Below, one piece after another: positions 1 to 56,156 of a stretch of 56,156 bases of DNA. Under the pieces are notes generated by a model that saw only the letters and a program-made list of their open reading frames with translations, made no database searches and was not told the origin of the DNA. The DNA comes from Bacteroidota bacterium. Its GTDB lineage: Bacteria; Bacteroidota; Bacteroidia; Chitinophagales; Chitinophagaceae. The DNA is taken from assembly GCA_005883765.1 (NCBI GenBank), contig VBAQ01000067.1:1-56156 (forward strand), in the 5' to 3' direction. The number at the start of each line of letters is the position of its first letter. The stretch's first letter is position 1. The position numbers and the translations under genes were made by a program.

Positions 1-658
1 CATCCACGGCTGTTTCCTTGCTATCATTCAGATTCAGCTTCACATAAAATCCATCCATGATGTCCTCCACTTTTTTTGCGGGTTCATTCAATACCAGTCT
101 CCTGATAGGCACATCATCGATCAACTTACCTTCGTTGTCCACCACGTAAATGACATTGGCAGTCTCAGAATCCTGGTGATATTTTCGCAAGTGATCCATC
201 GCGTCTTCAATGCTCATTTCTTTTTTTATTGTTACGAACTCTGTATTTATAAGCCTGGCAACACTTTCCCTTGGATAGCCCAGAAGATTATGTGCGACTT
301 TTTTATTTTTTTCATTCAGATATTCAAGGATCTCAGAAAGCTCTATGCCTTTTAATTTAGTAAGGAATATCATGAGATCATCTGAACTGAGATTGTTTAA
401 AATTTTAGAGGCATCTGGTTTCGGAATATCATGAATAATTTGCTTTTTTACCAGATCGTCCAGATACGGGAACACGATGATCCTATTCTTTTCAGGAAAA
501 GATTGAAAAGCTTTCACTGCCGATGATGCAGGCAAATTCAAGAAGATCTGGGCCACTTCGGATGGTTGAATTGTTTTTTCATCTTTTCCGAACAATCGAA
601 ACAGGATGGTTATATCTCCCTTGAAAAGTCGTCTGCGGATTTCATTTAATGACATCAT
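1..658 (-). CDS. mgtE: Magnesium transporter MgtE, N-terminal part (cut by window edge)
   Basis: I translated this by hand because the gene runs off the left edge; 219 codons are visible from the ATG at 658. The visible part matches the cytosolic regulatory half of MgtE, a Mg2+ channel of the inner membrane. An all-helical MgtE_N domain occupies roughly residues 15-125 (with the LSSDDLMIFL region and the LLGYPRESVARL linker). A CBS domain follows, with NVIYVVDNEGKLIDDV and then PIRRLVLNEP. In the family these cytosolic domains bind Mg2+ and close the pore; the membrane domain would lie beyond the window. A second ATG directly follows the first, so the start is uncertain by one codon. The 5' leader contains a hairpin with a T-run that could regulate it. 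Identification is from recalled family features. Confidence 0.85.
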   Translation of the reverse strand, partial: MMSLNEIRRRLFKGDITILFRLFGKDEKTIQPSEVAQIFLNLPASSAVKAFQSFPEKNRIIVFPYLDDLVKKQIIHDIPKPDASKILNNLSSDDLMIFLTKLKGIELSEILEYLNEKNKKVAHNLLGYPRESVARLINTEFVTIKKEMSIEDAMDHLRKYHQDSETANVIYVVDNEGKLIDDVPIRRLVLNEPAKKVEDIMDGFYVKLNLNDSKETAVD

Positions 659-683
659 GAGGCAACAGGTGTTAAAGAGTTTG

Positions 684-732
684 AAAAAAAGCACCGGCTC
701 ACTAATAAATCTCAATGACCATGTCGGTGCTT
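684..732 (-). promoter_or_regulatory. Candidate transcription attenuator in the mgtE leader
   Basis: On the minus strand an 8-bp stem, AAGCACCG (732-725) with CGGTGCTT (696-689), is followed directly by a T-run (690-684). This is the layout of an intrinsic terminator, only 26 bases before the mgtE ATG. The 28-base loop holds a six-codon ORF (722-702: ATG, five codons, TAG). A weak -7-like element, TATCTTGC, lies just upstream at 748-741, so the hairpin would sit at the 5' end of the mRNA. It could instead be the terminator of an unseen transcript from upstream. Regulation by Mg2+ is inference only. Confidence 0.45.
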
Positions 733-922
733 AAGATTTGGCAAGATAAGCCAATCACAATGCTAAAAACAAAGCACAAATAAACTGATAGCTTCAAATC
801 CGAAATAAATGTAGGTGGTCGCGCCAGACGGGACGTAATAAAGTCCCGGCGTTCACGATCGTTTAACTGAGTTTTATTGCAGAGGCGGGAAGTAGATTAG
901 AATACTTTCCTATGATAAAGGA

Positions 923-954
923 CCGGCCCGCCATTTGGATAAACAGCGGGCCGG
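923..954. repeat. GC-rich perfect inverted repeat
   Basis: CCGGCCCGC (923-931) and GCGGGCCGG (946-954) form a perfect 9-bp stem around a 14-base loop. Neither side has a clear T-run, so it is not a standard intrinsic terminator. It may be a dispersed palindromic element or an RNA 3'-end stabiliser; its function is unknown. Confidence 0.5.
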
Positions 955-1122
955 AGAAAACTGCATGAGAAATCTACTCATAACCCATGGCTCAAATGAG
1001 CGAAGGAGCAAATTCTGCGAAGGAAAAATAAGAACTGTCTGCAAGATGTGCTCTTATTGTTAAGGAACTATTACACCAAAATTATCTTGCTATTAAATGA
1101 TCTTTCTTTTGCAAAAAAAACC

Positions 1123-1147
1123 GTCACCTGAAGTGACAACTACTAAA
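1123..1147 (-). terminator. Second minus-strand terminator-like hairpin
   Basis: On the minus strand GTCAC/GTGAC (1147-1143 with 1137-1133) closes a five-base loop. Two bases later comes a run of eight T (1130-1123). It lies about 205 bases past the Oar-like stop codon and could be a backup terminator or end a separate transcript. Confidence 0.45.
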
Positions 1148-1300
1148 AATTGGATCGCAAGCTAGATGAAGGCGTGAGTCTTGTGAAATCCTGCAAGAAT
1201 TGTGCGTGAATAAGTTTCATAAAGGAGAATAAGACCTATTCGCGATAGTGAATGGATTATTGTTAATTAGTCATTACAGCAAGATTATTTCAGTGTTAAT

Positions 1301-1328
1301 AAAAAAGGAGACTGCTTTCACAATCTCC
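1301..1328 (-). terminator. Intrinsic terminator of the Oar-like receptor gene
   Basis: On the minus strand GGAGATTG (1328-1321) pairs with CAGTCTCC (1314-1307), an 8-bp stem with one G-T wobble and a six-base loop. It is followed at once by six T (1306-1301). It begins 24 bases after the receptor stop codon. Confidence 0.75.
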
Positions 1329-1351
1329 ATATGATTTCGCAGGGTGATATT

Positions 1352-4300
1352 TTAGAAATTGAATTTTACTCCTAATTGTCCTTGCCAGCGTGAGTTAATT
1401 GGATCAAGAGTATAATAATGATCTCCTATACCCGTTGGTTTTACAAAGTTGAAAGTAGGCATGTAGCCGCTCGCGGGTGAGCCAGGATTTTTGCCATTGG
1501 CATCTTTTACGAATTGTAAAAAGTTTACTGTATAATTATTAAGATTTGTTACAAAGGTTACATGTCCCCAACTATTGCTCAACAAGTTTAGCAAATTGAA
1601 AACATCGAAGCTAATTTGTAATGATTTGCTTTTATCTGTTTTGCTTAATTTGAATTCGTGCATCAGTTTCATATCAAGATCATTCACCCAGGTTGTACGT
1701 AAACCATTTCTTTCCGCATACTGGCCCCTCCTCGTTTTTAAATATTTGTCGCCGTCAATCAAATTATTCAGGTCTGACCACTGCTGTGATGCACTGTAAG
1801 TAATATTGCCGTTTGCGTCTTTTTTATCAGCTAAATTAATATCAGACTGATTTTTCGGAATATAAGGTAGGGGAGCATTGGAGCCACTGCCGAAGGGTGC
1901 TGACTGGTAAATAATACTGTAAGGATTGCCCGACTGACCTGCATAAAAGAAAGAAAGTGAAGTGGCATTTGATTGATTCCAGGTTAATGTGCTACCTATG
2001 CTTCCTACGATGCGATGACGAAGATCGAAATTAGAAAATGCCAAAGCCGAATTACTCGGAATAATTGTCGGATTCACATTATAACTGCTTTCCCAAGAAT
2101 TGCGTATGCCATTGGTGACATCCTTGCTCATGCCATAAGTATAGGCTAAACTCCAGTTAAGATTTATTGAATGGCTGCCTCTAAGAGTTTTATTGTTTCC
2201 TGTTTTTGAAATTTGGGCAGTTAAATTATAACGATAGCCTTCTTTAGTATTAGTCAGGAAATAAACATTTGAGAACACGCTATTATATTTGCCGCCAACA
2301 TAAACAGGAGTCTGAGTAGGTCCTGTTGAAAAATACTGAACAGAATCCTTGAGATTTATTTGTTCGTATTTCACATCCCAGATGGTTTTTGTGTACATGG
2401 CATCTAATGTGATCTTGTAGCCTTTTCCGAATTTAAAATCTGCAGCTAAATTGCTTCTCCAGATTGTAGGAAGCTTGAAGTTATTATCGAAAATATCTTT
2501 TTCGTGTGTGTTTGCTTTATTACCCGCGTTATACTGAGCCGAGTATTTTGTTACGGTATCTTTTAAATATAACGGGTTAATCGCAAGAGGTACCGTTTGT
2601 GATGCTGAAATATTGTTCCAATCTATATTCCCATAAGTTCCACCATTCAGTGTGTATGCGTATCCATACCAGGCAAAAGGCACACGGCCCGTAAATACTC
2701 CGGTACCCCCGCGGATAATAACTTTCTGATTACCGCTTACATCAAAATTAAATCCAAGTCTTGGCGATACAGTTACTCTTGAAGGCAGTTTACCGGTAAG
2801 TTCATCGAATGGCGTATTTGTGTAAGTAGGATCAGGCGAAACGTAATGAGGACTTACATTTGTTTTAGAAATAGCCGGATCAAAATAGGGCTGCTTACCC
2901 ACATACGAATAATCAAATCTTAATCCTGGTGAAACTTTGAATTTTCTGCTTATAGTAATTTCGTCCTGCGCATAGGCGCTTAATAAACCAATTGAAAACG
3001 GGTTAGGCGGATCGTTATAGATTGTATTCCTGTCATTGGGTAACTTAGGATCCAGTGTAAAAGCCCCACGAATTCTGGAAGGATTGTCAGCTAAAAAACT
3101 ATTCAACCCTCTTGAATATTCCCAACGTCCGTTCCATGAATTAATAAATCCGTAAGTAAGATCATAAAACTCGTTGTGCGTACCAAACGTAAATTTATTT
3201 ATCCCCTTATTGAGGGTTACATTATCACTGATTTCAAAAGTTTGCTGTTTTAAATTATAAATAGAAGCTTCCCTCCATGTTCCCAAGGTAATTCTTCCAT
3301 TATCTATGTCTATGTATGGAGCAAGCGGTTCTGGAAAATCTCTATATTCATGAACCTTGATGTAACTAATGTTGAAAAGATTGTTCAGGTTATTTGTGAT
3401 TTTTGTTTTTAATTCAGCAGTAATATTGAAGTTCTTTGTGAATTGCGTAAAATCAGTCGAACCAAACTGAAAATTTGTTGAAGACCTTTCTAGGTTGTTG
3501 CCGCTTCCATTTGTGTAAATACTGCGGAGAGTAAAGGTATTTTTGTCGTTCAATTTAAAATCTAATCTGCCAAAAAGTTTATCGCTTTTGGTAAATATTT
3601 CATAGGCGCCCAAGTAGCTTCCAGGATCATAATTATATTTTGTTTTTAGCTGGTTAACGATCTGTGCGCCTTCGGCTGCGGTCATCGCCGCACCGGGATC
3701 TCCCACATTATAAAATGAAGGCTCCTGGCGCCGGGTCTGTTCAAAATTCACAATAAAGAATGCTTTATTTTTTACAATGGGACCGTCAAGTGTGGCGCCG
3801 TATTGGTAGTCATGAAATGCTGAACCTGTTTTCGTTTTTCTGCCATCCACACTCTTTCCCACGAATGCCTGGTTGCGTCCATAACCATAAATTGAACCGT
3901 GGAAATCATTCGTACCACTTTTCGTAATTGCATTCACACTTCCACCGGTAAAATTACCAAGTTTCACGTCGTACGGAGCTAATTGAACCTGGACTTCCTG
4001 GATTACATCGAGACTGTAGGGATTTGTTCTCGTTCCTGCACCTGCAGCGCCAACCTGACCTCCCCCGCTTACACCACCCACTGAGTTACTGAAGCCAAAG
4101 GCATCATTATTTATAGTGCCGTCAATAGTAAGGTTGTTATAACGAAAATTCGTACCTGCAAATGAGTTGTTATTTGACTGAGGCGTCAATCTTGTAAAAT
4201 CATTAATGCTTCTGCCAATTGTAGGCAAAGTATTCATTTGCTGACGGCTGATAGATAAACCCCCAATGGTGCGGCGGCCTGTTGCATTTACTATCACCTC

Positions 4301-4654
4301 TTCAAGATTTTTCTCCGTGTTCTTCAAAACAACATTCAGATCGGGATTATTACCAAGTACGAGATTTATGTTTTCAAATTTTTGTTCTTCTGCGCCCACA
4401 AATGAAATGATAACGGTATAGGGTCCACCGGGTTTGAGATTGGGAATTACAAATAATCCCTTAGTGTTAGTTAGCGAAGTGTTATGGTAACCTGTCGGTA
4501 CGTGAGTCACCGAAACAGTTGCTCCACTCACCGTTTCTCCTTTCGCATCAGAAACAGTTCCACTCAGCGTGGCCGTCGTTTCCTGTGAAAAAAGATTTAT
4601 GGATAAAAAAACCAAGATGAATAATACAGTTAGTTGCCTTAGAGTAATGCGCAT
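1352..4654 (-). CDS. TonB-dependent receptor, Oar-like, with carboxypeptidase-regulatory domain
   Basis: This is a 1100-residue outer-membrane protein. It has a signal peptide (about residues 1-23, ending in LFSQ) and a CarboxypepD_reg-like beta-sandwich at about 27-112, with GTVSDAKGETVSGATVSV at its start. A plug domain follows (about 130-260, including LTIDGTINNDAFGF and NFTGGSVNAITKSGTNDFHG). The rest is a large beta-barrel that ends in the aromatic strand LGVKFNF. Overall it resembles the Oar-like family of TonB receptors found in Bacteroidota and myxobacteria. The substrate cannot be read from sequence. It lies 99 bases downstream of the phosphate porin on the same strand and may be read with it, but a phosphate-related role is only a guess. 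A terminator follows at 1301-1328. Confidence 0.85.
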   Translation of the reverse strand: MRITLRQLTVLFILVFLSINLFSQETTATLSGTVSDAKGETVSGATVSVTHVPTGYHNTSLTNTKGLFVIPNLKPGGPYTVIISFVGAEEQKFENINLVLGNNPDLNVVLKNTEKNLEEVIVNATGRRTIGGLSISRQQMNTLPTIGRSINDFTRLTPQSNNNSFAGTNFRYNNLTIDGTINNDAFGFSNSVGGVSGGGQVGAAGAGTRTNPYSLDVIQEVQVQLAPYDVKLGNFTGGSVNAITKSGTNDFHGSIYGYGRNQAFVGKSVDGRKTKTGSAFHDYQYGATLDGPIVKNKAFFIVNFEQTRRQEPSFYNVGDPGAAMTAAEGAQIVNQLKTKYNYDPGSYLGAYEIFTKSDKLFGRLDFKLNDKNTFTLRSIYTNGSGNNLERSSTNFQFGSTDFTQFTKNFNITAELKTKITNNLNNLFNISYIKVHEYRDFPEPLAPYIDIDNGRITLGTWREASIYNLKQQTFEISDNVTLNKGINKFTFGTHNEFYDLTYGFINSWNGRWEYSRGLNSFLADNPSRIRGAFTLDPKLPNDRNTIYNDPPNPFSIGLLSAYAQDEITISRKFKVSPGLRFDYSYVGKQPYFDPAISKTNVSPHYVSPDPTYTNTPFDELTGKLPSRVTVSPRLGFNFDVSGNQKVIIRGGTGVFTGRVPFAWYGYAYTLNGGTYGNIDWNNISASQTVPLAINPLYLKDTVTKYSAQYNAGNKANTHEKDIFDNNFKLPTIWRSNLAADFKFGKGYKITLDAMYTKTIWDVKYEQINLKDSVQYFSTGPTQTPVYVGGKYNSVFSNVYFLTNTKEGYRYNLTAQISKTGNNKTLRGSHSINLNWSLAYTYGMSKDVTNGIRNSWESSYNVNPTIIPSNSALAFSNFDLRHRIVGSIGSTLTWNQSNATSLSFFYAGQSGNPYSIIYQSAPFGSGSNAPLPYIPKNQSDINLADKKDANGNITYSASQQWSDLNNLIDGDKYLKTRRGQYAERNGLRTTWVNDLDMKLMHEFKLSKTDKSKSLQISFDVFNLLNLLSNSWGHVTFVTNLNNYTVNFLQFVKDANGKNPGSPASGYMPTFNFVKPTGIGDHYYTLDPINSRWQGQLGVKFNF

Positions 4655-4753
4655 AGCAGGGTAATTTTCAGCAAAGGAATACTGCTCACATTACCCCTGT
4701 GTTACTGCGAGGTTAAGGAATGATGACCACAATGTTACCAGAATATGAACAAA

Positions 4754-6058
4754 TTAGAATCTAAACTGCATACGGCAGGTGAAAACATTGTCTTTCTGAT
4801 CTGATGAATAATTTACCAATTGTGTTGCCTCATTTTTTACAAACTCATAATATAGGATCAGTTTGATATGATCGTTAAAATAATAAGCATAACCGAGTCC
4901 CAACGTTGAATATTTAACATCGGCGATGGTAAGATTCGTGTTCGCTTTTCCTATTTCGTTTTTTGAAACTTTTGTGTTCGGATCATACCAGTCGTATTTC
5001 ACCAACAACTGGTTTTTATTATTGATGATATTTTGAAGAAAATAAAAAAATGCTCCATCAAACTGCCTGCGATAAGTTGGTACAGTTGGTAAAGTCCCAG
5101 GATTCGTTGTGCTGTTTGCTGTGCCGGGTTGCTGGCCCCTCCAATATTCTGCTCTCCATTCCGTCTGTCCCCATGCATGTTTTAAAATAATCTGCACATC
5201 AGCTCCATAATAATGCCGGGGTGAAATTTTTCCTACGTTGTTTAAAGAAGAATCCACCATGAATGTTTTGTCGCCGTTTGCAGTTCCCATTTCATACACA
5301 TATTTTGTACCCTGTCGCCAGCCACCATATAATAATGATAAACCCCCACTGAATAAAAATTTGCCTGCAGGAATGGACTTAATGGTTAGCCTGCTGATCA
5401 AATCTTTGTGACTGTCGAAATCCGTGGTACCAGACAATCCCTGTCCATTAAATAAACCCGCATCAAATTTTATAAACTTATTTTTTGCCTCTCGTCGTAT
5501 ATCCTCGTAAGTAAACATGGCTCCAAGATCTCTTTCGGTAGGCATTAATATTTGAGACATTCTTCCACGTTCCGGTGTTTCGCGGTATGCCGAGGAGAGA
5601 TTTACTTCATAGCCAAATGGCCTTGCAAACAATCCGGCAGTAAATGAAAAATTGTGCCATTTGGTTTCATATAAGCGCATGAACATATCTCTCACATTTA
5701 CTCCCCTTTCCGTTGCGTCAACCTGGAAAGTGAATAAAGCTTTAGGATAATTGTCCTCAGTCCTTAAAAGATAATCGAGTTTAATCCTGGCGCGCCTTAA
5801 CATAAACCTGCTCCTGGAAAAAGTGGAAAAATCACCTCCGTCATATGATTTGGCTCCTTCCGTATCTGCAAGCTGAAATTGCGGTTGAATGTATCCTGAG
5901 AATTGAAGATTTTCAAAACGCTTTAGAAAAGGGCGAACTGTATCTTTCAAGTATAACAATGACGAATCAAGGTCAGAAAGATACCGTTGGCAGTACGCGG
6001 AGAATAAAAACAGCAAAAAAAATAAGAACAGAGACAGTCTTTTTAATAATAATCTCAT
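4754..6058 (-). CDS. Phosphate-selective porin O/P family protein
   Basis: This 434-residue protein has an N-terminal signal peptide (MRLLLKRLSLFLFFLLFLFSAYCQ). The mature part is rich in aromatic, alternating beta strands and ends in FTCRMQFRF, a typical barrel end. The segment FSGYIQPQFQ followed by RSRFMLRRARIKLDYLL is characteristic of the OprP/OprO-type porin family (Porin_O_P). It would form an outer-membrane channel for phosphate or other anions. It is divergent from the DUF47/PiT pair starting at 6233, so outer- and inner-membrane steps of phosphate uptake would share one 174-base control region. The family is also found outside phosphate loci, so selectivity is inferred mainly from the neighbours. 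Confidence 0.8.
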   Translation of the reverse strand: MRLLLKRLSLFLFFLLFLFSAYCQRYLSDLDSSLLYLKDTVRPFLKRFENLQFSGYIQPQFQLADTEGAKSYDGGDFSTFSRSRFMLRRARIKLDYLLRTEDNYPKALFTFQVDATERGVNVRDMFMRLYETKWHNFSFTAGLFARPFGYEVNLSSAYRETPERGRMSQILMPTERDLGAMFTYEDIRREAKNKFIKFDAGLFNGQGLSGTTDFDSHKDLISRLTIKSIPAGKFLFSGGLSLLYGGWRQGTKYVYEMGTANGDKTFMVDSSLNNVGKISPRHYYGADVQIILKHAWGQTEWRAEYWRGQQPGTANSTTNPGTLPTVPTYRRQFDGAFFYFLQNIINNKNQLLVKYDWYDPNTKVSKNEIGKANTNLTIADVKYSTLGLGYAYYFNDHIKLILYYEFVKNEATQLVNYSSDQKDNVFTCRMQFRF

Positions 6059-6232
6059 TTTCCTGCAGGGTTTATAAGAAATTGCAAAGTAATGGGATTT
6101 GGCGTATGAAAAATTTGTTACCTTCTGATTAGCTAATCATTATTTCTATATTAATTAATTATTAATTCTGCTTATGAACCTGCAGGGTAATTCTAAGCGG
6201 GTAACTTCGCAAAACTTCAAAAATCCAAGGTT

Positions 6233-6880
6233 ATGGCTATTAACTCCTTCATGAAGATATTCTTACCGAAAAGCAAGGTATTTTATGATTTGTTTGAAAA
6301 AGTAGCTGATAACGTAGCTATTATGGGGACTAAGCTTAAGCTTGTAATTGAAGAACCGGATTTTGATAAAAGAGCTTCCTTGATAGGCCAACTGGAAGAT
6401 ATTGAACATGACAATGACGAACTAACGCATAAAATATTTACTGAGCTGGGCCGCAACTTTATTACTCCTTTTGACCGTGAGGATATTCACTATCTGGCCT
6501 CGGCTTTAGACGACATAGCAGATTATATTTATGCTTCCGCAAAAAAAATAAATTTCTACCGCATCAATCCAAATGATACTGGTCTCCAAAAATTGGCAGA
6601 CATGATTGAGCAAAGCGCTATGCAGGTAAAAATTGCCGTCGGGGAATTGAGAGATATGAAAAAAATGAGGCAAATGACCGAGGCGTTGGTAAAGATTAAC
6701 AGCATCGAAAACCAGGCGGATGACGTTTTTGACATGAGTATTGAGAGATTATTTGCCACTGAAGCTGATGCCAAGGAAGTAATTAAAAAAAGAGAGATCT
6801 ACCAGGCAATGGAAATTGTTACCGATAAATGTGAAGATGCAAGCAACGTAATAGAATCAATCATTATCAAATACGCGTAG
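6233..6880 (+). CDS. DUF47 family (PhoU-like) phosphate transport regulator
   Basis: This is a 215-residue all-helical cytosolic protein of the DUF47/PhoU-like family. It opens with FMKIFLPKSKVFYDLFEKVADNV, and its acidic helices contain IEHDNDELTHKIF and LDDIADYIYASAKK, as expected for a PhoU-type helix bundle with metal-binding acidic residues. DUF47 proteins are commonly encoded beside PiT transporters and are thought to modulate them. Here the PiT gene starts 93 bases downstream on the same strand. The ATG at 6233 gives the family's usual length. A one-mismatch -7-like element (TAACTTCG, 6202-6209) lies 23 bases upstream. The intergenic region to the porin gene also holds two copies of CCTGCAGGGT (6062-6071 and 6179-6188). 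Confidence 0.88.
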   Translation: MAINSFMKIFLPKSKVFYDLFEKVADNVAIMGTKLKLVIEEPDFDKRASLIGQLEDIEHDNDELTHKIFTELGRNFITPFDREDIHYLASALDDIADYIYASAKKINFYRINPNDTGLQKLADMIEQSAMQVKIAVGELRDMKKMRQMTEALVKINSIENQADDVFDMSIERLFATEADAKEVIKKREIYQAMEIVTDKCEDASNVIESIIIKYA

Positions 6881-6973
6881 TAAATATGCGAATCAGCAAA
6901 CCGCCGACGTGTTGCTTGATGTTTATCGCAATCCATAGGTTCACAGACAGGCAAATCCGCAAATAAAATCTCC

Positions 6974-8170
6974 ATGAGTTTTTTAATTGTTATTATTATC
7001 CTGGCTTTAATTTTCGATTACATAAATGGATTCCACGATGCAGCCAACTCGATCGCTACCGTCGTTTCTACAAAGGTCCTCACTCCTTTCCAGGCCGTAC
7101 TCTGGGCGGCCTTGTTCAACTTCGTAGCTTTTTTTATTTTCAAAGACCATAATGTTGCCAACACCATTTCAAAAACAGTAAAAAGTGAATTCATCACTTT
7201 GCAGGTTGTGTTTGCTGGCTTGATCGCTGCCATTGGATGGAACTTATTAACATGGTGGTTTGGTATTCCTTCGTCTTCATCTCATACTTTGATCGGAGGG
7301 TTTGCAGGCGCCGGCATTGCCCACGCGGGCACTTTTACCGCTATCGAAGCTGACCCTGTGATCAAAACGGCAAGTTTCATATTGCTGGCGCCGTTGGTGG
7401 GGATGATCATGGCCTTCATCATTTCTTTATGGTTCATTCATGCCTTTCGAAAAGGGATCGGCCCCAAATTGCTTTCGGTAGCCGTAATTGCAGCCGTAAT
7501 TGTTTTCCTGCATTTCGTCCTCGAGTATGATCCGGCCAAATTAAAATCGCACTACGAATCTTATATCTTAAAATTGATTTTCTATTCAAAAAACTTTAAA
7601 TGGATCTTGCTTGGATTGATTCTAATTACTATTGCCATCTTTACCCTTTATCTAACTAAGCTGAACGCGAATAGGGCCAACAAATGGTTCAAAAGATTGC
7701 AACTGGTTTCATCAGCTACATTCAGCATAGGACATGGAGGTAATGATGCCCAAAAAGTAATGGGTATAATTACCGCGGCTTTAATTGCTAATGGCACTAT
7801 TCAAAAGTTTGAGCAGATGCCGATCTGGGTTCCGCTTGCCTGTTACACTGCGATAGCCGTGGGAACAATGAGCGGCGGGTGGAGGATCATTAAAACCATG
7901 GGAACAAGAATAACCAAGGTGACGCCATTTGAGGGAGTAGCAGCAGAGACCGCGGGTGCTATCACATTGTTCGGGACAGAGAATTTAAAAATTCCTGTTA
8001 GCACTACGCACACCATAACCGGTGCCATAATTGGTGTGGGCGCCACCAAACGCTTATCAGCTGTACGGTGGGGCGTTACAGTAAATCTATTATGGGCCTG
8101 GATATTGACTATACCCGTAAGTGGTTTGTTAGCCGCCGGAGTATATTCCGTGGTTCGTTTATTCCTTTAA
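6974..8170 (+). CDS. pit: Inorganic phosphate transporter, PiT family
   Basis: This is a 398-residue, multi-spanning inner-membrane protein. The PiT signature occurs twice, as expected from the family's internal duplication: NGFHDAANSIATVV near residues 18-31 and GHGGNDAQKVMG near 252-263. A conserved GIPSSSSHTLIGG segment lies in the first half and its counterpart PVSTTHTITGAIIGVG in the second. PiT proteins take up phosphate, usually as a metal-phosphate complex, with protons or sodium. The gene follows the DUF47 gene and forms an uptake unit with it; the divergent porin would supply the outer-membrane step. The length is shorter than E. coli PitA, in line with Bacteroidota homologues. Confidence 0.92.
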   Translation: MSFLIVIIILALIFDYINGFHDAANSIATVVSTKVLTPFQAVLWAALFNFVAFFIFKDHNVANTISKTVKSEFITLQVVFAGLIAAIGWNLLTWWFGIPSSSSHTLIGGFAGAGIAHAGTFTAIEADPVIKTASFILLAPLVGMIMAFIISLWFIHAFRKGIGPKLLSVAVIAAVIVFLHFVLEYDPAKLKSHYESYILKLIFYSKNFKWILLGLILITIAIFTLYLTKLNANRANKWFKRLQLVSSATFSIGHGGNDAQKVMGIITAALIANGTIQKFEQMPIWVPLACYTAIAVGTMSGGWRIIKTMGTRITKVTPFEGVAAETAGAITLFGTENLKIPVSTTHTITGAIIGVGATKRLSAVRWGVTVNLLWAWILTIPVSGLLAAGVYSVVRLFL

Positions 8171-8209
8171 AAGTTTTTCCTGACTTTTGCGGTAATTAAA
8201 ATTAAAAGC

Positions 8210-9265
8210 ATGGCTAAGATATTGGTCACAGGTGGATGTGGTTATATTGGAACACATACGTTGGTTGACCTTGTTGAAAATGGTTACGAAGTCATTTCCG
8301 TTGATAATAATAAACGATCAAATCCGATAATCTTAGAAAGGGTAGAAAAAATCACAGGGAAAAAAATGAAAAACTATAAGGTCGACCTCTGCAATTTTGA
8401 TGACACGTTTGCAATATTCCAGGAAAATGAAGACGTTGAGGGGATCATTCACTTTGCCGCATACAAGTCGGTTGGTGAATCGGTTGAAAAGCCTTTGATC
8501 TATTTTGAGAACAATCTTCTCTCGCTGATGAATGTATTGAAATGTGTGCAGGAGTTTAATATTCCCTGGTTTGTTTTTTCGTCCTCATGCACTGTGTATG
8601 GCAATCCGGATGAGATTCCGGTAACGGAAACAACGATGCCTAAACCGGCCGCATCTCCTTATGGTTACACAAAACAAATGGGCGAGCAGATCGTCAATGA
8701 ATTTGCAAAAGCCTCAGGCACGCAGTGTATTTTGCTGCGCTACTTCAACCCGGTCGGTGCACATCCGTCTGGTTTAATCGGAGAATTACCGATAGGGAAA
8801 CCGGAAAACCTTGTACCTGCCATCACTCAAACAGCCATTGGCAAAATAAAGAAAATGTTTGTCCATGGTAATGATTATCCCACCCGCGACGGAAGCTGCC
8901 TCCGGGATTTCATTCACGTTTGCGATATAGCCCATGCTCACACCCTTTCGATAAAATATTTCCAAAACGGAAAAACAGATCTGCTATGCGAAGTTTTTAA
9001 TTTAGGAACCGGCAACGGCGTAACAGTCCTGGAAGCCATTCATTCCTTTGAAAAAGTGAGTGGCATTAAATTGAATTATGACATTGGGCCGAGAAGACCG
9101 GGAGACATTGTTGCGATCTATGCAAATAATGATCTTGCCAAAAAAGTATTAGGGTGGGAGCCGAAATATTCCCTGGATGATATGATGTCTACCGCATGGA
9201 AATGGGAGCAAAGATTAAGAGCTGACGATAAAATTTTTACCAGCCAGCCGAAGGAACTGAATTAA
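8210..9265 (+). CDS. galE: UDP-glucose 4-epimerase
   Basis: This 351-residue NAD-dependent short-chain dehydrogenase/reductase of the extended type interconverts UDP-glucose and UDP-galactose in the cytosol. The Rossmann motif GGCGYIG is at residues 8-14. The catalytic YxxxK is Y151-GYT-K155, preceded by the serine-rich strand FVFSSSCTVYG. The segments LRYFNPVGAHPSG and RDGSCLRDFIHVCDIAHAH are typical of GalE. It starts 39 bases after the PiT gene on the same strand, so it may be read through, although no functional link is evident. It is convergent with transketolase; the 21-base gap has no terminator hairpin that I can see. Confidence 0.93.
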   Translation: MAKILVTGGCGYIGTHTLVDLVENGYEVISVDNNKRSNPIILERVEKITGKKMKNYKVDLCNFDDTFAIFQENEDVEGIIHFAAYKSVGESVEKPLIYFENNLLSLMNVLKCVQEFNIPWFVFSSSCTVYGNPDEIPVTETTMPKPAASPYGYTKQMGEQIVNEFAKASGTQCILLRYFNPVGAHPSGLIGELPIGKPENLVPAITQTAIGKIKKMFVHGNDYPTRDGSCLRDFIHVCDIAHAHTLSIKYFQNGKTDLLCEVFNLGTGNGVTVLEAIHSFEKVSGIKLNYDIGPRRPGDIVAIYANNDLAKKVLGWEPKYSLDDMMSTAWKWEQRLRADDKIFTSQPKELN

Positions 9266-9286
9266 AGGTCACGTCAGCCACTACTT

Positions 9287-11149
9287 TCAACTCATCTCTA
9301 CGGCCAATTCTCCAACCATTTGCTTCGCCGTGGCAACTATATGGGATGCGCTGATGCCTGCATCATCAAGCAGTTGATCTTTAGTTCCCGACTGGGATAT
9401 TTTTGTTACGGCCATTTTGATAACTCGTCCATTTACGCCCGCAACTGCCGTAGCTGCAAAATCACCCATGCCTCCATGTTCGTAATGATCTTCAACAGTG
9501 ATCAGAATTTTTCTCTTTGTTTCGCGCAGGCACCTGGTAAGAGTATCCTTGTCGATAGGACTGATAGAATAACAATCGACCACCCGGACATTTATGCCTT
9601 CCTTTTTTAGTTCGTCGGAGGCTTTGATTGCCTCAGATACAGTAATGCCCGTTGCTGCAATGGTTAGCTCGTCATTGTCAGATTGCATTAAAATCTTTGA
9701 ACCGCCGATCGGAAACTCGTCTGCATCATTATATAGCACTGCAGTTTTCGAACGAAGGGTTCGCATATATGAAAATCCTTTGTGAGCCACCATGTGCGGC
9801 ACTAATTTAGAAGTGGAAACAGCATCCGAAGGTTGCAAAATCACGGCATCCGGTATGGCCCCAAATAAAGCAATGTCTTCAAGACCCATTTGCGAAGGAC
9901 CATCCTCTCCAATAGAAACACCGACATGAGAACCGACGAATTTTATGCTCGCTTCCGAAACTCGTGCCATTCTGATTTGATCAGCGGCCCTTGTAAAAAA
10001 TGCAGCAAAGGTGGCAACAAACGGAATTTTTCCTAACCTCGACAATCCTGCGGCAACAGAAACCATGTTTTGCTCTGCGATATAACATTCGCCAAAACGA
10101 TTGGCAAATACCTTTTGAAAAGTTTCCGTGAACGTCGAGTTCTTTACATCGGCATCGAGTACATAAATTTCTTTATTTTTTTCTCCAAGCTTCACCAGCA
10201 CATCACCGAAAACTTCGCGTGTTGCATACTCTTTGTTTTTGTCAAACGACAAGTCAACCTTAATTTCTTCAAATGCATTTGGCGGCAATTTTGTTTGACC
10301 AGCCTTTTTAAGTTTGAATTTTAAGTTGTCATCCACATCGCCGAGTTCTGCCAGCGCTTTCTGCAATTCATCTTTCTTTAGTGGTTTACCATGCCAGCCA
10401 TCTTTATTCTCCAAAAAAGAAATTCCTTTACCCTTAAATGTTTTGGCAATGATCGCGTGCGGTTTGCCATTCGCATTTTTGGTAGCCGAATCGAAAGCTT
10501 TGTCAATCTGGGCCAGGTCATGCCCATCGATAGCTATCACTTCAAAACCGAACGATTGAAAGCGATTGACATATTTTTCAATATCGTGTCCAAACATGGT
10601 TTCCTGGCTTTGGGCGAGCCGATTGATATCAAGAATAGCAACGAGATTATCAAGATTTTCATGCGCTGCAAAGTTTGCGGCCTCCCAAACTTGCCCTTCC
10701 GCTAATTCTCCATCGCCTGTTAAGACAAAAGTCTTGTAGGGAAGATTTTCACGTTTTGCAAGCCAGGCAAGCCCAGCACCCACTGACAGGCCCTGTCCCA
10801 GCGAACCCGTGGCAGCTTCAGTGTACGCAAATTTGGGAACAGGATGACCTTCAAAGCGGCTACCAAATTTCCTCAATGTTTTCAGCTCTTCAAGAGGGTA
10901 TGCCCCTGCCATACCAAACAAGGTGTAGAGAAGCGGCGCAGCATGACCCTTTGAAAGAACAAAACGATCGTTATAAAGATTTAGTGGATTGGCAAGATCA
11001 TAGCTAAAATATTTGTCGAAAAGAACGGCGGTAAGATCAGCGGCCGACAAGCACGAAGTAGGATGGCCTGATCCTGCTTCGGTGGTTGAAATCAGCGCCC
11101 ACTTACGGATCAATTTGGCTTTTTGCTGTATTTCATTAAACTGTTCCAT
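9287..11149 (-). CDS. tkt: Transketolase (single chain)
   Basis: This 620-residue cytosolic enzyme of the non-oxidative pentose phosphate pathway transfers two-carbon units using thiamine diphosphate. The N-terminal half has the TPP-binding domain: SGHPTSCLSAADL near residue 27, SKGHAAP near 66, and the GDG motif at 145-147 running to DINR. The C-terminal half has the pyrimidine-binding domain (CYIAEQNMVSVAAGLS) and the transketolase C domain. Both halves are in one chain, unlike the split transketolases of some bacteria. At about 620 residues it is closer to the animal-type enzymes than to the roughly 660-residue E. coli type; 1-deoxyxylulose-phosphate synthase is unlikely because GHP/SKGH and the linker fit transketolase better. 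A -7-like element lies 50 bases upstream. Confidence 0.92.
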   Translation of the reverse strand: MEQFNEIQQKAKLIRKWALISTTEAGSGHPTSCLSAADLTAVLFDKYFSYDLANPLNLYNDRFVLSKGHAAPLLYTLFGMAGAYPLEELKTLRKFGSRFEGHPVPKFAYTEAATGSLGQGLSVGAGLAWLAKRENLPYKTFVLTGDGELAEGQVWEAANFAAHENLDNLVAILDINRLAQSQETMFGHDIEKYVNRFQSFGFEVIAIDGHDLAQIDKAFDSATKNANGKPHAIIAKTFKGKGISFLENKDGWHGKPLKKDELQKALAELGDVDDNLKFKLKKAGQTKLPPNAFEEIKVDLSFDKNKEYATREVFGDVLVKLGEKNKEIYVLDADVKNSTFTETFQKVFANRFGECYIAEQNMVSVAAGLSRLGKIPFVATFAAFFTRAADQIRMARVSEASIKFVGSHVGVSIGEDGPSQMGLEDIALFGAIPDAVILQPSDAVSTSKLVPHMVAHKGFSYMRTLRSKTAVLYNDADEFPIGGSKILMQSDNDELTIAATGITVSEAIKASDELKKEGINVRVVDCYSISPIDKDTLTRCLRETKRKILITVEDHYEHGGMGDFAATAVAGVNGRVIKMAVTKISQSGTKDQLLDDAGISASHIVATAKQMVGELAVEMS

Positions 11150-11468
11150 ATCTCACAATTTGTTTTAAAAAAATGATCTTTTAAACGGCAATTTTTTTCA
11201 AATATACACCGATAGAAAACATCGGCATTTTCACAACGATTTTTTGTATGAAAATAATAGGGGAAAAAATGGGCAATACATGTTATTAAGAATTTGAGAG
11301 CTTCGTTTAAAAATTGAAACTGCTTTTTTATTTTTAACCATTGATTATAATATTGAAGGGAAATACCCGTGAAAACTTTCAGAGTTTAATGAGTTCGACG
11401 CCCAGAATTAAGAATTCAAAAACAAACAACCAACAAAGCCAATATTCTAAACCTATTAAACCAATAGC
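11150..11468. other. Intergenic region between transketolase and the sigma-factor operon
   Basis: This is a divergent promoter region of about 320 bases, strongly AT-rich, with no ORF of interest. It contains the transketolase -7 box (11199-11206) and a small inverted repeat (CCGAT 11210-11214 with ATCGG 11222-11226) directly upstream of that box. I could not find a convincing promoter for the sigma-factor operon. In particular, the TGTAACCT/CGTC element of the 52-53 kb genes is absent here. Confidence 0.5.
11199..11206 (-). promoter_or_regulatory. Bacteroidota-type -7 promoter element for transketolase
   Basis: TATATTTG on the minus strand matches TAnnTTTG, the -7 consensus of the Bacteroidota primary sigma factor. 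It lies 50 bases upstream of the transketolase ATG. I do not see a clear -33 TTG at the expected distance, so support rests on the -7 box and its position. Confidence 0.45.
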
Positions 11469-12023
11469 ATGTCTTTGACCGCCGTAAGTGATACTGAATT
11501 GCTTGTTCAATTCCGCAATCCCGTAACCAAGGAAAGGGCATTTACGGCTATCATAAAAAAATACCAGGAAAAATTATATTGGCATGTGCGACGCATGGTT
11601 ATTGACCATGAAGATGCAAACGATGTTCTGCAAAATGTTTTTCTTCGGGTCTGGAATGGTCTGGGAAACTTTAGGGAAGACAGCCAGCTATACACCTGGC
11701 TTTACCGCATTGCCACAAACGAATGCCTGACTTATATCGAACAGCAGAAAAAAAGGATGTCTGTTTCATTAGATGAATTCGACTCCGGTCTGAGCAACAA
11801 AGTCAGAGCAGATAGCCACTTTGACGCCAATCGCCTGGAATGGAAACTTCAATTGGCGATCCAGCAACTGCCGGAAAAGCAAAAGATAGTCTTTAACCTA
11901 AGATATTATGACGAAATGCCTTATGAAGAAATGAGCCGCGTGCTGGATACCAGTGAGGGGGCCCTAAAGGCCAGTTATCATCATGCGGTCAAAAAAATTG
12001 AAGATTACATTAAAAATCATTAA
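11469..12023 (+). CDS. RNA polymerase ECF-type sigma factor
   Basis: This 184-residue protein has the two-domain layout of ECF sigma factors. Region 2 (about residues 25-95) includes YQEKLYWHVRRMV, the DANDVLQNVFLRVW core-binding helix and YTWLYRIATNECL. Region 4 (about 130-182) has LPEKQKIVFNLRYYDEMPYEEMSRVL and then the recognition helix in TSEGALKASYHHAVKKI. It would direct RNA polymerase to a specific set of stress or envelope genes. It is followed 36 bases later by a single-pass membrane protein that is a likely anti-sigma factor, then by a small periplasmic protein. The three genes end at a terminator at 13271. Its target promoters are unknown. Confidence 0.93.
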   Translation: MSLTAVSDTELLVQFRNPVTKERAFTAIIKKYQEKLYWHVRRMVIDHEDANDVLQNVFLRVWNGLGNFREDSQLYTWLYRIATNECLTYIEQQKKRMSVSLDEFDSGLSNKVRADSHFDANRLEWKLQLAIQQLPEKQKIVFNLRYYDEMPYEEMSRVLDTSEGALKASYHHAVKKIEDYIKNH

Positions 12024-12059
12024 ACTTTACAGTCTGGATAGCGTCTCACATACGATAAA

Positions 12060-12788
12060 ATGGCAAAGAAGGATATCATACAAGAACTCAACAACTTAGA
12101 TAGCAGTTTGGCAGATTTGGCCGGGAAAAATGTTTATTCCGTTCCGGGAGGATATTTTGAAGGTTTTGCCGAACAGCTTCAAAGCATTATTTGGCTGGAA
12201 ACCTTGCCTAAGACTACTCCTTTTGCAGTTCCGACAGGATATTTTGAGGGATTGGAAGAAAAAATCATGGAAGTTATCCGTAATCATCCCGATTATCAAA
12301 CCAGCAAGGAAGAATTAGAATCTATTTCACCATTGCTAAATAGCTTAAATAAAAGGCCCGTTTACTCCGTACCCGACGGATATTTTGAAAATCTTAGGAT
12401 GCATGTCGAAACAAAGGAACTCAAAACCAAGGTTTTCTCAATTGCCAGCCGCAAGTGGCTTAAGTACGCTGCGGCGGCGGTTGTTACCGGGGTTATTTTA
12501 TTGGCAGGACTGATGGTTTACAACAATAATAACAAGCCAACCGACACTCCTGGTAGAGCACCCCTGGCCAAATTTGAAAAGGAAGTGAAGAAGATTGAGG
12601 ATATTAAGAGCACCGAAAACCTGATAGACTTTATGGATGCCGGCTTAAACGAAAAAGAACTGGCCAGCAATCATAGAGCCATGAAAACTGACGATGTGCA
12701 GCTGTTGTTACGGGACATACCTATCGATGAGCTTCAGGAATTTAGTGAGCAATCGAAGGACATTGAAGATGTGATGATGGCCAATTAG
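12060..12788 (+). CDS. Probable anti-sigma factor, single-pass membrane protein with VPxGYFExL repeats
   Basis: This 242-residue protein has one transmembrane segment at about 135-154, with about 130 cytosolic residues before it and 88 after. The N-terminal part holds three copies of a short motif: VYSVPGGYFEGF (25-36), FAVPTGYFEGL (55-65) and VYSVPDGYFENL (101-112). It lies in the operon directly after an ECF sigma factor, which is the usual place for the cognate anti-sigma factor. No zinc-finger (HxxxCxxC) anti-sigma domain is visible, so the assignment rests on position and topology. The repeated motifs could be the sigma-binding elements; that is inference. The C-terminal tail (QLLLRDIPIDELQEFSEQS) is acidic and helical. 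Confidence 0.65.
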   Translation: MAKKDIIQELNNLDSSLADLAGKNVYSVPGGYFEGFAEQLQSIIWLETLPKTTPFAVPTGYFEGLEEKIMEVIRNHPDYQTSKEELESISPLLNSLNKRPVYSVPDGYFENLRMHVETKELKTKVFSIASRKWLKYAAAAVVTGVILLAGLMVYNNNNKPTDTPGRAPLAKFEKEVKKIEDIKSTENLIDFMDAGLNEKELASNHRAMKTDDVQLLLRDIPIDELQEFSEQSKDIEDVMMAN

Positions 12789-12798
12789 TTTTTAAGAA

Positions 12799-13221
12799 AT
12801 GAAAAAGTACGTTATCATATTGATTTTATTTTTTACTGGCATTGCTGCCTATGCGCAGGATGAAGGAAGCGATGACAAAGCAGGTAAAATAAGGGATAGA
12901 ATGAGCGAGTATATTAGAGACAGGCTCGGCCTCTCGAGAAACGAAGCGGAGAAATTTACTCCTGTTTTCTTAAAATACTTCCAGGAATTCCGACAAATTC
13001 ATCGTGAAAACAGGACTGATGTTCTTGTTTTTAAGCAAAAAATAATTGACCTCCGCATTCGGTATCGCAATGAATTCAGGCAGATCATGGACGAGCCCAG
13101 AGCCAATAAAGTTTTTGTATATGAAGACGAATTTCGAAGGAAAGCTATTCAGATCTTAGAAACCCGCAAGGATCGCCTGGGAGAAAAAGGCATTCAAAGA
13201 AACCGGTCGCTGTTGCAATAA
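12799..13221 (+). CDS. Small periplasmic helical protein (Spy/CpxP-like sensor candidate)
   Basis: This 140-residue protein starts with a clear signal peptide (MKKYVIILILFFTGIAAYAQ). The mature part is short, highly charged and helical (DRMSEYIRDRLGLSRNEAEKFTPVFLKYFQEFRQIHRENR). That arrangement, with an LGLSxxEAEKFxPVxxxY segment, resembles periplasmic Spy/CpxP or heavy-metal-sensor-like proteins that accompany ECF sigma factors. It begins 10 bases after the anti-sigma candidate and is the last gene of the operon. A role as the periplasmic stress-sensing partner is inferred from context; sequence similarity to Spy/CpxP was not tested. Confidence 0.6.
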   Translation: MKKYVIILILFFTGIAAYAQDEGSDDKAGKIRDRMSEYIRDRLGLSRNEAEKFTPVFLKYFQEFRQIHRENRTDVLVFKQKIIDLRIRYRNEFRQIMDEPRANKVFVYEDEFRRKAIQILETRKDRLGEKGIQRNRSLLQ

Positions 13222-13270
13222 AGATATTTTCTTATATCTTTGAACCTGGTGTTTTTCATAGGTTAGCAAC

Positions 13271-13302
13271 GGCCGGCTCTTTCCAGAGCGGGCCTTTTGT
13301 TT
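13271..13302 (+). terminator. Intrinsic terminator of the sigma-factor operon
   Basis: GGCCGGCTC (13271-13279) pairs with GAGCGGGCC (13286-13294), nine positions with one mismatch around a six-base loop, followed by TTTTGTTT. It lies 50 bases after the last gene and touches the stop codon of the convergent MBL gene. A second AT-rich perfect inverted repeat (AAAGATAT/ATATCTTT, 13220-13241) precedes it. Confidence 0.8.
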
Positions 13303-14056
13303 ATGTAGCATCATTAAATTTCCAGACAGGATTTTTCACATCATGATAAAACAGGAATATCCATTTTTCATCTTGTCCCTTTCGCCACCAAACTTTTCTT
13401 AACTCCATTGCTTTTTTTCCATCATAATCATACTTGGCGATAAACCGATGTTTCATTTGCTGTAATTGAGGAGCATCATCTCCACCAAAAAAAATTGACT
13501 TCCCCAGATCCTTTATTCGGAATACCTGATGGAAAGGTGAATGAGCACCAGTCACTTCATACGATATAAAATCGTCAATAAACCCTTTATCATCATTGAG
13601 TAAAAGAACCTGTGACGATTGTTTCAATACTTCCAATTCCTCGGTGACAAATGAAGGGAAACCTTTTTCCAAAGCAAAGTTCAATTCTCGCTCCTGCACA
13701 TAAAATTTAGCGTTGGCAAAACTTAGCCGACGTCCATGACCATCTGAATTCTCGATGCTGATACCACCGGCATGGTCTTTATGTAGGTGCGTCAACAAAA
13801 CCTTTGTTACGTCAGAAGGATGAATGCCATTAGCTTCTAAATTTTGGTGCAGTTGCAGGGAGCCGTTTTTTTTAAACCCGAGTCCAGTATCAAGAAGTAG
13901 AATATCATTTGAAGTAATAATTACGAAGGGCTGTATTTCGACCAATAAGCTGCCGCTTGGTCTATTTTGCAACTGATGTTCTTCCTCATTGAACTCGACA
14001 AAAAGTTTGGTTTTGTCAACTGTAAAGGTGCCTTCGCTAATAGGAATGATTTTCAT
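13301..14056 (-). CDS. MBL-fold metallo-hydrolase
   Basis: This 251-residue protein has the metallo-beta-lactamase signature H90-L-H92-K-D94-H95, preceded by the LLLDTGLG strand (about 53-60). Further metal ligands are probably the His in VTGAHSPFHQ and the Asp in FFGGDDAP. It lacks a signal peptide. The family includes lactonases, glyoxalases and many uncharacterised hydrolases, and I cannot assign the substrate. It lies 47 bases upstream of rodA's stop on the same strand, so it follows rodA and may be the last gene read with the cell-shape cluster; a functional link is not evident. Confidence 0.8.
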   Translation of the reverse strand: MKIIPISEGTFTVDKTKLFVEFNEEEHQLQNRPSGSLLVEIQPFVIITSNDILLLDTGLGFKKNGSLQLHQNLEANGIHPSDVTKVLLTHLHKDHAGGISIENSDGHGRRLSFANAKFYVQERELNFALEKGFPSFVTEELEVLKQSSQVLLLNDDKGFIDDFISYEVTGAHSPFHQVFRIKDLGKSIFFGGDDAPQLQQMKHRFIAKYDYDGKKAMELRKVWWRKGQDEKWIFLFYHDVKNPVWKFNDAT

Positions 14057-14103
14057 AAATCCAAAAGTGCAATATACTATCGTGAGATTTGCTTGTTATG
14101 ATT

Positions 14104-15444
14104 TTACCTCAGCACCATTTGCCTGTCGGCATCAAGGCGAATGAGAATAAAAAGTAAAATGGTAAAAGTTAGCAAAGAAGTTCCTCCATAGCTTATGAAC
14201 GGCAATGGAATCCCAATAACAGGTGCAAGGCCCACGGTCATGCCCACGTTAATCACCAGGTGGAAAAAAAATACCGCAGCCACTCCGTAAGCGTAACAGC
14301 GACTAAAGACACTTCGTTGTCTTTCAGCCATCGTAACAATTCTAAAAAGGAGTAGCAGGTATACAGCGAGTAAAAGAATACTTCCGACAAAACCGAAGCC
14401 TTCACCAATTGTATCAAAGATAAAATCAGTTCTTTGCTCGGGAACAAAACCATAACGCGTTTGTGTGCTCCTCAGTAATCCTTTGCCTGTAAGGCCTCCG
14501 CTGCCAATTGCTATTTTTGATTGCTTCACATTGTAGTCAGGATCTTTTTTCTTGCCCGTCTGAATAGTAAGTTCCGTTTCACGAGCCCTTACATATTCTG
14601 TTGGTACTTCCTTACCGACGGTGCTATAGATACGTTCAACCTGGTATAATTTCAATACATGTTTGAAAGCAAAAGGGACTCCGAATCTTTGCACGCCCAC
14701 ACACACCAGCCACAATAGAATAACGTTGAAGACAAGATATTGTCGCCGCCTGGCCTGCCGACCCAGAAAATAAATAAACAGCACCGCGATGGCAGTAAGA
14801 ATTAAGGCTAGTGTATTCTTTTCCACAAGCAGGGTTGCTACTACTAAGCCTGCTAAGGAAAAACCAATCACGAGGATAGTTGACGGCAAACCTTCCCGGT
14901 ACATGACTATAAAAAATGAAAAATAGACAAGAGCTAATCCGGTCTCGCTTTGCATTATCGTTAGCATGGCAGGAAACAAAACAATCCCAGCTGCAATTAG
15001 TTGTGCTCTTGTCCTCGTAAAATCCGTGTCTGGCCTCGAAAGATATTTTGCCAGCGCTAGAGAAACACAAATCTTGCAAAATTCAGCCGGCTGAAACTGG
15101 AATCCGCCAAAACGAATAATAGACTCTGTTCCTTTTACGCTGGAATGAAAAGGGAAGACCAGCAGTAATAAAAAAATTCCGAAAGCATACCAAAGATTAG
15201 CAGTCGCGGTAAAGAATTTACTGTCCGTCAGCAGAATGAAGATGCCAATTATGCCCGATGTGATAAAGAAATAAAATTGTTTGCTGTAGTCCGTTTTGAA
15301 ACCAAGAAAACTTTGAATGATAGGGTCACCTTCTTTATACGTAACAGCGAAGATAGCCGTGATGCCAACCGCTACCAATAACAAATAGATCCAGGCCAGA
15401 CTCCAATCAACTCCTTTTGATATAGTAGCATTTCGTTCGTTCAT
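14104..15444 (-). CDS. rodA: Rod-shape peptidoglycan glycosyltransferase RodA (SEDS family)
   Basis: This 446-residue polytopic inner-membrane protein of the SEDS family polymerises glycan strands during cell elongation. Recognisable segments are FQFQPAEFCKICVSLALAKYLS (PAEF/K motif), the GSGGLTGKGLLRSTQTRYGFVPEQRTDFIFDTIGEGFGFVGS region and the C-terminal GIPLPFISYGGTS. The last two are SEDS hallmarks. A longer loop than in E. coli RodA lies in the middle. The start overlaps the end of the PBP2 gene by four bases (ATGA type), so the two are translationally coupled. RodA and PBP2 act as a complex within the elongasome organised by MreB, encoded upstream. Confidence 0.93.
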   Translation of the reverse strand: MNERNATISKGVDWSLAWIYLLLVAVGITAIFAVTYKEGDPIIQSFLGFKTDYSKQFYFFITSGIIGIFILLTDSKFFTATANLWYAFGIFLLLLVFPFHSSVKGTESIIRFGGFQFQPAEFCKICVSLALAKYLSRPDTDFTRTRAQLIAAGIVLFPAMLTIMQSETGLALVYFSFFIVMYREGLPSTILVIGFSLAGLVVATLLVEKNTLALILTAIAVLFIYFLGRQARRRQYLVFNVILLWLVCVGVQRFGVPFAFKHVLKLYQVERIYSTVGKEVPTEYVRARETELTIQTGKKKDPDYNVKQSKIAIGSGGLTGKGLLRSTQTRYGFVPEQRTDFIFDTIGEGFGFVGSILLLAVYLLLLFRIVTMAERQRSVFSRCYAYGVAAVFFFHLVINVGMTVGLAPVIGIPLPFISYGGTSLLTFTILLFILIRLDADRQMVLR

Positions 15445-17555
15445 GAATTCATTTCAAAACAACTTTTCTTGCGAAAGTTTTTGTCATCAATAAGGGCCAT
15501 CGCAGAATAAGGATTTATTTTCTTTCCAGCTGGCGAAGGTGTGTGTTTTTGATGCAAAAGTGATTCATCTATTTCTTCGTAAGTATACTTATCAATGTAG
15601 CTGCTGTCTCTTGTCAACTTAAACCATTCGTAAGCTCGAATGGAATCCGCTATGAATTGTTCTCTTGTGAGGTAAGAGGGCATTAAGTTCGCCGCAGCGA
15701 TTCTTTCCACCTCTTTCTGGCGATCGGCTCTCAATGAATCCGTCAAATATTTTTCAACCAACAAATAACCTATGGGGCCAGCCCAGGTTGCGCCGAAACC
15801 GCCATTCTCAATGATCACAGACACTGCAATTTTCGGATTTTCCCTTGGCGCAAAACAAACAAACAAAGAATGGTCCTTCAATTCGACAACCTTTTTATCA
15901 ATTACTCTTTTATTCTGCGCCGTTCCGGTTTTTGCACAGATCTCAATGCCCGGTATTTTAGGGATCGCCGCGGCCGTTCCAACAAGGGTCACATCATGCA
16001 TTCCGCTGATCACGACTTCATACACATCATCGGGAATATGTGTAAGGACCGAATGCTTTTTCCTGAACTTGTTTACCAACGAAGTATCTTCTTCGGTTTC
16101 ATCATCGATTGATTTTACAAAATGAGGGAGATAATAATATCCCTTATTCGCAACAATGCAGATGGCATTGGCAATTTGTAGAGGCGTTACAAGCATTTTA
16201 TCCTGGCCAATTCCCAGGCCACCTCCAGTCATCGTGCAGGAATTCCACTGACCGCGATATTCTTTGTCGTACGTCGTGGTGTCCGGAATATTGCCACCGT
16301 TTTCATTGGGAATGTCTACTCCCAGTTTATGGCCATATCCAAAGGCATTACAATACTCTTTCCATTTTGTCAAGCCAATCCTCGCGTTGTGATATTTTGG
16401 ATTGTCTATTGTTTTGCGGATCGTGCTGCTGAAAAATGAATTGCAAGAGTAAGCAATGGCAAGCCTGAGATTGGCCGCATGGCCAGGCCATTTTTCCGTG
16501 CATTTTATAGGACGTTTGCATTCATAATATGCACCCCGGCAAGGATAGCCACTCTCGGGTGTGATCACTCCTTCATCCAAGCCAATCAATGCACCAAGTG
16601 GTTTGTAGGTTGAGCCACCGGGATACTGCCCTTTAATGGCCCGGTTATAGAGCGGACGACTCACATCTAACACCATCCTTGAATAATTTCTTTGTTTGTC
16701 TGGCCCTGTGAGATCGTTTGGATTGAACCCTGGTCCCGACGCCATGGCAATAATGCCGCCCGTTTTCGGTTCTATTGCGACAACGGCTCCAATTTTATTT
16801 GTCAATAATTTTTCGGCCAGTTGTTGAACATCGACGTCAATATAAGTTCTAAGATTTCGTCCGGCAACGGCGGGTGTATCAAAAGCGCCATTTTGATAAT
16901 GACCAACGAGCCTGTTAAAATTGTCCTTGATCCACAGTTCGGTTCCCCTTTCCCCCATCAACACTTTTTCATAATACTGTTCAAGACCCGTCCTTCCAGA
17001 ATAGTCACCAGGTAGATAATATCCGTTTGATTTGTTGATGATAGATGTGTCTACTTCGTTAATATAACCCAGTATGTGTGCCGCAGCATTGTATGGATAT
17101 GATCTCACCGGTCTCGGCTGCAGAAAAAAACCATTGCTAAATCTCCACATGTTCTCTTCCATCCTCGCATACTTCTGCGGAGTAAGCAATTCTTCGAACA
17201 CAGAGGGACGGAAGGCTTTATTCTTTATGATGGCAGTCTTAATTCTTTTTCTAAATTCTGCCGTGTCAATTTCCATTAACTGGCAGAAATAATTTGTATC
17301 TATTCCTTTTATCTCTGATGGCGTCACCATCAGGTCATACATCAGTATATTGCTGAGAATGGCTTTATTCTTCCGGTCGAAAATAATGCCTCTTGAAGGA
17401 TATACCCGCTTCGCAAAAATGGCGTTAATATCCGCTTGTTTTTTATATTCACGGGAAATAACCTGCAGATGAAATATCTGTGCAGCAAGCACTAGAAATG
17501 CGGCTAAAAAAATAATTCGGATAATTCGGCTCCTCGATTGGTTAAACACAGGCAT
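15441..17555 (-). CDS. mrdA: Penicillin-binding protein 2 (elongation transpeptidase)
   Basis: This 704-residue class B PBP is anchored by one N-terminal transmembrane helix (about 11-30). The PBP dimerisation domain follows (GIIFDRKNKAILSN near 56-69). The transpeptidase domain carries the three active-site motifs: S315-T-Y-K318, S370-C-N372 and K542-T-G-T545. It cross-links peptidoglycan in the periplasm together with RodA, whose gene overlaps it by four bases. The N-terminal part is close to E. coli PBP2; the C-terminal tail (about residues 625-704) is longer and polar. A 101-base gap separates it from mreD. Confidence 0.93.
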   Translation of the reverse strand: MPVFNQSRSRIIRIIFLAAFLVLAAQIFHLQVISREYKKQADINAIFAKRVYPSRGIIFDRKNKAILSNILMYDLMVTPSEIKGIDTNYFCQLMEIDTAEFRKRIKTAIIKNKAFRPSVFEELLTPQKYARMEENMWRFSNGFFLQPRPVRSYPYNAAAHILGYINEVDTSIINKSNGYYLPGDYSGRTGLEQYYEKVLMGERGTELWIKDNFNRLVGHYQNGAFDTPAVAGRNLRTYIDVDVQQLAEKLLTNKIGAVVAIEPKTGGIIAMASGPGFNPNDLTGPDKQRNYSRMVLDVSRPLYNRAIKGQYPGGSTYKPLGALIGLDEGVITPESGYPCRGAYYECKRPIKCTEKWPGHAANLRLAIAYSCNSFFSSTIRKTIDNPKYHNARIGLTKWKEYCNAFGYGHKLGVDIPNENGGNIPDTTTYDKEYRGQWNSCTMTGGGLGIGQDKMLVTPLQIANAICIVANKGYYYLPHFVKSIDDETEEDTSLVNKFRKKHSVLTHIPDDVYEVVISGMHDVTLVGTAAAIPKIPGIEICAKTGTAQNKRVIDKKVVELKDHSLFVCFAPRENPKIAVSVIIENGGFGATWAGPIGYLLVEKYLTDSLRADRQKEVERIAAANLMPSYLTREQFIADSIRAYEWFKLTRDSSYIDKYTYEEIDESLLHQKHTPSPAGKKINPYSAMALIDDKNFRKKSCFEMNS

Positions 17556-17656
17556 AGAGCTGGTAAAATGTAAGAGGTATAAGGTATGATTTAAAAAACA
17601 AAGCTACAGACCAAAATTTCTTTTATTCTATTTATCAAAAAATTTATGAAGATTTT

Positions 17657-18190
17657 TTACGCCGTATTTGTCCTATATCGCATTTTGCGGGGAAACAAAA
17701 GCTCAGTAGTAAAGATCAGCAAAAAGCTTATGCCCGTGGTTGCAATGAGTTTGACGGCAAAAGTAATGAAATCTCCGAATGACAACCATTCAAGAAGCAG
17801 CATGTAGCTATGATGAAAAAGAGTAAGAATGAGCACATAGACCGCGTACGGCGTCCATCCCATTGTGCGAGGTGACGGTTCCCTGTAATTAAATTCAGAA
17901 GTATCCTTGGGGAGTAGTATATTAATTATAAAAGGTCGGATATACGCGATCAACACGCAAGCGGCAGCGTGCAATCCCGGAGTTTGAGTAAAATAATCTA
18001 ATGAAAGACCTGTCAAAAATCCGATCACCAGCAGCCAGAAGCGAGGAATATAAAAAGGAAGCCAAAGAATGAACAAATAATAGATATAGGGAACGATAAA
18101 TCTGTGCAGCGGTGGAATTTTGAACAGTACGAACCATTGTACAAGTATAAAAAATGTAAAACGGATTATATTTTTTAAAAGGTCACTCAT
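17657..18190 (-). CDS. mreD: Rod shape-determining protein MreD
   Basis: This 177-residue hydrophobic protein has about five to six transmembrane segments. The fragments LWLPFYIPRFWLLVIGFLTGLSLDYFTQTPGLHAAACVLIAYIRP fit the MreD family, including the D-F-TPG-L-H pattern. It is an inner-membrane part of the elongasome. Its start overlaps the end of mreC by four bases, implying translational coupling. Sequence conservation in MreD is low, so position between mreC and pbp2 is a large part of the support. Confidence 0.88.
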   Translation of the reverse strand: MSDLLKNIIRFTFFILVQWFVLFKIPPLHRFIVPYIYYLFILWLPFYIPRFWLLVIGFLTGLSLDYFTQTPGLHAAACVLIAYIRPFIINILLPKDTSEFNYREPSPRTMGWTPYAVYVLILTLFHHSYMLLLEWLSFGDFITFAVKLIATTGISFLLIFTTELLFPRKMRYRTNTA

Positions 18191-19065
18191 CGGGCCGGTT
18201 TTTTTAGCTCATCAATTTTTTTTCGTGTCTCCTTATCTAACTTTTCCTGCTCCACGCTTTGCAGGTTTTCAACCACAAATACATGCTGCAGGTTTTGAAA
18301 ATTGGCTGCCGTCTGAATTCGCAAGGTGTAAAAGTTGCTTGAATTGTCTTTCACAATTGAGGCCACCCGGCCAATCATCTTCAGCGGCGGAAAACTTAGC
18401 GAGTAAGTACCCGTTAAAACGGTATCTCCCCTGACAACGGAATCGCTTTTTGGAACGCCGGTCATGGTCAGGAACAAAGGATTTTTCCCGTCCCAACTTA
18501 TGGTGCCTGCATTTCCGCTTTTTTTCATGATTGCGTTAACATTGTTTTTCACATGCAGAAGACTCATTACCTGGCTGAAATTGTCGCTGGTATTTACCAC
18601 AATTCCTACCAGGCTCAGGTCAGAATTAAGTACGCCCATGTTATCCTTAACTCCTTGTTTCGAGCCCCTGTTTATCTGGATATAATTTCTTTCGGAGTTT
18701 ACAGAGTTGCTTACGACTTCGGCGTCACGCCATAGATAGCGACGCCGGTGACCTAATGTATCATAAGGAATTGAATCCTGTACAAATTTTGTTGCCGTAT
18801 CCGGATTCAAGAAATTACTCTGCAAGAGATTTATCAGGGAATCATTAATTCGATGAATGCGATCACTCTCCTGCTTAAGATGAAAATAGTTGTCGACGTT
18901 GGCATATTTCGAATTCATCCAACCGGTTAATTCATTGGTCATTCCCAATCCAACCGCATGGTGATATTTGTTGTAACGAAATAAAAAAGACAAGGCTAGA
19001 ACCTGGAACACCAGGAAAATAAAAAAAGTAAAGTACCGACCAATGAAAAGAAATATATTTCTCAC
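18187..19065 (-). CDS. mreC: Rod shape-determining protein MreC
   Basis: This 292-residue protein has one N-terminal transmembrane helix (about 9-28) and a short coiled coil (about 55-85, HLKQESDRIHRINDSLINLLQ). The periplasmic beta domain has RNYIQINRGSKQGVKDNMGVLN and LVGIVVNTSDNFSQVMSLLHV, typical of MreC. It links MreB to the periplasmic synthases. It lies between mreB and mreD in the cluster; the 77-base gap to mreB is filled by nested inverted repeats. Confidence 0.92.
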   Translation of the reverse strand: MRNIFLFIGRYFTFFIFLVFQVLALSFLFRYNKYHHAVGLGMTNELTGWMNSKYANVDNYFHLKQESDRIHRINDSLINLLQSNFLNPDTATKFVQDSIPYDTLGHRRRYLWRDAEVVSNSVNSERNYIQINRGSKQGVKDNMGVLNSDLSLVGIVVNTSDNFSQVMSLLHVKNNVNAIMKKSGNAGTISWDGKNPLFLTMTGVPKSDSVVRGDTVLTGTYSLSFPPLKMIGRVASIVKDNSSNFYTLRIQTAANFQNLQHVFVVENLQSVEQEKLDKETRKKIDELKKPAR

Positions 19066-19078
19066 TAAAGGGAAGTTT

Positions 19079-19142
19079 CAAATCACAAATTCCAAATTCC
19101 GTACAATTATTGTGATTTGGACCTTGTTTTTCTGGAATTTGG
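19079..19142. repeat. Two interleaved inverted repeats between mreB and mreC
   Basis: CAAATCACAA (19079-19088) is matched by TTGTGATTTG (19110-19119), and CCAAATTCC (19092-19100) by GGAATTTGG (19134-19142). The two pairs interleave and fill almost the whole gap between the mreB stop and the mreC start. They could form an RNA structure in the operon mRNA or belong to a family of AAATTCC-type intergenic repeats common in this phylum. Which applies is not known. Confidence 0.6.
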
Positions 19143-20168
19143 CTATCTCATAACAAATGGATACCGGTCATAATTCTTTAATGCGATACCCGTACCTCGC
19201 ACAACGCTTTTCAGCGGGTCATCTGCCACATGCACTGGCAGTTTGATTTTTTGACTTAATCTTTTATCAAGACCTCTTAGTAAAGCACCCCCGCCCGTTA
19301 AATAAAGTCCTCGCCGGTAAATATCCGCGGCAAGTTCCGGCGGTGTTTGTTCCAACGCTTTGAGAATAGCTTCCTCGATTTTAAAAATGCTTTTATCCAA
19401 TGCTTCAGCAATTTCCTGGAAACTTACCATGATCTGTTTCGGAATTCCGGTTACAAGATCACGACCATTGACAGGAATATCATCTGGTGGGTTATCTAAA
19501 TCTTTCATGGCAGCACCGATCTGTATTTTTATTTGCTCGGCCGTGCGTTCACCAATTAATAAACTGTGATACCGTCGAAGAGCCTCCATGATATCAGCAG
19601 TAAATTCATCGCCGGCGATGCGAATTGATTGATCACATACAATACCGGCCAATGCGATCACCGTGATGCCAGTCGTGCCTCCTCCGATATCAATGATCAT
19701 GTTTCCTACCGGCTCTTCAACGTCAATCCCAATACCCAATGCAGCTGCCATAGGCTCATGAATCAAATACACCTCTTTGGCACCAGCTTGCTCAGCGCTG
19801 TCGCGAACGGCTCTTTTTTCCACTTCAGTGATTGAGGAAGGAATACAGATCATCATTCTCCAACTTGGAGGGAACAGAGGTTTTTTGGGATAGATCATTT
19901 TGATCATTTCCCTAATCATTAATTCAGCCGCATTAAAATCGGCAATGACACCATCTTTCAAGGGCCTGACTGTGCGAATGCTCTCATGGGTTTTTTCGTG
20001 CATCATCAATGCCCTTTTACCGACTGCTAAAACGTTTTTGGGATTGTTGCGGTCAAGAGCCACAATGCTCGGCTCGTTCACCACCACTTCGTCGTTATGT
20101 ATAATAAGAGTATTTGCAGTTCCCAGATCTATAGCTATTTCCTGTGTAAACCAGTTAAAAAGTCCCAT
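19143..20168 (-). CDS. mreB: Rod shape-determining actin homologue MreB
   Basis: This 341-residue actin-fold ATPase forms membrane-bound filaments that guide cell-wall elongation. The phosphate-1 motif AIDLGTANTLI is near residues 12-22, phosphate-2 is in NMIIDIGGGTTGITVIAL near 157-174, and the adenosine motif is in LYLTGGGALLRGLDKRL near 287-303. The N-terminus MGLFNWF is an amphipathic membrane-binding segment typical of MreB. It is the first gene of the mreB-mreC-mreD-pbp2-rodA cluster, with a promoter at 20194-20225. Confidence 0.96.
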   Translation of the reverse strand: MGLFNWFTQEIAIDLGTANTLIIHNDEVVVNEPSIVALDRNNPKNVLAVGKRALMMHEKTHESIRTVRPLKDGVIADFNAAELMIREMIKMIYPKKPLFPPSWRMMICIPSSITEVEKRAVRDSAEQAGAKEVYLIHEPMAAALGIGIDVEEPVGNMIIDIGGGTTGITVIALAGIVCDQSIRIAGDEFTADIMEALRRYHSLLIGERTAEQIKIQIGAAMKDLDNPPDDIPVNGRDLVTGIPKQIMVSFQEIAEALDKSIFKIEEAILKALEQTPPELAADIYRRGLYLTGGGALLRGLDKRLSQKIKLPVHVADDPLKSVVRGTGIALKNYDRYPFVMR

Positions 20169-20193
20169 TTGTATGGATTGGATTTAATGGGTG

Positions 20194-20225
20194 CAAAGTA
20201 CGAGTAAATAATTTGAATTAACAAA
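20194..20225 (-). promoter_or_regulatory. Probable promoter of the mreB operon
   Basis: On the minus strand a TTTG (-33-like, 20225-20222) is followed 21 bases later by TACTTTG (20200-20194), which resembles TAnnTTTG with one spacer base missing. It lies 25 bases upstream of the mreB ATG. Confidence 0.4.
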
Positions 20226-20533
20226 GTGAAACGTTCAGTAGTACAATTTGAAATAAGCGACGTGAGCTAATTGCAGTTAAAGATTTTTTGCAGTTCACCC
20301 GCGCATTAAGATCAAATTTATCGGAGGCTTTTTTCAACAGAATTCCAGGTCCAAAATTCAAACTATTAGAATTTTCAACATCCATTTTTGCGACACCCTC
20401 AAATAGAGAATTCCATTTTTGGCACGGTAATGGAAAGATAAAACGAGTATCTATGAAGACACTAAGGGAAACTTAGAAATCCGTATACCTTCATTATATA
20501 TCAACATATATATTCTATCTATCAGCAAAGAAG

Positions 20534-20575
20534 GCGGTCTGGCAAAACCTGATCGCTTTTTTTCTTTTGGAAGCG
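20534..20575 (+). terminator. Candidate plus-strand terminator without an obvious gene
   Basis: GCGGTCTGG (20534-20542) and CCTGATCGC (20548-20556) form an imperfect nine-position stem (two mismatches) around CAAAA, followed by seven T, then C and TTTT. It reads on the plus strand, where no convincing gene precedes it. On the minus strand it lies just beyond the dioxygenase stop codon but lacks a good T-run. Confidence 0.35.
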
Positions 20576-20585
20576 GCACCATACA

Positions 20586-21608
20586 CTATGTGGCAACAAA
20601 TCCCAGGCGCCTCTGAAGATCGTAGGACAAGTGGGGAAGTTTTCTACGTTCAATTAAAAAGCTATTAAGGTGAGCGATCTCCTTAAAAATATAATGCTTA
20701 TCTGCCGCCGCCTTCAGATAATCCTTTCCGCTGCTGCCGCCTGTTCCTATTCTTGTACCAATCATTCGTTGCACCATATTCATGTGTCTGTAGCGCCACG
20801 AACTTAATTGTTCGTCGATTTCAAGCAAACCATTTAGTAACTGGAAGGGCAATTGCAGCAGGGGATAGCCGCGATAGAGCATGATAAATAAAGCGACGCG
20901 ACAAGCTTTTGCTGAAAGAGATCGCACGTTAGCTTCTTCCGATCGGCGGACTTCTTCAAGAAGTACTTCATCAAACGTTTTGAGATTATCTTTCTCCGCG
21001 TCAGCTAAACTATTTTCATAGCGGGTTCGATAATCGATCCAGAAGGATTGCCTTTCTTCTTTTACAAGCGGAGGCGCCAAAGGCATTCGCTCCAGCCAGG
21101 CATTTACCAGTTCCAACAAGGATTTTTCTGATTCTGCTTTTTTTATCACGTCGATGTGCTCCTTTCGCAACTGTGAAATGTAATGCTCCTGACCATAACG
21201 GTGCTGAAGTTTCAAGCCCAGCTTTGCTTCCAGTTCTTTAAATTGCCAGCTTTGAAAACCGGAAGCGGGCCGCAGCAAATCACGAAAATCAAGAAAATCC
21301 ATTGGAGTCATCGTTTCCATAATGTCGACCTGCTGAACCAAAACTCTTAGAATGGTTGTGATGCGATTGAGGCGATGAACGACTGTTTGAAGTTCAGGTG
21401 AATTATCGTTCATCGCAGGTTTTTTCATGATGATGTTAATGGAATCAACTTCGTGATGCAGTTGCTTAAACCAAAGCTCATAAGCCTGGTGAATGATGAT
21501 GAACAGCATTTCATCGTGTGCTGTCAAATTTTTTTTATTACTCTCAGGGAATTGTGCGTTCAGTATTTTATCTAATTGCAAGTAATCGTGATAATGCATT
21601 TCACCCAT
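20586..21608 (-). CDS. kynA: Tryptophan 2,3-dioxygenase
   Basis: This 340-residue haem enzyme oxidises L-tryptophan to N-formylkynurenine, the first step of the kynurenine route. Family features are HDEMLFIIIHQAYELWFKQLHHEVDS near residues 30-55 (proximal-side His and substrate-pocket residues). DFLDFRDLLRPASGFQSWQFKELE lies near 103-126. The C-terminal RHMNMVQRMIGTRIGTGGSSGKDYL carries the haem-ligand His region and the GTGGSSG substrate loop. No other kynurenine-pathway gene is nearby. It follows purD by 37 bases but has its own TAnnTTTG element 14 bases upstream of the ATG. Confidence 0.94.
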   Translation of the reverse strand: MGEMHYHDYLQLDKILNAQFPESNKKNLTAHDEMLFIIIHQAYELWFKQLHHEVDSINIIMKKPAMNDNSPELQTVVHRLNRITTILRVLVQQVDIMETMTPMDFLDFRDLLRPASGFQSWQFKELEAKLGLKLQHRYGQEHYISQLRKEHIDVIKKAESEKSLLELVNAWLERMPLAPPLVKEERQSFWIDYRTRYENSLADAEKDNLKTFDEVLLEEVRRSEEANVRSLSAKACRVALFIMLYRGYPLLQLPFQLLNGLLEIDEQLSSWRYRHMNMVQRMIGTRIGTGGSSGKDYLKAAADKHYIFKEIAHLNSFLIERRKLPHLSYDLQRRLGFVAT

Positions 21609-21622
21609 ATCGTTGCTTTACA

Positions 21623-21630
21623 CAAATGTA
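21623..21630 (-). promoter_or_regulatory. -7 promoter element for tryptophan dioxygenase
   Basis: TACATTTG on the minus strand matches TAnnTTTG exactly. It lies 14 bases before the dioxygenase ATG, predicting a very short leader. Next to it is the inverted repeat AACGTT-N5-AACGTT (21638-21654), which overlaps the purD stop codon. Confidence 0.5.
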
Positions 21631-21645
21631 AGAGGACAACGTTCA

Positions 21646-22947
21646 CTAAACGTTCCTGGAGATTTGGGACTTAAATTCGTAGCCAATATCGGTGCGATAA
21701 TAGATACCTTCGAAATCGATACCGTCTAAAATCTTTAGTGAACGGTCAGCAGCTTCGCTGATATTTTTTCCGTATGAAGAAACAGATAGAACTCGCCCAC
21801 CATTGGTCAATATTTTTCCCTCTATTTGTTTTGTCCCTGCATGAAATATGAAAGTCTCTTTGCCTGCGTCCTTTTTCAAACCGGTTATTTCGAACCCTTT
21901 TTCATAATTGCCAGGATAACCATGGCTCACTGCCATCACGGTAACAGAGCTCCTCTCATCGACTCGTAATTTTACAGTATCCAATTCCTGCTGGGTGGCA
22001 GCTACAAACAATCCCACGAGATCGGTTTCCAATCTTGGTATCACAACCTCCGCTTCTGGATCACCCATCCTGCAATTATACTCAATCACGAATGGCTCTC
22101 CATTAACATTGATTAAACCAAAAAACAAAAATCCCTTGTAGTCTATTCCTTCTTCATGTAATCCGGCAATAGTAGGTTTGATAATTCTCTCTTCCACTTT
22201 GTGCATAAACCCCGGTGTTGCAAAAGGAACAGGGCTAACAGCACCCATGCCACCTGTGTTCAATCCTGTATCGCCTTCACCAATTCTTTTATAATCCTTG
22301 GCCTCTGGCAACAACAAATAATTTTTTCCATCCGTAAGAACGAATACACTTAATTCAATTCCGTTTAAAAATTCTTCCACCACTACCTTCCTGCTTGCTT
22401 CACCAAACTTTGCTTTTTGTATCATCAATTCAAACTCCGACACAGCTTCGACGGATGTGTGGCAAATGATCACTCCTTTGCCTGCTGCCAGTCCATCTGC
22501 TTTTAACACTACCGGTAGTGCATGTTCTTTCACATAATGGACACCTTCTTCAAAATTCGAAGAATCAAATTCCTGATGGCGGGCAGTGGGAATGTTATGC
22601 CTTTTCATAAAAGCTTTCGCAAATGCCTTGCTGCCTTCTAACTGGGCGCCATTCTTCGAGGGACCAATAAAATAAATTTTTTGCAGGTCATCACTGGCTT
22701 TGAAATGATCATACAATCCATTTACCAGCGGCTCTTCAGGACCAACGACAATCATTTCTATTTTTTCGGAAATACAAAATTTTCCGATGGCATCAAAGTC
22801 AGTAATGTCGAGTGAGATATTTTTTCCGCACTGAACTGTTCCGGCATTTCCCGGAGCAATGTAGAGGGGATTTGTCCAAACGCTTTCGTTTATTTTCCAG
22901 GCCAAGGCATGTTCTCTTCCGCCAGAGCCTAACAACAGGATACGCAT
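21646..22947 (-). CDS. purD: Phosphoribosylamine-glycine ligase
   Basis: This 433-residue ATP-grasp enzyme of purine synthesis joins glycine to 5-phosphoribosylamine to give GAR. The N-terminal MRILLLGSGGREHALAWKI is diagnostic. The ATP-grasp core has PVVLKADGLAAGKGVIIC near 144-161, VVVEEFLNGIELSVFVLTDG near 185-204, and GFLFFGLINVNGEPFVIEYNCRMGDPEAEVVIPRL near 269-303, which carries the metal and phosphate ligands. Its length is that of typical PurD. The region upstream of the ATG has no clear TAnnTTTG element. Confidence 0.95.
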   Translation of the reverse strand: MRILLLGSGGREHALAWKINESVWTNPLYIAPGNAGTVQCGKNISLDITDFDAIGKFCISEKIEMIVVGPEEPLVNGLYDHFKASDDLQKIYFIGPSKNGAQLEGSKAFAKAFMKRHNIPTARHQEFDSSNFEEGVHYVKEHALPVVLKADGLAAGKGVIICHTSVEAVSEFELMIQKAKFGEASRKVVVEEFLNGIELSVFVLTDGKNYLLLPEAKDYKRIGEGDTGLNTGGMGAVSPVPFATPGFMHKVEERIIKPTIAGLHEEGIDYKGFLFFGLINVNGEPFVIEYNCRMGDPEAEVVIPRLETDLVGLFVAATQQELDTVKLRVDERSSVTVMAVSHGYPGNYEKGFEITGLKKDAGKETFIFHAGTKQIEGKILTNGGRVLSVSSYGKNISEAADRSLKILDGIDFEGIYYRTDIGYEFKSQISRNV

Positions 22948-23083
22948 GTGGGGGCCAGGGTTTAAAATTCAGTGCGAATATCGGCACATTTGTCAAAGAA
23001 ACTGGCGTTTTCTTTGTGTCAATTCAATTTTCTGTATTTTGGATTGGTAAACTTACTCTGATTAGTCACGCTAAAACGATTGT

Positions 23084-24781
23084 ATGAATCAACCTGATGC
23101 CATTTCTCATAAGCCAGCTCATGAAGGAAGGCACCCAAAAGCATTGTATATTTTATTTTTTACGGAAATGTGGGAACGGTTCGCATACTACTTAATGGTT
23201 GGCATCCTTCTTCTTTATATGATTGACACAAAAACAGGCGGGAAAGGATTTGATCAAAGAGTAGGCGCCGATATAGTGGGGAGTTTTATCGCATTGGTTT
23301 ATCTGACTCCCTTTATTGGTGGCTTAATTGCAGACAGGTATTTTGGTTATACCAAGTCAATTTTTTTGGGCGGAAGTCTGATGGCAGCTGGTTACCTGTG
23401 CCTGTCTTTGCCAGGCAACACAGCAATGTTTATATCGCTTTCGATGATCATTGTTGGAAATGGTTTTTTCAAACCCAATATTTCCACGCTTCTTGGCATT
23501 ATTTATAACCGGGAAGATTTGAGGCCTCTAAAAGATAATGCGTATAACATCTTTTACATGGGAATTAATATTGGAGCATTTGTTTGCAATTTCGTCGCCG
23601 CTTATTTGCGCAACAAATACGGGTGGGGTTATGCTTTCGCTGCCGCAGGTGTCGGTTTGATCATAGGATTAATTATACTCGGTAGTTCTCTAAAGAATAA
23701 AGAAATAAAAGGCGCCGATGTAAAAAAGCCAATTCAACCGGAGGACATGCCATTATCAAAAATATTTTCCTATGTTTTTTTGCCCGCCATCATAGCAGCA
23801 GTCATCGGCTGGTTTGTGCCGACAAAAATTCTTGGATCGTCGATCATGGGAAGCCAGGCAAATGATGCTTTTATTTTTGCCTGCCTGCCCATTATTGCAT
23901 TTTATGTTTCCCTATGGGTAAAAGCTAAAGGGCAGGACAAAAAAGGTATAGGTGCATTGCTCTTTATTTTTGCCATCGCAATAGCGTTCTGGACCATTTA
24001 CAATCAGAACTCAACAGGCCTTACCCTTTGGGCAGAAAAACACACGGATCGTGTTGCGTCACCGACAACAGCTAAAATAACCGGGGCTATCTTTCCCATG
24101 CAGAGAGTGACAGATACGCTCCGCCTTGTCAATAAGCAGGACCAATACATGCGGGACGCAAAAGATGAGAATGGACAGATCGTAAAAGAAATGGGACCTG
24201 ACCCTTATTTTGTGAACGTTCCAAAGGAGCAATGGCCAAATGGACAAGAAGTGAAACTTACAAACACGGAATTATTTCAATCTATTAACCCTCTTTTCAT
24301 AGTCGTGCTTACTTTAATCTTCGTTCCTTTTTTTAGTTGGTTGCGATCAAAGGGCAAAGAACCTACCACTGCTTCAAAGTTTGGAATGGCCATGTTTATC
24401 TCTGGCCTGTCTGCACTAGTAATGGTGTTTGCAATCATGTCTGTTCCTTCCATTTACACTCACAAAGCATCGCCAATCTGGCTTTGGCTAACTTATTTTG
24501 TATTCACCATCAGTGAAATATTTTTAAGTCCAATGGGTTTATCCTTTGTTTCCAAATTAGCTCCGGCACGGCTTACTGCCCTGATGATGGGTGGGTGGTT
24601 TCGCTCGACTTCCATCAGCGGAAAAGTGGCTGGTGTGATGACAGGCTTTTGGGATGATTTTACTGACAAAAAAATGTTCTTCTTGATTCTTGTGGTCGCT
24701 GCATTTATTGGCGGCATATTGATCTATGCAAGAATAAAATCACTGAACGAGATCGTTCGGGAAAAAACAGGATCAGCATAA
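23084..24781 (+). CDS. POT/PTR family proton-coupled di-/tripeptide transporter
   Basis: This 565-residue inner-membrane MFS protein imports di- and tripeptides with protons. The PTR2 signature is seen in LFFTEMWERFAYYLMVGILLLYM (E-x-W-E-R-F near residues 25-35). A second PTR segment is GNGFFKPNISTLLG near 123-136 and then FYMGINIGAFVCNFVAAYLR near 156-175. A polar stretch of about 80 residues (about 330-410) between later membrane helices is an extracytoplasmic or cytoplasmic loop typical of the longer bacterial members. It lies 136 bases from purD, divergently. A strong terminator at 24795 separates it from the OPT gene. Confidence 0.92.
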   Translation: MNQPDAISHKPAHEGRHPKALYILFFTEMWERFAYYLMVGILLLYMIDTKTGGKGFDQRVGADIVGSFIALVYLTPFIGGLIADRYFGYTKSIFLGGSLMAAGYLCLSLPGNTAMFISLSMIIVGNGFFKPNISTLLGIIYNREDLRPLKDNAYNIFYMGINIGAFVCNFVAAYLRNKYGWGYAFAAAGVGLIIGLIILGSSLKNKEIKGADVKKPIQPEDMPLSKIFSYVFLPAIIAAVIGWFVPTKILGSSIMGSQANDAFIFACLPIIAFYVSLWVKAKGQDKKGIGALLFIFAIAIAFWTIYNQNSTGLTLWAEKHTDRVASPTTAKITGAIFPMQRVTDTLRLVNKQDQYMRDAKDENGQIVKEMGPDPYFVNVPKEQWPNGQEVKLTNTELFQSINPLFIVVLTLIFVPFFSWLRSKGKEPTTASKFGMAMFISGLSALVMVFAIMSVPSIYTHKASPIWLWLTYFVFTISEIFLSPMGLSFVSKLAPARLTALMMGGWFRSTSISGKVAGVMTGFWDDFTDKKMFFLILVVAAFIGGILIYARIKSLNEIVREKTGSA

Positions 24782-24794
24782 AATAGTTTTCTTC

Positions 24795-24829
24795 AAAGGA
24801 GTTGAGTTATGTCAGCTCCTTTTTTTATT
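24795..24829 (+). terminator. Intrinsic terminator of the POT transporter gene
   Basis: AAAGGAGTTGA (24795-24805) pairs with TCAGCTCCTTT (24812-24822), 11 positions including one G-T wobble, around a six-base loop and followed by T-rich sequence. It overlaps the upstream in-frame TTG extension of the OPT gene, which argues that the OPT gene starts at 24856. Confidence 0.85.
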
Positions 24830-24855
24830 TATCTTACTCAACAAAACCAACTGCT

Positions 24856-26916
24856 ATGGCAGAACAACAACCTCACTTCAAACCGTTTGTTGCTCCTGAA
24901 ACAAGAATGGCTGAGTTCACTGTCAAGTCTATACTGATGGGTGCGATTTTCGGAATTATATTTGGCGCAGCTACTGTTTACCTGGCATTAAAAGCCGGAC
25001 TCACGGTATCTGCTTCTATTCCGATTGCGGTTATATCTATTTTGCTTGGAAAGCTTTTTTTAAGAACTACTATTCTTGAAAATAATATTATTCAAACAAC
25101 CGGCAGCGCTGGTGAAAGTATCGCAGCAGGTGTTGTATTTACTCTTCCCGGTTTTCTTTTTTTAAGTGCGGCAGAGAGTGCCAATTATTTTAATTATGTA
25201 ACCATTCTCGTTCTTGCCATCATCGGGGGAATATTAGGTACCCTGATGATGATACCACTGCGCCGTTCGCTGATTGTGAAAGAACATGGCATTCTTCCCT
25301 ATCCTGAAGGAACTGCTTGTGCTTCCGTATTAAAAGCCGGCGAAAAAGGTGGTGAACTGGCGATGACTGCAATTTGGGGAGTTATTGTTGCCATTAGTTA
25401 TGCCTTGCTTCAAAAAGTATTTCATGTGATTGCAGGAGTACCAGCTTTCATGACCAAGCAAACGCAAAAAATTTTTCCCTCGGCCAGAGTAGCCGGTGAG
25501 ATTACACCTGAATATATGGGTGTGGGTTACATCATCGGACCAAAAATTGCCGGTGTATTAGTTGCTGGTGGTTTTCTTAGCTGGTTTGTATTCATTCCTC
25601 TTTTAGCTTCTCTAATAAGCCCTGATATAATCGCAGCACAATTAGCTAAGCTTGGTTACTTAGCCGATGTTACAAAACCAGGCGGTCCAGGCGCGTGGGA
25701 TCCTGCAACACATAATTTTGCAGATTGGTCAACCGCCATCTACCGCGCTTATGTAAGGCAAATAGGTGCCGGCGCTGTTGCCGCCGGTGGGTTCATTACA
25801 TTAATAAAAACTATTCCAACAATTATTTCTTCCTTCAAAGGAAGTATTGGTTCAATGAGAGGAGAAAAAATTGAAATGAGCAATGTACCAAGAACAGAAA
25901 GAGATATTTCTATTAAAGTGGTTGGCATTGGAAGTCTTTTATTAATATTAATCATCGCTTTGTTGCCGAGTAATTTTATTCCCGGCAGTTCAATCGGTAG
26001 TAAATTATTATTAGGACTGCTTGTAATTATTTTCGGGGCTTTCTTTGTCACTGTTTCATCCCGCATTGTTGGTCTCATTGGTTCATCAAATAACCCGATC
26101 AGTGGAATGACGATTGCCACACTGATGGGAACTTGTTTAATTTTTATTGCGGTAAGATGGACAGGAAATTTTTATGAACCCATGGCTCTCGTTGTTGGTG
26201 GAATGATCTGCATTGCTGCAGCAAATGCCGGTGGTACTTCACAGGATTTGAAAACAGGTTATATCGTTGGTGCTACGCCAAAGTACCAGCAGATTGCTTT
26301 GTTTATCGGTGCTATCGTTTCTTCATTAGCAATTGGTGCTACAGTAAAAATTCTTGACACACCAACTCACGATATGATTCAGCAGGGTATTCATCATGCT
26401 ATCGGTACAGATAAATATCCCGCACCACAGGGAACATTAATGGCTACACTTATTAAAGGCATTCTTTCTTTCAATCTTGACTGGCAATTTGTACTCGTAG
26501 GTGTGTTTATAGCTATTGTAATGGAGCTATGTGGAATTAAATCCTTGTCATTTGCCATTGGCATTTATCTTCCGTTATCTACTACACTTCCTATTTTTAT
26601 TGGTGGCGCTATCCGCGGCATTGCTGAGTGGAGAAATAAACGAAAGAACATCAAACTCAACGCAGAAGAAGAAGATCTTGCAAAGGGGAATTTATTTGCA
26701 ACAGGTCTTGTAGCGGGCGGGGCCCTTGCAGGAGTAATTGTGGCTATATTATCTGTAAGCGAGAATATAAGCGCCCGCTTGGAAAAAGTAAATGCGGAGA
26801 ATGGAATTACTCAATCATTAGGGGCAGAGGGTTACAAATGGTTAGGCGTTGCTTTTTTTTCTTTGATGGGCATTATTCTTTATCGCGTTGCAATCAGTAA
26901 AAGAAAAATTATTTAA
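24856..26916 (+). CDS. OPT family oligopeptide transporter
   Basis: This 686-residue polytopic inner-membrane protein of the OPT superfamily takes up oligopeptides or metal chelates. Family features are [39 protein letters not shown] (the NxxQTxxSAG motif near residues 76-99), [19 protein letters not shown] near 150-168 and [10 protein letters not shown] near 413-422. I chose the ATG at 24856 rather than a TTG at 24802. The longer version would start inside the terminator hairpin of the preceding gene, and [11 protein letters not shown] is a natural N-terminus. A terminator follows at 26944. The order POT then OPT suggests a peptide-uptake locus. Confidence 0.9.
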
Positions 26917-26943
26917 TAGCTGGCAAAAAAATAAAAAAATAAA

Positions 26944-26972
26944 AAAGCATCCCGCAAAGAGCGGGACGCTTT
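26944..26972. terminator. Bidirectional terminator between OPT and DUF1501 genes
   Basis: The stem AAAGC-A-TCCCGC (26944-26955) pairs with GCGGGA-C-GCTTT (26961-26972), with one internal mismatch and the loop AAAGA. The long A-run to its left gives a strong T-run for the leftward DUF1501 transcript. The rightward T-run is weaker (TTT and later TTTAT). Confidence 0.8.
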
Positions 26973-26994
26973 CGATTTATATAGACAGTACGAA

Positions 26995-28221
26995 TCAGCA
27001 AAATCCCAGGTGGTCATATTTTTTACCGAGAATAGCGGTATCATCGGCATCCAGCCAGTTTCTTAAAACTGTGGCATAAACTGTTTTGAAATCGATCTTG
27101 TATTTGAGATCGCCTTCTTCAAGATCATCCAGGTCTGGCATTGAGTTAATAATTCCTTTTTGTTTTAAAGCTCGGCCGATCAAAAACATATTGTTGGCCG
27201 TGCCGTGATCAGTACCTCCACTAGCATTTTGCGAAACTCTTCTCCCAAACTCAGAGAACGTGAACATCAGAACGTCATTGAAACGATTATTGTTCTTTAG
27301 GTCTGCAGTAAATGCTTTTAGCGCGTTGCTCAATTCCGTAAATAATCTTTGTTGCTGGTTTTCCTGGTTCACATGAGTATCAAAACTGCCAAGTGAAATG
27401 TAGTAAACCTTGGTGTTGATGTCGGAAAAAATCAATGAAGCGATGGTTTTTAATCCATTTCCCAATTCTGTTTTGGGATACTCGGCCGAGGAAGGGTGTG
27501 CCCTGCTCTGTTCGAAAATATAATTAGCAGATGATAGTGTCTCAGACATGGTTTTATAGAGATAATCCACTGTTTCCTCATTCCCATCTCCGCCTGTCTG
27601 AGTCATTCGGCCAGGCTCATGACTTTTTAAAACATCCTTAAAGAATCTTTCGTTGCTCGTACCAAACAGTCTTTTGGGATCCTTCATTGCGATCGCCTTT
27701 GAATTTTCTCCTTTTAGTGCAAGACTAAGTACGTCGTCAATTTCAAGAGCGTATGTCGGCTTATCACAACCGCCACACTGCGCGTCAAGGTAGCGTCCCA
27801 CCCACCCGGTTGTGATATATTCATTGCTTGCACTGCCTGTTTGCCAAATGTCCATGCTACGAAAATGTGATCGGTCGGGATTGGGGTAACCTACATTATT
27901 TAAAATGCCAAGACTTCCATCGTCATACAGTTCCTTTAAGGTGATCAGCGCCGGATGTAAACCGACTTCATCCGTCAATGATAAAGCCTTGGTTTTCCCG
28001 ATGCCGAGTCCTGGACGTTCACGGTAGTATATATCGTTGCGAATGGGAATTACCGTATTCAAGCCATCATTACCACCGCTCAATTGCAAGATCACCATCA
28101 CCTTATTTCCGGGAGGCACCATATCAACCATTTCAAGCGCCTTTAAAAATTTTGGGACCATGAAAGTTGCAGTGGCAAGTGAACCGAGTTGTAAAAATTT
28201 TCGACGTTTGATAACCACCAT
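26995..28221 (-). CDS. DUF1501 family protein with twin-arginine signal
   Basis: This 408-residue protein begins with a twin-arginine-type signal (RRKFLQ at residues 6-11, then a hydrophobic stretch), so it is probably exported folded by Tat. The body matches the DUF1501 family, related to the alkaline-phosphatase/sulfatase fold: VMVILQLSGGNDGLNTVIPI near 37-56, GVGYPNPDRSHF-type segment (VGYPNPDRSHFRSMDIW near 112-128), SLGSFDTHVNQ and MFTFSEFGRRVSQNASGGTDHGTANNMFLIG near the C-terminus. The biochemical role of the family is not known to me. It is followed upstream by a DUF1800 gene on the same strand, a pairing seen widely in Bacteroidota and Planctomycetes. Confidence 0.88.
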   Translation of the reverse strand: MVVIKRRKFLQLGSLATATFMVPKFLKALEMVDMVPPGNKVMVILQLSGGNDGLNTVIPIRNDIYYRERPGLGIGKTKALSLTDEVGLHPALITLKELYDDGSLGILNNVGYPNPDRSHFRSMDIWQTGSASNEYITTGWVGRYLDAQCGGCDKPTYALEIDDVLSLALKGENSKAIAMKDPKRLFGTSNERFFKDVLKSHEPGRMTQTGGDGNEETVDYLYKTMSETLSSANYIFEQSRAHPSSAEYPKTELGNGLKTIASLIFSDINTKVYYISLGSFDTHVNQENQQQRLFTELSNALKAFTADLKNNNRFNDVLMFTFSEFGRRVSQNASGGTDHGTANNMFLIGRALKQKGIINSMPDLDDLEEGDLKYKIDFKTVYATVLRNWLDADDTAILGKKYDHLGFC

Positions 28222-28231
28222 AAAACGATTT

Positions 28232-28281
28232 TAGATTTTAGAATGGGATTGCAGATTGAATTAAATCTAAAATCTGCAATC
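28232..28281. repeat. Inverted repeat between DUF1501 and DUF1800 genes
   Basis: GATTGCAGATT (28247-28257) is matched perfectly by AATCTGCAATC (28271-28281). An outer pair, AGATTTTAG near 28233 and CTAAAATCT (28267-28275), overlaps it, so alternative foldings are possible. The low-complexity AATCTG/AAATC wording looks like a dispersed intergenic repeat family rather than a terminator, because no T-run follows. Confidence 0.5.
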
Positions 28282-28293
28282 TGAAATCCGCAA

Positions 28294-29745
28294 TCAGCAT
28301 AACTGATATTCCGGCGTACTCATTAATTGTATAGTAGCGCTCCTAATAAAACTTTCCTTGCTTCCCCCATCCGCATATTGGCTGATGACTCCCGCACTCA
28401 CCGCCTTTTTTGTTTGCAGCAAAACTCCCGCGATATCATTTATCAGGTCTTCGCGGGCCACCCGGTCATAGTAGTCGAGGTATTTTTTCCAATCAATTTC
28501 TGCATTGATCGGCTTACCAGCCTTGCCTGCTTTTGTTTTCATTTCATCTTCGCCACGTCCCATCATTTGATCATCGTCTGATTTAGGATTGACATTAAAT
28601 TCATCTTTGTCGTTGATGAGTTGAGGAATGCGCATGCGCATCATCAGTGTCGAGCTGTCGATCCAGCTCTTTCCGCCGGGCCAACCTGCAACATTGGGAG
28701 GATAAAATAATATTTGTCCCAACACCCTCTCCAGCAGCAGTAATGCTTCTTCATTTTCCAATTTCATTGGGAGCATTCGCTGCAGGCCTACCAACAATTC
28801 TATAGGGGATTTTATCCTTGAGCCAATATTGTTTTCATCATAGAACCAATCACTGGTAAAAATATCTTCCATCAACTTACTGATGTCATAGTCGCTCTTA
28901 TAAAAACGTTCCGAAAGCCATTGCACTTTTTGCTCATCAATCTTGTCATTCACAAAAAAACGATAGATCTTATGCGAAATATATTTTGCGGTTTGCTTTT
29001 GATCCAGTAAAATATCCAGCACTTCATCACCATCAAAATTTCCCGTTTTTCCCAACACGGTTTTACTTCCATCGTCGTGTTGAAACTTGCGAAAAACAAA
29101 TTCACCTTTTACATTAGCACCCCAGCCTGTAAAAGCCCTGGCAGCTTCTTTCACATCATGCTCTGTATAACTGCCACGACCGATGGTAAACAATTCCATT
29201 ACCTCACGAGCGAAATTCTCATTAGGATGATCCTTCCTGTTTTGATTATTATTTAAAAAATTCAGCATCGCAGCTGTTTTCGAAACTTCATGAATAAGCT
29301 CGCGAAAATTTCCAAGAGCATTTTGCCTGATGACATCGAGCAGCTCCTGTTGAAAAAACACGTTTAAGTTTCGGCAGGCAAAATGACCATGCCAGAAAAA
29401 GGACATTTTTTCCCGGAGCTGTGCATCGGTGTTTACCATCTCCTTTACCCAGTACAGGTTCAAATTCCTGATTCCTTCCCTGCTCTTTCTTTGCAATTCT
29501 TTTCGCTGTTCCGCCGACATTTCCTGCTTCTGGAGCCTGCCCGCGTCCTGTATCCCAAGCATGAGCCCCTGGAGGTAATTGTCGGCGGCCTGTAGATATT
29601 CCGGTTTCTTTGGAGAGTGTTTTTGAAGGGCTTTATACAATTTTTCTGGTGAAGTTTTATCTAGAGAATTCAATTGTTCGACTGCAGGGCCAAAACCAGC
29701 ACGCCACATCAAATGCTGGTTTCTTAATTGGTTACTCAATGCCAT
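28294..29745 (-). CDS. DUF1800 family protein
   Basis: This 483-residue protein of the DUF1800 family has an N-terminal LRNQHLMWRAGFGP, the central MSFFWHGHFACRNLN and QNALGNFRELIHEVSKTAAMLNFLNNNQN, then NENFAREVMELFTIGRG and HDVKEAARAFTGWG. These are the family hallmarks. A late VLGQILFYPPNVAGWPGGKSWIDSSTLMMRM is also typical. The reading frame is open to an earlier ATG at 29844 (33 more residues). I prefer 29745 because MALSNQLRNQHLMWRAGFGP looks like the natural N-terminus, but this is not certain. Neither start shows a clear signal peptide. The paired DUF1501 gene follows 72 bases downstream. Confidence 0.85.
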   Translation of the reverse strand: MALSNQLRNQHLMWRAGFGPAVEQLNSLDKTSPEKLYKALQKHSPKKPEYLQAADNYLQGLMLGIQDAGRLQKQEMSAEQRKELQRKSREGIRNLNLYWVKEMVNTDAQLREKMSFFWHGHFACRNLNVFFQQELLDVIRQNALGNFRELIHEVSKTAAMLNFLNNNQNRKDHPNENFAREVMELFTIGRGSYTEHDVKEAARAFTGWGANVKGEFVFRKFQHDDGSKTVLGKTGNFDGDEVLDILLDQKQTAKYISHKIYRFFVNDKIDEQKVQWLSERFYKSDYDISKLMEDIFTSDWFYDENNIGSRIKSPIELLVGLQRMLPMKLENEEALLLLERVLGQILFYPPNVAGWPGGKSWIDSSTLMMRMRIPQLINDKDEFNVNPKSDDDQMMGRGEDEMKTKAGKAGKPINAEIDWKKYLDYYDRVAREDLINDIAGVLLQTKKAVSAGVISQYADGGSKESFIRSATIQLMSTPEYQLC

Positions 29746-29947
29746 CGATTGGGGTTTTGATTGTGACCAGAAAAAATTTACAAGGTTTAAATTCAACAGA
29801 TTAGTGCCAAGTAAGTGGTACCATCTGGTGAATGGAACGTTCATTAGAGACGCCCATTTTCAATTTGACGTTGCTTATGGTCTCTGCTTGCTCTGGGTTA
29901 AAACAAAAAGGGGCTGATTGCATCCCTTTATAATAAAATGGCTACAG

Positions 29948-30292
29948 TTATTTTTTTGCATTTGCCTTCACATAGGCTGTCACCTGCTCTGTCTCCCCCT
30001 CTGTCAGTTTTGCTTTGGGCACCATCGTTTTTAAAATGCCATCCCAACGGTCAGGAGTATAAAAATCGGTAGGCTTCATACCGTGACATCTTGTGCATTT
30101 GGTTTCATAAATTGTTTTGCCGGCGGCTATTAAGTTAACGTCTGCCACTTCACCAGTGGATTTAGACGTTTCAGGTTGAACTGCCTGTGCGGACTCGGTC
30201 GCGACCTCTTTGGTGGCAACAGTTTTTTTACTGCAGGCAATCATGATAATTGCCAAAAGAAGCAATAGAGATAGTAGTCTTTTCATTTTCAT
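29948..30292 (-). CDS. Cytochrome c family lipoprotein
   Basis: This protein of about 114 residues has a lipoprotein signal ending in the lipobox IMIAC. A low-complexity Ala/Thr/Ser linker follows, then one haem c site, CTRCHG. A downstream Met in KTMVPKAKL is the likely second axial ligand. It would be a membrane-anchored periplasmic electron carrier. I start it at 30292 (MKMKRLL), not at 30307, because a TAnnTTTG element lies at 30312-30305 and would overlap the longer start. It is upstream of the DUF1800 and DUF1501 genes on the same strand, about 200 bases away, and could work with them. Confidence 0.78.
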   Translation of the reverse strand: MKMKRLLSLLLLLAIIMIACSKKTVATKEVATESAQAVQPETSKSTGEVADVNLIAAGKTIYETKCTRCHGMKPTDFYTPDRWDGILKTMVPKAKLTEGETEQVTAYVKANAKK

Positions 30293-30304
30293 AAAGAGTA
30301 AAAG

Positions 30305-30312
30305 CAAAAATA
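30305..30312 (-). promoter_or_regulatory. -7 promoter element for the cytochrome c lipoprotein
   Basis: TATTTTTG on the minus strand matches TAnnTTTG exactly, 13 bases before the ATG at 30292. A TTTTG lies further up (30341-30337) with a spacer of 24, slightly long for a -33 element. Confidence 0.45.
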
Positions 30313-30385
30313 AGCGGCCGACATTTAAAAGATTTTCAAAATCGGTAAAACTTATGGATGTGTCGATTAAAATTTTGGTAAAATA

Positions 30386-31660
30386 TCAATTTCTCAACAT
30401 GCTGTCACCAAAATAGGGATGCAAAATCAAGGGCAGTTTTATCCCTTCGTCAGATTGATTATTTTCTAGCAAGCAGGCAAGTATGCGTGGAAGAGCCAAG
30501 GAACTGCCATTGAGCGAGTGAACCAATTGCGATTTCCCGTTTGTATCTTTAAAGCGGATCTTCATCCGGTTGGTCTGAAAGGTTTCGAAATTTGAAACAG
30601 AGCTTACTTCAAGCCATTTATCCTGGGCAGCACTATACACTTCAAAATCATAAGTAAGGGCGGAAGCAAAACTCATGTCACCTCCGCATAAATTCAAAAT
30701 ACGATAAGGTAAATCCAGCGACTGCACGAGTTTTTCGACATGGTCAACCATTTCTTCATGGGTCTCGTAGCTTGTATCAGGATGAACTATTTGAACGATC
30801 TCCACTTTTTCAAATTGGTGAACACGATTTAGACCACGAACATCTTTACCAAAACTGCCTGCTTCTCTGCGAAAACACGGAGAGTACGCCGTCAATTTCA
30901 TAGGCAGGTCTGCGTCTTTTAGAATTTCATCACGGTAAATATTTGTCAGCGGCACTTCAGATGTGGGGATCATGTAGAAATTATCCGTTTGCATGTAGTA
31001 CATCTGTCCTTCTTTATCCGGTAATTGTCCTGTTCCAAAAGCTGTCGTTTCATTTACCATGAATGGTGGAAGATATTCCGTGTAACCCGCTGCGGTGTTA
31101 TAATCCAGAAAATATTGTATTAGTGCCCGCTGTAGTTTGGCTCCTTTTCCTTTGTATAAAGGGAAACCGCTTCCTGTAATTTTCGCTCCCGTCTCAAAAT
31201 CAACAATGTCATATTGTTTGATCAATTCCCAGTGAGGCTTTGCCCCTGCAGGTAACTTTGGTTTATTCCCTCCTTCTCTTATGATCACATTATCTTCGGG
31301 AGTTTTTCCGAGTGGAACTTTTTGCGAGGGAAGATTTGGAAGCTTCACTAGTTCGTTCTGCAATTCCCGTTCTGTTTCAGACAATTTGTTATTTATCGGT
31401 TGAAGCGAGGCCTTTAAGGATGTAACCTGTTGTTTGAGTCTCTCCGCATTTTCCTTTTCTCCTTTCGCCATTAATTGGCCGATCTCCTTTGATGACGTAT
31501 TTATTTTCGCCTGGATGTTGTCAAATTCCAGTTGTAGTTTTTTCCTTTGGTCATCCAACTCAAGAACTTTGTCAACCACACCTAATTCAGCAAAATATTT
31601 TACTGCCAGTCTTTTTTTTACCCCGTCACGGTCTTGACGTATGATTTGCAATTGTAGCAT
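30386..31660 (-). CDS. serS: Seryl-tRNA synthetase
   Basis: This 424-residue class II synthetase charges tRNA-Ser and tRNA-Sec. The N-terminal long coiled-coil arm (about residues 30-105, KVLELDDQRKKLQLEFDNIQAKINTS onwards) contacts the tRNA. The catalytic core has motif 2, FRREAGSFGKDVRGLNRVHQFEKVE (about 261-285), and motif 3, NGSSLALPRILACLLEN (about 386-402). The length is normal. A well-formed promoter lies at 31692-31722. The cytochrome gene follows 78 bases downstream with its own promoter. Confidence 0.96.
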   Translation of the reverse strand: MLQLQIIRQDRDGVKKRLAVKYFAELGVVDKVLELDDQRKKLQLEFDNIQAKINTSSKEIGQLMAKGEKENAERLKQQVTSLKASLQPINNKLSETERELQNELVKLPNLPSQKVPLGKTPEDNVIIREGGNKPKLPAGAKPHWELIKQYDIVDFETGAKITGSGFPLYKGKGAKLQRALIQYFLDYNTAAGYTEYLPPFMVNETTAFGTGQLPDKEGQMYYMQTDNFYMIPTSEVPLTNIYRDEILKDADLPMKLTAYSPCFRREAGSFGKDVRGLNRVHQFEKVEIVQIVHPDTSYETHEEMVDHVEKLVQSLDLPYRILNLCGGDMSFASALTYDFEVYSAAQDKWLEVSSVSNFETFQTNRMKIRFKDTNGKSQLVHSLNGSSLALPRILACLLENNQSDEGIKLPLILHPYFGDSMLRN

Positions 31661-31691
31661 CCTGATCTAATTTGTCCACCCCTAGGAGCGG

Positions 31692-31722
31692 CAAAGGTAA
31701 ACTCAGAAAGTTAACAATTCAA
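31692..31722 (-). promoter_or_regulatory. Bacteroidota-type promoter of serS
   Basis: On the minus strand TTG (31722-31720), a 20-base spacer and TACCTTTG (31699-31692) match the -33 TTG and -7 TAnnTTTG consensus at normal spacing. It lies 31 bases upstream of the serS ATG and is the best promoter of this class in the window. Confidence 0.65.
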
Positions 31723-31780
31723 TGTCATGTTTATCGGAAGACCAATCCAACAATTCTTAATTTCATCAAAACAAAAAATC

Positions 31781-32113
31781 ATGATCGATCAGTCAATGGT
31801 TACAACGAATATTGAGCTAAATGGCTACCGGGTTATAAAAAATCTTGGGGTGGTACGGGGAATCACCGTTCGCTCCAGGAGTATTTTGGGAAATATTGCC
31901 GGAGGCCTTCAAACCCTGTTTGGGGGCACCATTTCTATTTACGTAGAGCTTTGCGAAAAAACAAGAGCAGAAGCGTTTCGCCTTATGTTGCAAAGCGCCG
32001 ACGAGCGGGGAGCCAATGCAGTTATCAGCATGCGGTATGATGCCAACGAAGTGATCAGTGGAGTAAATGAAGTGCTCGCTTATGGCACGGCCGTGGTTGT
32101 TGAGAAAATGTAG
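31781..32113 (+). CDS. YbjQ/UPF0145 family heavy-metal-binding-domain protein
   Basis: This 110-residue cytosolic protein is similar in layout to YbjQ (UPF0145). It has an N-terminal strand pair (GYRVIKNLGVVRGITVRSRSILGNIAGGLQTLFGG), a helix (LCEKTRAEAFRLMLQSADERGANAVISMRYDAN) and a C-terminal strand (VNEVLAYGTAVVVEKM). The conserved A-x-ERGANAV segment is diagnostic. The family forms pentamers, and its role is unclear despite the name. The frame is open to 31727, but the ATG at 31781 matches the family N-terminus. It stands alone, divergent from serS. Confidence 0.82.
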   Translation: MIDQSMVTTNIELNGYRVIKNLGVVRGITVRSRSILGNIAGGLQTLFGGTISIYVELCEKTRAEAFRLMLQSADERGANAVISMRYDANEVISGVNEVLAYGTAVVVEKM

Positions 32114-32141
32114 TGCCCGAACTAAATATTTCTAATTGTTC

Positions 32142-32226
32142 ATTATTGATTTATTGATTATTCATTATTTCTCGGCGCGGTACGTGTATCGTGTTGACGA
32201 TAGGTTAATCGATAATCAATAATCAA
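32142..32226. repeat. AT-rich inverted repeat between the YbjQ-like and hypothetical genes
   Basis: TTGATTATT (32154-32162) is matched by AATAATCAA (32218-32226), and ATTATTGAT (32142-32150) by ATCAATAAT (32215-32223). The arms overlap, so alternative hairpins around a GC-richer centre are possible. It ends just upstream of the -7 box of the next gene. Confidence 0.45.
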
Positions 32227-32239
32227 CATCGGCTCTATG

Positions 32240-32247
32240 TAACTTTG
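32240..32247 (+). promoter_or_regulatory. -7 promoter element predicting a near-leaderless mRNA
   Basis: TAACTTTG matches TAnnTTTG exactly. It ends only six bases before the ATG at 32254, so transcription would start at or next to the start codon. The upstream in-frame TTG at 32245 lies inside the box and is rejected as a start. Confidence 0.5.
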
Positions 32248-32253
32248 CCACCT

Positions 32254-32598
32254 ATGCTCATACATGATGATCTTCAGCAAAGATGGTGGCAATTGGAGGC
32301 AAGGCTGGTGGAGCGATTTGGCAAGAAGCCCGACATGGAAGCCATTCTTTTTCTTATTGGCATCCAGGAGTTTGGCCAAATCCGCGAAAAATTTACCAAA
32401 GAACAAAAACAGGACCTGATGCACGTAGCGGTTTGTAAGCTACTTACTCAAAGTGGTTATTATGAATTGGAAAAAATGGACGAAGAAGGATGGCCTCATT
32501 TCAGGCAATTAAAAGCAATGCCGGAGATGAGTATGACTGACCAGGAAAACTTTTTGAAAGATCATATACTTCTTTATTTTGAAAGCCACGATTTTTGA
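32254..32598 (+). CDS. Conserved-looking hypothetical protein
   Basis: This 114-residue protein has no signal peptide or membrane segment. It is helical and charged, with FGKKPDMEAILFLIGIQEFGQ, a DLMHVAVCKLLTQSGYYEL helix and a C-terminal DHILLYFESHDF. I do not recognise a family. Codon use and length look like a real gene, and a matching -7 box precedes it. It ends 27 bases before the cyclophilin start, so the two are probably co-transcribed. Confidence 0.7.
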   Translation: MLIHDDLQQRWWQLEARLVERFGKKPDMEAILFLIGIQEFGQIREKFTKEQKQDLMHVAVCKLLTQSGYYELEKMDEEGWPHFRQLKAMPEMSMTDQENFLKDHILLYFESHDF

Positions 32599-32625
32599 GT
32601 TGTGTCTTTTAAGTTAAATGATTCC

Positions 32626-33318
32626 ATGAAAAAAATATTTTTATCGGTAGCGCTCTTGATCCTCGGAATGCTTTGCTTTGCCCAGAAAGATTCTACAATT
32701 AGAAAAAAAGATCGTAAAAAGGATGTTTTATTGCTGACAAATTTTGGTGACATTGTATTGCGATTATCTGATTCCACTCCGTTGCATCGCGATAATTTTT
32801 TGAAGCTTGTAAAGAAGGGCTATTACGATAGCGTGTTATTTCACCGGGTCATTTACAATTTCATGATTCAAGCGGGTGATCCGAACAGCAAACATGCAAA
32901 ACCAGGTCAGTTACTGGGTGGGGGCGGACCCGGTTATCGAATTCCTGCTGAATTCAGGACAACGCTGTTCCACAAAAAAGGAGTGATCGCCGCGGCCCGC
33001 GATAACAACCCTGAAAAAGCCAGCAGCGGCAGCCAGTTCTACATCGTACAGGGAAAAATTTTTAGCGATGCTGGATTAGATTCAGTGGAAATTTTTCGCT
33101 TGAATGGAAGAAAAATTCCCGTTGAACAACGAGAGGTTTACAAAACGATCGGCGGCACTCCACATCTTGACCAGAGCTATACGGTATTTGGCGAAGTGGT
33201 AAAGGGCATGGACGTAGTTGATAAAATCGCAGCTACACCAACAAGCAAGAGCCCCGATACAGACAGGCCCCTCGAAGATGTAAGAATTGTCAAAGCAAAA
33301 TTGATAAAGAGAAAATAA
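32626..33318 (+). CDS. Secreted cyclophilin-type peptidyl-prolyl cis-trans isomerase
   Basis: This 230-residue protein has a signal peptide (MKKIFLSVALLILGMLCFAQ) and a cyclophilin domain. Core segments are NFLKLVKKGYYDSVLFHRVIYNFMIQAGDP (with the catalytic-site FHR and FMIQxGDP), GGPGYRIPAEF and ASSGSQFYIVQGKIF. YTVFGEVVKGMDVVDKI closes the domain. It catalyses proline isomerisation in folding of periplasmic or outer-membrane proteins. An insertion of about 30 residues before the YTVFGEV strand (LNGRKIPVEQREVYKTIGG) is usual for Bacteroidota members. I use the ATG at 32626 because an upstream GTG (32602) would put extra residues ahead of the signal peptide. Confidence 0.92.
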   Translation: MKKIFLSVALLILGMLCFAQKDSTIRKKDRKKDVLLLTNFGDIVLRLSDSTPLHRDNFLKLVKKGYYDSVLFHRVIYNFMIQAGDPNSKHAKPGQLLGGGGPGYRIPAEFRTTLFHKKGVIAAARDNNPEKASSGSQFYIVQGKIFSDAGLDSVEIFRLNGRKIPVEQREVYKTIGGTPHLDQSYTVFGEVVKGMDVVDKIAATPTSKSPDTDRPLEDVRIVKAKLIKRK

Positions 33319-33360
33319 CCCTCACACGATTAACCGACAAGACATCTTTCGCCAAAGAAA

Positions 33361-33397
33361 AAGCATCCCGCTGATGCAGGATGCTTCTCTTTTATTT
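33361..33397. terminator. Bidirectional terminator between cyclophilin and outer-membrane receptor genes
   Basis: AAGCATCC (33361-33368) pairs with GGATGCTT (33379-33386) around a ten-base loop. On the plus strand CTCTTTTATTTT follows; on the minus strand TTTCTTT follows. It can end both convergent genes. Confidence 0.75.
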
Positions 33398-33403
33398 TCC
33401 AGG

Positions 33404-35866
33404 CTATTTTTGTTGTTGTTGACCGCCGCCAAGTCCACCACCACCCTGTGTACGCTGATTTTCTTCTTCAATACTTGTTTTACGTTGACGAGCTTGTTTT
33501 ATCTTGTTGTTACCAAAACGATAGTTGAAGTTTATCTTGAATTGCCTGCTTTCCCAACCACCATTTGCCTTCACTGTTTGTCCAGTGGTGTTGTTTGTTG
33601 CTGACCAGTGGAACGTGTTGAGAACATCACTGACCGTTGCTTTCACCGTGGCTTTGCCTTTCAAGACTCCCTGCTGTAAACCTACATCCAGACTACCGAG
33701 CTGTTTTGTTTTGAAAGCCCCTTGCCATACTGATGGCGCAGTGTAAAAACCGCTAAGCTCCGCAGTGGTCGTTTTTGACAGTTTGAATGTTTGTTGAGCA
33801 TAAATATTGAAAGAAAATACATCTACATCAACATGATAGTCCTTTGCATCTCCTTTGAATTTTGAATAGTAAGAATTGACATTGAAGAATAAACTGTAAA
33901 ATTTATACTGGACAGGCATGCTTACATTCAGGCTAACTATATTTTGGGTTGCCACGTTTTCATTTGTTATGAAAGCTTTTGTACCTTCGCTCTTCGGGAT
34001 CATTGTAAATACATCATTAACGTGGCTATAGTTCAAAGTTGTCGTCAACTTGTACTTATAAATATGAGTGATCCCAAAGCTGTTTGTGTACTGAGGCCGC
34101 AAATTTGGATTGCCTCTTTGAAAAGTATATTTATCGAGGTTGAATTCAAAAGGGTTTAAATTCTGGTAAGATGGCCGATCGATCCTGCGGCTATAACTAA
34201 AGCTCCACTGCTTCATTGGATTTTTGTTGAAGGTAACTGCCGCACTCGGAAAAGGATTTGTATAGCTTCTGTCCAACAATGAATCAATAGGTACATTGTT
34301 ACCAGAAGTATAATCATAACGGAAACCGACTGAATGACCCTTTGATTTTGTGTTCTCTACTCTTAGGCCAGCCTGGACCATCACACCTTTGAACTGGCGA
34401 TTATAATTTACATAGCCGGCGTTTATATTTTCCTTGTAGTTGAAATTGTTATGATTGTCTTCCAGCAGTCCGGAGTTGCTTTCAAAGAAACGTTGAAAAG
34501 TATTATCAGTTTTTACATAAGAGATCTTTCCACCATAACCCAACTTGCCCTTTTTGAAATTTTGCTCGTAATCAGCCTTGATAGAGTAAATATCAATATT
34601 GTAAGGCGTTAATGTGTTGTAAACTTCCTTAGACTTTAAATTAACTCCACTGGCATCATAGATATCATTAGGCTGGTATTGGTTATTTTTTCCATCGTAA
34701 AAACCGTAGTCCGCATCAATATTCAATTCATGGCCTGAGGTATCGGCGAAGCGGTAGTTGGCATTAAAGTTTACATTGTCTCTGTGACCTTTGCTTGCGT
34801 TATTTGCAATCAACAGGCGGTCTACTTGCTTCGAAGGCATGTAGGCTATATCAGTTTTACTCACATTGCTAAAACGGTTGTCGGAAAAATTGCCGTTTAC
34901 CATAATACCAAATGTGCTTTTCCTGGTCGCATAAAAATCGATTCCTGTTTTGAAGCCATGCGTTTCATTTTTATTCAACATGATTGTTTTCTGATCAAAT
35001 GAACTGTCGGCACTGGTAGTACGGTAAAGATTTAGTCTATTCTGATTCTTATTGTTGTTGTAATTATAACTAGCGAACACATTTATTTTTTTGTACCGAT
35101 AATTTAACGCTATGCCGCTGTTGTATTTGGCATAAGTACCGATATTCCACCCGGCATTTACGGAACCGTTGAATCCATAAGTCTTATTTTTTTTCAACCG
35201 GATATTAATGATACCGGCATTACCTGCGGCTTCGTATTTGGCTGAAGGATTCGTAATCAGCTCGATGGATTCTATCTGTGTCGACTGTAACGATTTGAGG
35301 TAATTGGCCAGGTCGGTTCCGGTTAACGGTGTAGGCTTACCGTCAATATACACTTGCACCCCATTTTTGCCACTCAAACTGATATTGTCGTCTTTGTCTA
35401 CCGTCACGCCAGGAGATTTTCTCAAGAGTTCAAGCGCATCGTTGCCGGTGGCATTGATAGTACCTTCCACATTTAGAATTGTTCTGTCAGCTTTTACCTC
35501 GACGATTGGTTTTTTAGTGGTCACGGTTACGCCTTTCAATTCACTGGCTATTCTATTTAACTGAAGCGCGGGAACGTTTGCCTGGGCGGCAGCCGTGTAC
35601 TCAAAACTGGTCGAATAGACTGGCTTATATCCCACATGCGATGCACTCACCAGGTAATGACCCGCTTTGATCCCGTCGAAAGAAAAATGACCTTCATTAT
35701 TGCTAACGGCCAGTTTTGCAACTGAAGAATCTTTTGCTTTCAGCAGCGAGATGGTTGAACCCGCCAAGGCCTTGCCTTCCTGGTCTTGGGTGTTTCCTGA
35801 GATCTGTTGAGCGAAACCTGAAACTGCAACCAGGAAACCAATCAATGATAATCCAAACTTTCTCAT
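33404..35866 (-). CDS. TonB-dependent receptor / outer-membrane beta-barrel family protein
   Basis: This 820-residue outer-membrane protein has a signal peptide (ending in SGFAQ near residue 19) and a CarboxypepD_reg-like domain (about 22-100, GNTQDQEGKALAGSTISLLKAKDSS). A short plug follows (about 118-225, KADRTILNVEGTINATGNDALELLRKSPGV and IELITNPSAKYEAAGNAGIINIRLKK). The rest is a barrel of the OMP_b-brl_3 type. The C-terminus is not the usual aromatic strand but a Gly/Gln-rich tail (GGGGLGGGQQQQK), seen in this subfamily. The substrate is unknown and no SusD partner is adjacent. Codon and base use match the neighbours. Confidence 0.85.
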   Translation of the reverse strand: MRKFGLSLIGFLVAVSGFAQQISGNTQDQEGKALAGSTISLLKAKDSSVAKLAVSNNEGHFSFDGIKAGHYLVSASHVGYKPVYSTSFEYTAAAQANVPALQLNRIASELKGVTVTTKKPIVEVKADRTILNVEGTINATGNDALELLRKSPGVTVDKDDNISLSGKNGVQVYIDGKPTPLTGTDLANYLKSLQSTQIESIELITNPSAKYEAAGNAGIINIRLKKNKTYGFNGSVNAGWNIGTYAKYNSGIALNYRYKKINVFASYNYNNNKNQNRLNLYRTTSADSSFDQKTIMLNKNETHGFKTGIDFYATRKSTFGIMVNGNFSDNRFSNVSKTDIAYMPSKQVDRLLIANNASKGHRDNVNFNANYRFADTSGHELNIDADYGFYDGKNNQYQPNDIYDASGVNLKSKEVYNTLTPYNIDIYSIKADYEQNFKKGKLGYGGKISYVKTDNTFQRFFESNSGLLEDNHNNFNYKENINAGYVNYNRQFKGVMVQAGLRVENTKSKGHSVGFRYDYTSGNNVPIDSLLDRSYTNPFPSAAVTFNKNPMKQWSFSYSRRIDRPSYQNLNPFEFNLDKYTFQRGNPNLRPQYTNSFGITHIYKYKLTTTLNYSHVNDVFTMIPKSEGTKAFITNENVATQNIVSLNVSMPVQYKFYSLFFNVNSYYSKFKGDAKDYHVDVDVFSFNIYAQQTFKLSKTTTAELSGFYTAPSVWQGAFKTKQLGSLDVGLQQGVLKGKATVKATVSDVLNTFHWSATNNTTGQTVKANGGWESRQFKINFNYRFGNNKIKQARQRKTSIEEENQRTQGGGGLGGGQQQQK

Positions 35867-36045
35867 AAAATTTATTTTTGAATGTCAAAACTATGTCTGC
35901 GTTCTTTGGCGGGGAATAGTTTTCCGGCTAAGAGCTGTTTTTGGGGCATGAATGGTAGAATACGCAGTCTTAATTGAAAAAAGTTTTCTTCGCGGTCATT
36001 TTCTTCTGGCTTTTATTCATATTTGCAACTCAAAATTGAACTATC

Positions 36046-36423
36046 ATGAATTTTCCTGCTGAGCTACGATATACAAAGGACCATGAATGGATAAAGTTGG
36101 ACGGTGACACCGCTGTTGTCGGGATAACCGATTTTGCCCAGAGAGAATTGGGAGATATAGTCTATGTTGAAGTAGAAACAATAGGTAAACAACTTGAATC
36201 TGGTGCTGTTTTCGGAACTGTGGAGGCAGTGAAGACCGTCTCCGATCTTTACCTCCCTGTGAGCGGAACTATAGAAGAATTAAATGCTGCCTTAGCGAAT
36301 GCTCCGGAACTAGTGAACAATGATCCCTATGGTGATGGCTGGATGGTAAGAGTGAGAATCAGCAACCCGGCAGATATTGAAACACTTCTGGACGCCAAGG
36401 CATATGAACAACTGGTTGGATGA
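36046..36423 (+). CDS. gcvH: Glycine cleavage system H protein
   Basis: This 125-residue lipoyl carrier shuttles the aminomethyl group among the P, T and L proteins of the glycine cleavage system. The lipoylation lysine is K63 in [13 protein letters not shown]. The N-terminal [34 protein letters not shown] is typical, as is the C-terminal [15 protein letters not shown]. No other gcv gene is in the window; in this phylum gcvH is often apart from gcvP and gcvT. Confidence 0.96.
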
Positions 36424-36485
36424 GCTATTCATCGCATTTCAGTCAATTTTATTCATCATCAATTTTTGTATCTTTCGTTAACTAA

Positions 36486-37028
36486 TTGAGCGCCTACACG
36501 AAATACAGTGAACAGGAACTGGTAGCCCTGCTTCTTCAGCAAAATGACCAGGCATTTAGTTATCTATACGATAACTATTCGCCGGCGCTATTCGGGATCA
36601 TTAATCAAATCGTTCCAGATAAGGAGTTGGCCAGCGATGTTTTACAGGACGTCTTCATTAATATTTGGCGAAAGATCAGGTCGTACGACCAGACGAAGGG
36701 ACGTTTGTTTACATGGATGCTGAACATTGCCCGCAATGCAGCGATCGATAAACTCAGATCGAGGCCGTACCAGGATAATCTTAAAAACCAACCGCTGGCG
36801 GAAAACGTAAATAGTACTGCGGCAAACTCTGTGATTGGACCCCAGGTGAACGATGTAGGCTTGAAAAAATTGATAAACAAACTAAAGGATGAGTACAGAG
36901 TGCTAATAGACTTGTCCTATTTTCAGGGTTTTACGCACGAGGAGATTGCCAAATTGCTAAATATTCCGTTGGGCACAGTAAAAACGAGAATAAGAAGTGC
37001 ATTAATTCAGTTAAGAACATTGATTTGA
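36486..37028 (+). CDS. RNA polymerase ECF sigma factor (SigK-like), TTG start
   Basis: This 180-residue ECF sigma factor has region 2 at about residues 22-90 (YDNYSPALFGIINQIV, ELASDVLQDVFINIWRKIRSYD, LFTWMLNIARNAAIDKLRS). Region 4 lies at about 125-178 (YRVLIDLSYFQGFTHEEIAKLL, then PLGTVKTRIRSALIQLR). An in-frame TAA at 36483 and the lack of a suitable ATG make TTG at 36486 the likely start, which may keep expression low. A TATCTTTC sequence (36469-36476), one mismatch from TAnnTTTG, lies just upstream. The anti-sigma gene follows with only three bases between. Confidence 0.92.
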   Translation: MSAYTKYSEQELVALLLQQNDQAFSYLYDNYSPALFGIINQIVPDKELASDVLQDVFINIWRKIRSYDQTKGRLFTWMLNIARNAAIDKLRSRPYQDNLKNQPLAENVNSTAANSVIGPQVNDVGLKKLINKLKDEYRVLIDLSYFQGFTHEEIAKLLNIPLGTVKTRIRSALIQLRTLI

Positions 37029-37031
37029 AAG

Positions 37032-37814
37032 GTGAACATACAGGAATACATATCGAGTGGAATTGTTGAAAGCTATGTGCTGGGTCTTGCTTCGCCAGAA
37101 GAAAGGATCGAGTTTGAAGAGATGTGTGCTCAACATCCCGAGCTGGTTGAGGCGAGAAATAATTTTGAATTGTCCTTGGAAGAACAAGCAAGGAAAAATG
37201 TAGTGCCGCCGCCGATGGGTGCCAAGGAGAAGATTTTGTCTGCCATACAGCAAAGTTCTGCATCTAAGACCTCTAAATTAATCAGCATGGAACCAACAAC
37301 CCGAAGATCATCCGGCTTGCGCTGGATAGCTGCAGCTGCGATCATTCTATTCCTGGTGGGAGGCTTTCTTGCCTTCAAATTTTACAATGAAAATAAAGAT
37401 CTAAAAACGGAATTAAGATCTTCACAAGACGCGCAAGCGCAACTTGACCAGCGTTTGAAAAAAATGGAAGACGAGGAGAAGGTCATGAACGATCCTCACA
37501 CAACCGTTGTAAATATGGTGGGATTGCAAGGTTCGCCTCTATCAGCCAACATCTACTGGGACAGCACGTCTGCAAATGTTTATATGATTGTGAAGAATAT
37601 GCCAAAACTTCCCTCAGACAAACAATATCAATTATGGGCTTTGATCGATAAGAAACCTGTTGACCTGGGTTTGTTTGATGGCGGAGAAAAGGTGATCTTG
37701 AAAATGAACAACACACAGAAAGCAGACGCTTTTGCTATTACTATCGAAAATCGCGGCAATACAGGTGGCCCTAATCTCCAGGAATTGCAATCGATGGGGA
37801 AGGCTAAACTTTGA
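37032..37814 (+). CDS. Anti-sigma factor, RskA family
   Basis: This 260-residue protein has an N-terminal cytosolic anti-sigma domain (about 1-75, SYVLGLASPEERIEFEEMCAQHPELVEA). One transmembrane helix lies at about 97-116, and a short coiled coil follows (LRSSQDAQAQLDQRLKKMEDEE). The C-terminal periplasmic RskA domain is at about 155-260 (YMIVKNMPKLPSDKQYQLWALIDKKPVDLGLFDG). It would hold the adjacent sigma factor inactive at the membrane and release it upon an envelope signal. It starts with GTG three bases after the sigma stop codon, so the two are translationally coupled. Confidence 0.9.
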   Translation: MNIQEYISSGIVESYVLGLASPEERIEFEEMCAQHPELVEARNNFELSLEEQARKNVVPPPMGAKEKILSAIQQSSASKTSKLISMEPTTRRSSGLRWIAAAAIILFLVGGFLAFKFYNENKDLKTELRSSQDAQAQLDQRLKKMEDEEKVMNDPHTTVVNMVGLQGSPLSANIYWDSTSANVYMIVKNMPKLPSDKQYQLWALIDKKPVDLGLFDGGEKVILKMNNTQKADAFAITIENRGNTGGPNLQELQSMGKAKL

Positions 37815-37957
37815 CAAACAATCAAATTCTACTCACGTAGCTTGTCGCCTGATTATTCTACGATCGTGCAATGACTCTTCGGGTCCGCGTCGTTGCGTAC
37901 CAATCGCATGGAAATCGGGCTCATTTCTTTTCTTATACTTGCACCACAATTCTTTAC

Positions 37958-38329
37958 TTGAAAAAAATTCCACCCATTTTGCCGGCGGTGTCCTGGCTGA
38001 TTTTCACCACGGTTTTACTATGCCTGCCAGGCTCGGCGTTTCCAAAGGAAAATTGGTTTGATAAGATTTGGCTTGATAAGTGGATCCACGTAGCGCTTTT
38101 TGCAACTCTGGTTTTTCTTTGGTGTCAAATTGTGTCGGGTCTGCCGCCAGACAAAAGGCGCCGTTATTGGCAAATAGCCTTTTACTTTTTTTTATATGGA
38201 ATTATTATGGAATTTATCCAGAAGTTTTTTATACCCAACCGGTCTTTTGATCTGGGAGATATCATTGCAGATGGAGTGGGATGCGTAGTAGGGGTATTCG
38301 TATCAACAAAAAGGTATATAAAAAAATAG
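37958..38329 (+). CDS. VanZ-like family membrane protein
   Basis: This 123-residue protein has about four transmembrane segments and matches the VanZ-like family. It has the DKWIHVALFATLVFLWCQI helix, a basic loop (PDKRRRYWQ), then GIIMEFIQKFFIPNRSFDLGDIIADGVGCVVGV, where the E-F-Q-x(5)-R-x-x-D-x-x-D pattern is the family signature. The frame is open upstream to 37871, but the extra residues are polar and unlike the family. I therefore place the start at TTG 37958, giving MKKIPPILPAVSW. A TATACTTG box (one mismatch from TAnnTTTG) lies just upstream at about 37934. The function of the family is not well known. Confidence 0.8.
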   Translation: MKKIPPILPAVSWLIFTTVLLCLPGSAFPKENWFDKIWLDKWIHVALFATLVFLWCQIVSGLPPDKRRRYWQIAFYFFLYGIIMEFIQKFFIPNRSFDLGDIIADGVGCVVGVFVSTKRYIKK

Positions 38330-38350
38330 ACCCCTGTAGAAACAGGGGTC
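38320..38350 (-). terminator. Minus-strand intrinsic terminator
   Basis: GACCCCTG/CAGGGGTC (38350-38343 with 38336-38329) forms a perfect 8-bp stem with a six-base loop. On the minus strand it is followed by TA and a run of seven T (38326-38320). The plus strand has no T-run. It lies about 240 bases past the prfA stop codon and overlaps the last codon of the VanZ-like gene. It may end prfA read-through or a separate small transcript. Confidence 0.7.
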
Positions 38351-38586
38351 GCAACCAAAACTAACTGCTTATGAGAAAATTGACTGCTTTATTGAGAAGA
38401 ACTTTATTGTATAACGCAAAATTACTGCCAATAGTATGAAGTTCGCTGTTAACGAATTTCTAAAGAATTTCACTTAGAAATTCCACTTCGTAAATCCTGC
38501 TGAAAAGAGCTTTCACCTATCAAACACACACAAAAATATAATAAAACATCGTGCCAGTTTGGGAAAGGAATGGCAGGCTTCGTCTG

Positions 38587-39651
38587 TTAATTTTGACGGG
38601 CTAACTTTTCTGCATTTTCCGCAAATTGTAAGGCATCAATAAAATCCTGAATATCACCATTCATAACTGCATCAAGATTGTACGAAGTATAATTGATTCG
38701 GTGGTCCGTTACTCTTCCCTGGGGAAAATTGTAAGTTCTGATCTTTGCACTGCGATCGCCAGTGCTTACCAGGCTTTTCCTGTGGCGGGCAATTTCTTCC
38801 TCCTGCCTGCGAACTTGCTCTTCATATAATTTTGTCCGCAACATTTGCATTGCTTTTTCCCGATTTCCGAGCTGTGTTCTTTCCGTTTGGCACATCACAA
38901 CAGTTCCTGTTGGGATATGTGTTAGGATAACCTTTGTCTCAACTTTATTTACATTCTGTCCGCCGGCACCACCGCTCCGGGCTGTTTCCATCTTCACATC
39001 ACTTTCCCTTAAATCAAAATCCACCTCTTCCGCCTCAGGCATGATAGCAACCGTCGCAGCAGATGTATGCACGCGGCCGCTGGCTTCTGTGTCAGGTACA
39101 CGTTGCACACGATGCACTCCACTTTCAAATTTCATGGTTCCATAGACGTCATCTCCTGTTACCTCTACCTGCACTTCCTTATAACCACCGACCGTACCCT
39201 CACTCTCACTTAGTATCGCCGTTCTCCAGCCCCGTCTTTCACAATACTTCAAGTACATGCGTAACAAATCGCCAGCAAACAAACTTGCTTCGTCACCGCC
39301 AGTACCGGCACGGATTTCAAGAATTGCATTCTTTTCGTCCTGCGGATCCTTTGGAATCAGCAGCTGTCGTATATAAGATTCCAGCTTTTGTTTTCTTTCC
39401 TCGAGATAAGGTGCTTCTTCTTTAGCCAATTCTCTCATCTCGTCATCGTCACCGTTTAAAGCCTCTTTGTAAAATTCAATGTCATCCAGGATTTTTTTGT
39501 ACTCGCTGTGAGCATTGACGATTTTCTCCAGGCTGCGGTATTCTTTACTAGTAGCAGCGAATCTTTTGTTGTCATTCACAATTTCGGGGTTAGTCAATGC
39601 GACACCCAACTGGTCAAATCTCGCTTTTATCGCTTCTAACTTGTCTAGCAT
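38587..39651 (-). CDS. prfA: Peptide chain release factor 1
   Basis: This 354-residue release factor recognises UAA and UAG and releases the finished peptide. The catalytic GGQ is in [16 protein letters not shown] (about residues 216-231). The RF1-type PxT stop-codon motif is P-D-T in [23 protein letters not shown], just before. The N-terminal helical domain begins [15 protein letters not shown]. The frame is open upstream to 39702, but that would start upstream of an exact TAnnTTTG box at 39671-39664 and would add an atypical basic leader, so I use 39651. Confidence 0.95.
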
Positions 39652-39663
39652 AAATTTGGGTTG

Positions 39664-39671
39664 CAAAGTTA
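39664..39671 (-). promoter_or_regulatory. -7 promoter element of prfA, overlapping the divergent amidohydrolase promoter region
   Basis: TAACTTTG on the minus strand matches TAnnTTTG exactly, 13 bases before the prfA ATG. The start codons of prfA (39651) and the divergent amidohydrolase (39689) are only 37 bases apart, so the two genes share this short region. Confidence 0.5.
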
Positions 39672-39688
39672 ACTGTTTGCTTCTTTTT

Positions 39689-40916
39689 ATGAGCTTTCGC
39701 AAATTCCAGGCTGATCAATTATTTACGGGGTATGAATTATTAAGCGGTGACCATGTTTTAATTGCTAATGAAAAAGGCAAAATAGAAGACATTGTGATGG
39801 AATCGAATGCCGGGGATGATGTTCAAAAATTTAAAGGCATTGTCACTCCCGGCCTCATTAATTGTCATTGTCACCTGGAATTGAGTCATCTCAAAAATGT
39901 AATCCCACCGCACACCGGTCTCATTGAATTTCTTTGTTCCGTCGTGACAAAGAGAAATTTCGATCCCACAGTGATACAAGAAGAAATTGCAAAAGGCGAA
40001 AAAGAAATGTATGAGAATGGAATTGTCGCGGTGGGAGATATTGGGAACACAGCTGATACAGCTGAACTAAAATCAAAGAGTAAAATAAGATGGCAAAATT
40101 TTGTCGAAGTGATCAGTTTTACGGATGAAAAATCAGAAGAAAATATTGCACACTATCGTTCCATCTTAAATACCTACAACAAAATCCGAAGTCCCCGCCT
40201 GACTGACGCAGTCGGGCAGGCGAAATCCTCTGCCCGTCCGGCAGGCGAGGAAATCCGAAATTCTCTTGTACCACATGCATCATACAGTATCAGTCCCAAA
40301 ACGTTTAAAATCATTAATGACCTAACTAAGAATCAAATTATTTCGATTCACAACCAGGAACATCCCGCCGAAGACGAGCTATACAAAACGGGTGGCGGGG
40401 ATTTTTTGAAGCTATTTAAGATCTTCGGATCAATCTCCGTTCCCCGTTACAGGTAAAACAAGTATTCGATCCTACCTGCCGTATTTCAAAAATGGACAGA
40501 CAATTCTTTTGATCCACAACACATACATGGCTGAAGAAGATATAGTTTGGGCAAACGACTACGTGAAAGAACATGGACTACGGCTTGTCTACTGCCTTTG
40601 TCCGAATGCCAATTTGTATATTGAAAACAGGTTGCCTCCAATTGAATTATTTGTCAAGCACAATTGTCATCTTGTGCTGGGAACAGACAGTTACAGTAGT
40701 AACTGGCAATTAAGCATTGCAAAAGAAATAAGGGCGATCACAGCGGTGCCACAATTCGAAAGTGCGGCATCGGTTATTCGTGCTTTACAATGGGCAACTA
40801 TCAATGGGGCCAAAGCCCTGCAATGGCATGACGAATTAGGAAGTTTTGAAAAAGGTAAGACCCCAGGAGTCACCCTAATAAATAGTAGCGACTGGAGTTC
40901 AAAAAAATTAGTTTAA
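39689..40916 (+). pseudogene. Amidohydrolase (cytosine/aminodeoxyfutalosine deaminase-like), one-base frameshift
   Basis: Two frames together encode one metal-dependent amidohydrolase. The first (from ATG 39689) carries the HxH metal motif in GLINCHCHLELSHL, then LVPHASYSISP and IHNQEHPAEDE; it stops at 40456. The second continues with GKTSIRSYLPYF, LLIHNTYMAEED, LVYCLCPNANLYIENRLPP and LGTDSYSSN (catalytic Asp) and ends at 40916. Removing one C from the CCCC run at 40442-40445 restores a single 408-codon frame (SISVPVTGKTSIRSYL), so the lesion is a one-base insertion, real or a sequencing error. The restored protein resembles the TrzA/AtzA and aminodeoxyfutalosine deaminase group. It also carries a 69-bp in-frame repeat insertion (40182-40259). 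The last nine bases overlap recO, convergently. Confidence 0.85.
40182..40259. repeat. 69-bp palindromic miniature insertion with 9-bp flanking direct repeat
   Basis: AAATCCGAA occurs at 40182-40190 and again at 40251-40259, exactly 69 bases apart (23 codons). Between them lies a GC-rich segment with two hairpins. The first has arms CGCCTG/CAGGCG with GACTG-ACG-CAGTC inside; the second is CTGCC-N5-GGCAG. In the protein it adds a basic, low-complexity stretch (SPRLTDAVGQAKSSARPAGEE) between two parts of the fold. The flanking repeat looks like a target-site duplication, and similar short palindromes occur in Bacteroidota intergenic DNA. Confidence 0.65.
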
Positions 40917-41654
40917 TATCTCCCTGAGTACCGGCAAAGTTTTCATTGTTCCAAAGTCCTGGATATGAAAACCAAAGTAAGTTTCATATGCATACAAAAG
41001 ATTGCGGCGAAAATCATGATTTAGTTTCATGTGTTCCAGTTCTGCCGGTTGCGAAACTTTTAACAATTGCGAAGTAATGGCCGACTGCTTATCTTCCAAA
41101 AAGTGTGGATGAGTTGGTCGTTCACTTAAAAACATTCCTTCGTGCAGATCAAGAAAAGGCTTTTTTATTGAATACTCGCCATTTATCCGAAAGCCGAGAA
41201 ATGACGCCAGATGTAAAGAAAAAAACAAAGCGAAATTTGCCGCTACTGTCTCACTGGTTTCATCTAAGAACAAAAAAGCATTTTCAGCAAAATGAAAAAG
41301 TTCTTCGTTGGATTCTGGCTGCTTCAGGCATTTTGTGAGTAATTCGACCATGAACAAAGCCACTGCGTTTTTCCTTATGTCGGAAAAAATATGTTCGTAC
41401 AAATAATTCCACTTGAATTCTTTGATACGCTGAAGGTTTCTTAAGTCGTTGTGATAGACAATTAAGTCAAGGATAGAGGCCGGTTGAAACATGTTTGCCT
41501 TTCCACTGCCTTTTATTGTTGAAACTCTGACGCCATTTACCAAATAGGATTGAATGCCGAAAAGTTCAGTGAAAATAGTAACGATCAAACTGGTTTCTCC
41601 GTATTTCACTGACCGAAGAACAATCCCTTTTGTTTTATGAAGTTTCTGAGACAA
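40908..41654 (-). CDS. recO: DNA repair protein RecO
   Basis: This 248-residue protein of the RecFOR recombination-mediator system loads RecA onto gapped DNA. The N-terminal OB-fold begins KLHKTKGIVLRSVKYGETSLIVTIFTELFGIQSYLVNGVR, typical of RecO. The helical C-terminal part includes ALFMVELLTKCLKQPESNEELFHFAENAFLFLD and SFLGFRINGEYS. No zinc-binding cysteine cluster is present, as in other Bacteroidota RecO proteins. It lies downstream of porZ on the same strand, with an 18-bp palindrome between, and its end overlaps the amidohydrolase by nine bases. Confidence 0.9.
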   Translation of the reverse strand: MSQKLHKTKGIVLRSVKYGETSLIVTIFTELFGIQSYLVNGVRVSTIKGSGKANMFQPASILDLIVYHNDLRNLQRIKEFKWNYLYEHIFSDIRKNAVALFMVELLTKCLKQPESNEELFHFAENAFLFLDETSETVAANFALFFSLHLASFLGFRINGEYSIKKPFLDLHEGMFLSERPTHPHFLEDKQSAITSQLLKVSQPAELEHMKLNHDFRRNLLYAYETYFGFHIQDFGTMKTLPVLREILN

Positions 41655-41705
41655 GCTAAATAGAATTCAGAATAATGACGGTCGGCCCAATGGAATTTCA
41701 ATCGG

Positions 41706-41723
41706 TCCCGATAGCTATCGGGA
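41706..41723. repeat. 18-bp perfect palindrome
   Basis: TCCCGATAGCTATCGGGA is fully self-complementary and lies alone in the gap between recO and porZ. It has no adjacent T-run. I recall palindromes of this wording being frequent in Bacteroidota genomes, but I could not check this. It could be a protein-binding site or a dispersed repeat. Confidence 0.6.
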
Positions 41724-41742
41724 GACTAACGCTGGTCATATA

Positions 41743-44046
41743 TCATTTCGAAATAAAAACAATTTTCGTTGCAATTTTTTCTGTTTTGTCGTCGTTACTT
41801 ACGAGCACAAGATAAACACCCGTTGAAATTTTTTTCCCCTTATAATCTTTTCCATCCCAAACAGCCTGGCCACCCAGCGCCCGTGTTTGGTAGACCAGTC
41901 TTCCATCCAATTCGGTAATCTTGACGATCGAATTTTCGCCAAGGCCACGGATGCCGATGGTACCCCCAAAATTTGGTGGCACAGGATTGGGAAAGACAAT
42001 AACGTTTGAATTACCTTCCCCTCCCTCTGTGGCACTCCCCCGAAATGAACAAATGCCTTTTGCCGTAGCAAAATAAACCTCCCCGGTTTTCTTATTGACA
42101 GCAATTTTTCTTACCTCATTACTCAACAAAGGACTGTTGTCTTCTGTAAACCGCTCAATTACCTTTTCACCGTCGGCACTGATGAGCCAAACACCATTCC
42201 TCGTGGCTACCCATTTTCTGTCAGCTCCATCTACCGCAATGCTTGAAACATTTTCGCCTTTGAACAAATAGCCTCCAAAATTTCCTTGCTGAACAATGGG
42301 TAATATCGCCTCACATCCCGTGTTGAAAACATCTTGTGCGCATTGAATGACGCCAATGCCATCATCAGTGCCAACCCAAATAAACCCGCTTTTATCTTTC
42401 GCAATGCATAGCACATTATTGGAGGGCAGGTTACCATTGCCCGCACCACTGCGATATATTTTCCAATGATCGTCATTGATATCATCAATTGAATTTCCAT
42501 GATCGTAACAGATCAAACCATTTCCCAATGGCGAAATTATCCAAAGCTGGTTAGCATCATCGGTCACGATCTGCGCAAGAGCATTTTCAACTAAAGTAAA
42601 TGGAAGCGAGAAACTTTTCCAGGTATTGTCAGCTTTTCGAACAAGGAGTGGCTGCAAAGAGCCAAAATTCGATATCCATAAATTACTTTCCCTGTCAAAC
42701 AACAAACCAGCAACTCTATAACTGGATGGATCGAGTGGATGCGGCATGAGAGGAGAATTTTGCTTGAAGATTTCAAAAGTTTCATCGGTCTTTATATGCA
42801 ACAGCCCGCCGCCGAATGATCCTGCCCAAACCGATTCATCGCGGGTATCAACTGCCACTGTGATAAAGTCAAGCATGGAGTCAAGCACAGGATAATGAAA
42901 GCGGTTGAAATTTTTCCATTCGCCATTTTTATAACGGTAAATTCCGTTGCCGTTGTATTGATAGTTCCACGAATCATTTACTTCTCCGGCCGACGCATAA
43001 AAAACGTCATTGTATTCAAGCATCTCGCCGCTTGCAATACTCTCAGGTGAATTCGGGCTGTACACCTCATCAGCTGTTGAACCTGAAGAAAATTTCGAAA
43101 GTGCGTTGAATTGATCGGCGATCCAATAGCTGCCACTATACAAGACCGCTTTCCGGGGAAATGGTGTTACGCCATTTTGCTGAATAATTTTTGAAACCGA
43201 GCCATCGGCATTTAATATGACCACCTTACTTACCGGTCCAGCCAGGCGGTGGCAGACCGCAATTTTTCCACCCGATGAATTAATAGCCGTAATTTGATTA
43301 CCGTCCGCATAAAACAAATTCCAGCTGTTGCCATTTAGTGCAAATAGCGAATCATTTTTCAACACAATTACTTTATTACTGGCATCGATCACATCGGCGC
43401 AGGAACCGGCCGAAAGCCCGTTTGCCCCGCTCAACAATTGCCAATTCAGGTAGCTGGATGGATTAGCATTGTTTACAGGGATTCTTTTTAAACCTTCATC
43501 TGTAGCTGCATAAAAAAAATTCGCATCCGAGGTAAGGCCGTTCACTCTTACGTTATCGCCATTGTTCCCAATGATCCATGAATCCTTTATTTCATAACGA
43601 TTCCCATCAACCACGATCACACCAAGACCGGTTGAGAGATAATAATTATCCGCAAGTGAATAAATGTTGTAAATCGATTTGTCGCCAACGATGCTTTCTC
43701 GTTTTATGTCAGGAATATTGAAAATATCGTTGCGGTAAATAATGTCGATGTTGCTATTCGCATATGCAATAAAAAGTTTTCGATTGCCTTCATTATAACA
43801 AATTGCACTGATACCGGTCTCCGCAAGACCGGTCATCCTGCTCAATCGCTCAATAGAATGATCAGCAAGGTCAACTGTAAATAAACTGTAAGGCGTGGCG
43901 CAGTAAATCTTATTGTCACCGGCTGCAAGGTCGATCGCACTGTTGTAGGGAAGATATTCTTTCCACATACCAATTGCAGTCAAAGAACTTTGTGCCGACC
44001 CTTTCACAAACGGACAAAAAAATATGATCAACAAAAAACCTCTCAC
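41743..44046 (-). CDS. porZ: Type IX secretion system protein PorZ
   Basis: This 767-residue protein has a signal peptide (about 1-19, ending in GSAQ), two seven-bladed beta-propeller regions and a C-terminal sorting-type domain. The propellers show repeated two-component-regulator-like blades (GDNKIYCATPYSLFTVDL; KDKSGFIWVGTDDGIGVI; ADRKWVATRNGVWLI; KTGEVYFATAKGICSF). The C-terminal VIVFPNPVPPNFGGTIGIRGLGENSIVKITELDGR to STGVYLVLVSND is the CTD. In Porphyromonas, PorZ is a surface component that supplies A-LPS to cargo during type IX secretion. No other T9SS gene is in the window. Neighbouring recO is downstream on the same strand. Confidence 0.85.
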   Translation of the reverse strand: MRGFLLIIFFCPFVKGSAQSSLTAIGMWKEYLPYNSAIDLAAGDNKIYCATPYSLFTVDLADHSIERLSRMTGLAETGISAICYNEGNRKLFIAYANSNIDIIYRNDIFNIPDIKRESIVGDKSIYNIYSLADNYYLSTGLGVIVVDGNRYEIKDSWIIGNNGDNVRVNGLTSDANFFYAATDEGLKRIPVNNANPSSYLNWQLLSGANGLSAGSCADVIDASNKVIVLKNDSLFALNGNSWNLFYADGNQITAINSSGGKIAVCHRLAGPVSKVVILNADGSVSKIIQQNGVTPFPRKAVLYSGSYWIADQFNALSKFSSGSTADEVYSPNSPESIASGEMLEYNDVFYASAGEVNDSWNYQYNGNGIYRYKNGEWKNFNRFHYPVLDSMLDFITVAVDTRDESVWAGSFGGGLLHIKTDETFEIFKQNSPLMPHPLDPSSYRVAGLLFDRESNLWISNFGSLQPLLVRKADNTWKSFSLPFTLVENALAQIVTDDANQLWIISPLGNGLICYDHGNSIDDINDDHWKIYRSGAGNGNLPSNNVLCIAKDKSGFIWVGTDDGIGVIQCAQDVFNTGCEAILPIVQQGNFGGYLFKGENVSSIAVDGADRKWVATRNGVWLISADGEKVIERFTEDNSPLLSNEVRKIAVNKKTGEVYFATAKGICSFRGSATEGGEGNSNVIVFPNPVPPNFGGTIGIRGLGENSIVKITELDGRLVYQTRALGGQAVWDGKDYKGKKISTGVYLVLVSNDDKTEKIATKIVFISK

Positions 44047-44201
44047 TTTCCAAAAATATCAATACTGATTTAATTAAAATTTAAAAGCTCGGAAGTTTAA
44101 CAACTGAGCTGTGGCTTTTTCGTTCTTCGGACTTTTGCTCTGAATATTATTCCTTTTCTTTGCGGTCTACGAGTTTTATAAGGTGAAATAAAGAAAAAAC
44201 C

Positions 44202-46571
44202 ATGTGGCAGTCAATCGGGCAGTTCATTCTCAGATTTCGACTACTTCTTCTATTGATCTTATTAGGTTTGACTTCTTTCATGGCCTATCAGGCAAGCAAA
44301 GTTGAATTAAGTTATGAATTTGCAAGAGCCATTCCAACCGATCATCCTAAATACAAAGCGTACCAGGAGTTCCGAAAGAAATTTGGTGAAGACGGCAATC
44401 TATTAGTCATCGGTATTCAAACGTACAACTTATTCCAGGAAAATATTTTCAATAGTTATATTTCATTGCAAAAGGATTTAAAAAAGACCAATGGCGTAGA
44501 AGACATTATCAGCATTCCATCCGCAGTGAATCTTGTTAAGGATTCAGTAACAGAAAAACTCAGAGCAGAAACAGTTTTTGCCGACTCTGCCTTAACGCAA
44601 AGCGAAATTGACAGCTCGAAAAATATTTTTTTTAATCTTCCATTTTATAACACTCTCCTTTACAATCCTGAGACCAATGCCTGGTTGATGGGAGTGCGCA
44701 TCAATAAAAATATAATGAACTCAAAAAAAAGAGTTGGTGCGGTCCAATCAATCGTAAAACTGGCCAATGACTTTGGAGAAAGAAATAACCTTGAAATTCA
44801 TTTGAGCGGCTTGCCGTTGATACGAACTGAAATGGCAACGAGAATTGCAAACGAGATGCAATGGTTTCTGCTAGCGTCGGTAATCCTCTCCGCCCTGATC
44901 CTGTTGTTGTTTTTTCGCTCGGTTGGTACCATGCTGTTATCGCTTGGCGTGGTAATAACAGGTGTGGTGTGGAGTCTTGGCACAATACATTTGCTAGGTT
45001 ATAAAATCACGCTATTAACGGCCCTTATACCGCCTCTCGTTGTTGTAATCGGGATTCCGAACTGCATTTATTTTCTAAATAAATATCACACGGCATTCAA
45101 TGAAAGTGGTGACAAAAACAAATCATTGGTTGAAATGGTAGGCAGAATGGGGGTGGTAACACTATTTTGTAATCTGAGTGCAGCTATTGGTTTCGCTGTT
45201 TTTGCCCTTACCCGCAGTGGTGTTTTAAAAGAGTTCGGAGAAGTAGCGGGAACGAATATCATGTTATTATTTTTTATTTCGCTGATCTTGATCCCGGTGG
45301 TTCTGAGTTATATGGCAGCTCCGAAATCAAGGCACACTAAATACCTGCAAAATCCTGCTTTGAACCGATGGCTTGGCAGGCTTGAACATTGGTCATTAAA
45401 TCATCGCAAACTCATTTATACCATCACTTCCGTTCTTGTAGTAATGGCTGTGGCAGGCATTTTCAAATTAAAAACCGTCGGCTATATAGTGGACGACCTT
45501 CCGAAGTCAGATAAGATTTATACTGATCTGAAATTTTTTGAGAAGAATTTCAAGGGAGTAATGCCGCTTGAAATTATTGTTGATACCAAACGAAAATATG
45601 GCGTCTCAAAAATATTCAGCAACCTCGAAAAAATAGATACGCTGTCTCAATATATCGCGTCTATGAATGATATCGGAAGACCGCTGGCGATCACGGAAGG
45701 ATTAAAATTCGCGAAACAAGCGCTGTTTGATGGGGACAGTAGCAACTACACGATGCCGACGGCGGCAGACCTCCCAGCCCTTAAAGAATACCTGGATTTT
45801 AAGGCAGATACCACCGCTAACAAGAATTCATTTTCAAAGCTGGTGTCAAGCTTCATGGACAGCAATAAGCAGCAGGCCCGCATCAGTGTAAACATGGCGG
45901 ATGTGGGAAGTCAGCGACTACCACGAATTCTAGATAGTATTCAATCGAGGGCAGGTCAACTTTTTAAAGATACCTCAAAGTATAAGGTTACGCTTACCGG
46001 CACAAGCGTCACATTTTTAGAAGGAAGTAATTTCATTATCCATGGTCTGAAAGAAAGCATTATGTGGGCATTTTTATTAATTGCTTTGTGCATGCTTTAC
46101 TTGTTTCGTTCCTTCAGGATATTGATCTGTTCGCTCATTCCGAATATTATTCCCCTGCTCATAACGGCCGGGATCATGGGTTGGGTTAGCGTTCCGCTCA
46201 AACCGTCAACCGTATTAATATTTAGTGTGGCTCTTGGCATTGCCATTGATGTTACTATTCGCTTTCTTGTCAATTACAAACAGGAATTACCCTTGCATGG
46301 TAACGATCTACGCAGGACAGTAATTGAGACCATTCATAGCACTGGTATTAGTATTATTTATACCAGCCTTGTTCTTATTGCCGGGTTTATAATTTTTTGC
46401 TTTAGCGGTTTCGGAGGAACGAAAGCCTTGGGCTGGCTCACGTCTCTTACGCTTGTTACGGCCACACTGACCAATCTTGTCCTACTACCGGCGATCTTAC
46501 TTTCGACCTCCAGTAGAAAAAATTCATCTTTCAGTACTAAAAATTCAGCTTCTACCGTCAAGATTTCATAA
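44202..46571 (+). CDS. MMPL/RND superfamily exporter
   Basis: This 789-residue inner-membrane protein has the RND layout of two repeats. Each repeat is one helix, a large periplasmic domain and five more helices. Helix 1 is at about 11-29. The first cluster is at about 215-360 (MLLSLGVVITGVVWSLGTIHLLGYKITLLTALIPPLVVVIGIPNCIYFLNKYH). The second is at about 620-775 (LIPNIIPLLITAGIMGWVSVPLKPSTVLIFSVALGIAIDVTIRFLVNYKQEL), which carries the Asp of the proton relay. It most resembles the MMPL/HAE3-type lipid and hydrophobe exporters. The substrate is unknown. No periplasmic adaptor or outer-membrane factor is adjacent. Confidence 0.85.
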   Translation: MWQSIGQFILRFRLLLLLILLGLTSFMAYQASKVELSYEFARAIPTDHPKYKAYQEFRKKFGEDGNLLVIGIQTYNLFQENIFNSYISLQKDLKKTNGVEDIISIPSAVNLVKDSVTEKLRAETVFADSALTQSEIDSSKNIFFNLPFYNTLLYNPETNAWLMGVRINKNIMNSKKRVGAVQSIVKLANDFGERNNLEIHLSGLPLIRTEMATRIANEMQWFLLASVILSALILLLFFRSVGTMLLSLGVVITGVVWSLGTIHLLGYKITLLTALIPPLVVVIGIPNCIYFLNKYHTAFNESGDKNKSLVEMVGRMGVVTLFCNLSAAIGFAVFALTRSGVLKEFGEVAGTNIMLLFFISLILIPVVLSYMAAPKSRHTKYLQNPALNRWLGRLEHWSLNHRKLIYTITSVLVVMAVAGIFKLKTVGYIVDDLPKSDKIYTDLKFFEKNFKGVMPLEIIVDTKRKYGVSKIFSNLEKIDTLSQYIASMNDIGRPLAITEGLKFAKQALFDGDSSNYTMPTAADLPALKEYLDFKADTTANKNSFSKLVSSFMDSNKQQARISVNMADVGSQRLPRILDSIQSRAGQLFKDTSKYKVTLTGTSVTFLEGSNFIIHGLKESIMWAFLLIALCMLYLFRSFRILICSLIPNIIPLLITAGIMGWVSVPLKPSTVLIFSVALGIAIDVTIRFLVNYKQELPLHGNDLRRTVIETIHSTGISIIYTSLVLIAGFIIFCFSGFGGTKALGWLTSLTLVTATLTNLVLLPAILLSTSSRKNSSFSTKNSASTVKIS

Positions 46572-46762
46572 GTTTTCGCCTATTTTAGTGCAGCTTTATA
46601 TTATTGATTATTGTCAATAAAAAGATAAGCATTGCTCGGTGTTCTGAATTTTTTATTTACCTCTTAGGCAACCAAAGCTTTTTCTAAATGCAATTTTTTA
46701 TGTTTTGCGGTTCCCTCAAAAAGGAAGAAACTGCGATTTTTAATATTTAAACACTAACGCAC

Positions 46763-49700
46763 ATGAGAAAACTGTTACTGCTCTTTGCAGCTGTCGCCCT
46801 GTCTGTCTGCCAGCTGTGGGCGCAACGCACAATTACGGGAAAGGTCACCGATGACAAAGGAAGCCCGATGGCTAACGTATCAGTCGTCATTAAGGGAACG
46901 AAAACGGGAACTGTTAGCAAGATCGATGGTTCCTATTCTATTGTTGTTCCTGCCTCGGCAAAGACCCTGATATTTTCGTCGGTTGAAGGAGGATCCCAGG
47001 AGGTCAACATTGGTGAACAATCTACAATCGACGTTGCGATGAAAGCCCAGGAAAAGGCGTTGTCTGAAGTTGTGGTCACTGCCTTCGGAATCAAAAAAGA
47101 TAAGAAGTCGATAGGCTACGGTGTAACGCAGTTAAATACTGAGCAACTAACACAGTCTCATACTACGAACATTCAAAATGCTCTTGAAGGAAAAATACCC
47201 GGGGTGAGAATTAGTGGAGTTGGTGGTGATTTTTCTGGTTCAAGCATTATTATACGGGGCTTTAATACTTTTACCGGCAGCAATCAACCTTTATTTGTCA
47301 TCGATGGGGTACCAATTTCCAGTGGTGGCGGAGCGAACGCCTTGCAGATTGGTCCTGTCAACTCACCCAGAACAATTGACATTAACCAGGACGATATTGA
47401 AAGCATCAGCGTGTTAAAAGGCCCTTCTGCTTCGGCTTTGTATGGAGCAAGGGCAACAAATGGAGTTATTCTGATTACCACCAAGAAAGGAAGATTCAAT
47501 GAGAAAAATTCGATTTCTTTTTCTACAAACTATCAGATTGAACAAGTGAACCGATACCCGGATCTTCAAAATCAGTACGCACAAGGAAACACTGATTTTA
47601 CTTCCACCAGCGCCACGTATTTACAAGGTCTGTTCAATGGCACGCTGAACTCCTCGTGGGGCCCTGAGATAAAAGGACAAACTGTCAATCAATATAATCC
47701 ACTTACGAATGCCTTTGACAAGCCTTTGCCACTTCAGTCATATCCCAATAATGTAAAGGACATTTTCCAAAACGGTTATAACTGGCAGACCACCGTGGGT
47801 TTTAGCGGAGGCAATGACAAAAATGCTTTTCGATTTTCTTACGGCTATTTGAAGAACCAGGGCGTGCTGGCAAATAATTTATTGAACCGGCATAATTTTT
47901 CGATCAATGTCAGCTCAAAAGTCAATAGCAGACTCACTGTAAGTTTGAGCGGAACTTACACAAACAATTTTTCCAAGAGGACTCAGCAAGGTAACCAACT
48001 CAGTAATCCCCTGTTCCGTGCATGGTTCACGCCGCGGAGTTATGATCTCACTGGTCTTGCATGGGAAGACGCAATCGGGAACCAGCGCTACCCAATGGGA
48101 GAAGACAATCCTTACTGGACGATTAAGAATAACCGCTACAATGACGAAGTCAATCGTGTATTTGGAAACATAGGCTTTAATCTCAGGTTGACAAACTGGT
48201 TACAGGCAGATGCAAAATTGGGAACAGATGTATTTGCTTTCTTTAGCCATGGATACGACCAGGTAGGTGCACGCGGACAAGCCAATACAAATGCCGGAGG
48301 TGCCGGCGGTGTAACTGAAACGAGAAATAATTTCCGCAGCCTGAATTCAAATGTTTACTTAACGGCTTCAAAAAGACTGGGAAGCTTTAATACTTCGCTT
48401 ATAGCCGGTAACGAAATAGCTCAATCTTTCACCAGGAATTTGACAACAACAGGAAGAGGAATTATTATCAGGGACTTCGAGAACATTGCTAATACGACTA
48501 CTATTGCAACTCCGGCCGTTGGCTCAACCAAAACCAGGCTTGTGGGGCTATATGGAGATCTTACTGTCCTATATAAAAGTATTGCAACCTTAGAAGGCAC
48601 ACTAAGGAGTGATTGGTCATCTACCTTCAAACCAGACAACTGGCAATATTTGTTTCCTTCCTTAACTGGTTCAGTGAATCTGACCGAGTTATTACCTGTG
48701 ATAAAAAATAAGGTTATTGAAAATATTAAGCTGCGAGGCAGTATTGCCAAAGTGGGCAAAGCGGGAGATTTTCCTTATGCAACTGATTCCTATTATGGCA
48801 GTATTACACACGCCGATGGCTTTGGTCCGCAAATTCAATATCCCTTTAATGGCTTGCAGGCCTTCTCACTTAGCAACAGCGCGGGCAATGCAGCTTTGGG
48901 GCCGGAGTTTACTACCAATAATGAATTGGGTGCAGAGCTTAACCTTTTCAAGAATCGTTTATATATAGAAGCGACGGTGTATAAACAAAAATCGACCGAT
49001 CTAATTTTTCCCGTACCAGTATCAAATACTTCGGGAATCACTTCAGTTGTAAAAAATGCAGGCGATATGCATACAAACGGCCTAGAGTTGGGTATTACGG
49101 GCACGCCTGTAAAAAATAAATTCATTACCTGGGAGATCAACGCCAATTTTACCAAATTCAAAAGTGTAGTAGATAAGCTGGAGACGGGAGTAACAAACAT
49201 TTTCCTTGGAGGATTCGTAACACCGAATGTAAGATTAGTCGCAGGAGAAGAATATGGCCAGATCTATGGCAATGCGTATTTGAGAGATTCAAAAACAGGA
49301 AAGGTAATTGTTAACGACGCCACTACGACGACGAATCAACTGCTTTGGGGACTGCCCAGGATCACTAGCGATGTTCAGCGTATAGGTAATCCGAATCCAA
49401 AATGGTTATTAGGTGTCACGAATACAATTAATGTAAAAGGCTTTACTGTATCGTTCTTGCTTGAATACAAAAAAGGCGGCGACCTGTACAGCCGAAATGT
49501 GGCCGACATACAAAGAAATGGCGCAGGCAAAGAAACCGCCCAATTTCCAAGATTTGATGCAAACGGAATAGCAACAAAACCATATTTATTCGATGCAGCG
49601 TATACTAATGGAACAGCAAATACAACTTATGTGACTCCAGAGCAGTATTGGGGCAATAGTGGGAAATTCGCCGCTGCTGAAGGTTTCATTTTTGAGACAA

Positions 49701-49942
49701 CCTGGTTCAGAGTACGGGAAGCATCCGTTAGCTATCGCTTACCATCGTCATTGTTGTCAAAAACTCCATTCAGCAATGCTGAGCTTAGCCTCTTTGGGCG
49801 CAACTTATATCTGAAAGCTCCTAATTACCCGCATCTCGATCCTGAACAAAACGTCTTGGGTGTAAGCAGTGCACAAGGCTTGGAGTTTAATGCCTTACCA
49901 CAAACCCGTACAATGGGTGTTGGTCTAAAGTTTAATTTATAA
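46763..49942 (+). CDS. SusC/RagA family TonB-linked outer-membrane protein
   Basis: This 1059-residue receptor has a signal peptide (about 1-20, ending in LWAQ), a CarboxypepD_reg-like domain (about 22-92, TITGKVTDDKGSPMANVSVVIKGTKTGTVS) and the SusC signature EVVVTAFGIKKDKKSIGYGVT (about 101-121). The plug includes VRISGVGGDFSGSSIIIRGFNTF, FVIDGVPISSGGG and SISVLKGPSASALYGARATNGVILITTKKG. The barrel ends in MGVGLKFNL. It pairs with the SusD-like lipoprotein 21 bases downstream, so the two form a TonB-driven nutrient-uptake pair in one operon. No glycan-degrading enzyme or dedicated regulator lies nearby, so the substrate is open. A near-match to the -7 box (TATGTTTTG, 46699-46707) lies about 55 bases upstream. 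Confidence 0.93.
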   Translation: MRKLLLLFAAVALSVCQLWAQRTITGKVTDDKGSPMANVSVVIKGTKTGTVSKIDGSYSIVVPASAKTLIFSSVEGGSQEVNIGEQSTIDVAMKAQEKALSEVVVTAFGIKKDKKSIGYGVTQLNTEQLTQSHTTNIQNALEGKIPGVRISGVGGDFSGSSIIIRGFNTFTGSNQPLFVIDGVPISSGGGANALQIGPVNSPRTIDINQDDIESISVLKGPSASALYGARATNGVILITTKKGRFNEKNSISFSTNYQIEQVNRYPDLQNQYAQGNTDFTSTSATYLQGLFNGTLNSSWGPEIKGQTVNQYNPLTNAFDKPLPLQSYPNNVKDIFQNGYNWQTTVGFSGGNDKNAFRFSYGYLKNQGVLANNLLNRHNFSINVSSKVNSRLTVSLSGTYTNNFSKRTQQGNQLSNPLFRAWFTPRSYDLTGLAWEDAIGNQRYPMGEDNPYWTIKNNRYNDEVNRVFGNIGFNLRLTNWLQADAKLGTDVFAFFSHGYDQVGARGQANTNAGGAGGVTETRNNFRSLNSNVYLTASKRLGSFNTSLIAGNEIAQSFTRNLTTTGRGIIIRDFENIANTTTIATPAVGSTKTRLVGLYGDLTVLYKSIATLEGTLRSDWSSTFKPDNWQYLFPSLTGSVNLTELLPVIKNKVIENIKLRGSIAKVGKAGDFPYATDSYYGSITHADGFGPQIQYPFNGLQAFSLSNSAGNAALGPEFTTNNELGAELNLFKNRLYIEATVYKQKSTDLIFPVPVSNTSGITSVVKNAGDMHTNGLELGITGTPVKNKFITWEINANFTKFKSVVDKLETGVTNIFLGGFVTPNVRLVAGEEYGQIYGNAYLRDSKTGKVIVNDATTTTNQLLWGLPRITSDVQRIGNPNPKWLLGVTNTINVKGFTVSFLLEYKKGGDLYSRNVADIQRNGAGKETAQFPRFDANGIATKPYLFDAAYTNGTANTTYVTPEQYWGNSGKFAAAEGFIFETTWFRVREASVSYRLPSSLLSKTPFSNAELSLFGRNLYLKAPNYPHLDPEQNVLGVSSAQGLEFNALPQTRTMGVGLKFNL

Positions 49943-49963
49943 AAACACAAAAAAGAAATAAAT

Positions 49964-51466
49964 ATGAAATTCAGATATTTCAAAAATTTTGTCATAGCGA
50001 TCGCGGGAGTTGTACTAATCAGCTCGTGTAAAAAATTCCTGGACATAAATAGGGACCCCGATCGCATTCCGGCTGCAAACCCGCCCATGGCGCAATTGCT
50101 GACCTCTGCACAAATGAACCTTGCATTCGAGGGATGCAGTGATCTTTTCACTCAACAAATGTCGGGTCAAGCCTCACAACCGAACCAGACTTATGAGTAC
50201 GATCGATACAATATTACCGGAAGTGATGAGAACAATGTTTGGTCGAGCATTTTCGCCACTACTCTTAGTGACCTGGAGTTAATTATTAAGAATGCCAGTG
50301 CTGGCGGAAGCCCTCATTACGCCGGAGTAGCAAAAATTTTAAAAGCTTATGAATATTCTCTTGTAGTGGATACCTGGGGCGATGTGCCCTATACAGAGGC
50401 TCAGCAATTGGACGGAAACACTTCGCCTCATTATGATGACGACGCTACCATTTATCCGAAGCTGATCCAACTTTTGACGGATGCCGTTGCTGATCTCGGT
50501 CAAACAACCAGTACACTTTCTCCGGGTACAAATTCGCTGATGTATACGAATGCTAATTTTACCACAGCGAAGGCACAATGGATCAAACTGGCTAATACGC
50601 TGAAACTTCGTTTGCTTTTGCATTACAGCAAAAAAGACCCTGCCTTCGCAATAGCTCAAATGGGGACATTGCTTGGCAGCAGTGCGACGTTTATGGCATC
50701 TAATGCGGATAATTTCCAGATGATATTTAATGATGCTGCTAACCAACGAAACCCCATTACTCAATTTGAAGTTAGCCGTCCAAATTATCTTTTTGCAAAT
50801 GCAACAATGGTAACCTTGATGAACGCAAAAAGTGATCCGCGAAGACCATTTTATTTTACACCCTTTCCTTTCACCTCCTCTCCCGCGACATACAAAGGTG
50901 TTACTCCCGGAGATCCTGCAACCATCAACTACAGCCGCATTCACACTTATTTACGTGGTACGGCAACAGGCAGCCCGGTTCAGCAGTCGGGAGGTGGGAT
51001 TCTCGCTAACGCCTACACTTACAGCGGCACGGCACCCCTTCGTATGGTAACTTATCCTGAATATTGTTTCATTCGTGCGGAGGCCGGACTAATGGGAGTG
51101 GCCAATAACGACCCTCAAACTTGGTTTACAAATGGTGTTACTGCAGCCATGCAGCAGGCTGGCGTAGCTGCGTCTGACATTACAGCCTATCTCGCAGCCA
51201 ACGGTACACTGACAGGAACGAATGCTCAAAAGCTGCAACAAATCATTGAAGAAAAATATGTCGCGTTGTTTGGAGTAAGCGTAGAGCCGTGGAACAATTG
51301 GAGGAGAACCGGGTATCCAGCATTGACCCCTCCAGCTAACCGGATTGCACAGGTATCAAATGTACCGCGCTCGTTATTTTATGCTCAATCGGAAATTGAC
51401 TTGAATCCAAATTGTCCCGGCCAAAAACCTGCTGACTTGCAAGCGAAGGTCTTCTGGGATAACTAA
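49964..51466 (+). CDS. SusD/RagB family nutrient-binding outer-membrane lipoprotein
   Basis: This 500-residue lipoprotein has a signal sequence ending at C22 (LISSCKK). The N-terminal KFLDINRDPDRIPAANPPMAQLLTSAQMNL fits the SusD-like_2 subfamily rather than classical SusD. The helical TPR-like core follows (AKAQWIKLANTLKLRLLLHYSKKDP; YPEYCFIRAEAGLMG), with the late EEKYVALFGVSVEPWNNWRRTGYPAL segment typical of the family. It forms the surface lid of the SusC channel encoded 21 bases upstream. A strong terminator follows at 51507. Confidence 0.93.
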   Translation: MKFRYFKNFVIAIAGVVLISSCKKFLDINRDPDRIPAANPPMAQLLTSAQMNLAFEGCSDLFTQQMSGQASQPNQTYEYDRYNITGSDENNVWSSIFATTLSDLELIIKNASAGGSPHYAGVAKILKAYEYSLVVDTWGDVPYTEAQQLDGNTSPHYDDDATIYPKLIQLLTDAVADLGQTTSTLSPGTNSLMYTNANFTTAKAQWIKLANTLKLRLLLHYSKKDPAFAIAQMGTLLGSSATFMASNADNFQMIFNDAANQRNPITQFEVSRPNYLFANATMVTLMNAKSDPRRPFYFTPFPFTSSPATYKGVTPGDPATINYSRIHTYLRGTATGSPVQQSGGGILANAYTYSGTAPLRMVTYPEYCFIRAEAGLMGVANNDPQTWFTNGVTAAMQQAGVAASDITAYLAANGTLTGTNAQKLQQIIEEKYVALFGVSVEPWNNWRRTGYPALTPPANRIAQVSNVPRSLFYAQSEIDLNPNCPGQKPADLQAKVFWDN

Positions 51467-51506
51467 GGAACAAAATGGCAAAACTGTCTGCGTATTTTAT
51501 AAAAAC

Positions 51507-51541
51507 AAGAGGCTGCCAATGACAGCCTCTTTTAGTTTTTT
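51507..51541 (+). terminator. Intrinsic terminator of the SusC/SusD operon
   Basis: AAGAGGCTG (51507-51515) pairs perfectly with CAGCCTCTT (51523-51531) around a seven-base loop, followed by TTAGTTTTTT. It lies 41 bases after the SusD stop codon. Confidence 0.88.
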
Positions 51542-51562
51542 AGCTTCTGACTAAATTCTTTT

Positions 51563-52000
51563 TTATTTTATTTTTCTGAGCACTGAGATGTCTCCGCCGG
51601 AGGTAGCTCTTACCTCTAATTTTTTCTTCGGCAATTCTACTATCATTTGATAGAATGTTTCTGAGCCCGCACTGAACTCAATGATGTCATACACGGGCGC
51701 AGTTCCAAATCGTGTATCGATTTGTTTGATCACGGCCAGCGGCAATTGATTGAACAATACATTTCTTGCTGTGCCAAGGAGCTCACCGTCATAGGTAAAA
51801 TATGCTTCGGTACGTAATCCGTTAAAATTGAAACCGGCTGTAATGACATTCTTTCCCTGTTGCCATTTCACATCAGTAGCGCCTTTAAATTCATTTTGAA
51901 AAGTGCTAAGTGCCGGATTGACTTTTTCTTTCCCACCAGCAAATGCAGTTGTAGAAATCAGTGTGAGTGCTGCGCCGAACGCAATGATAAACTTTTTCAT
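51563..52000 (-). CDS. Secreted PepSY-like domain protein (distant paralogue)
   Basis: This 145-residue protein has a signal peptide (MKKFIIAFGAALTLISTTAFAGG). The mature domain (ALSTFQNEFKGATDVKWQQGKNVITAGFNFNGLRTEAYFTYDGELLGTARNVLFNQLPL) matches the PepSY-like, beta-lactamase-inhibitor-like group of small exported Bacteroidota proteins. The order is: helix with FxxEFxGATDxxW, beta hairpin, then YDGELLG-x-R and a QLPL helix. It is a divergent relative of the two genes to its right. All three carry the same ECF-type promoter. The function of the family is not established. Confidence 0.8.
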   Translation of the reverse strand: MKKFIIAFGAALTLISTTAFAGGKEKVNPALSTFQNEFKGATDVKWQQGKNVITAGFNFNGLRTEAYFTYDGELLGTARNVLFNQLPLAVIKQIDTRFGTAPVYDIIEFSAGSETFYQMIVELPKKKLEVRATSGGDISVLRKIK

Positions 52001-52039
52001 GGTTTAAGGTTTTAATGATTAATAATTTTTGATTCAAAA

Positions 52040-52070
52040 GTTTGACGACCCAAAACTATCTTAGGTTACA
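52040..52070 (-). promoter_or_regulatory. ECF-sigma-type promoter element 1 of 3
   Basis: On the minus strand TGTAACCT (52070-52063), 15 bases, then CGTCAAAC (52047-52040). It is placed 44 bases (CGTC to ATG) upstream of the gene starting at 52000. It is identical in both boxes and in spacing to the elements at 52715-52745 and 53357-53387, while the spacer differs. Confidence 0.75.
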
Positions 52071-52227
52071 GCACTCAACAAGTAAATTGGGATTGATGGA
52101 GAATGTTGTTAACACAATTAACGAATGAATAGACCGAAAGAAAATCCGGAGTTTCAAAAGAAATTTATGCACGCTTTACAAGAATTCAGTTCTGAACAGA
52201 GCGGGGTCACACACTAGAATTAACTCT

Positions 52228-52671
52228 CTATGACTTCTTGCTTTTTTCGTACACATACCAATCACTGCCGTTCACGGATCTCAACATAATTTTTGTATCC
52301 GCATTTTCGAACGTCACATAATACCCCGTGCCGCTGCTATTGGATAATTCAAACAGATCACTGATCCAGTAGCTACTTGAAAATTTCTTTAAGCTGCCTT
52401 GCAAATTGAGTGGCAATTGTATGGAAGAGATGTTCCTGGTCACTGCGATAAATTGTCCGTCGGTGTCGTAGAAAGCGAATAATTTTTGACCGTTCAATGT
52501 AAAGGTTACTTTGTAGCAATCAGTGCTTACCGACCAGGTTGCGTCGGTTGCGCCGACAAATTCTGTTTTGAACGCATTTAATGCCTGTTTGCTAAGTACC
52601 TCTTCCCCGGTAAAAGCCCATGTTGTGTTGAGTGCGAGCGCCGTTGCGAGCACCATCAGAATCTTTTTCAT
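52228..52671 (-). CDS. Secreted PepSY-like domain protein (tandem paralogue A)
   Basis: This 147-residue protein has a signal peptide (MKKILMVLATALALNTTWAFTGEE). The mature domain shares the helix ALNAFKTEFVGATDATW, the hairpin YKVTFTLNGQKLFAFYDTDGQFIAVTRNIS and the SSIQLPLNLQGSLKKF helix with its neighbour at 52867, to which it is about 70 percent identical by eye. Start chosen as the ATG at 52671, matching the paralogue's MKKI; an ATG two codons upstream (52677) is possible. It has its own ECF-type promoter and lies 187 bases from the paralogue. Confidence 0.82.
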   Translation of the reverse strand: MKKILMVLATALALNTTWAFTGEEVLSKQALNAFKTEFVGATDATWSVSTDCYKVTFTLNGQKLFAFYDTDGQFIAVTRNISSIQLPLNLQGSLKKFSSSYWISDLFELSNSSGTGYYVTFENADTKIMLRSVNGSDWYVYEKSKKS

Positions 52672-52714
52672 AATCATTTAATTTTTTTTATGTCGTAATT
52701 ATTTTGTTCATAGT

Positions 52715-52745
52715 GTTTGACGACATGAGCCCGCTCCAGGTTACA
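52715..52745 (-). promoter_or_regulatory. ECF-sigma-type promoter element 2 of 3
   Basis: On the minus strand TGTAACCT (52745-52738), 15 bases, then CGTCAAAC (52722-52715), 48 bases (CGTC to ATG) before the gene starting at 52671. The extended upstream box reads GTTGTAACCTGGA, close to the copy at 53357-53387. Confidence 0.75.
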
Positions 52746-52802
52746 ACCCGCGAACAAGAAATTGGAATTGAGATAAAGTATTGCAAACTGTTTGAAAAGA
52801 GA

Positions 52803-52836
52803 AACCCCGCTTCCGGCTTCGGCGGAGAGCGGGGTT
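52803..52836 (-). terminator. Terminator of paralogue B
   Basis: AACCCCGCT (minus strand, 52836-52828) pairs with AGCGGGGTT (52811-52803), a 9-bp stem with an inner CCG/CGG pair, followed on the minus strand by TCTCTTTTC. It lies about 30 bases after the stop codon at 52867 and separates the tandem paralogues into two transcription units. Confidence 0.72.
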
Positions 52837-52866
52837 GTTGTTTTACCACACACCAAAACTAACTTA

Positions 52867-53310
52867 TTATACCTTTTTGGATTTCTGATAGACAGTCCAG
52901 TCGCTCCCGTCTACCGATTTCAAAATAATTTTTGTATCTGCATTCTCCAGCGTGACGTAGTAGCCGGTTCCATTGCTATTTGCTAATTCGAATAAGTCGC
53001 TGACCCAATAGTTACCGTAATATTTCTTCAGGCTGCTTTGCAAAGTAAGAGGCAACTGTATGGAAGAAATGTAACGTGTTACCGCCAGGAATTCTCCTTC
53101 TGTGTTGTAGAAAGCAAATAATTTTTGATCATTTAAAGTAAAAGCAACCTTATAATATTCAGACCCAGTGGTCCAGGCTGCATCGGTTGCGCCGGCAAAT
53201 TCTGTTTTAAAAGCATTTAATGCCCGTTGGTTGATTGCTTCTTCGCCTGTAAAAGCATATGTTGTACCGATTGTGAATACCATCGCCAACATCATCATGA
53301 TCTTTTTCAT
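52867..53310 (-). CDS. Secreted PepSY-like domain protein (tandem paralogue B)
   Basis: This 147-residue protein has a signal peptide (MKKIMMMLAMVFTIGTTYAFTGEE). The mature domain includes ALNAFKTEFAGATDAAW, YKVAFTLNDQKLFAFYNTEGEFLAVTRYIS, SSIQLPLTLQSSLKKYYGNYW and the C-terminal GTGYYVTLENADTKIILKSVDGSDW. It is nearly collinear with the gene at 52228 and more distant from that at 51563. It is a PepSY-like, beta-lactamase-inhibitor-like small exported protein of unknown role, with its own ECF-type promoter (53357-53387) and terminator (52803-52836). Confidence 0.82.
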   Translation of the reverse strand: MKKIMMMLAMVFTIGTTYAFTGEEAINQRALNAFKTEFAGATDAAWTTGSEYYKVAFTLNDQKLFAFYNTEGEFLAVTRYISSIQLPLTLQSSLKKYYGNYWVSDLFELANSNGTGYYVTLENADTKIILKSVDGSDWTVYQKSKKV

Positions 53311-53356
53311 ACTATTTTAATTTTCTTGGTTTCTTTGTAATTGTTTCGTTCGTATT

Positions 53357-53387
53357 GTTTGACGTAACAAATGTATTCCAGGTTACA
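53357..53387 (-). promoter_or_regulatory. ECF-sigma-type promoter element 3 of 3
   Basis: On the minus strand TGTAACCT (53387-53380), 15 bases, then CGTCAAAC (53364-53357), 51 bases (CGTC to ATG) before the gene starting at 53310. The spacer sequence differs from the other two copies. Confidence 0.75.
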
Positions 53388-53591
53388 GCGTCACACAACT
53401 GATTTATGATTAGCGGTCACGAGTGTTAACTGCTGTTAACAGAAGTTACTGATCCTAACCGCTCGACATTTACTATTGCCATTCATATCGCCATTGTCCA
53501 CTAACGAACAAAAAATAAAAAAAAATTGTCGAAAAGCTTTTGATCTGAAAGATTATTTAGACATTTGTATAAATATATAATTATCGAATTA

Positions 53592-53855
53592 ATGAATGTT
53601 ATTTTTAAGGCATTGAATGATCCTACGCGCCGCGCCATTCTGGAATTGCTCCAAACAAAAGATATGACCGCAGGGGAAATTGCGGATAAATTTCATATTT
53701 CTTTCCCCAGCATTTCACATCACCTCGACCTGTTAAAGCAGGCGAAACTGGTGGCAGCAGAAAAAGAAGGACAGTTTGTTTATTATTCTTTAAACACAAC
53801 TGTAGTGGATGAGATTCTAAAATGGTTTTTACAATTCAAATCGAAAAAGAAATAA
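53592..53855 (+). CDS. ArsR-type winged-helix autorepressor, SdpR-like
   Basis: This 87-residue regulator of the ArsR family has an N-terminal MNVIFKALNDPTRRAILELL (wing-helix start). The recognition helix is in MTAGEIADKFHISFPSISHHLDLLKQAKLVAAEKEGQFVYYSLN. It has no metal-binding ELCVCDL motif, which fits the SdpR autorepressor group rather than metal sensors. I use the ATG at 53592; the TTG at 53565 gives an AT-rich, unlike-family extension. It is followed two bases after its stop codon by an SdpI-like membrane protein. In Bacillus, SdpR and SdpI form a signal-responsive repressor/immunity pair. Confidence 0.88.
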   Translation: MNVIFKALNDPTRRAILELLQTKDMTAGEIADKFHISFPSISHHLDLLKQAKLVAAEKEGQFVYYSLNTTVVDEILKWFLQFKSKKK

Positions 53856-53857
53856 TT

Positions 53858-54520
53858 ATGAATAAGTTTTTGAAAAGAACTGTTTGGTTCATCATTTTCG
53901 TTCCAGTAACCTATCTCGCTGTCGTGTGGAGCAGATTACCACAAAAGATCGCCATGCACTTTGATCTTCAAGGGAACGCCGACAGGTTTGACAGCAAAAA
54001 CGGATTTTTATGGTTTATAGGGATCATGCTCGTTGCAAATGCGGGTATGTACCTGTTGTTAACAAACATCTATCGCATTGATCCAAAAAAATATGCCGCA
54101 GAGAACAAGGATCGTTTGCAACGAATTGCTTTCGCCCTCGTGGTGTTTTTATCCGTCGTGCAGTGCATCGTTATTTATATTGGCACACAGGGAAGTCTAA
54201 AGCTTAACTTGCGTTTCTTCTTTGCTTTGATCGGTCTCTTCTGGGCAGTGATAGGAAATTACATGAACAATCTTAGGCCAAATTATTTTGCCGGCATTCG
54301 TCTCCCCTGGACACTTGAGAATGAGGAGAACTGGCGACGCACGCATCACCTGGCGAGCAAGCTTTGGTTCGGTGGTGGGTTGTTGATCACAGTTATGTGC
54401 ATTTTTACTTCCACAACAGTTTCAATTATTGCGATATTCTCCATTTTGCTGATAGCAGTTCTAATTCCGGTTATTTATTCGTATCGTTTTTACAAAAAAC
54501 AAAAGTCGGCACGGGCATGA
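53858..54520 (+). CDS. SdpI-like / DUF1648 membrane protein
   Basis: This 220-residue membrane protein has an N-terminal DUF1648 segment (YLAVVWSRLPQKIAMHFDLQGNADRFDSKNGFLW, with the P-x-x-A-x-H-F-x-x-G-x-x-D pattern). About five further membrane helices follow, and an SdpI-like C-terminal half has NYMNNLRPNYFAGIRLPWTLENEENWRRTHHLASKLWFGGGL. It starts two bases after the stop of the SdpR-like gene, so the two are coupled. In Bacillus, SdpI protects from the SdpC toxin and sequesters SdpR. No sdpABC-like toxin genes are in the window, so its signal is unknown. Confidence 0.88.
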   Translation: MNKFLKRTVWFIIFVPVTYLAVVWSRLPQKIAMHFDLQGNADRFDSKNGFLWFIGIMLVANAGMYLLLTNIYRIDPKKYAAENKDRLQRIAFALVVFLSVVQCIVIYIGTQGSLKLNLRFFFALIGLFWAVIGNYMNNLRPNYFAGIRLPWTLENEENWRRTHHLASKLWFGGGLLITVMCIFTSTTVSIIAIFSILLIAVLIPVIYSYRFYKKQKSARA

Positions 54521-54566
54521 CTCACCGGGAGCCAGCCTTGTGCATTTTACCTTGTACCTTGGGCCC

Positions 54567-55160
54567 ATGAACTATCTTGCTCACGCCTATCTTTCTTTTA
54601 GCAATGAAGAAATTTTAGTGGGCAATCTCATCAGTGATTTTGTAAAAGGCAGGAAGAAATTCAATTACCCTGAAGGTATTCAGAAAGGCATTGCCCTGCA
54701 CCGCGCCATTGATACCTACACTGATACGCACGAAGCAACAAAATTGGCAAAGGATATTTTCAGACCCTTTTACCGGTTGTATAGCGGTGCTTTTGTGGAT
54801 GTGGTCTATGATCATTTTTTGGCAACAGATGCAAGTGAATTCACGGAACAAACCCTTAAAGAATTTTCTGAAAACGCCTATGCTATCCTGGATCGCTACC
54901 TAACCTTTTTACCCGGTCGCTTTACCCAAATGTTTCCCTACATGAAATTACAGAACTGGCTGTTTAACTATCGAACGAGAAAAGGAACTGAATCAAGTTT
55001 CGGGGGAGTTGTAAGAAGAGCAAGGTACCTGGAAGAAAGTGAAACAGCTTGTCTATTGTTCGAAGAACATTATCAGCTTCTGCGCGGTTATTACCGGGCT
55101 TTTTTTCCAGACCTTAAATCATTTGCCCATACAATGTATAATGATATCATAAAACTTTAG
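54567..55160 (+). CDS. Acyl carrier protein phosphodiesterase-like protein (AcpH family)
   Basis: This 197-residue protein matches the AcpH/DUF479 family, HD-fold enzymes that remove phosphopantetheine from acyl carrier protein in E. coli. It has MNYLAHAYLSFSNEEILVGNLISDFVKGRKKFNYPEGIQKGIALHRAIDTYTDTHEATKLAKDIFRP, with the catalytic-site H-R-x-I-D-x-x-T-D pattern, and VVYDHFLATDASEF. Start chosen at ATG 54567, where the family N-terminus begins. Upstream, TACCTTGTACCTTG contains near-matches to the -7 box. Whether ACP is the substrate in this phylum is not shown. Confidence 0.85.
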   Translation: MNYLAHAYLSFSNEEILVGNLISDFVKGRKKFNYPEGIQKGIALHRAIDTYTDTHEATKLAKDIFRPFYRLYSGAFVDVVYDHFLATDASEFTEQTLKEFSENAYAILDRYLTFLPGRFTQMFPYMKLQNWLFNYRTRKGTESSFGGVVRRARYLEESETACLLFEEHYQLLRGYYRAFFPDLKSFAHTMYNDIIKL

Positions 55161-55218
55161 AAGAATTTATATTAATCGCATTACGTGGGTAACTTTTTTC
55201 CATGCAACCCCAAACAAT

Positions 55219-55226
55219 TATTTTTG
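55219..55226 (+). promoter_or_regulatory. -7 promoter element of the DUF2911 pair
   Basis: TATTTTTG matches TAnnTTTG exactly and ends 22 bases before the ATG at 55249. The in-frame TTG at 55240 is rejected as a start because the signal peptide begins at 55249. Confidence 0.45.
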
Positions 55227-55248
55227 CTCTTTCAAAAAATTGAACCAT

Positions 55249-55815
55249 ATGAAACCCTTTATTCTCGCGAGCTTGCTGCTGACCTCTTTTTTCTTTTGCG
55301 ACGCACAAACAGATAATCTTCCTGCCCTGGATAAGTCGCCCATGGATATGAGTTATTTTCCCAACAATTATCCGGTCTTGAAGATCCAGGATAAGGCCAC
55401 CGAGCCCGTTTTAGCGAGAGTGATATATAGTCGTCCCCAGAAAAATGGCCGCGTTATTTTTGGGGACCTGGTAGAATATGGAAAAGTATGGAGAATGGGA
55501 GCCAACGAGGCCACCGAAATTGAATTTTACAAGAATGTAAAAATTGACGGCAAGAAGATCACGAAGGGCCGCTATACATTGTATGCCATTCCGGCGCAGG
55601 ACAACTGGACAATTATTTTGAATAAAGACATAGACACGTGGGGAGCTTTCAAATATGATGCTCAAAAGGACGTTATCAGAACAACGGTTCCTATTGAAAA
55701 ATTGAACGAGGCTGTGGAAGCTCTGTCAATGACGTTTGAAAAAACAGATTATGGTTGTAGCCTTGTTGTTGCGTGGGACAATGTAAAAGCAAGACTTCCA
55801 ATAAGTATAAAATAA
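55249..55815 (+). CDS. DUF2911 family secreted protein
   Basis: This 188-residue protein has a signal peptide (MKPFILASLLLTSFFFCDAQ). The DUF2911 domain follows: LDKSPMDMSYFPNNYPVL, RVIYSRPQKNGRVIFGDLVEYGKVWRMGANEATEIEF and GRYTLYAIPAQDNWTIILNKDIDTWGAF. The G-x-W-R-x-G-A-N-E-A-T-E segment is the family hallmark. The role of the family is unknown to me. A homologous lipoprotein gene follows five bases downstream. Confidence 0.88.
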   Translation: MKPFILASLLLTSFFFCDAQTDNLPALDKSPMDMSYFPNNYPVLKIQDKATEPVLARVIYSRPQKNGRVIFGDLVEYGKVWRMGANEATEIEFYKNVKIDGKKITKGRYTLYAIPAQDNWTIILNKDIDTWGAFKYDAQKDVIRTTVPIEKLNEAVEALSMTFEKTDYGCSLVVAWDNVKARLPISIK

Positions 55816-55820
55816 AAACG

Positions 55821-56156
55821 ATGGGTACAGCAGCAAAAACGATCTTGCCGGCAATTCTCCTGTTTTCCTGCGCAAGTAAGAATGAAACCAATAGCCCTGA
55901 CCGGTCCTCCCAAAAACAAGATACGACCATTGTAGCAACGACGCCTAACCCCTATGCTGTTGTAGACCTATCACCCATGGACATGAGCTATTTCCCGGTT
56001 GATTATTCAAAAAGAAAAATGGCTCATGACATTTCCACTCCTCCCGTGATGAGAGTGATTTATAGTCGCCCGCATAGACAGGGTCGCGTAATCTTTGGCA
56101 GTTTGTTAAAATATGGAGAACGCTGGCGGCTCGGCGCGAATGAGGCAACCGAGATC
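55821..56156 (+). CDS. DUF2911 family lipoprotein, N-terminal part (cut by window edge)
   Basis: The ATG at 55821 opens a frame of 112 codons to the window end, translated by hand. It begins with a short lipoprotein signal (LLFSC lipobox near residues 12-16) and a Ser/Thr/Asn-rich linker. It then repeats the DUF2911 pattern of the preceding gene: LSPMDMSYFPVDYSK, MRVIYSRPHRQGRVIFGSLLKYGERWRLGANEATEI. It is a tandem duplicate with a different export mode (lipid-anchored instead of free), starting five bases after the first copy's stop codon. Confidence 0.82.
   Translation, partial: MGTAAKTILPAILLFSCASKNETNSPDRSSQKQDTTIVATTPNPYAVVDLSPMDMSYFPVDYSKRKMAHDISTPPVMRVIYSRPHRQGRVIFGSLLKYGERWRLGANEATEI

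Follow-up and report, generated by a model that had tools for sequence, protein, structure and literature searches.

Three neighboring genes for small exported PepSY-like proteins, in the genome of a member of the Chitinophagaceae (Bacteroidota), are each preceded by the same pair of short boxes. This raises the question of which sigma factor reads these boxes, and whether the three genes are transcribed in the same way. The original prediction, made on the 56,156-nucleotide stretch of DNA that was analyzed (hereafter the window), interpreted the boxes as ECF-type promoters of an extracytoplasmic-stress regulon of small exported proteins; it missed a housekeeping promoter and an upstream block that are interleaved with the element at genes 1 and 3. 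Comparison of sequences within and between genomes makes it, in our view, highly probable that the boxes are promoters of an ECF factor encoded on another contig (C338), that genes 1 and 3 are additionally driven by sigma-A, and that gene 2 is driven by the ECF factor alone.

Identical boxes in diverged surroundings

The pattern TGTAACCT-N15-CGTCAAAC has exactly three matches in the window, all on the minus strand, one 5' of each PepSY-like gene (Table 1). No further copy with up to three mismatches is present in the 56 kb, and three matches were reached in 0 of 100 shuffled sequences. The same pair is the sole 8+8 dyad common to the three upstream regions. At all three genes it comprises an AAC-type -35 box and a CGTC-type -10 box at canonical ECF spacing (TGTAAC-N17-CGTC), the last base of CGTC lying 44, 48 and 51 bases before the ATG codons. 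The boxes are 100% identical among the three genes, while the spacers are 27-47% identical, the 5' flanks 37-53% and the 3' flanks 31-66%; the coding sequences of genes 2 and 3 share 73% of their nucleotides, and the remaining pairs 53-55%. The prediction is upheld in each of these respects: exact pairs at a 15-base spacing, their distances from the start codons, their presence at the most divergent gene (gene 1), and a degree of spacer divergence that goes beyond mere duplication.

Table 1. Positions of genes and promoter features in the window and of the candidate sigma gene (-, minus strand)
Feature	Position	Strand	Description
Gene 3	52867..53310	-	PepSY/BLIP-like exported protein, 147 aa (P0003)
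Gene 2	52228..52671	-	PepSY-like exported protein, 147 aa counted from second ATG; 69% identical to gene 3
Gene 1	51563..52000	-	PepSY-like exported protein, 145 aa; 30% identical to gene 3
ECF element, gene 3	53357..53387	-	-35 TGTAACCT 53380-53387; 15-nt spacer; -10 CGTC 53361-53364, then AAAC; predicted ECF start ~53354
ECF element, gene 2	52715..52745	-	-35 TGTAACCT 52738-52745; -10 CGTC 52719-52722; predicted start ~52712
ECF element, gene 1	52040..52070	-	-35 TGTAACCT 52063-52070; -10 CGTC 52044-52047; predicted ECF start ~52037
Sigma-A -7 element, gene 3	53368..53375	-	TACATTTG (TAnnTTTG), within ECF spacer; predicted sigma-A start ~53363
Sigma-A -33 element, gene 3	53396..53398	-	TTG, 20 nt upstream of TAnnTTTG
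Sigma-A -7 element, gene 1	52051..52058	-	TAGTTTTG, within ECF spacer; predicted sigma-A start ~52046
Sigma-A -33 element, gene 1	52079..52082	-	CTTG
Upstream block, gene 3	53408..53439	-	TTAA-N6-TTAACA-N7-CC-N5-TC; possible activator site
Upstream block, gene 1	52091..52121	-	TTAA-N5-TTAACA-N7-CC-N5-TC; possible activator site
Cognate ECF sigma gene ortholog	G000:C338:20517-21095	-	With membrane anti-sigma; outside window

The products (145-149 aa) have signal-peptide-like N-termini. They match none of the PepSY families of Pfam, even at E values up to 10, but a model of the gene 3 product (pLDDT 81) resembles in Foldseek the BLIP-like DUF2874 structures 4ipb, 4fr9, 4hbr and 4k61 (TM ~0.71-0.76); the label 'PepSY-like' is therefore justified by the fold and not by a sequence profile.

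An ECF sigma gene that carries the element

Neither of the two ECF genes of the window has the element upstream, as the pattern search bore out, and both were rejected as cognates, being only 28-30% identical to the cognate type described below. Genome-wide pattern searches were scored against reversed-pattern controls. The scan first proposed, TGTAACCT-N14-16-CGTC, finds four exact sites in the genome, those of the three PepSY-like genes and one 5' of a DUF2807 lipoprotein gene; the sigma-factor gene expected with them is not among the four. Across 296 Chitinophagaceae genomes, TGTAACCT-N15-CGTCAA occurs at 37 sites versus 12 for the reversed pattern, and the genes downstream encode DUF2807 lipoproteins, PepSY-like, TonB-plug and DUF6249 proteins, and an ECF sigma factor, with CGTC 15-17 nt before the ATG of the latter. 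Its ortholog in the genome under study lies on C338. The encoded protein has the Pfam domains PF04542 and PF08281 (regions 2 and 4), and the gene downstream specifies an anti-sigma factor of 176 aa with two hydrophobic segments and no Pfam match. Among the 18 ECF-like genes of the genome, only this one carries the element.

The extended pattern TGTAACC-N17-GTCA gives eight sites genome-wide versus two for its reversed control: the window and the C338 ECF/DUF6249 intergenic region hold three each, one lies before the DUF2807 lipoprotein gene (C37), and one is within a gene and, lying inside a long open frame, looks like a chance match. Two of the C338 copies (TGTAACCT-N15-AGTC) face the DUF6249 gene divergent from the sigma gene. 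Relaxed patterns were not enriched (GTAACNT-N15-CGTC, 7 versus 18 in the control; GTAAC-N17-CGTCA, 9 versus 15), so the complete TGTAACC box is required. Sites close to the consensus on C209 (TGTTAC) and C339 (TGTAGC, inside a 496-residue open frame) were left out of the count.

Conservation was assessed on 80 relatives of the sigma gene sampled from five groups of Bacteroidota. GTAACC-N17-GTC lies no more than ~110 nt before the coding start in 74 of them, and the 80 loci together hold 141 elements versus 5 reversed controls; an adjacent membrane anti-sigma factor is conserved in 65. The element also precedes 58 of 60 DUF6249 homologs (control, 0), and TGTAAC-N15..19-GTC is found upstream of 34 of 45 PepSY-like homologs. 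The -10 box follows the form NGTC, with AGTC prevailing at sigma and DUF6249 genes and CGTC invariable among the PepSY-like genes counted. The sigma gene is enriched in genomes bearing the element (24/30 versus 76/266, p=6e-8), and close PepSY-like proteins track it (33/39 versus 17/110, p=1e-14), both p values ignoring shared ancestry; the reversed control pattern shows no such enrichment with the sigma gene (p=0.55). With the element before one ECF sigma gene phylum-wide, as well as before DUF6249 and DUF2807 genes, the reading of the boxes as ECF-type promoters is strongly supported. The predicted regulon does have more members elsewhere; it is not made up of three small exported proteins alone, as its extension to the sigma/anti-sigma pair, the DUF6249 membrane protein and the DUF2807 lipoprotein appears well supported by the sequence comparisons.

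Assignment to the C338 factor, which we infer would use the window elements, is likewise well supported by comparative genomics. Several observations count against it. The element of the C338 sigma gene itself, TGTAACCA-N15-AGTC, is off consensus in both boxes. Of the approximately twelve PepSY-like relatives in the genome, the two closest paralogs outside the cluster (48% and 42% identical) have no element before them, and several homologs in other genomes have none, or a variant one base shorter. Finally, in the complete genome G029 a PepSY-like gene (locus L190) is preceded by a good interleaved element, yet there is no sigma ortholog at E<=1e-50. It is conceivable that a different ECF factor of overlapping specificity mainly recognizes the elements, the C338 factor being one of several: the number of ECF-like genes, the shorter variant and G029 all speak for this, and overlapping ECF regulons have been discussed for Flavobacterium (PMC9723704). 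We nevertheless consider this unlikely, as the C338 sigma gene alone carries the element itself, and close PepSY-like genes follow the C338-type sigma gene from genome to genome.

The shorter variant, TGTAACA-N15-CGTCNTAT, has no sigma-A promoter and stands before the PepSY-like genes of L185, L193, L194, L196, L200, L201 and L202. The cognate sigma ortholog is absent, at E<=1e-50, from some of the genomes concerned, and this class may belong to another ECF factor. The element can also be doubled on the DUF6249 side: at L170 (5262-5358) it is repeated in tandem facing the DUF6249 gene, the two copies being 66 bp apart, and the relatives L090, L091, L093 and L095 show this doubling too.

A housekeeping promoter interleaved with the element

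Housekeeping sigma-A promoters of Bacteroidota have TTG near -33 and TAnnTTTG at -7 (PMC7366714, PMC9723704). Genes 3 and 1 have just such sequences, TTG-N20-TACATTTG and TTG-N20-TAGTTTTG, and their -7 elements fall inside the ECF spacer. The spacer of gene 2 has no TAnnTTTG, and reads GCGGGCTCATG instead. When 30 PepSY-like promoters from Chitinophagaceae were aligned on TGTAAC, and offsets counted from it, 23 of them had TAnnTTTG at offset +12, and likewise 23 had CTTG at -12. At sigma-gene promoters, TAnnTTTG is present at offset +12 in 0 of 74, and DUF6249 elements have none.

Farther upstream, genes 1 and 3 share a TTAA/TTAACA/CC block. These are its only two occurrences in the genome, and it is conserved 5' of PepSY-like homologs across the family. 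LytTR-type sites have a repeat spacing of 21-22 bp; this type was rejected for the block, whose likeness is limited to GTTAA and whose repeat spacings of 10, 16 and 26 do not fit.

The two promoters are separable, because elements with either one alone exist. ECF boxes alone are kept at gene 2 and at its sister-genome relative (TGTAACCTGGAACTATGTTTTAACGTC), and the sigma-A promoter with the block alone is kept in some homologs (the second genes of L175, L183 and L193). At gene 2 the housekeeping promoter and the block have been lost, and the ECF boxes retained exactly.

Interleaving also allows a reading without any ECF promoter, in which the boxes would bind an activator of what is otherwise an ordinary sigma-A promoter. 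Most PepSY-like homologs indeed place TGTAAC between the -33 TTG and the TAnnTTTG of a good sigma-A promoter, and upstream of it lies another conserved block. Yet the boxes, at unchanged spacing, also precede ECF and DUF6249 genes that have no TAnnTTTG, gene 2 retains the boxes only, and AAC...CGTC is the classical core of ECF promoters; we regard this reading as quite improbable. As for the triplet being a relic of tandem duplication without shared regulation, the existence of three tandem paralogs is in its favor, but the conservation data already contradict it, since spacers and flanks have fallen to 27-53% identity (3' flanks, 31-66%) around unchanged boxes and the element recurs before unrelated genes and in other genera, and we give it almost no credence.

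Proposed mechanism

In the mechanism that we propose, the C338 sigma factor, once freed by its anti-sigma factor, would guide RNA polymerase to TGTAACC(T)-N15-NGTC at its own operon (a feedback), the divergent DUF6249 gene, the DUF2807 lipoprotein gene and the three PepSY-like genes. At genes 1 and 3, a sigma-A promoter of the form TTG-N20-TAnnTTTG would overlap the ECF promoter, shifted ~9 nt upstream, and the block farther upstream would serve a regulator. Basal or regulator-dependent starts and ECF-driven starts would then lie at neighboring bases, ~9 nt apart. As both polymerases would be unable to bind together, basal and stress transcription would alternate at these two genes. Transcription of gene 2 would depend on the ECF promoter alone.

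Given the sigma-A promoter within the ECF element, expression is no longer expected under stress alone but at a basal level as well: judging from their promoters, genes 1 and 3 would be subject to dual transcription, and probably run both routinely and under stress. Envelope (extracytoplasmic) stress is a plausible signal. DUF2807 is one of the 'toastrack' domains, which have been linked to envelope-stress operons (PMC11237479); this fits such a signal and is no proof of it. With moderate confidence, we extend the scheme to the PepSY-like genes of Chitinophagaceae at large: a fixed-register sigma-A/ECF promoter of ~40 bp, with a dedicated activator site and mutually exclusive sigma factors, may form a hard-wired switch between basal and stress expression, of which single copies shed either half.

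Comparison with known systems

The system shares with autoregulated ECF systems of Bacteroidota in general a sigma factor limited to regions 2 and 4, a membrane anti-sigma factor encoded downstream, an element before its own gene, and AAC-type -35 and GTC-type -10 boxes. It resembles EcfO-Reo of Bacteroides/Phocaeicola, an ECF pair that probably responds to envelope stress and also drives three paralogous small secreted proteins (PMC9308784, PMC13114119). These are NigD proteins, whereas the targets here are PepSY-like, DUF6249 and DUF2807 proteins; moreover, Reo spans both membranes and has a beta-barrel (PMC9308784), whereas the short anti-sigma factor here, with its two hydrophobic segments, has no outer-membrane barrel. 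SM6 promoters of Flavobacterium psychrophilum and SigP of Porphyromonas define a regulon of T9SS components in which the ECF/anti-sigma pair is itself included (PMC9723704, PMC4800418). The CGT-type -10 of SM6 and the pair within its own regulon are common to the present system, but the published SigP motif is unlike our element and no T9SS genes were seen among the element targets.

The consensus TGTAACCT-N15-NGTC with its target set was not found in the literature searched, the ECF classification, where it may be listed, set aside; nor did that literature yield a description of the interleaved arrangement. Genes 1 and 3 share TAnnTTTG and TTG with the sigma-A promoters of the phylum, and differ from them in having an ECF promoter interleaved at a fixed register. 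The ECF regulon itself is of a known type; the conserved dual promoter arrangement is unusual.

For this ECF system, present in Chitinophagaceae, Sphingobacteriaceae, Saprospiraceae, Roseivirga and Flavobacteriaceae, the comparisons supply a promoter consensus along with a sigma factor and core targets (sigma/anti-sigma, DUF6249, DUF2807 and PepSY-like genes), and they give the abundant, unexplained PepSY-like and head-GIN proteins a common regulatory context. Conserved interleaving, together with natural single-promoter variants, makes competition between sigma factors at one site directly testable.

Next to the cluster, and divergent from gene 3, the window holds genes for an ArsR-family regulator and an SdpI-family membrane protein (53565-54520). 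They resemble an SdpR/SdpI pair, and their synteny with gene 3 is kept in the sister genome (L024).
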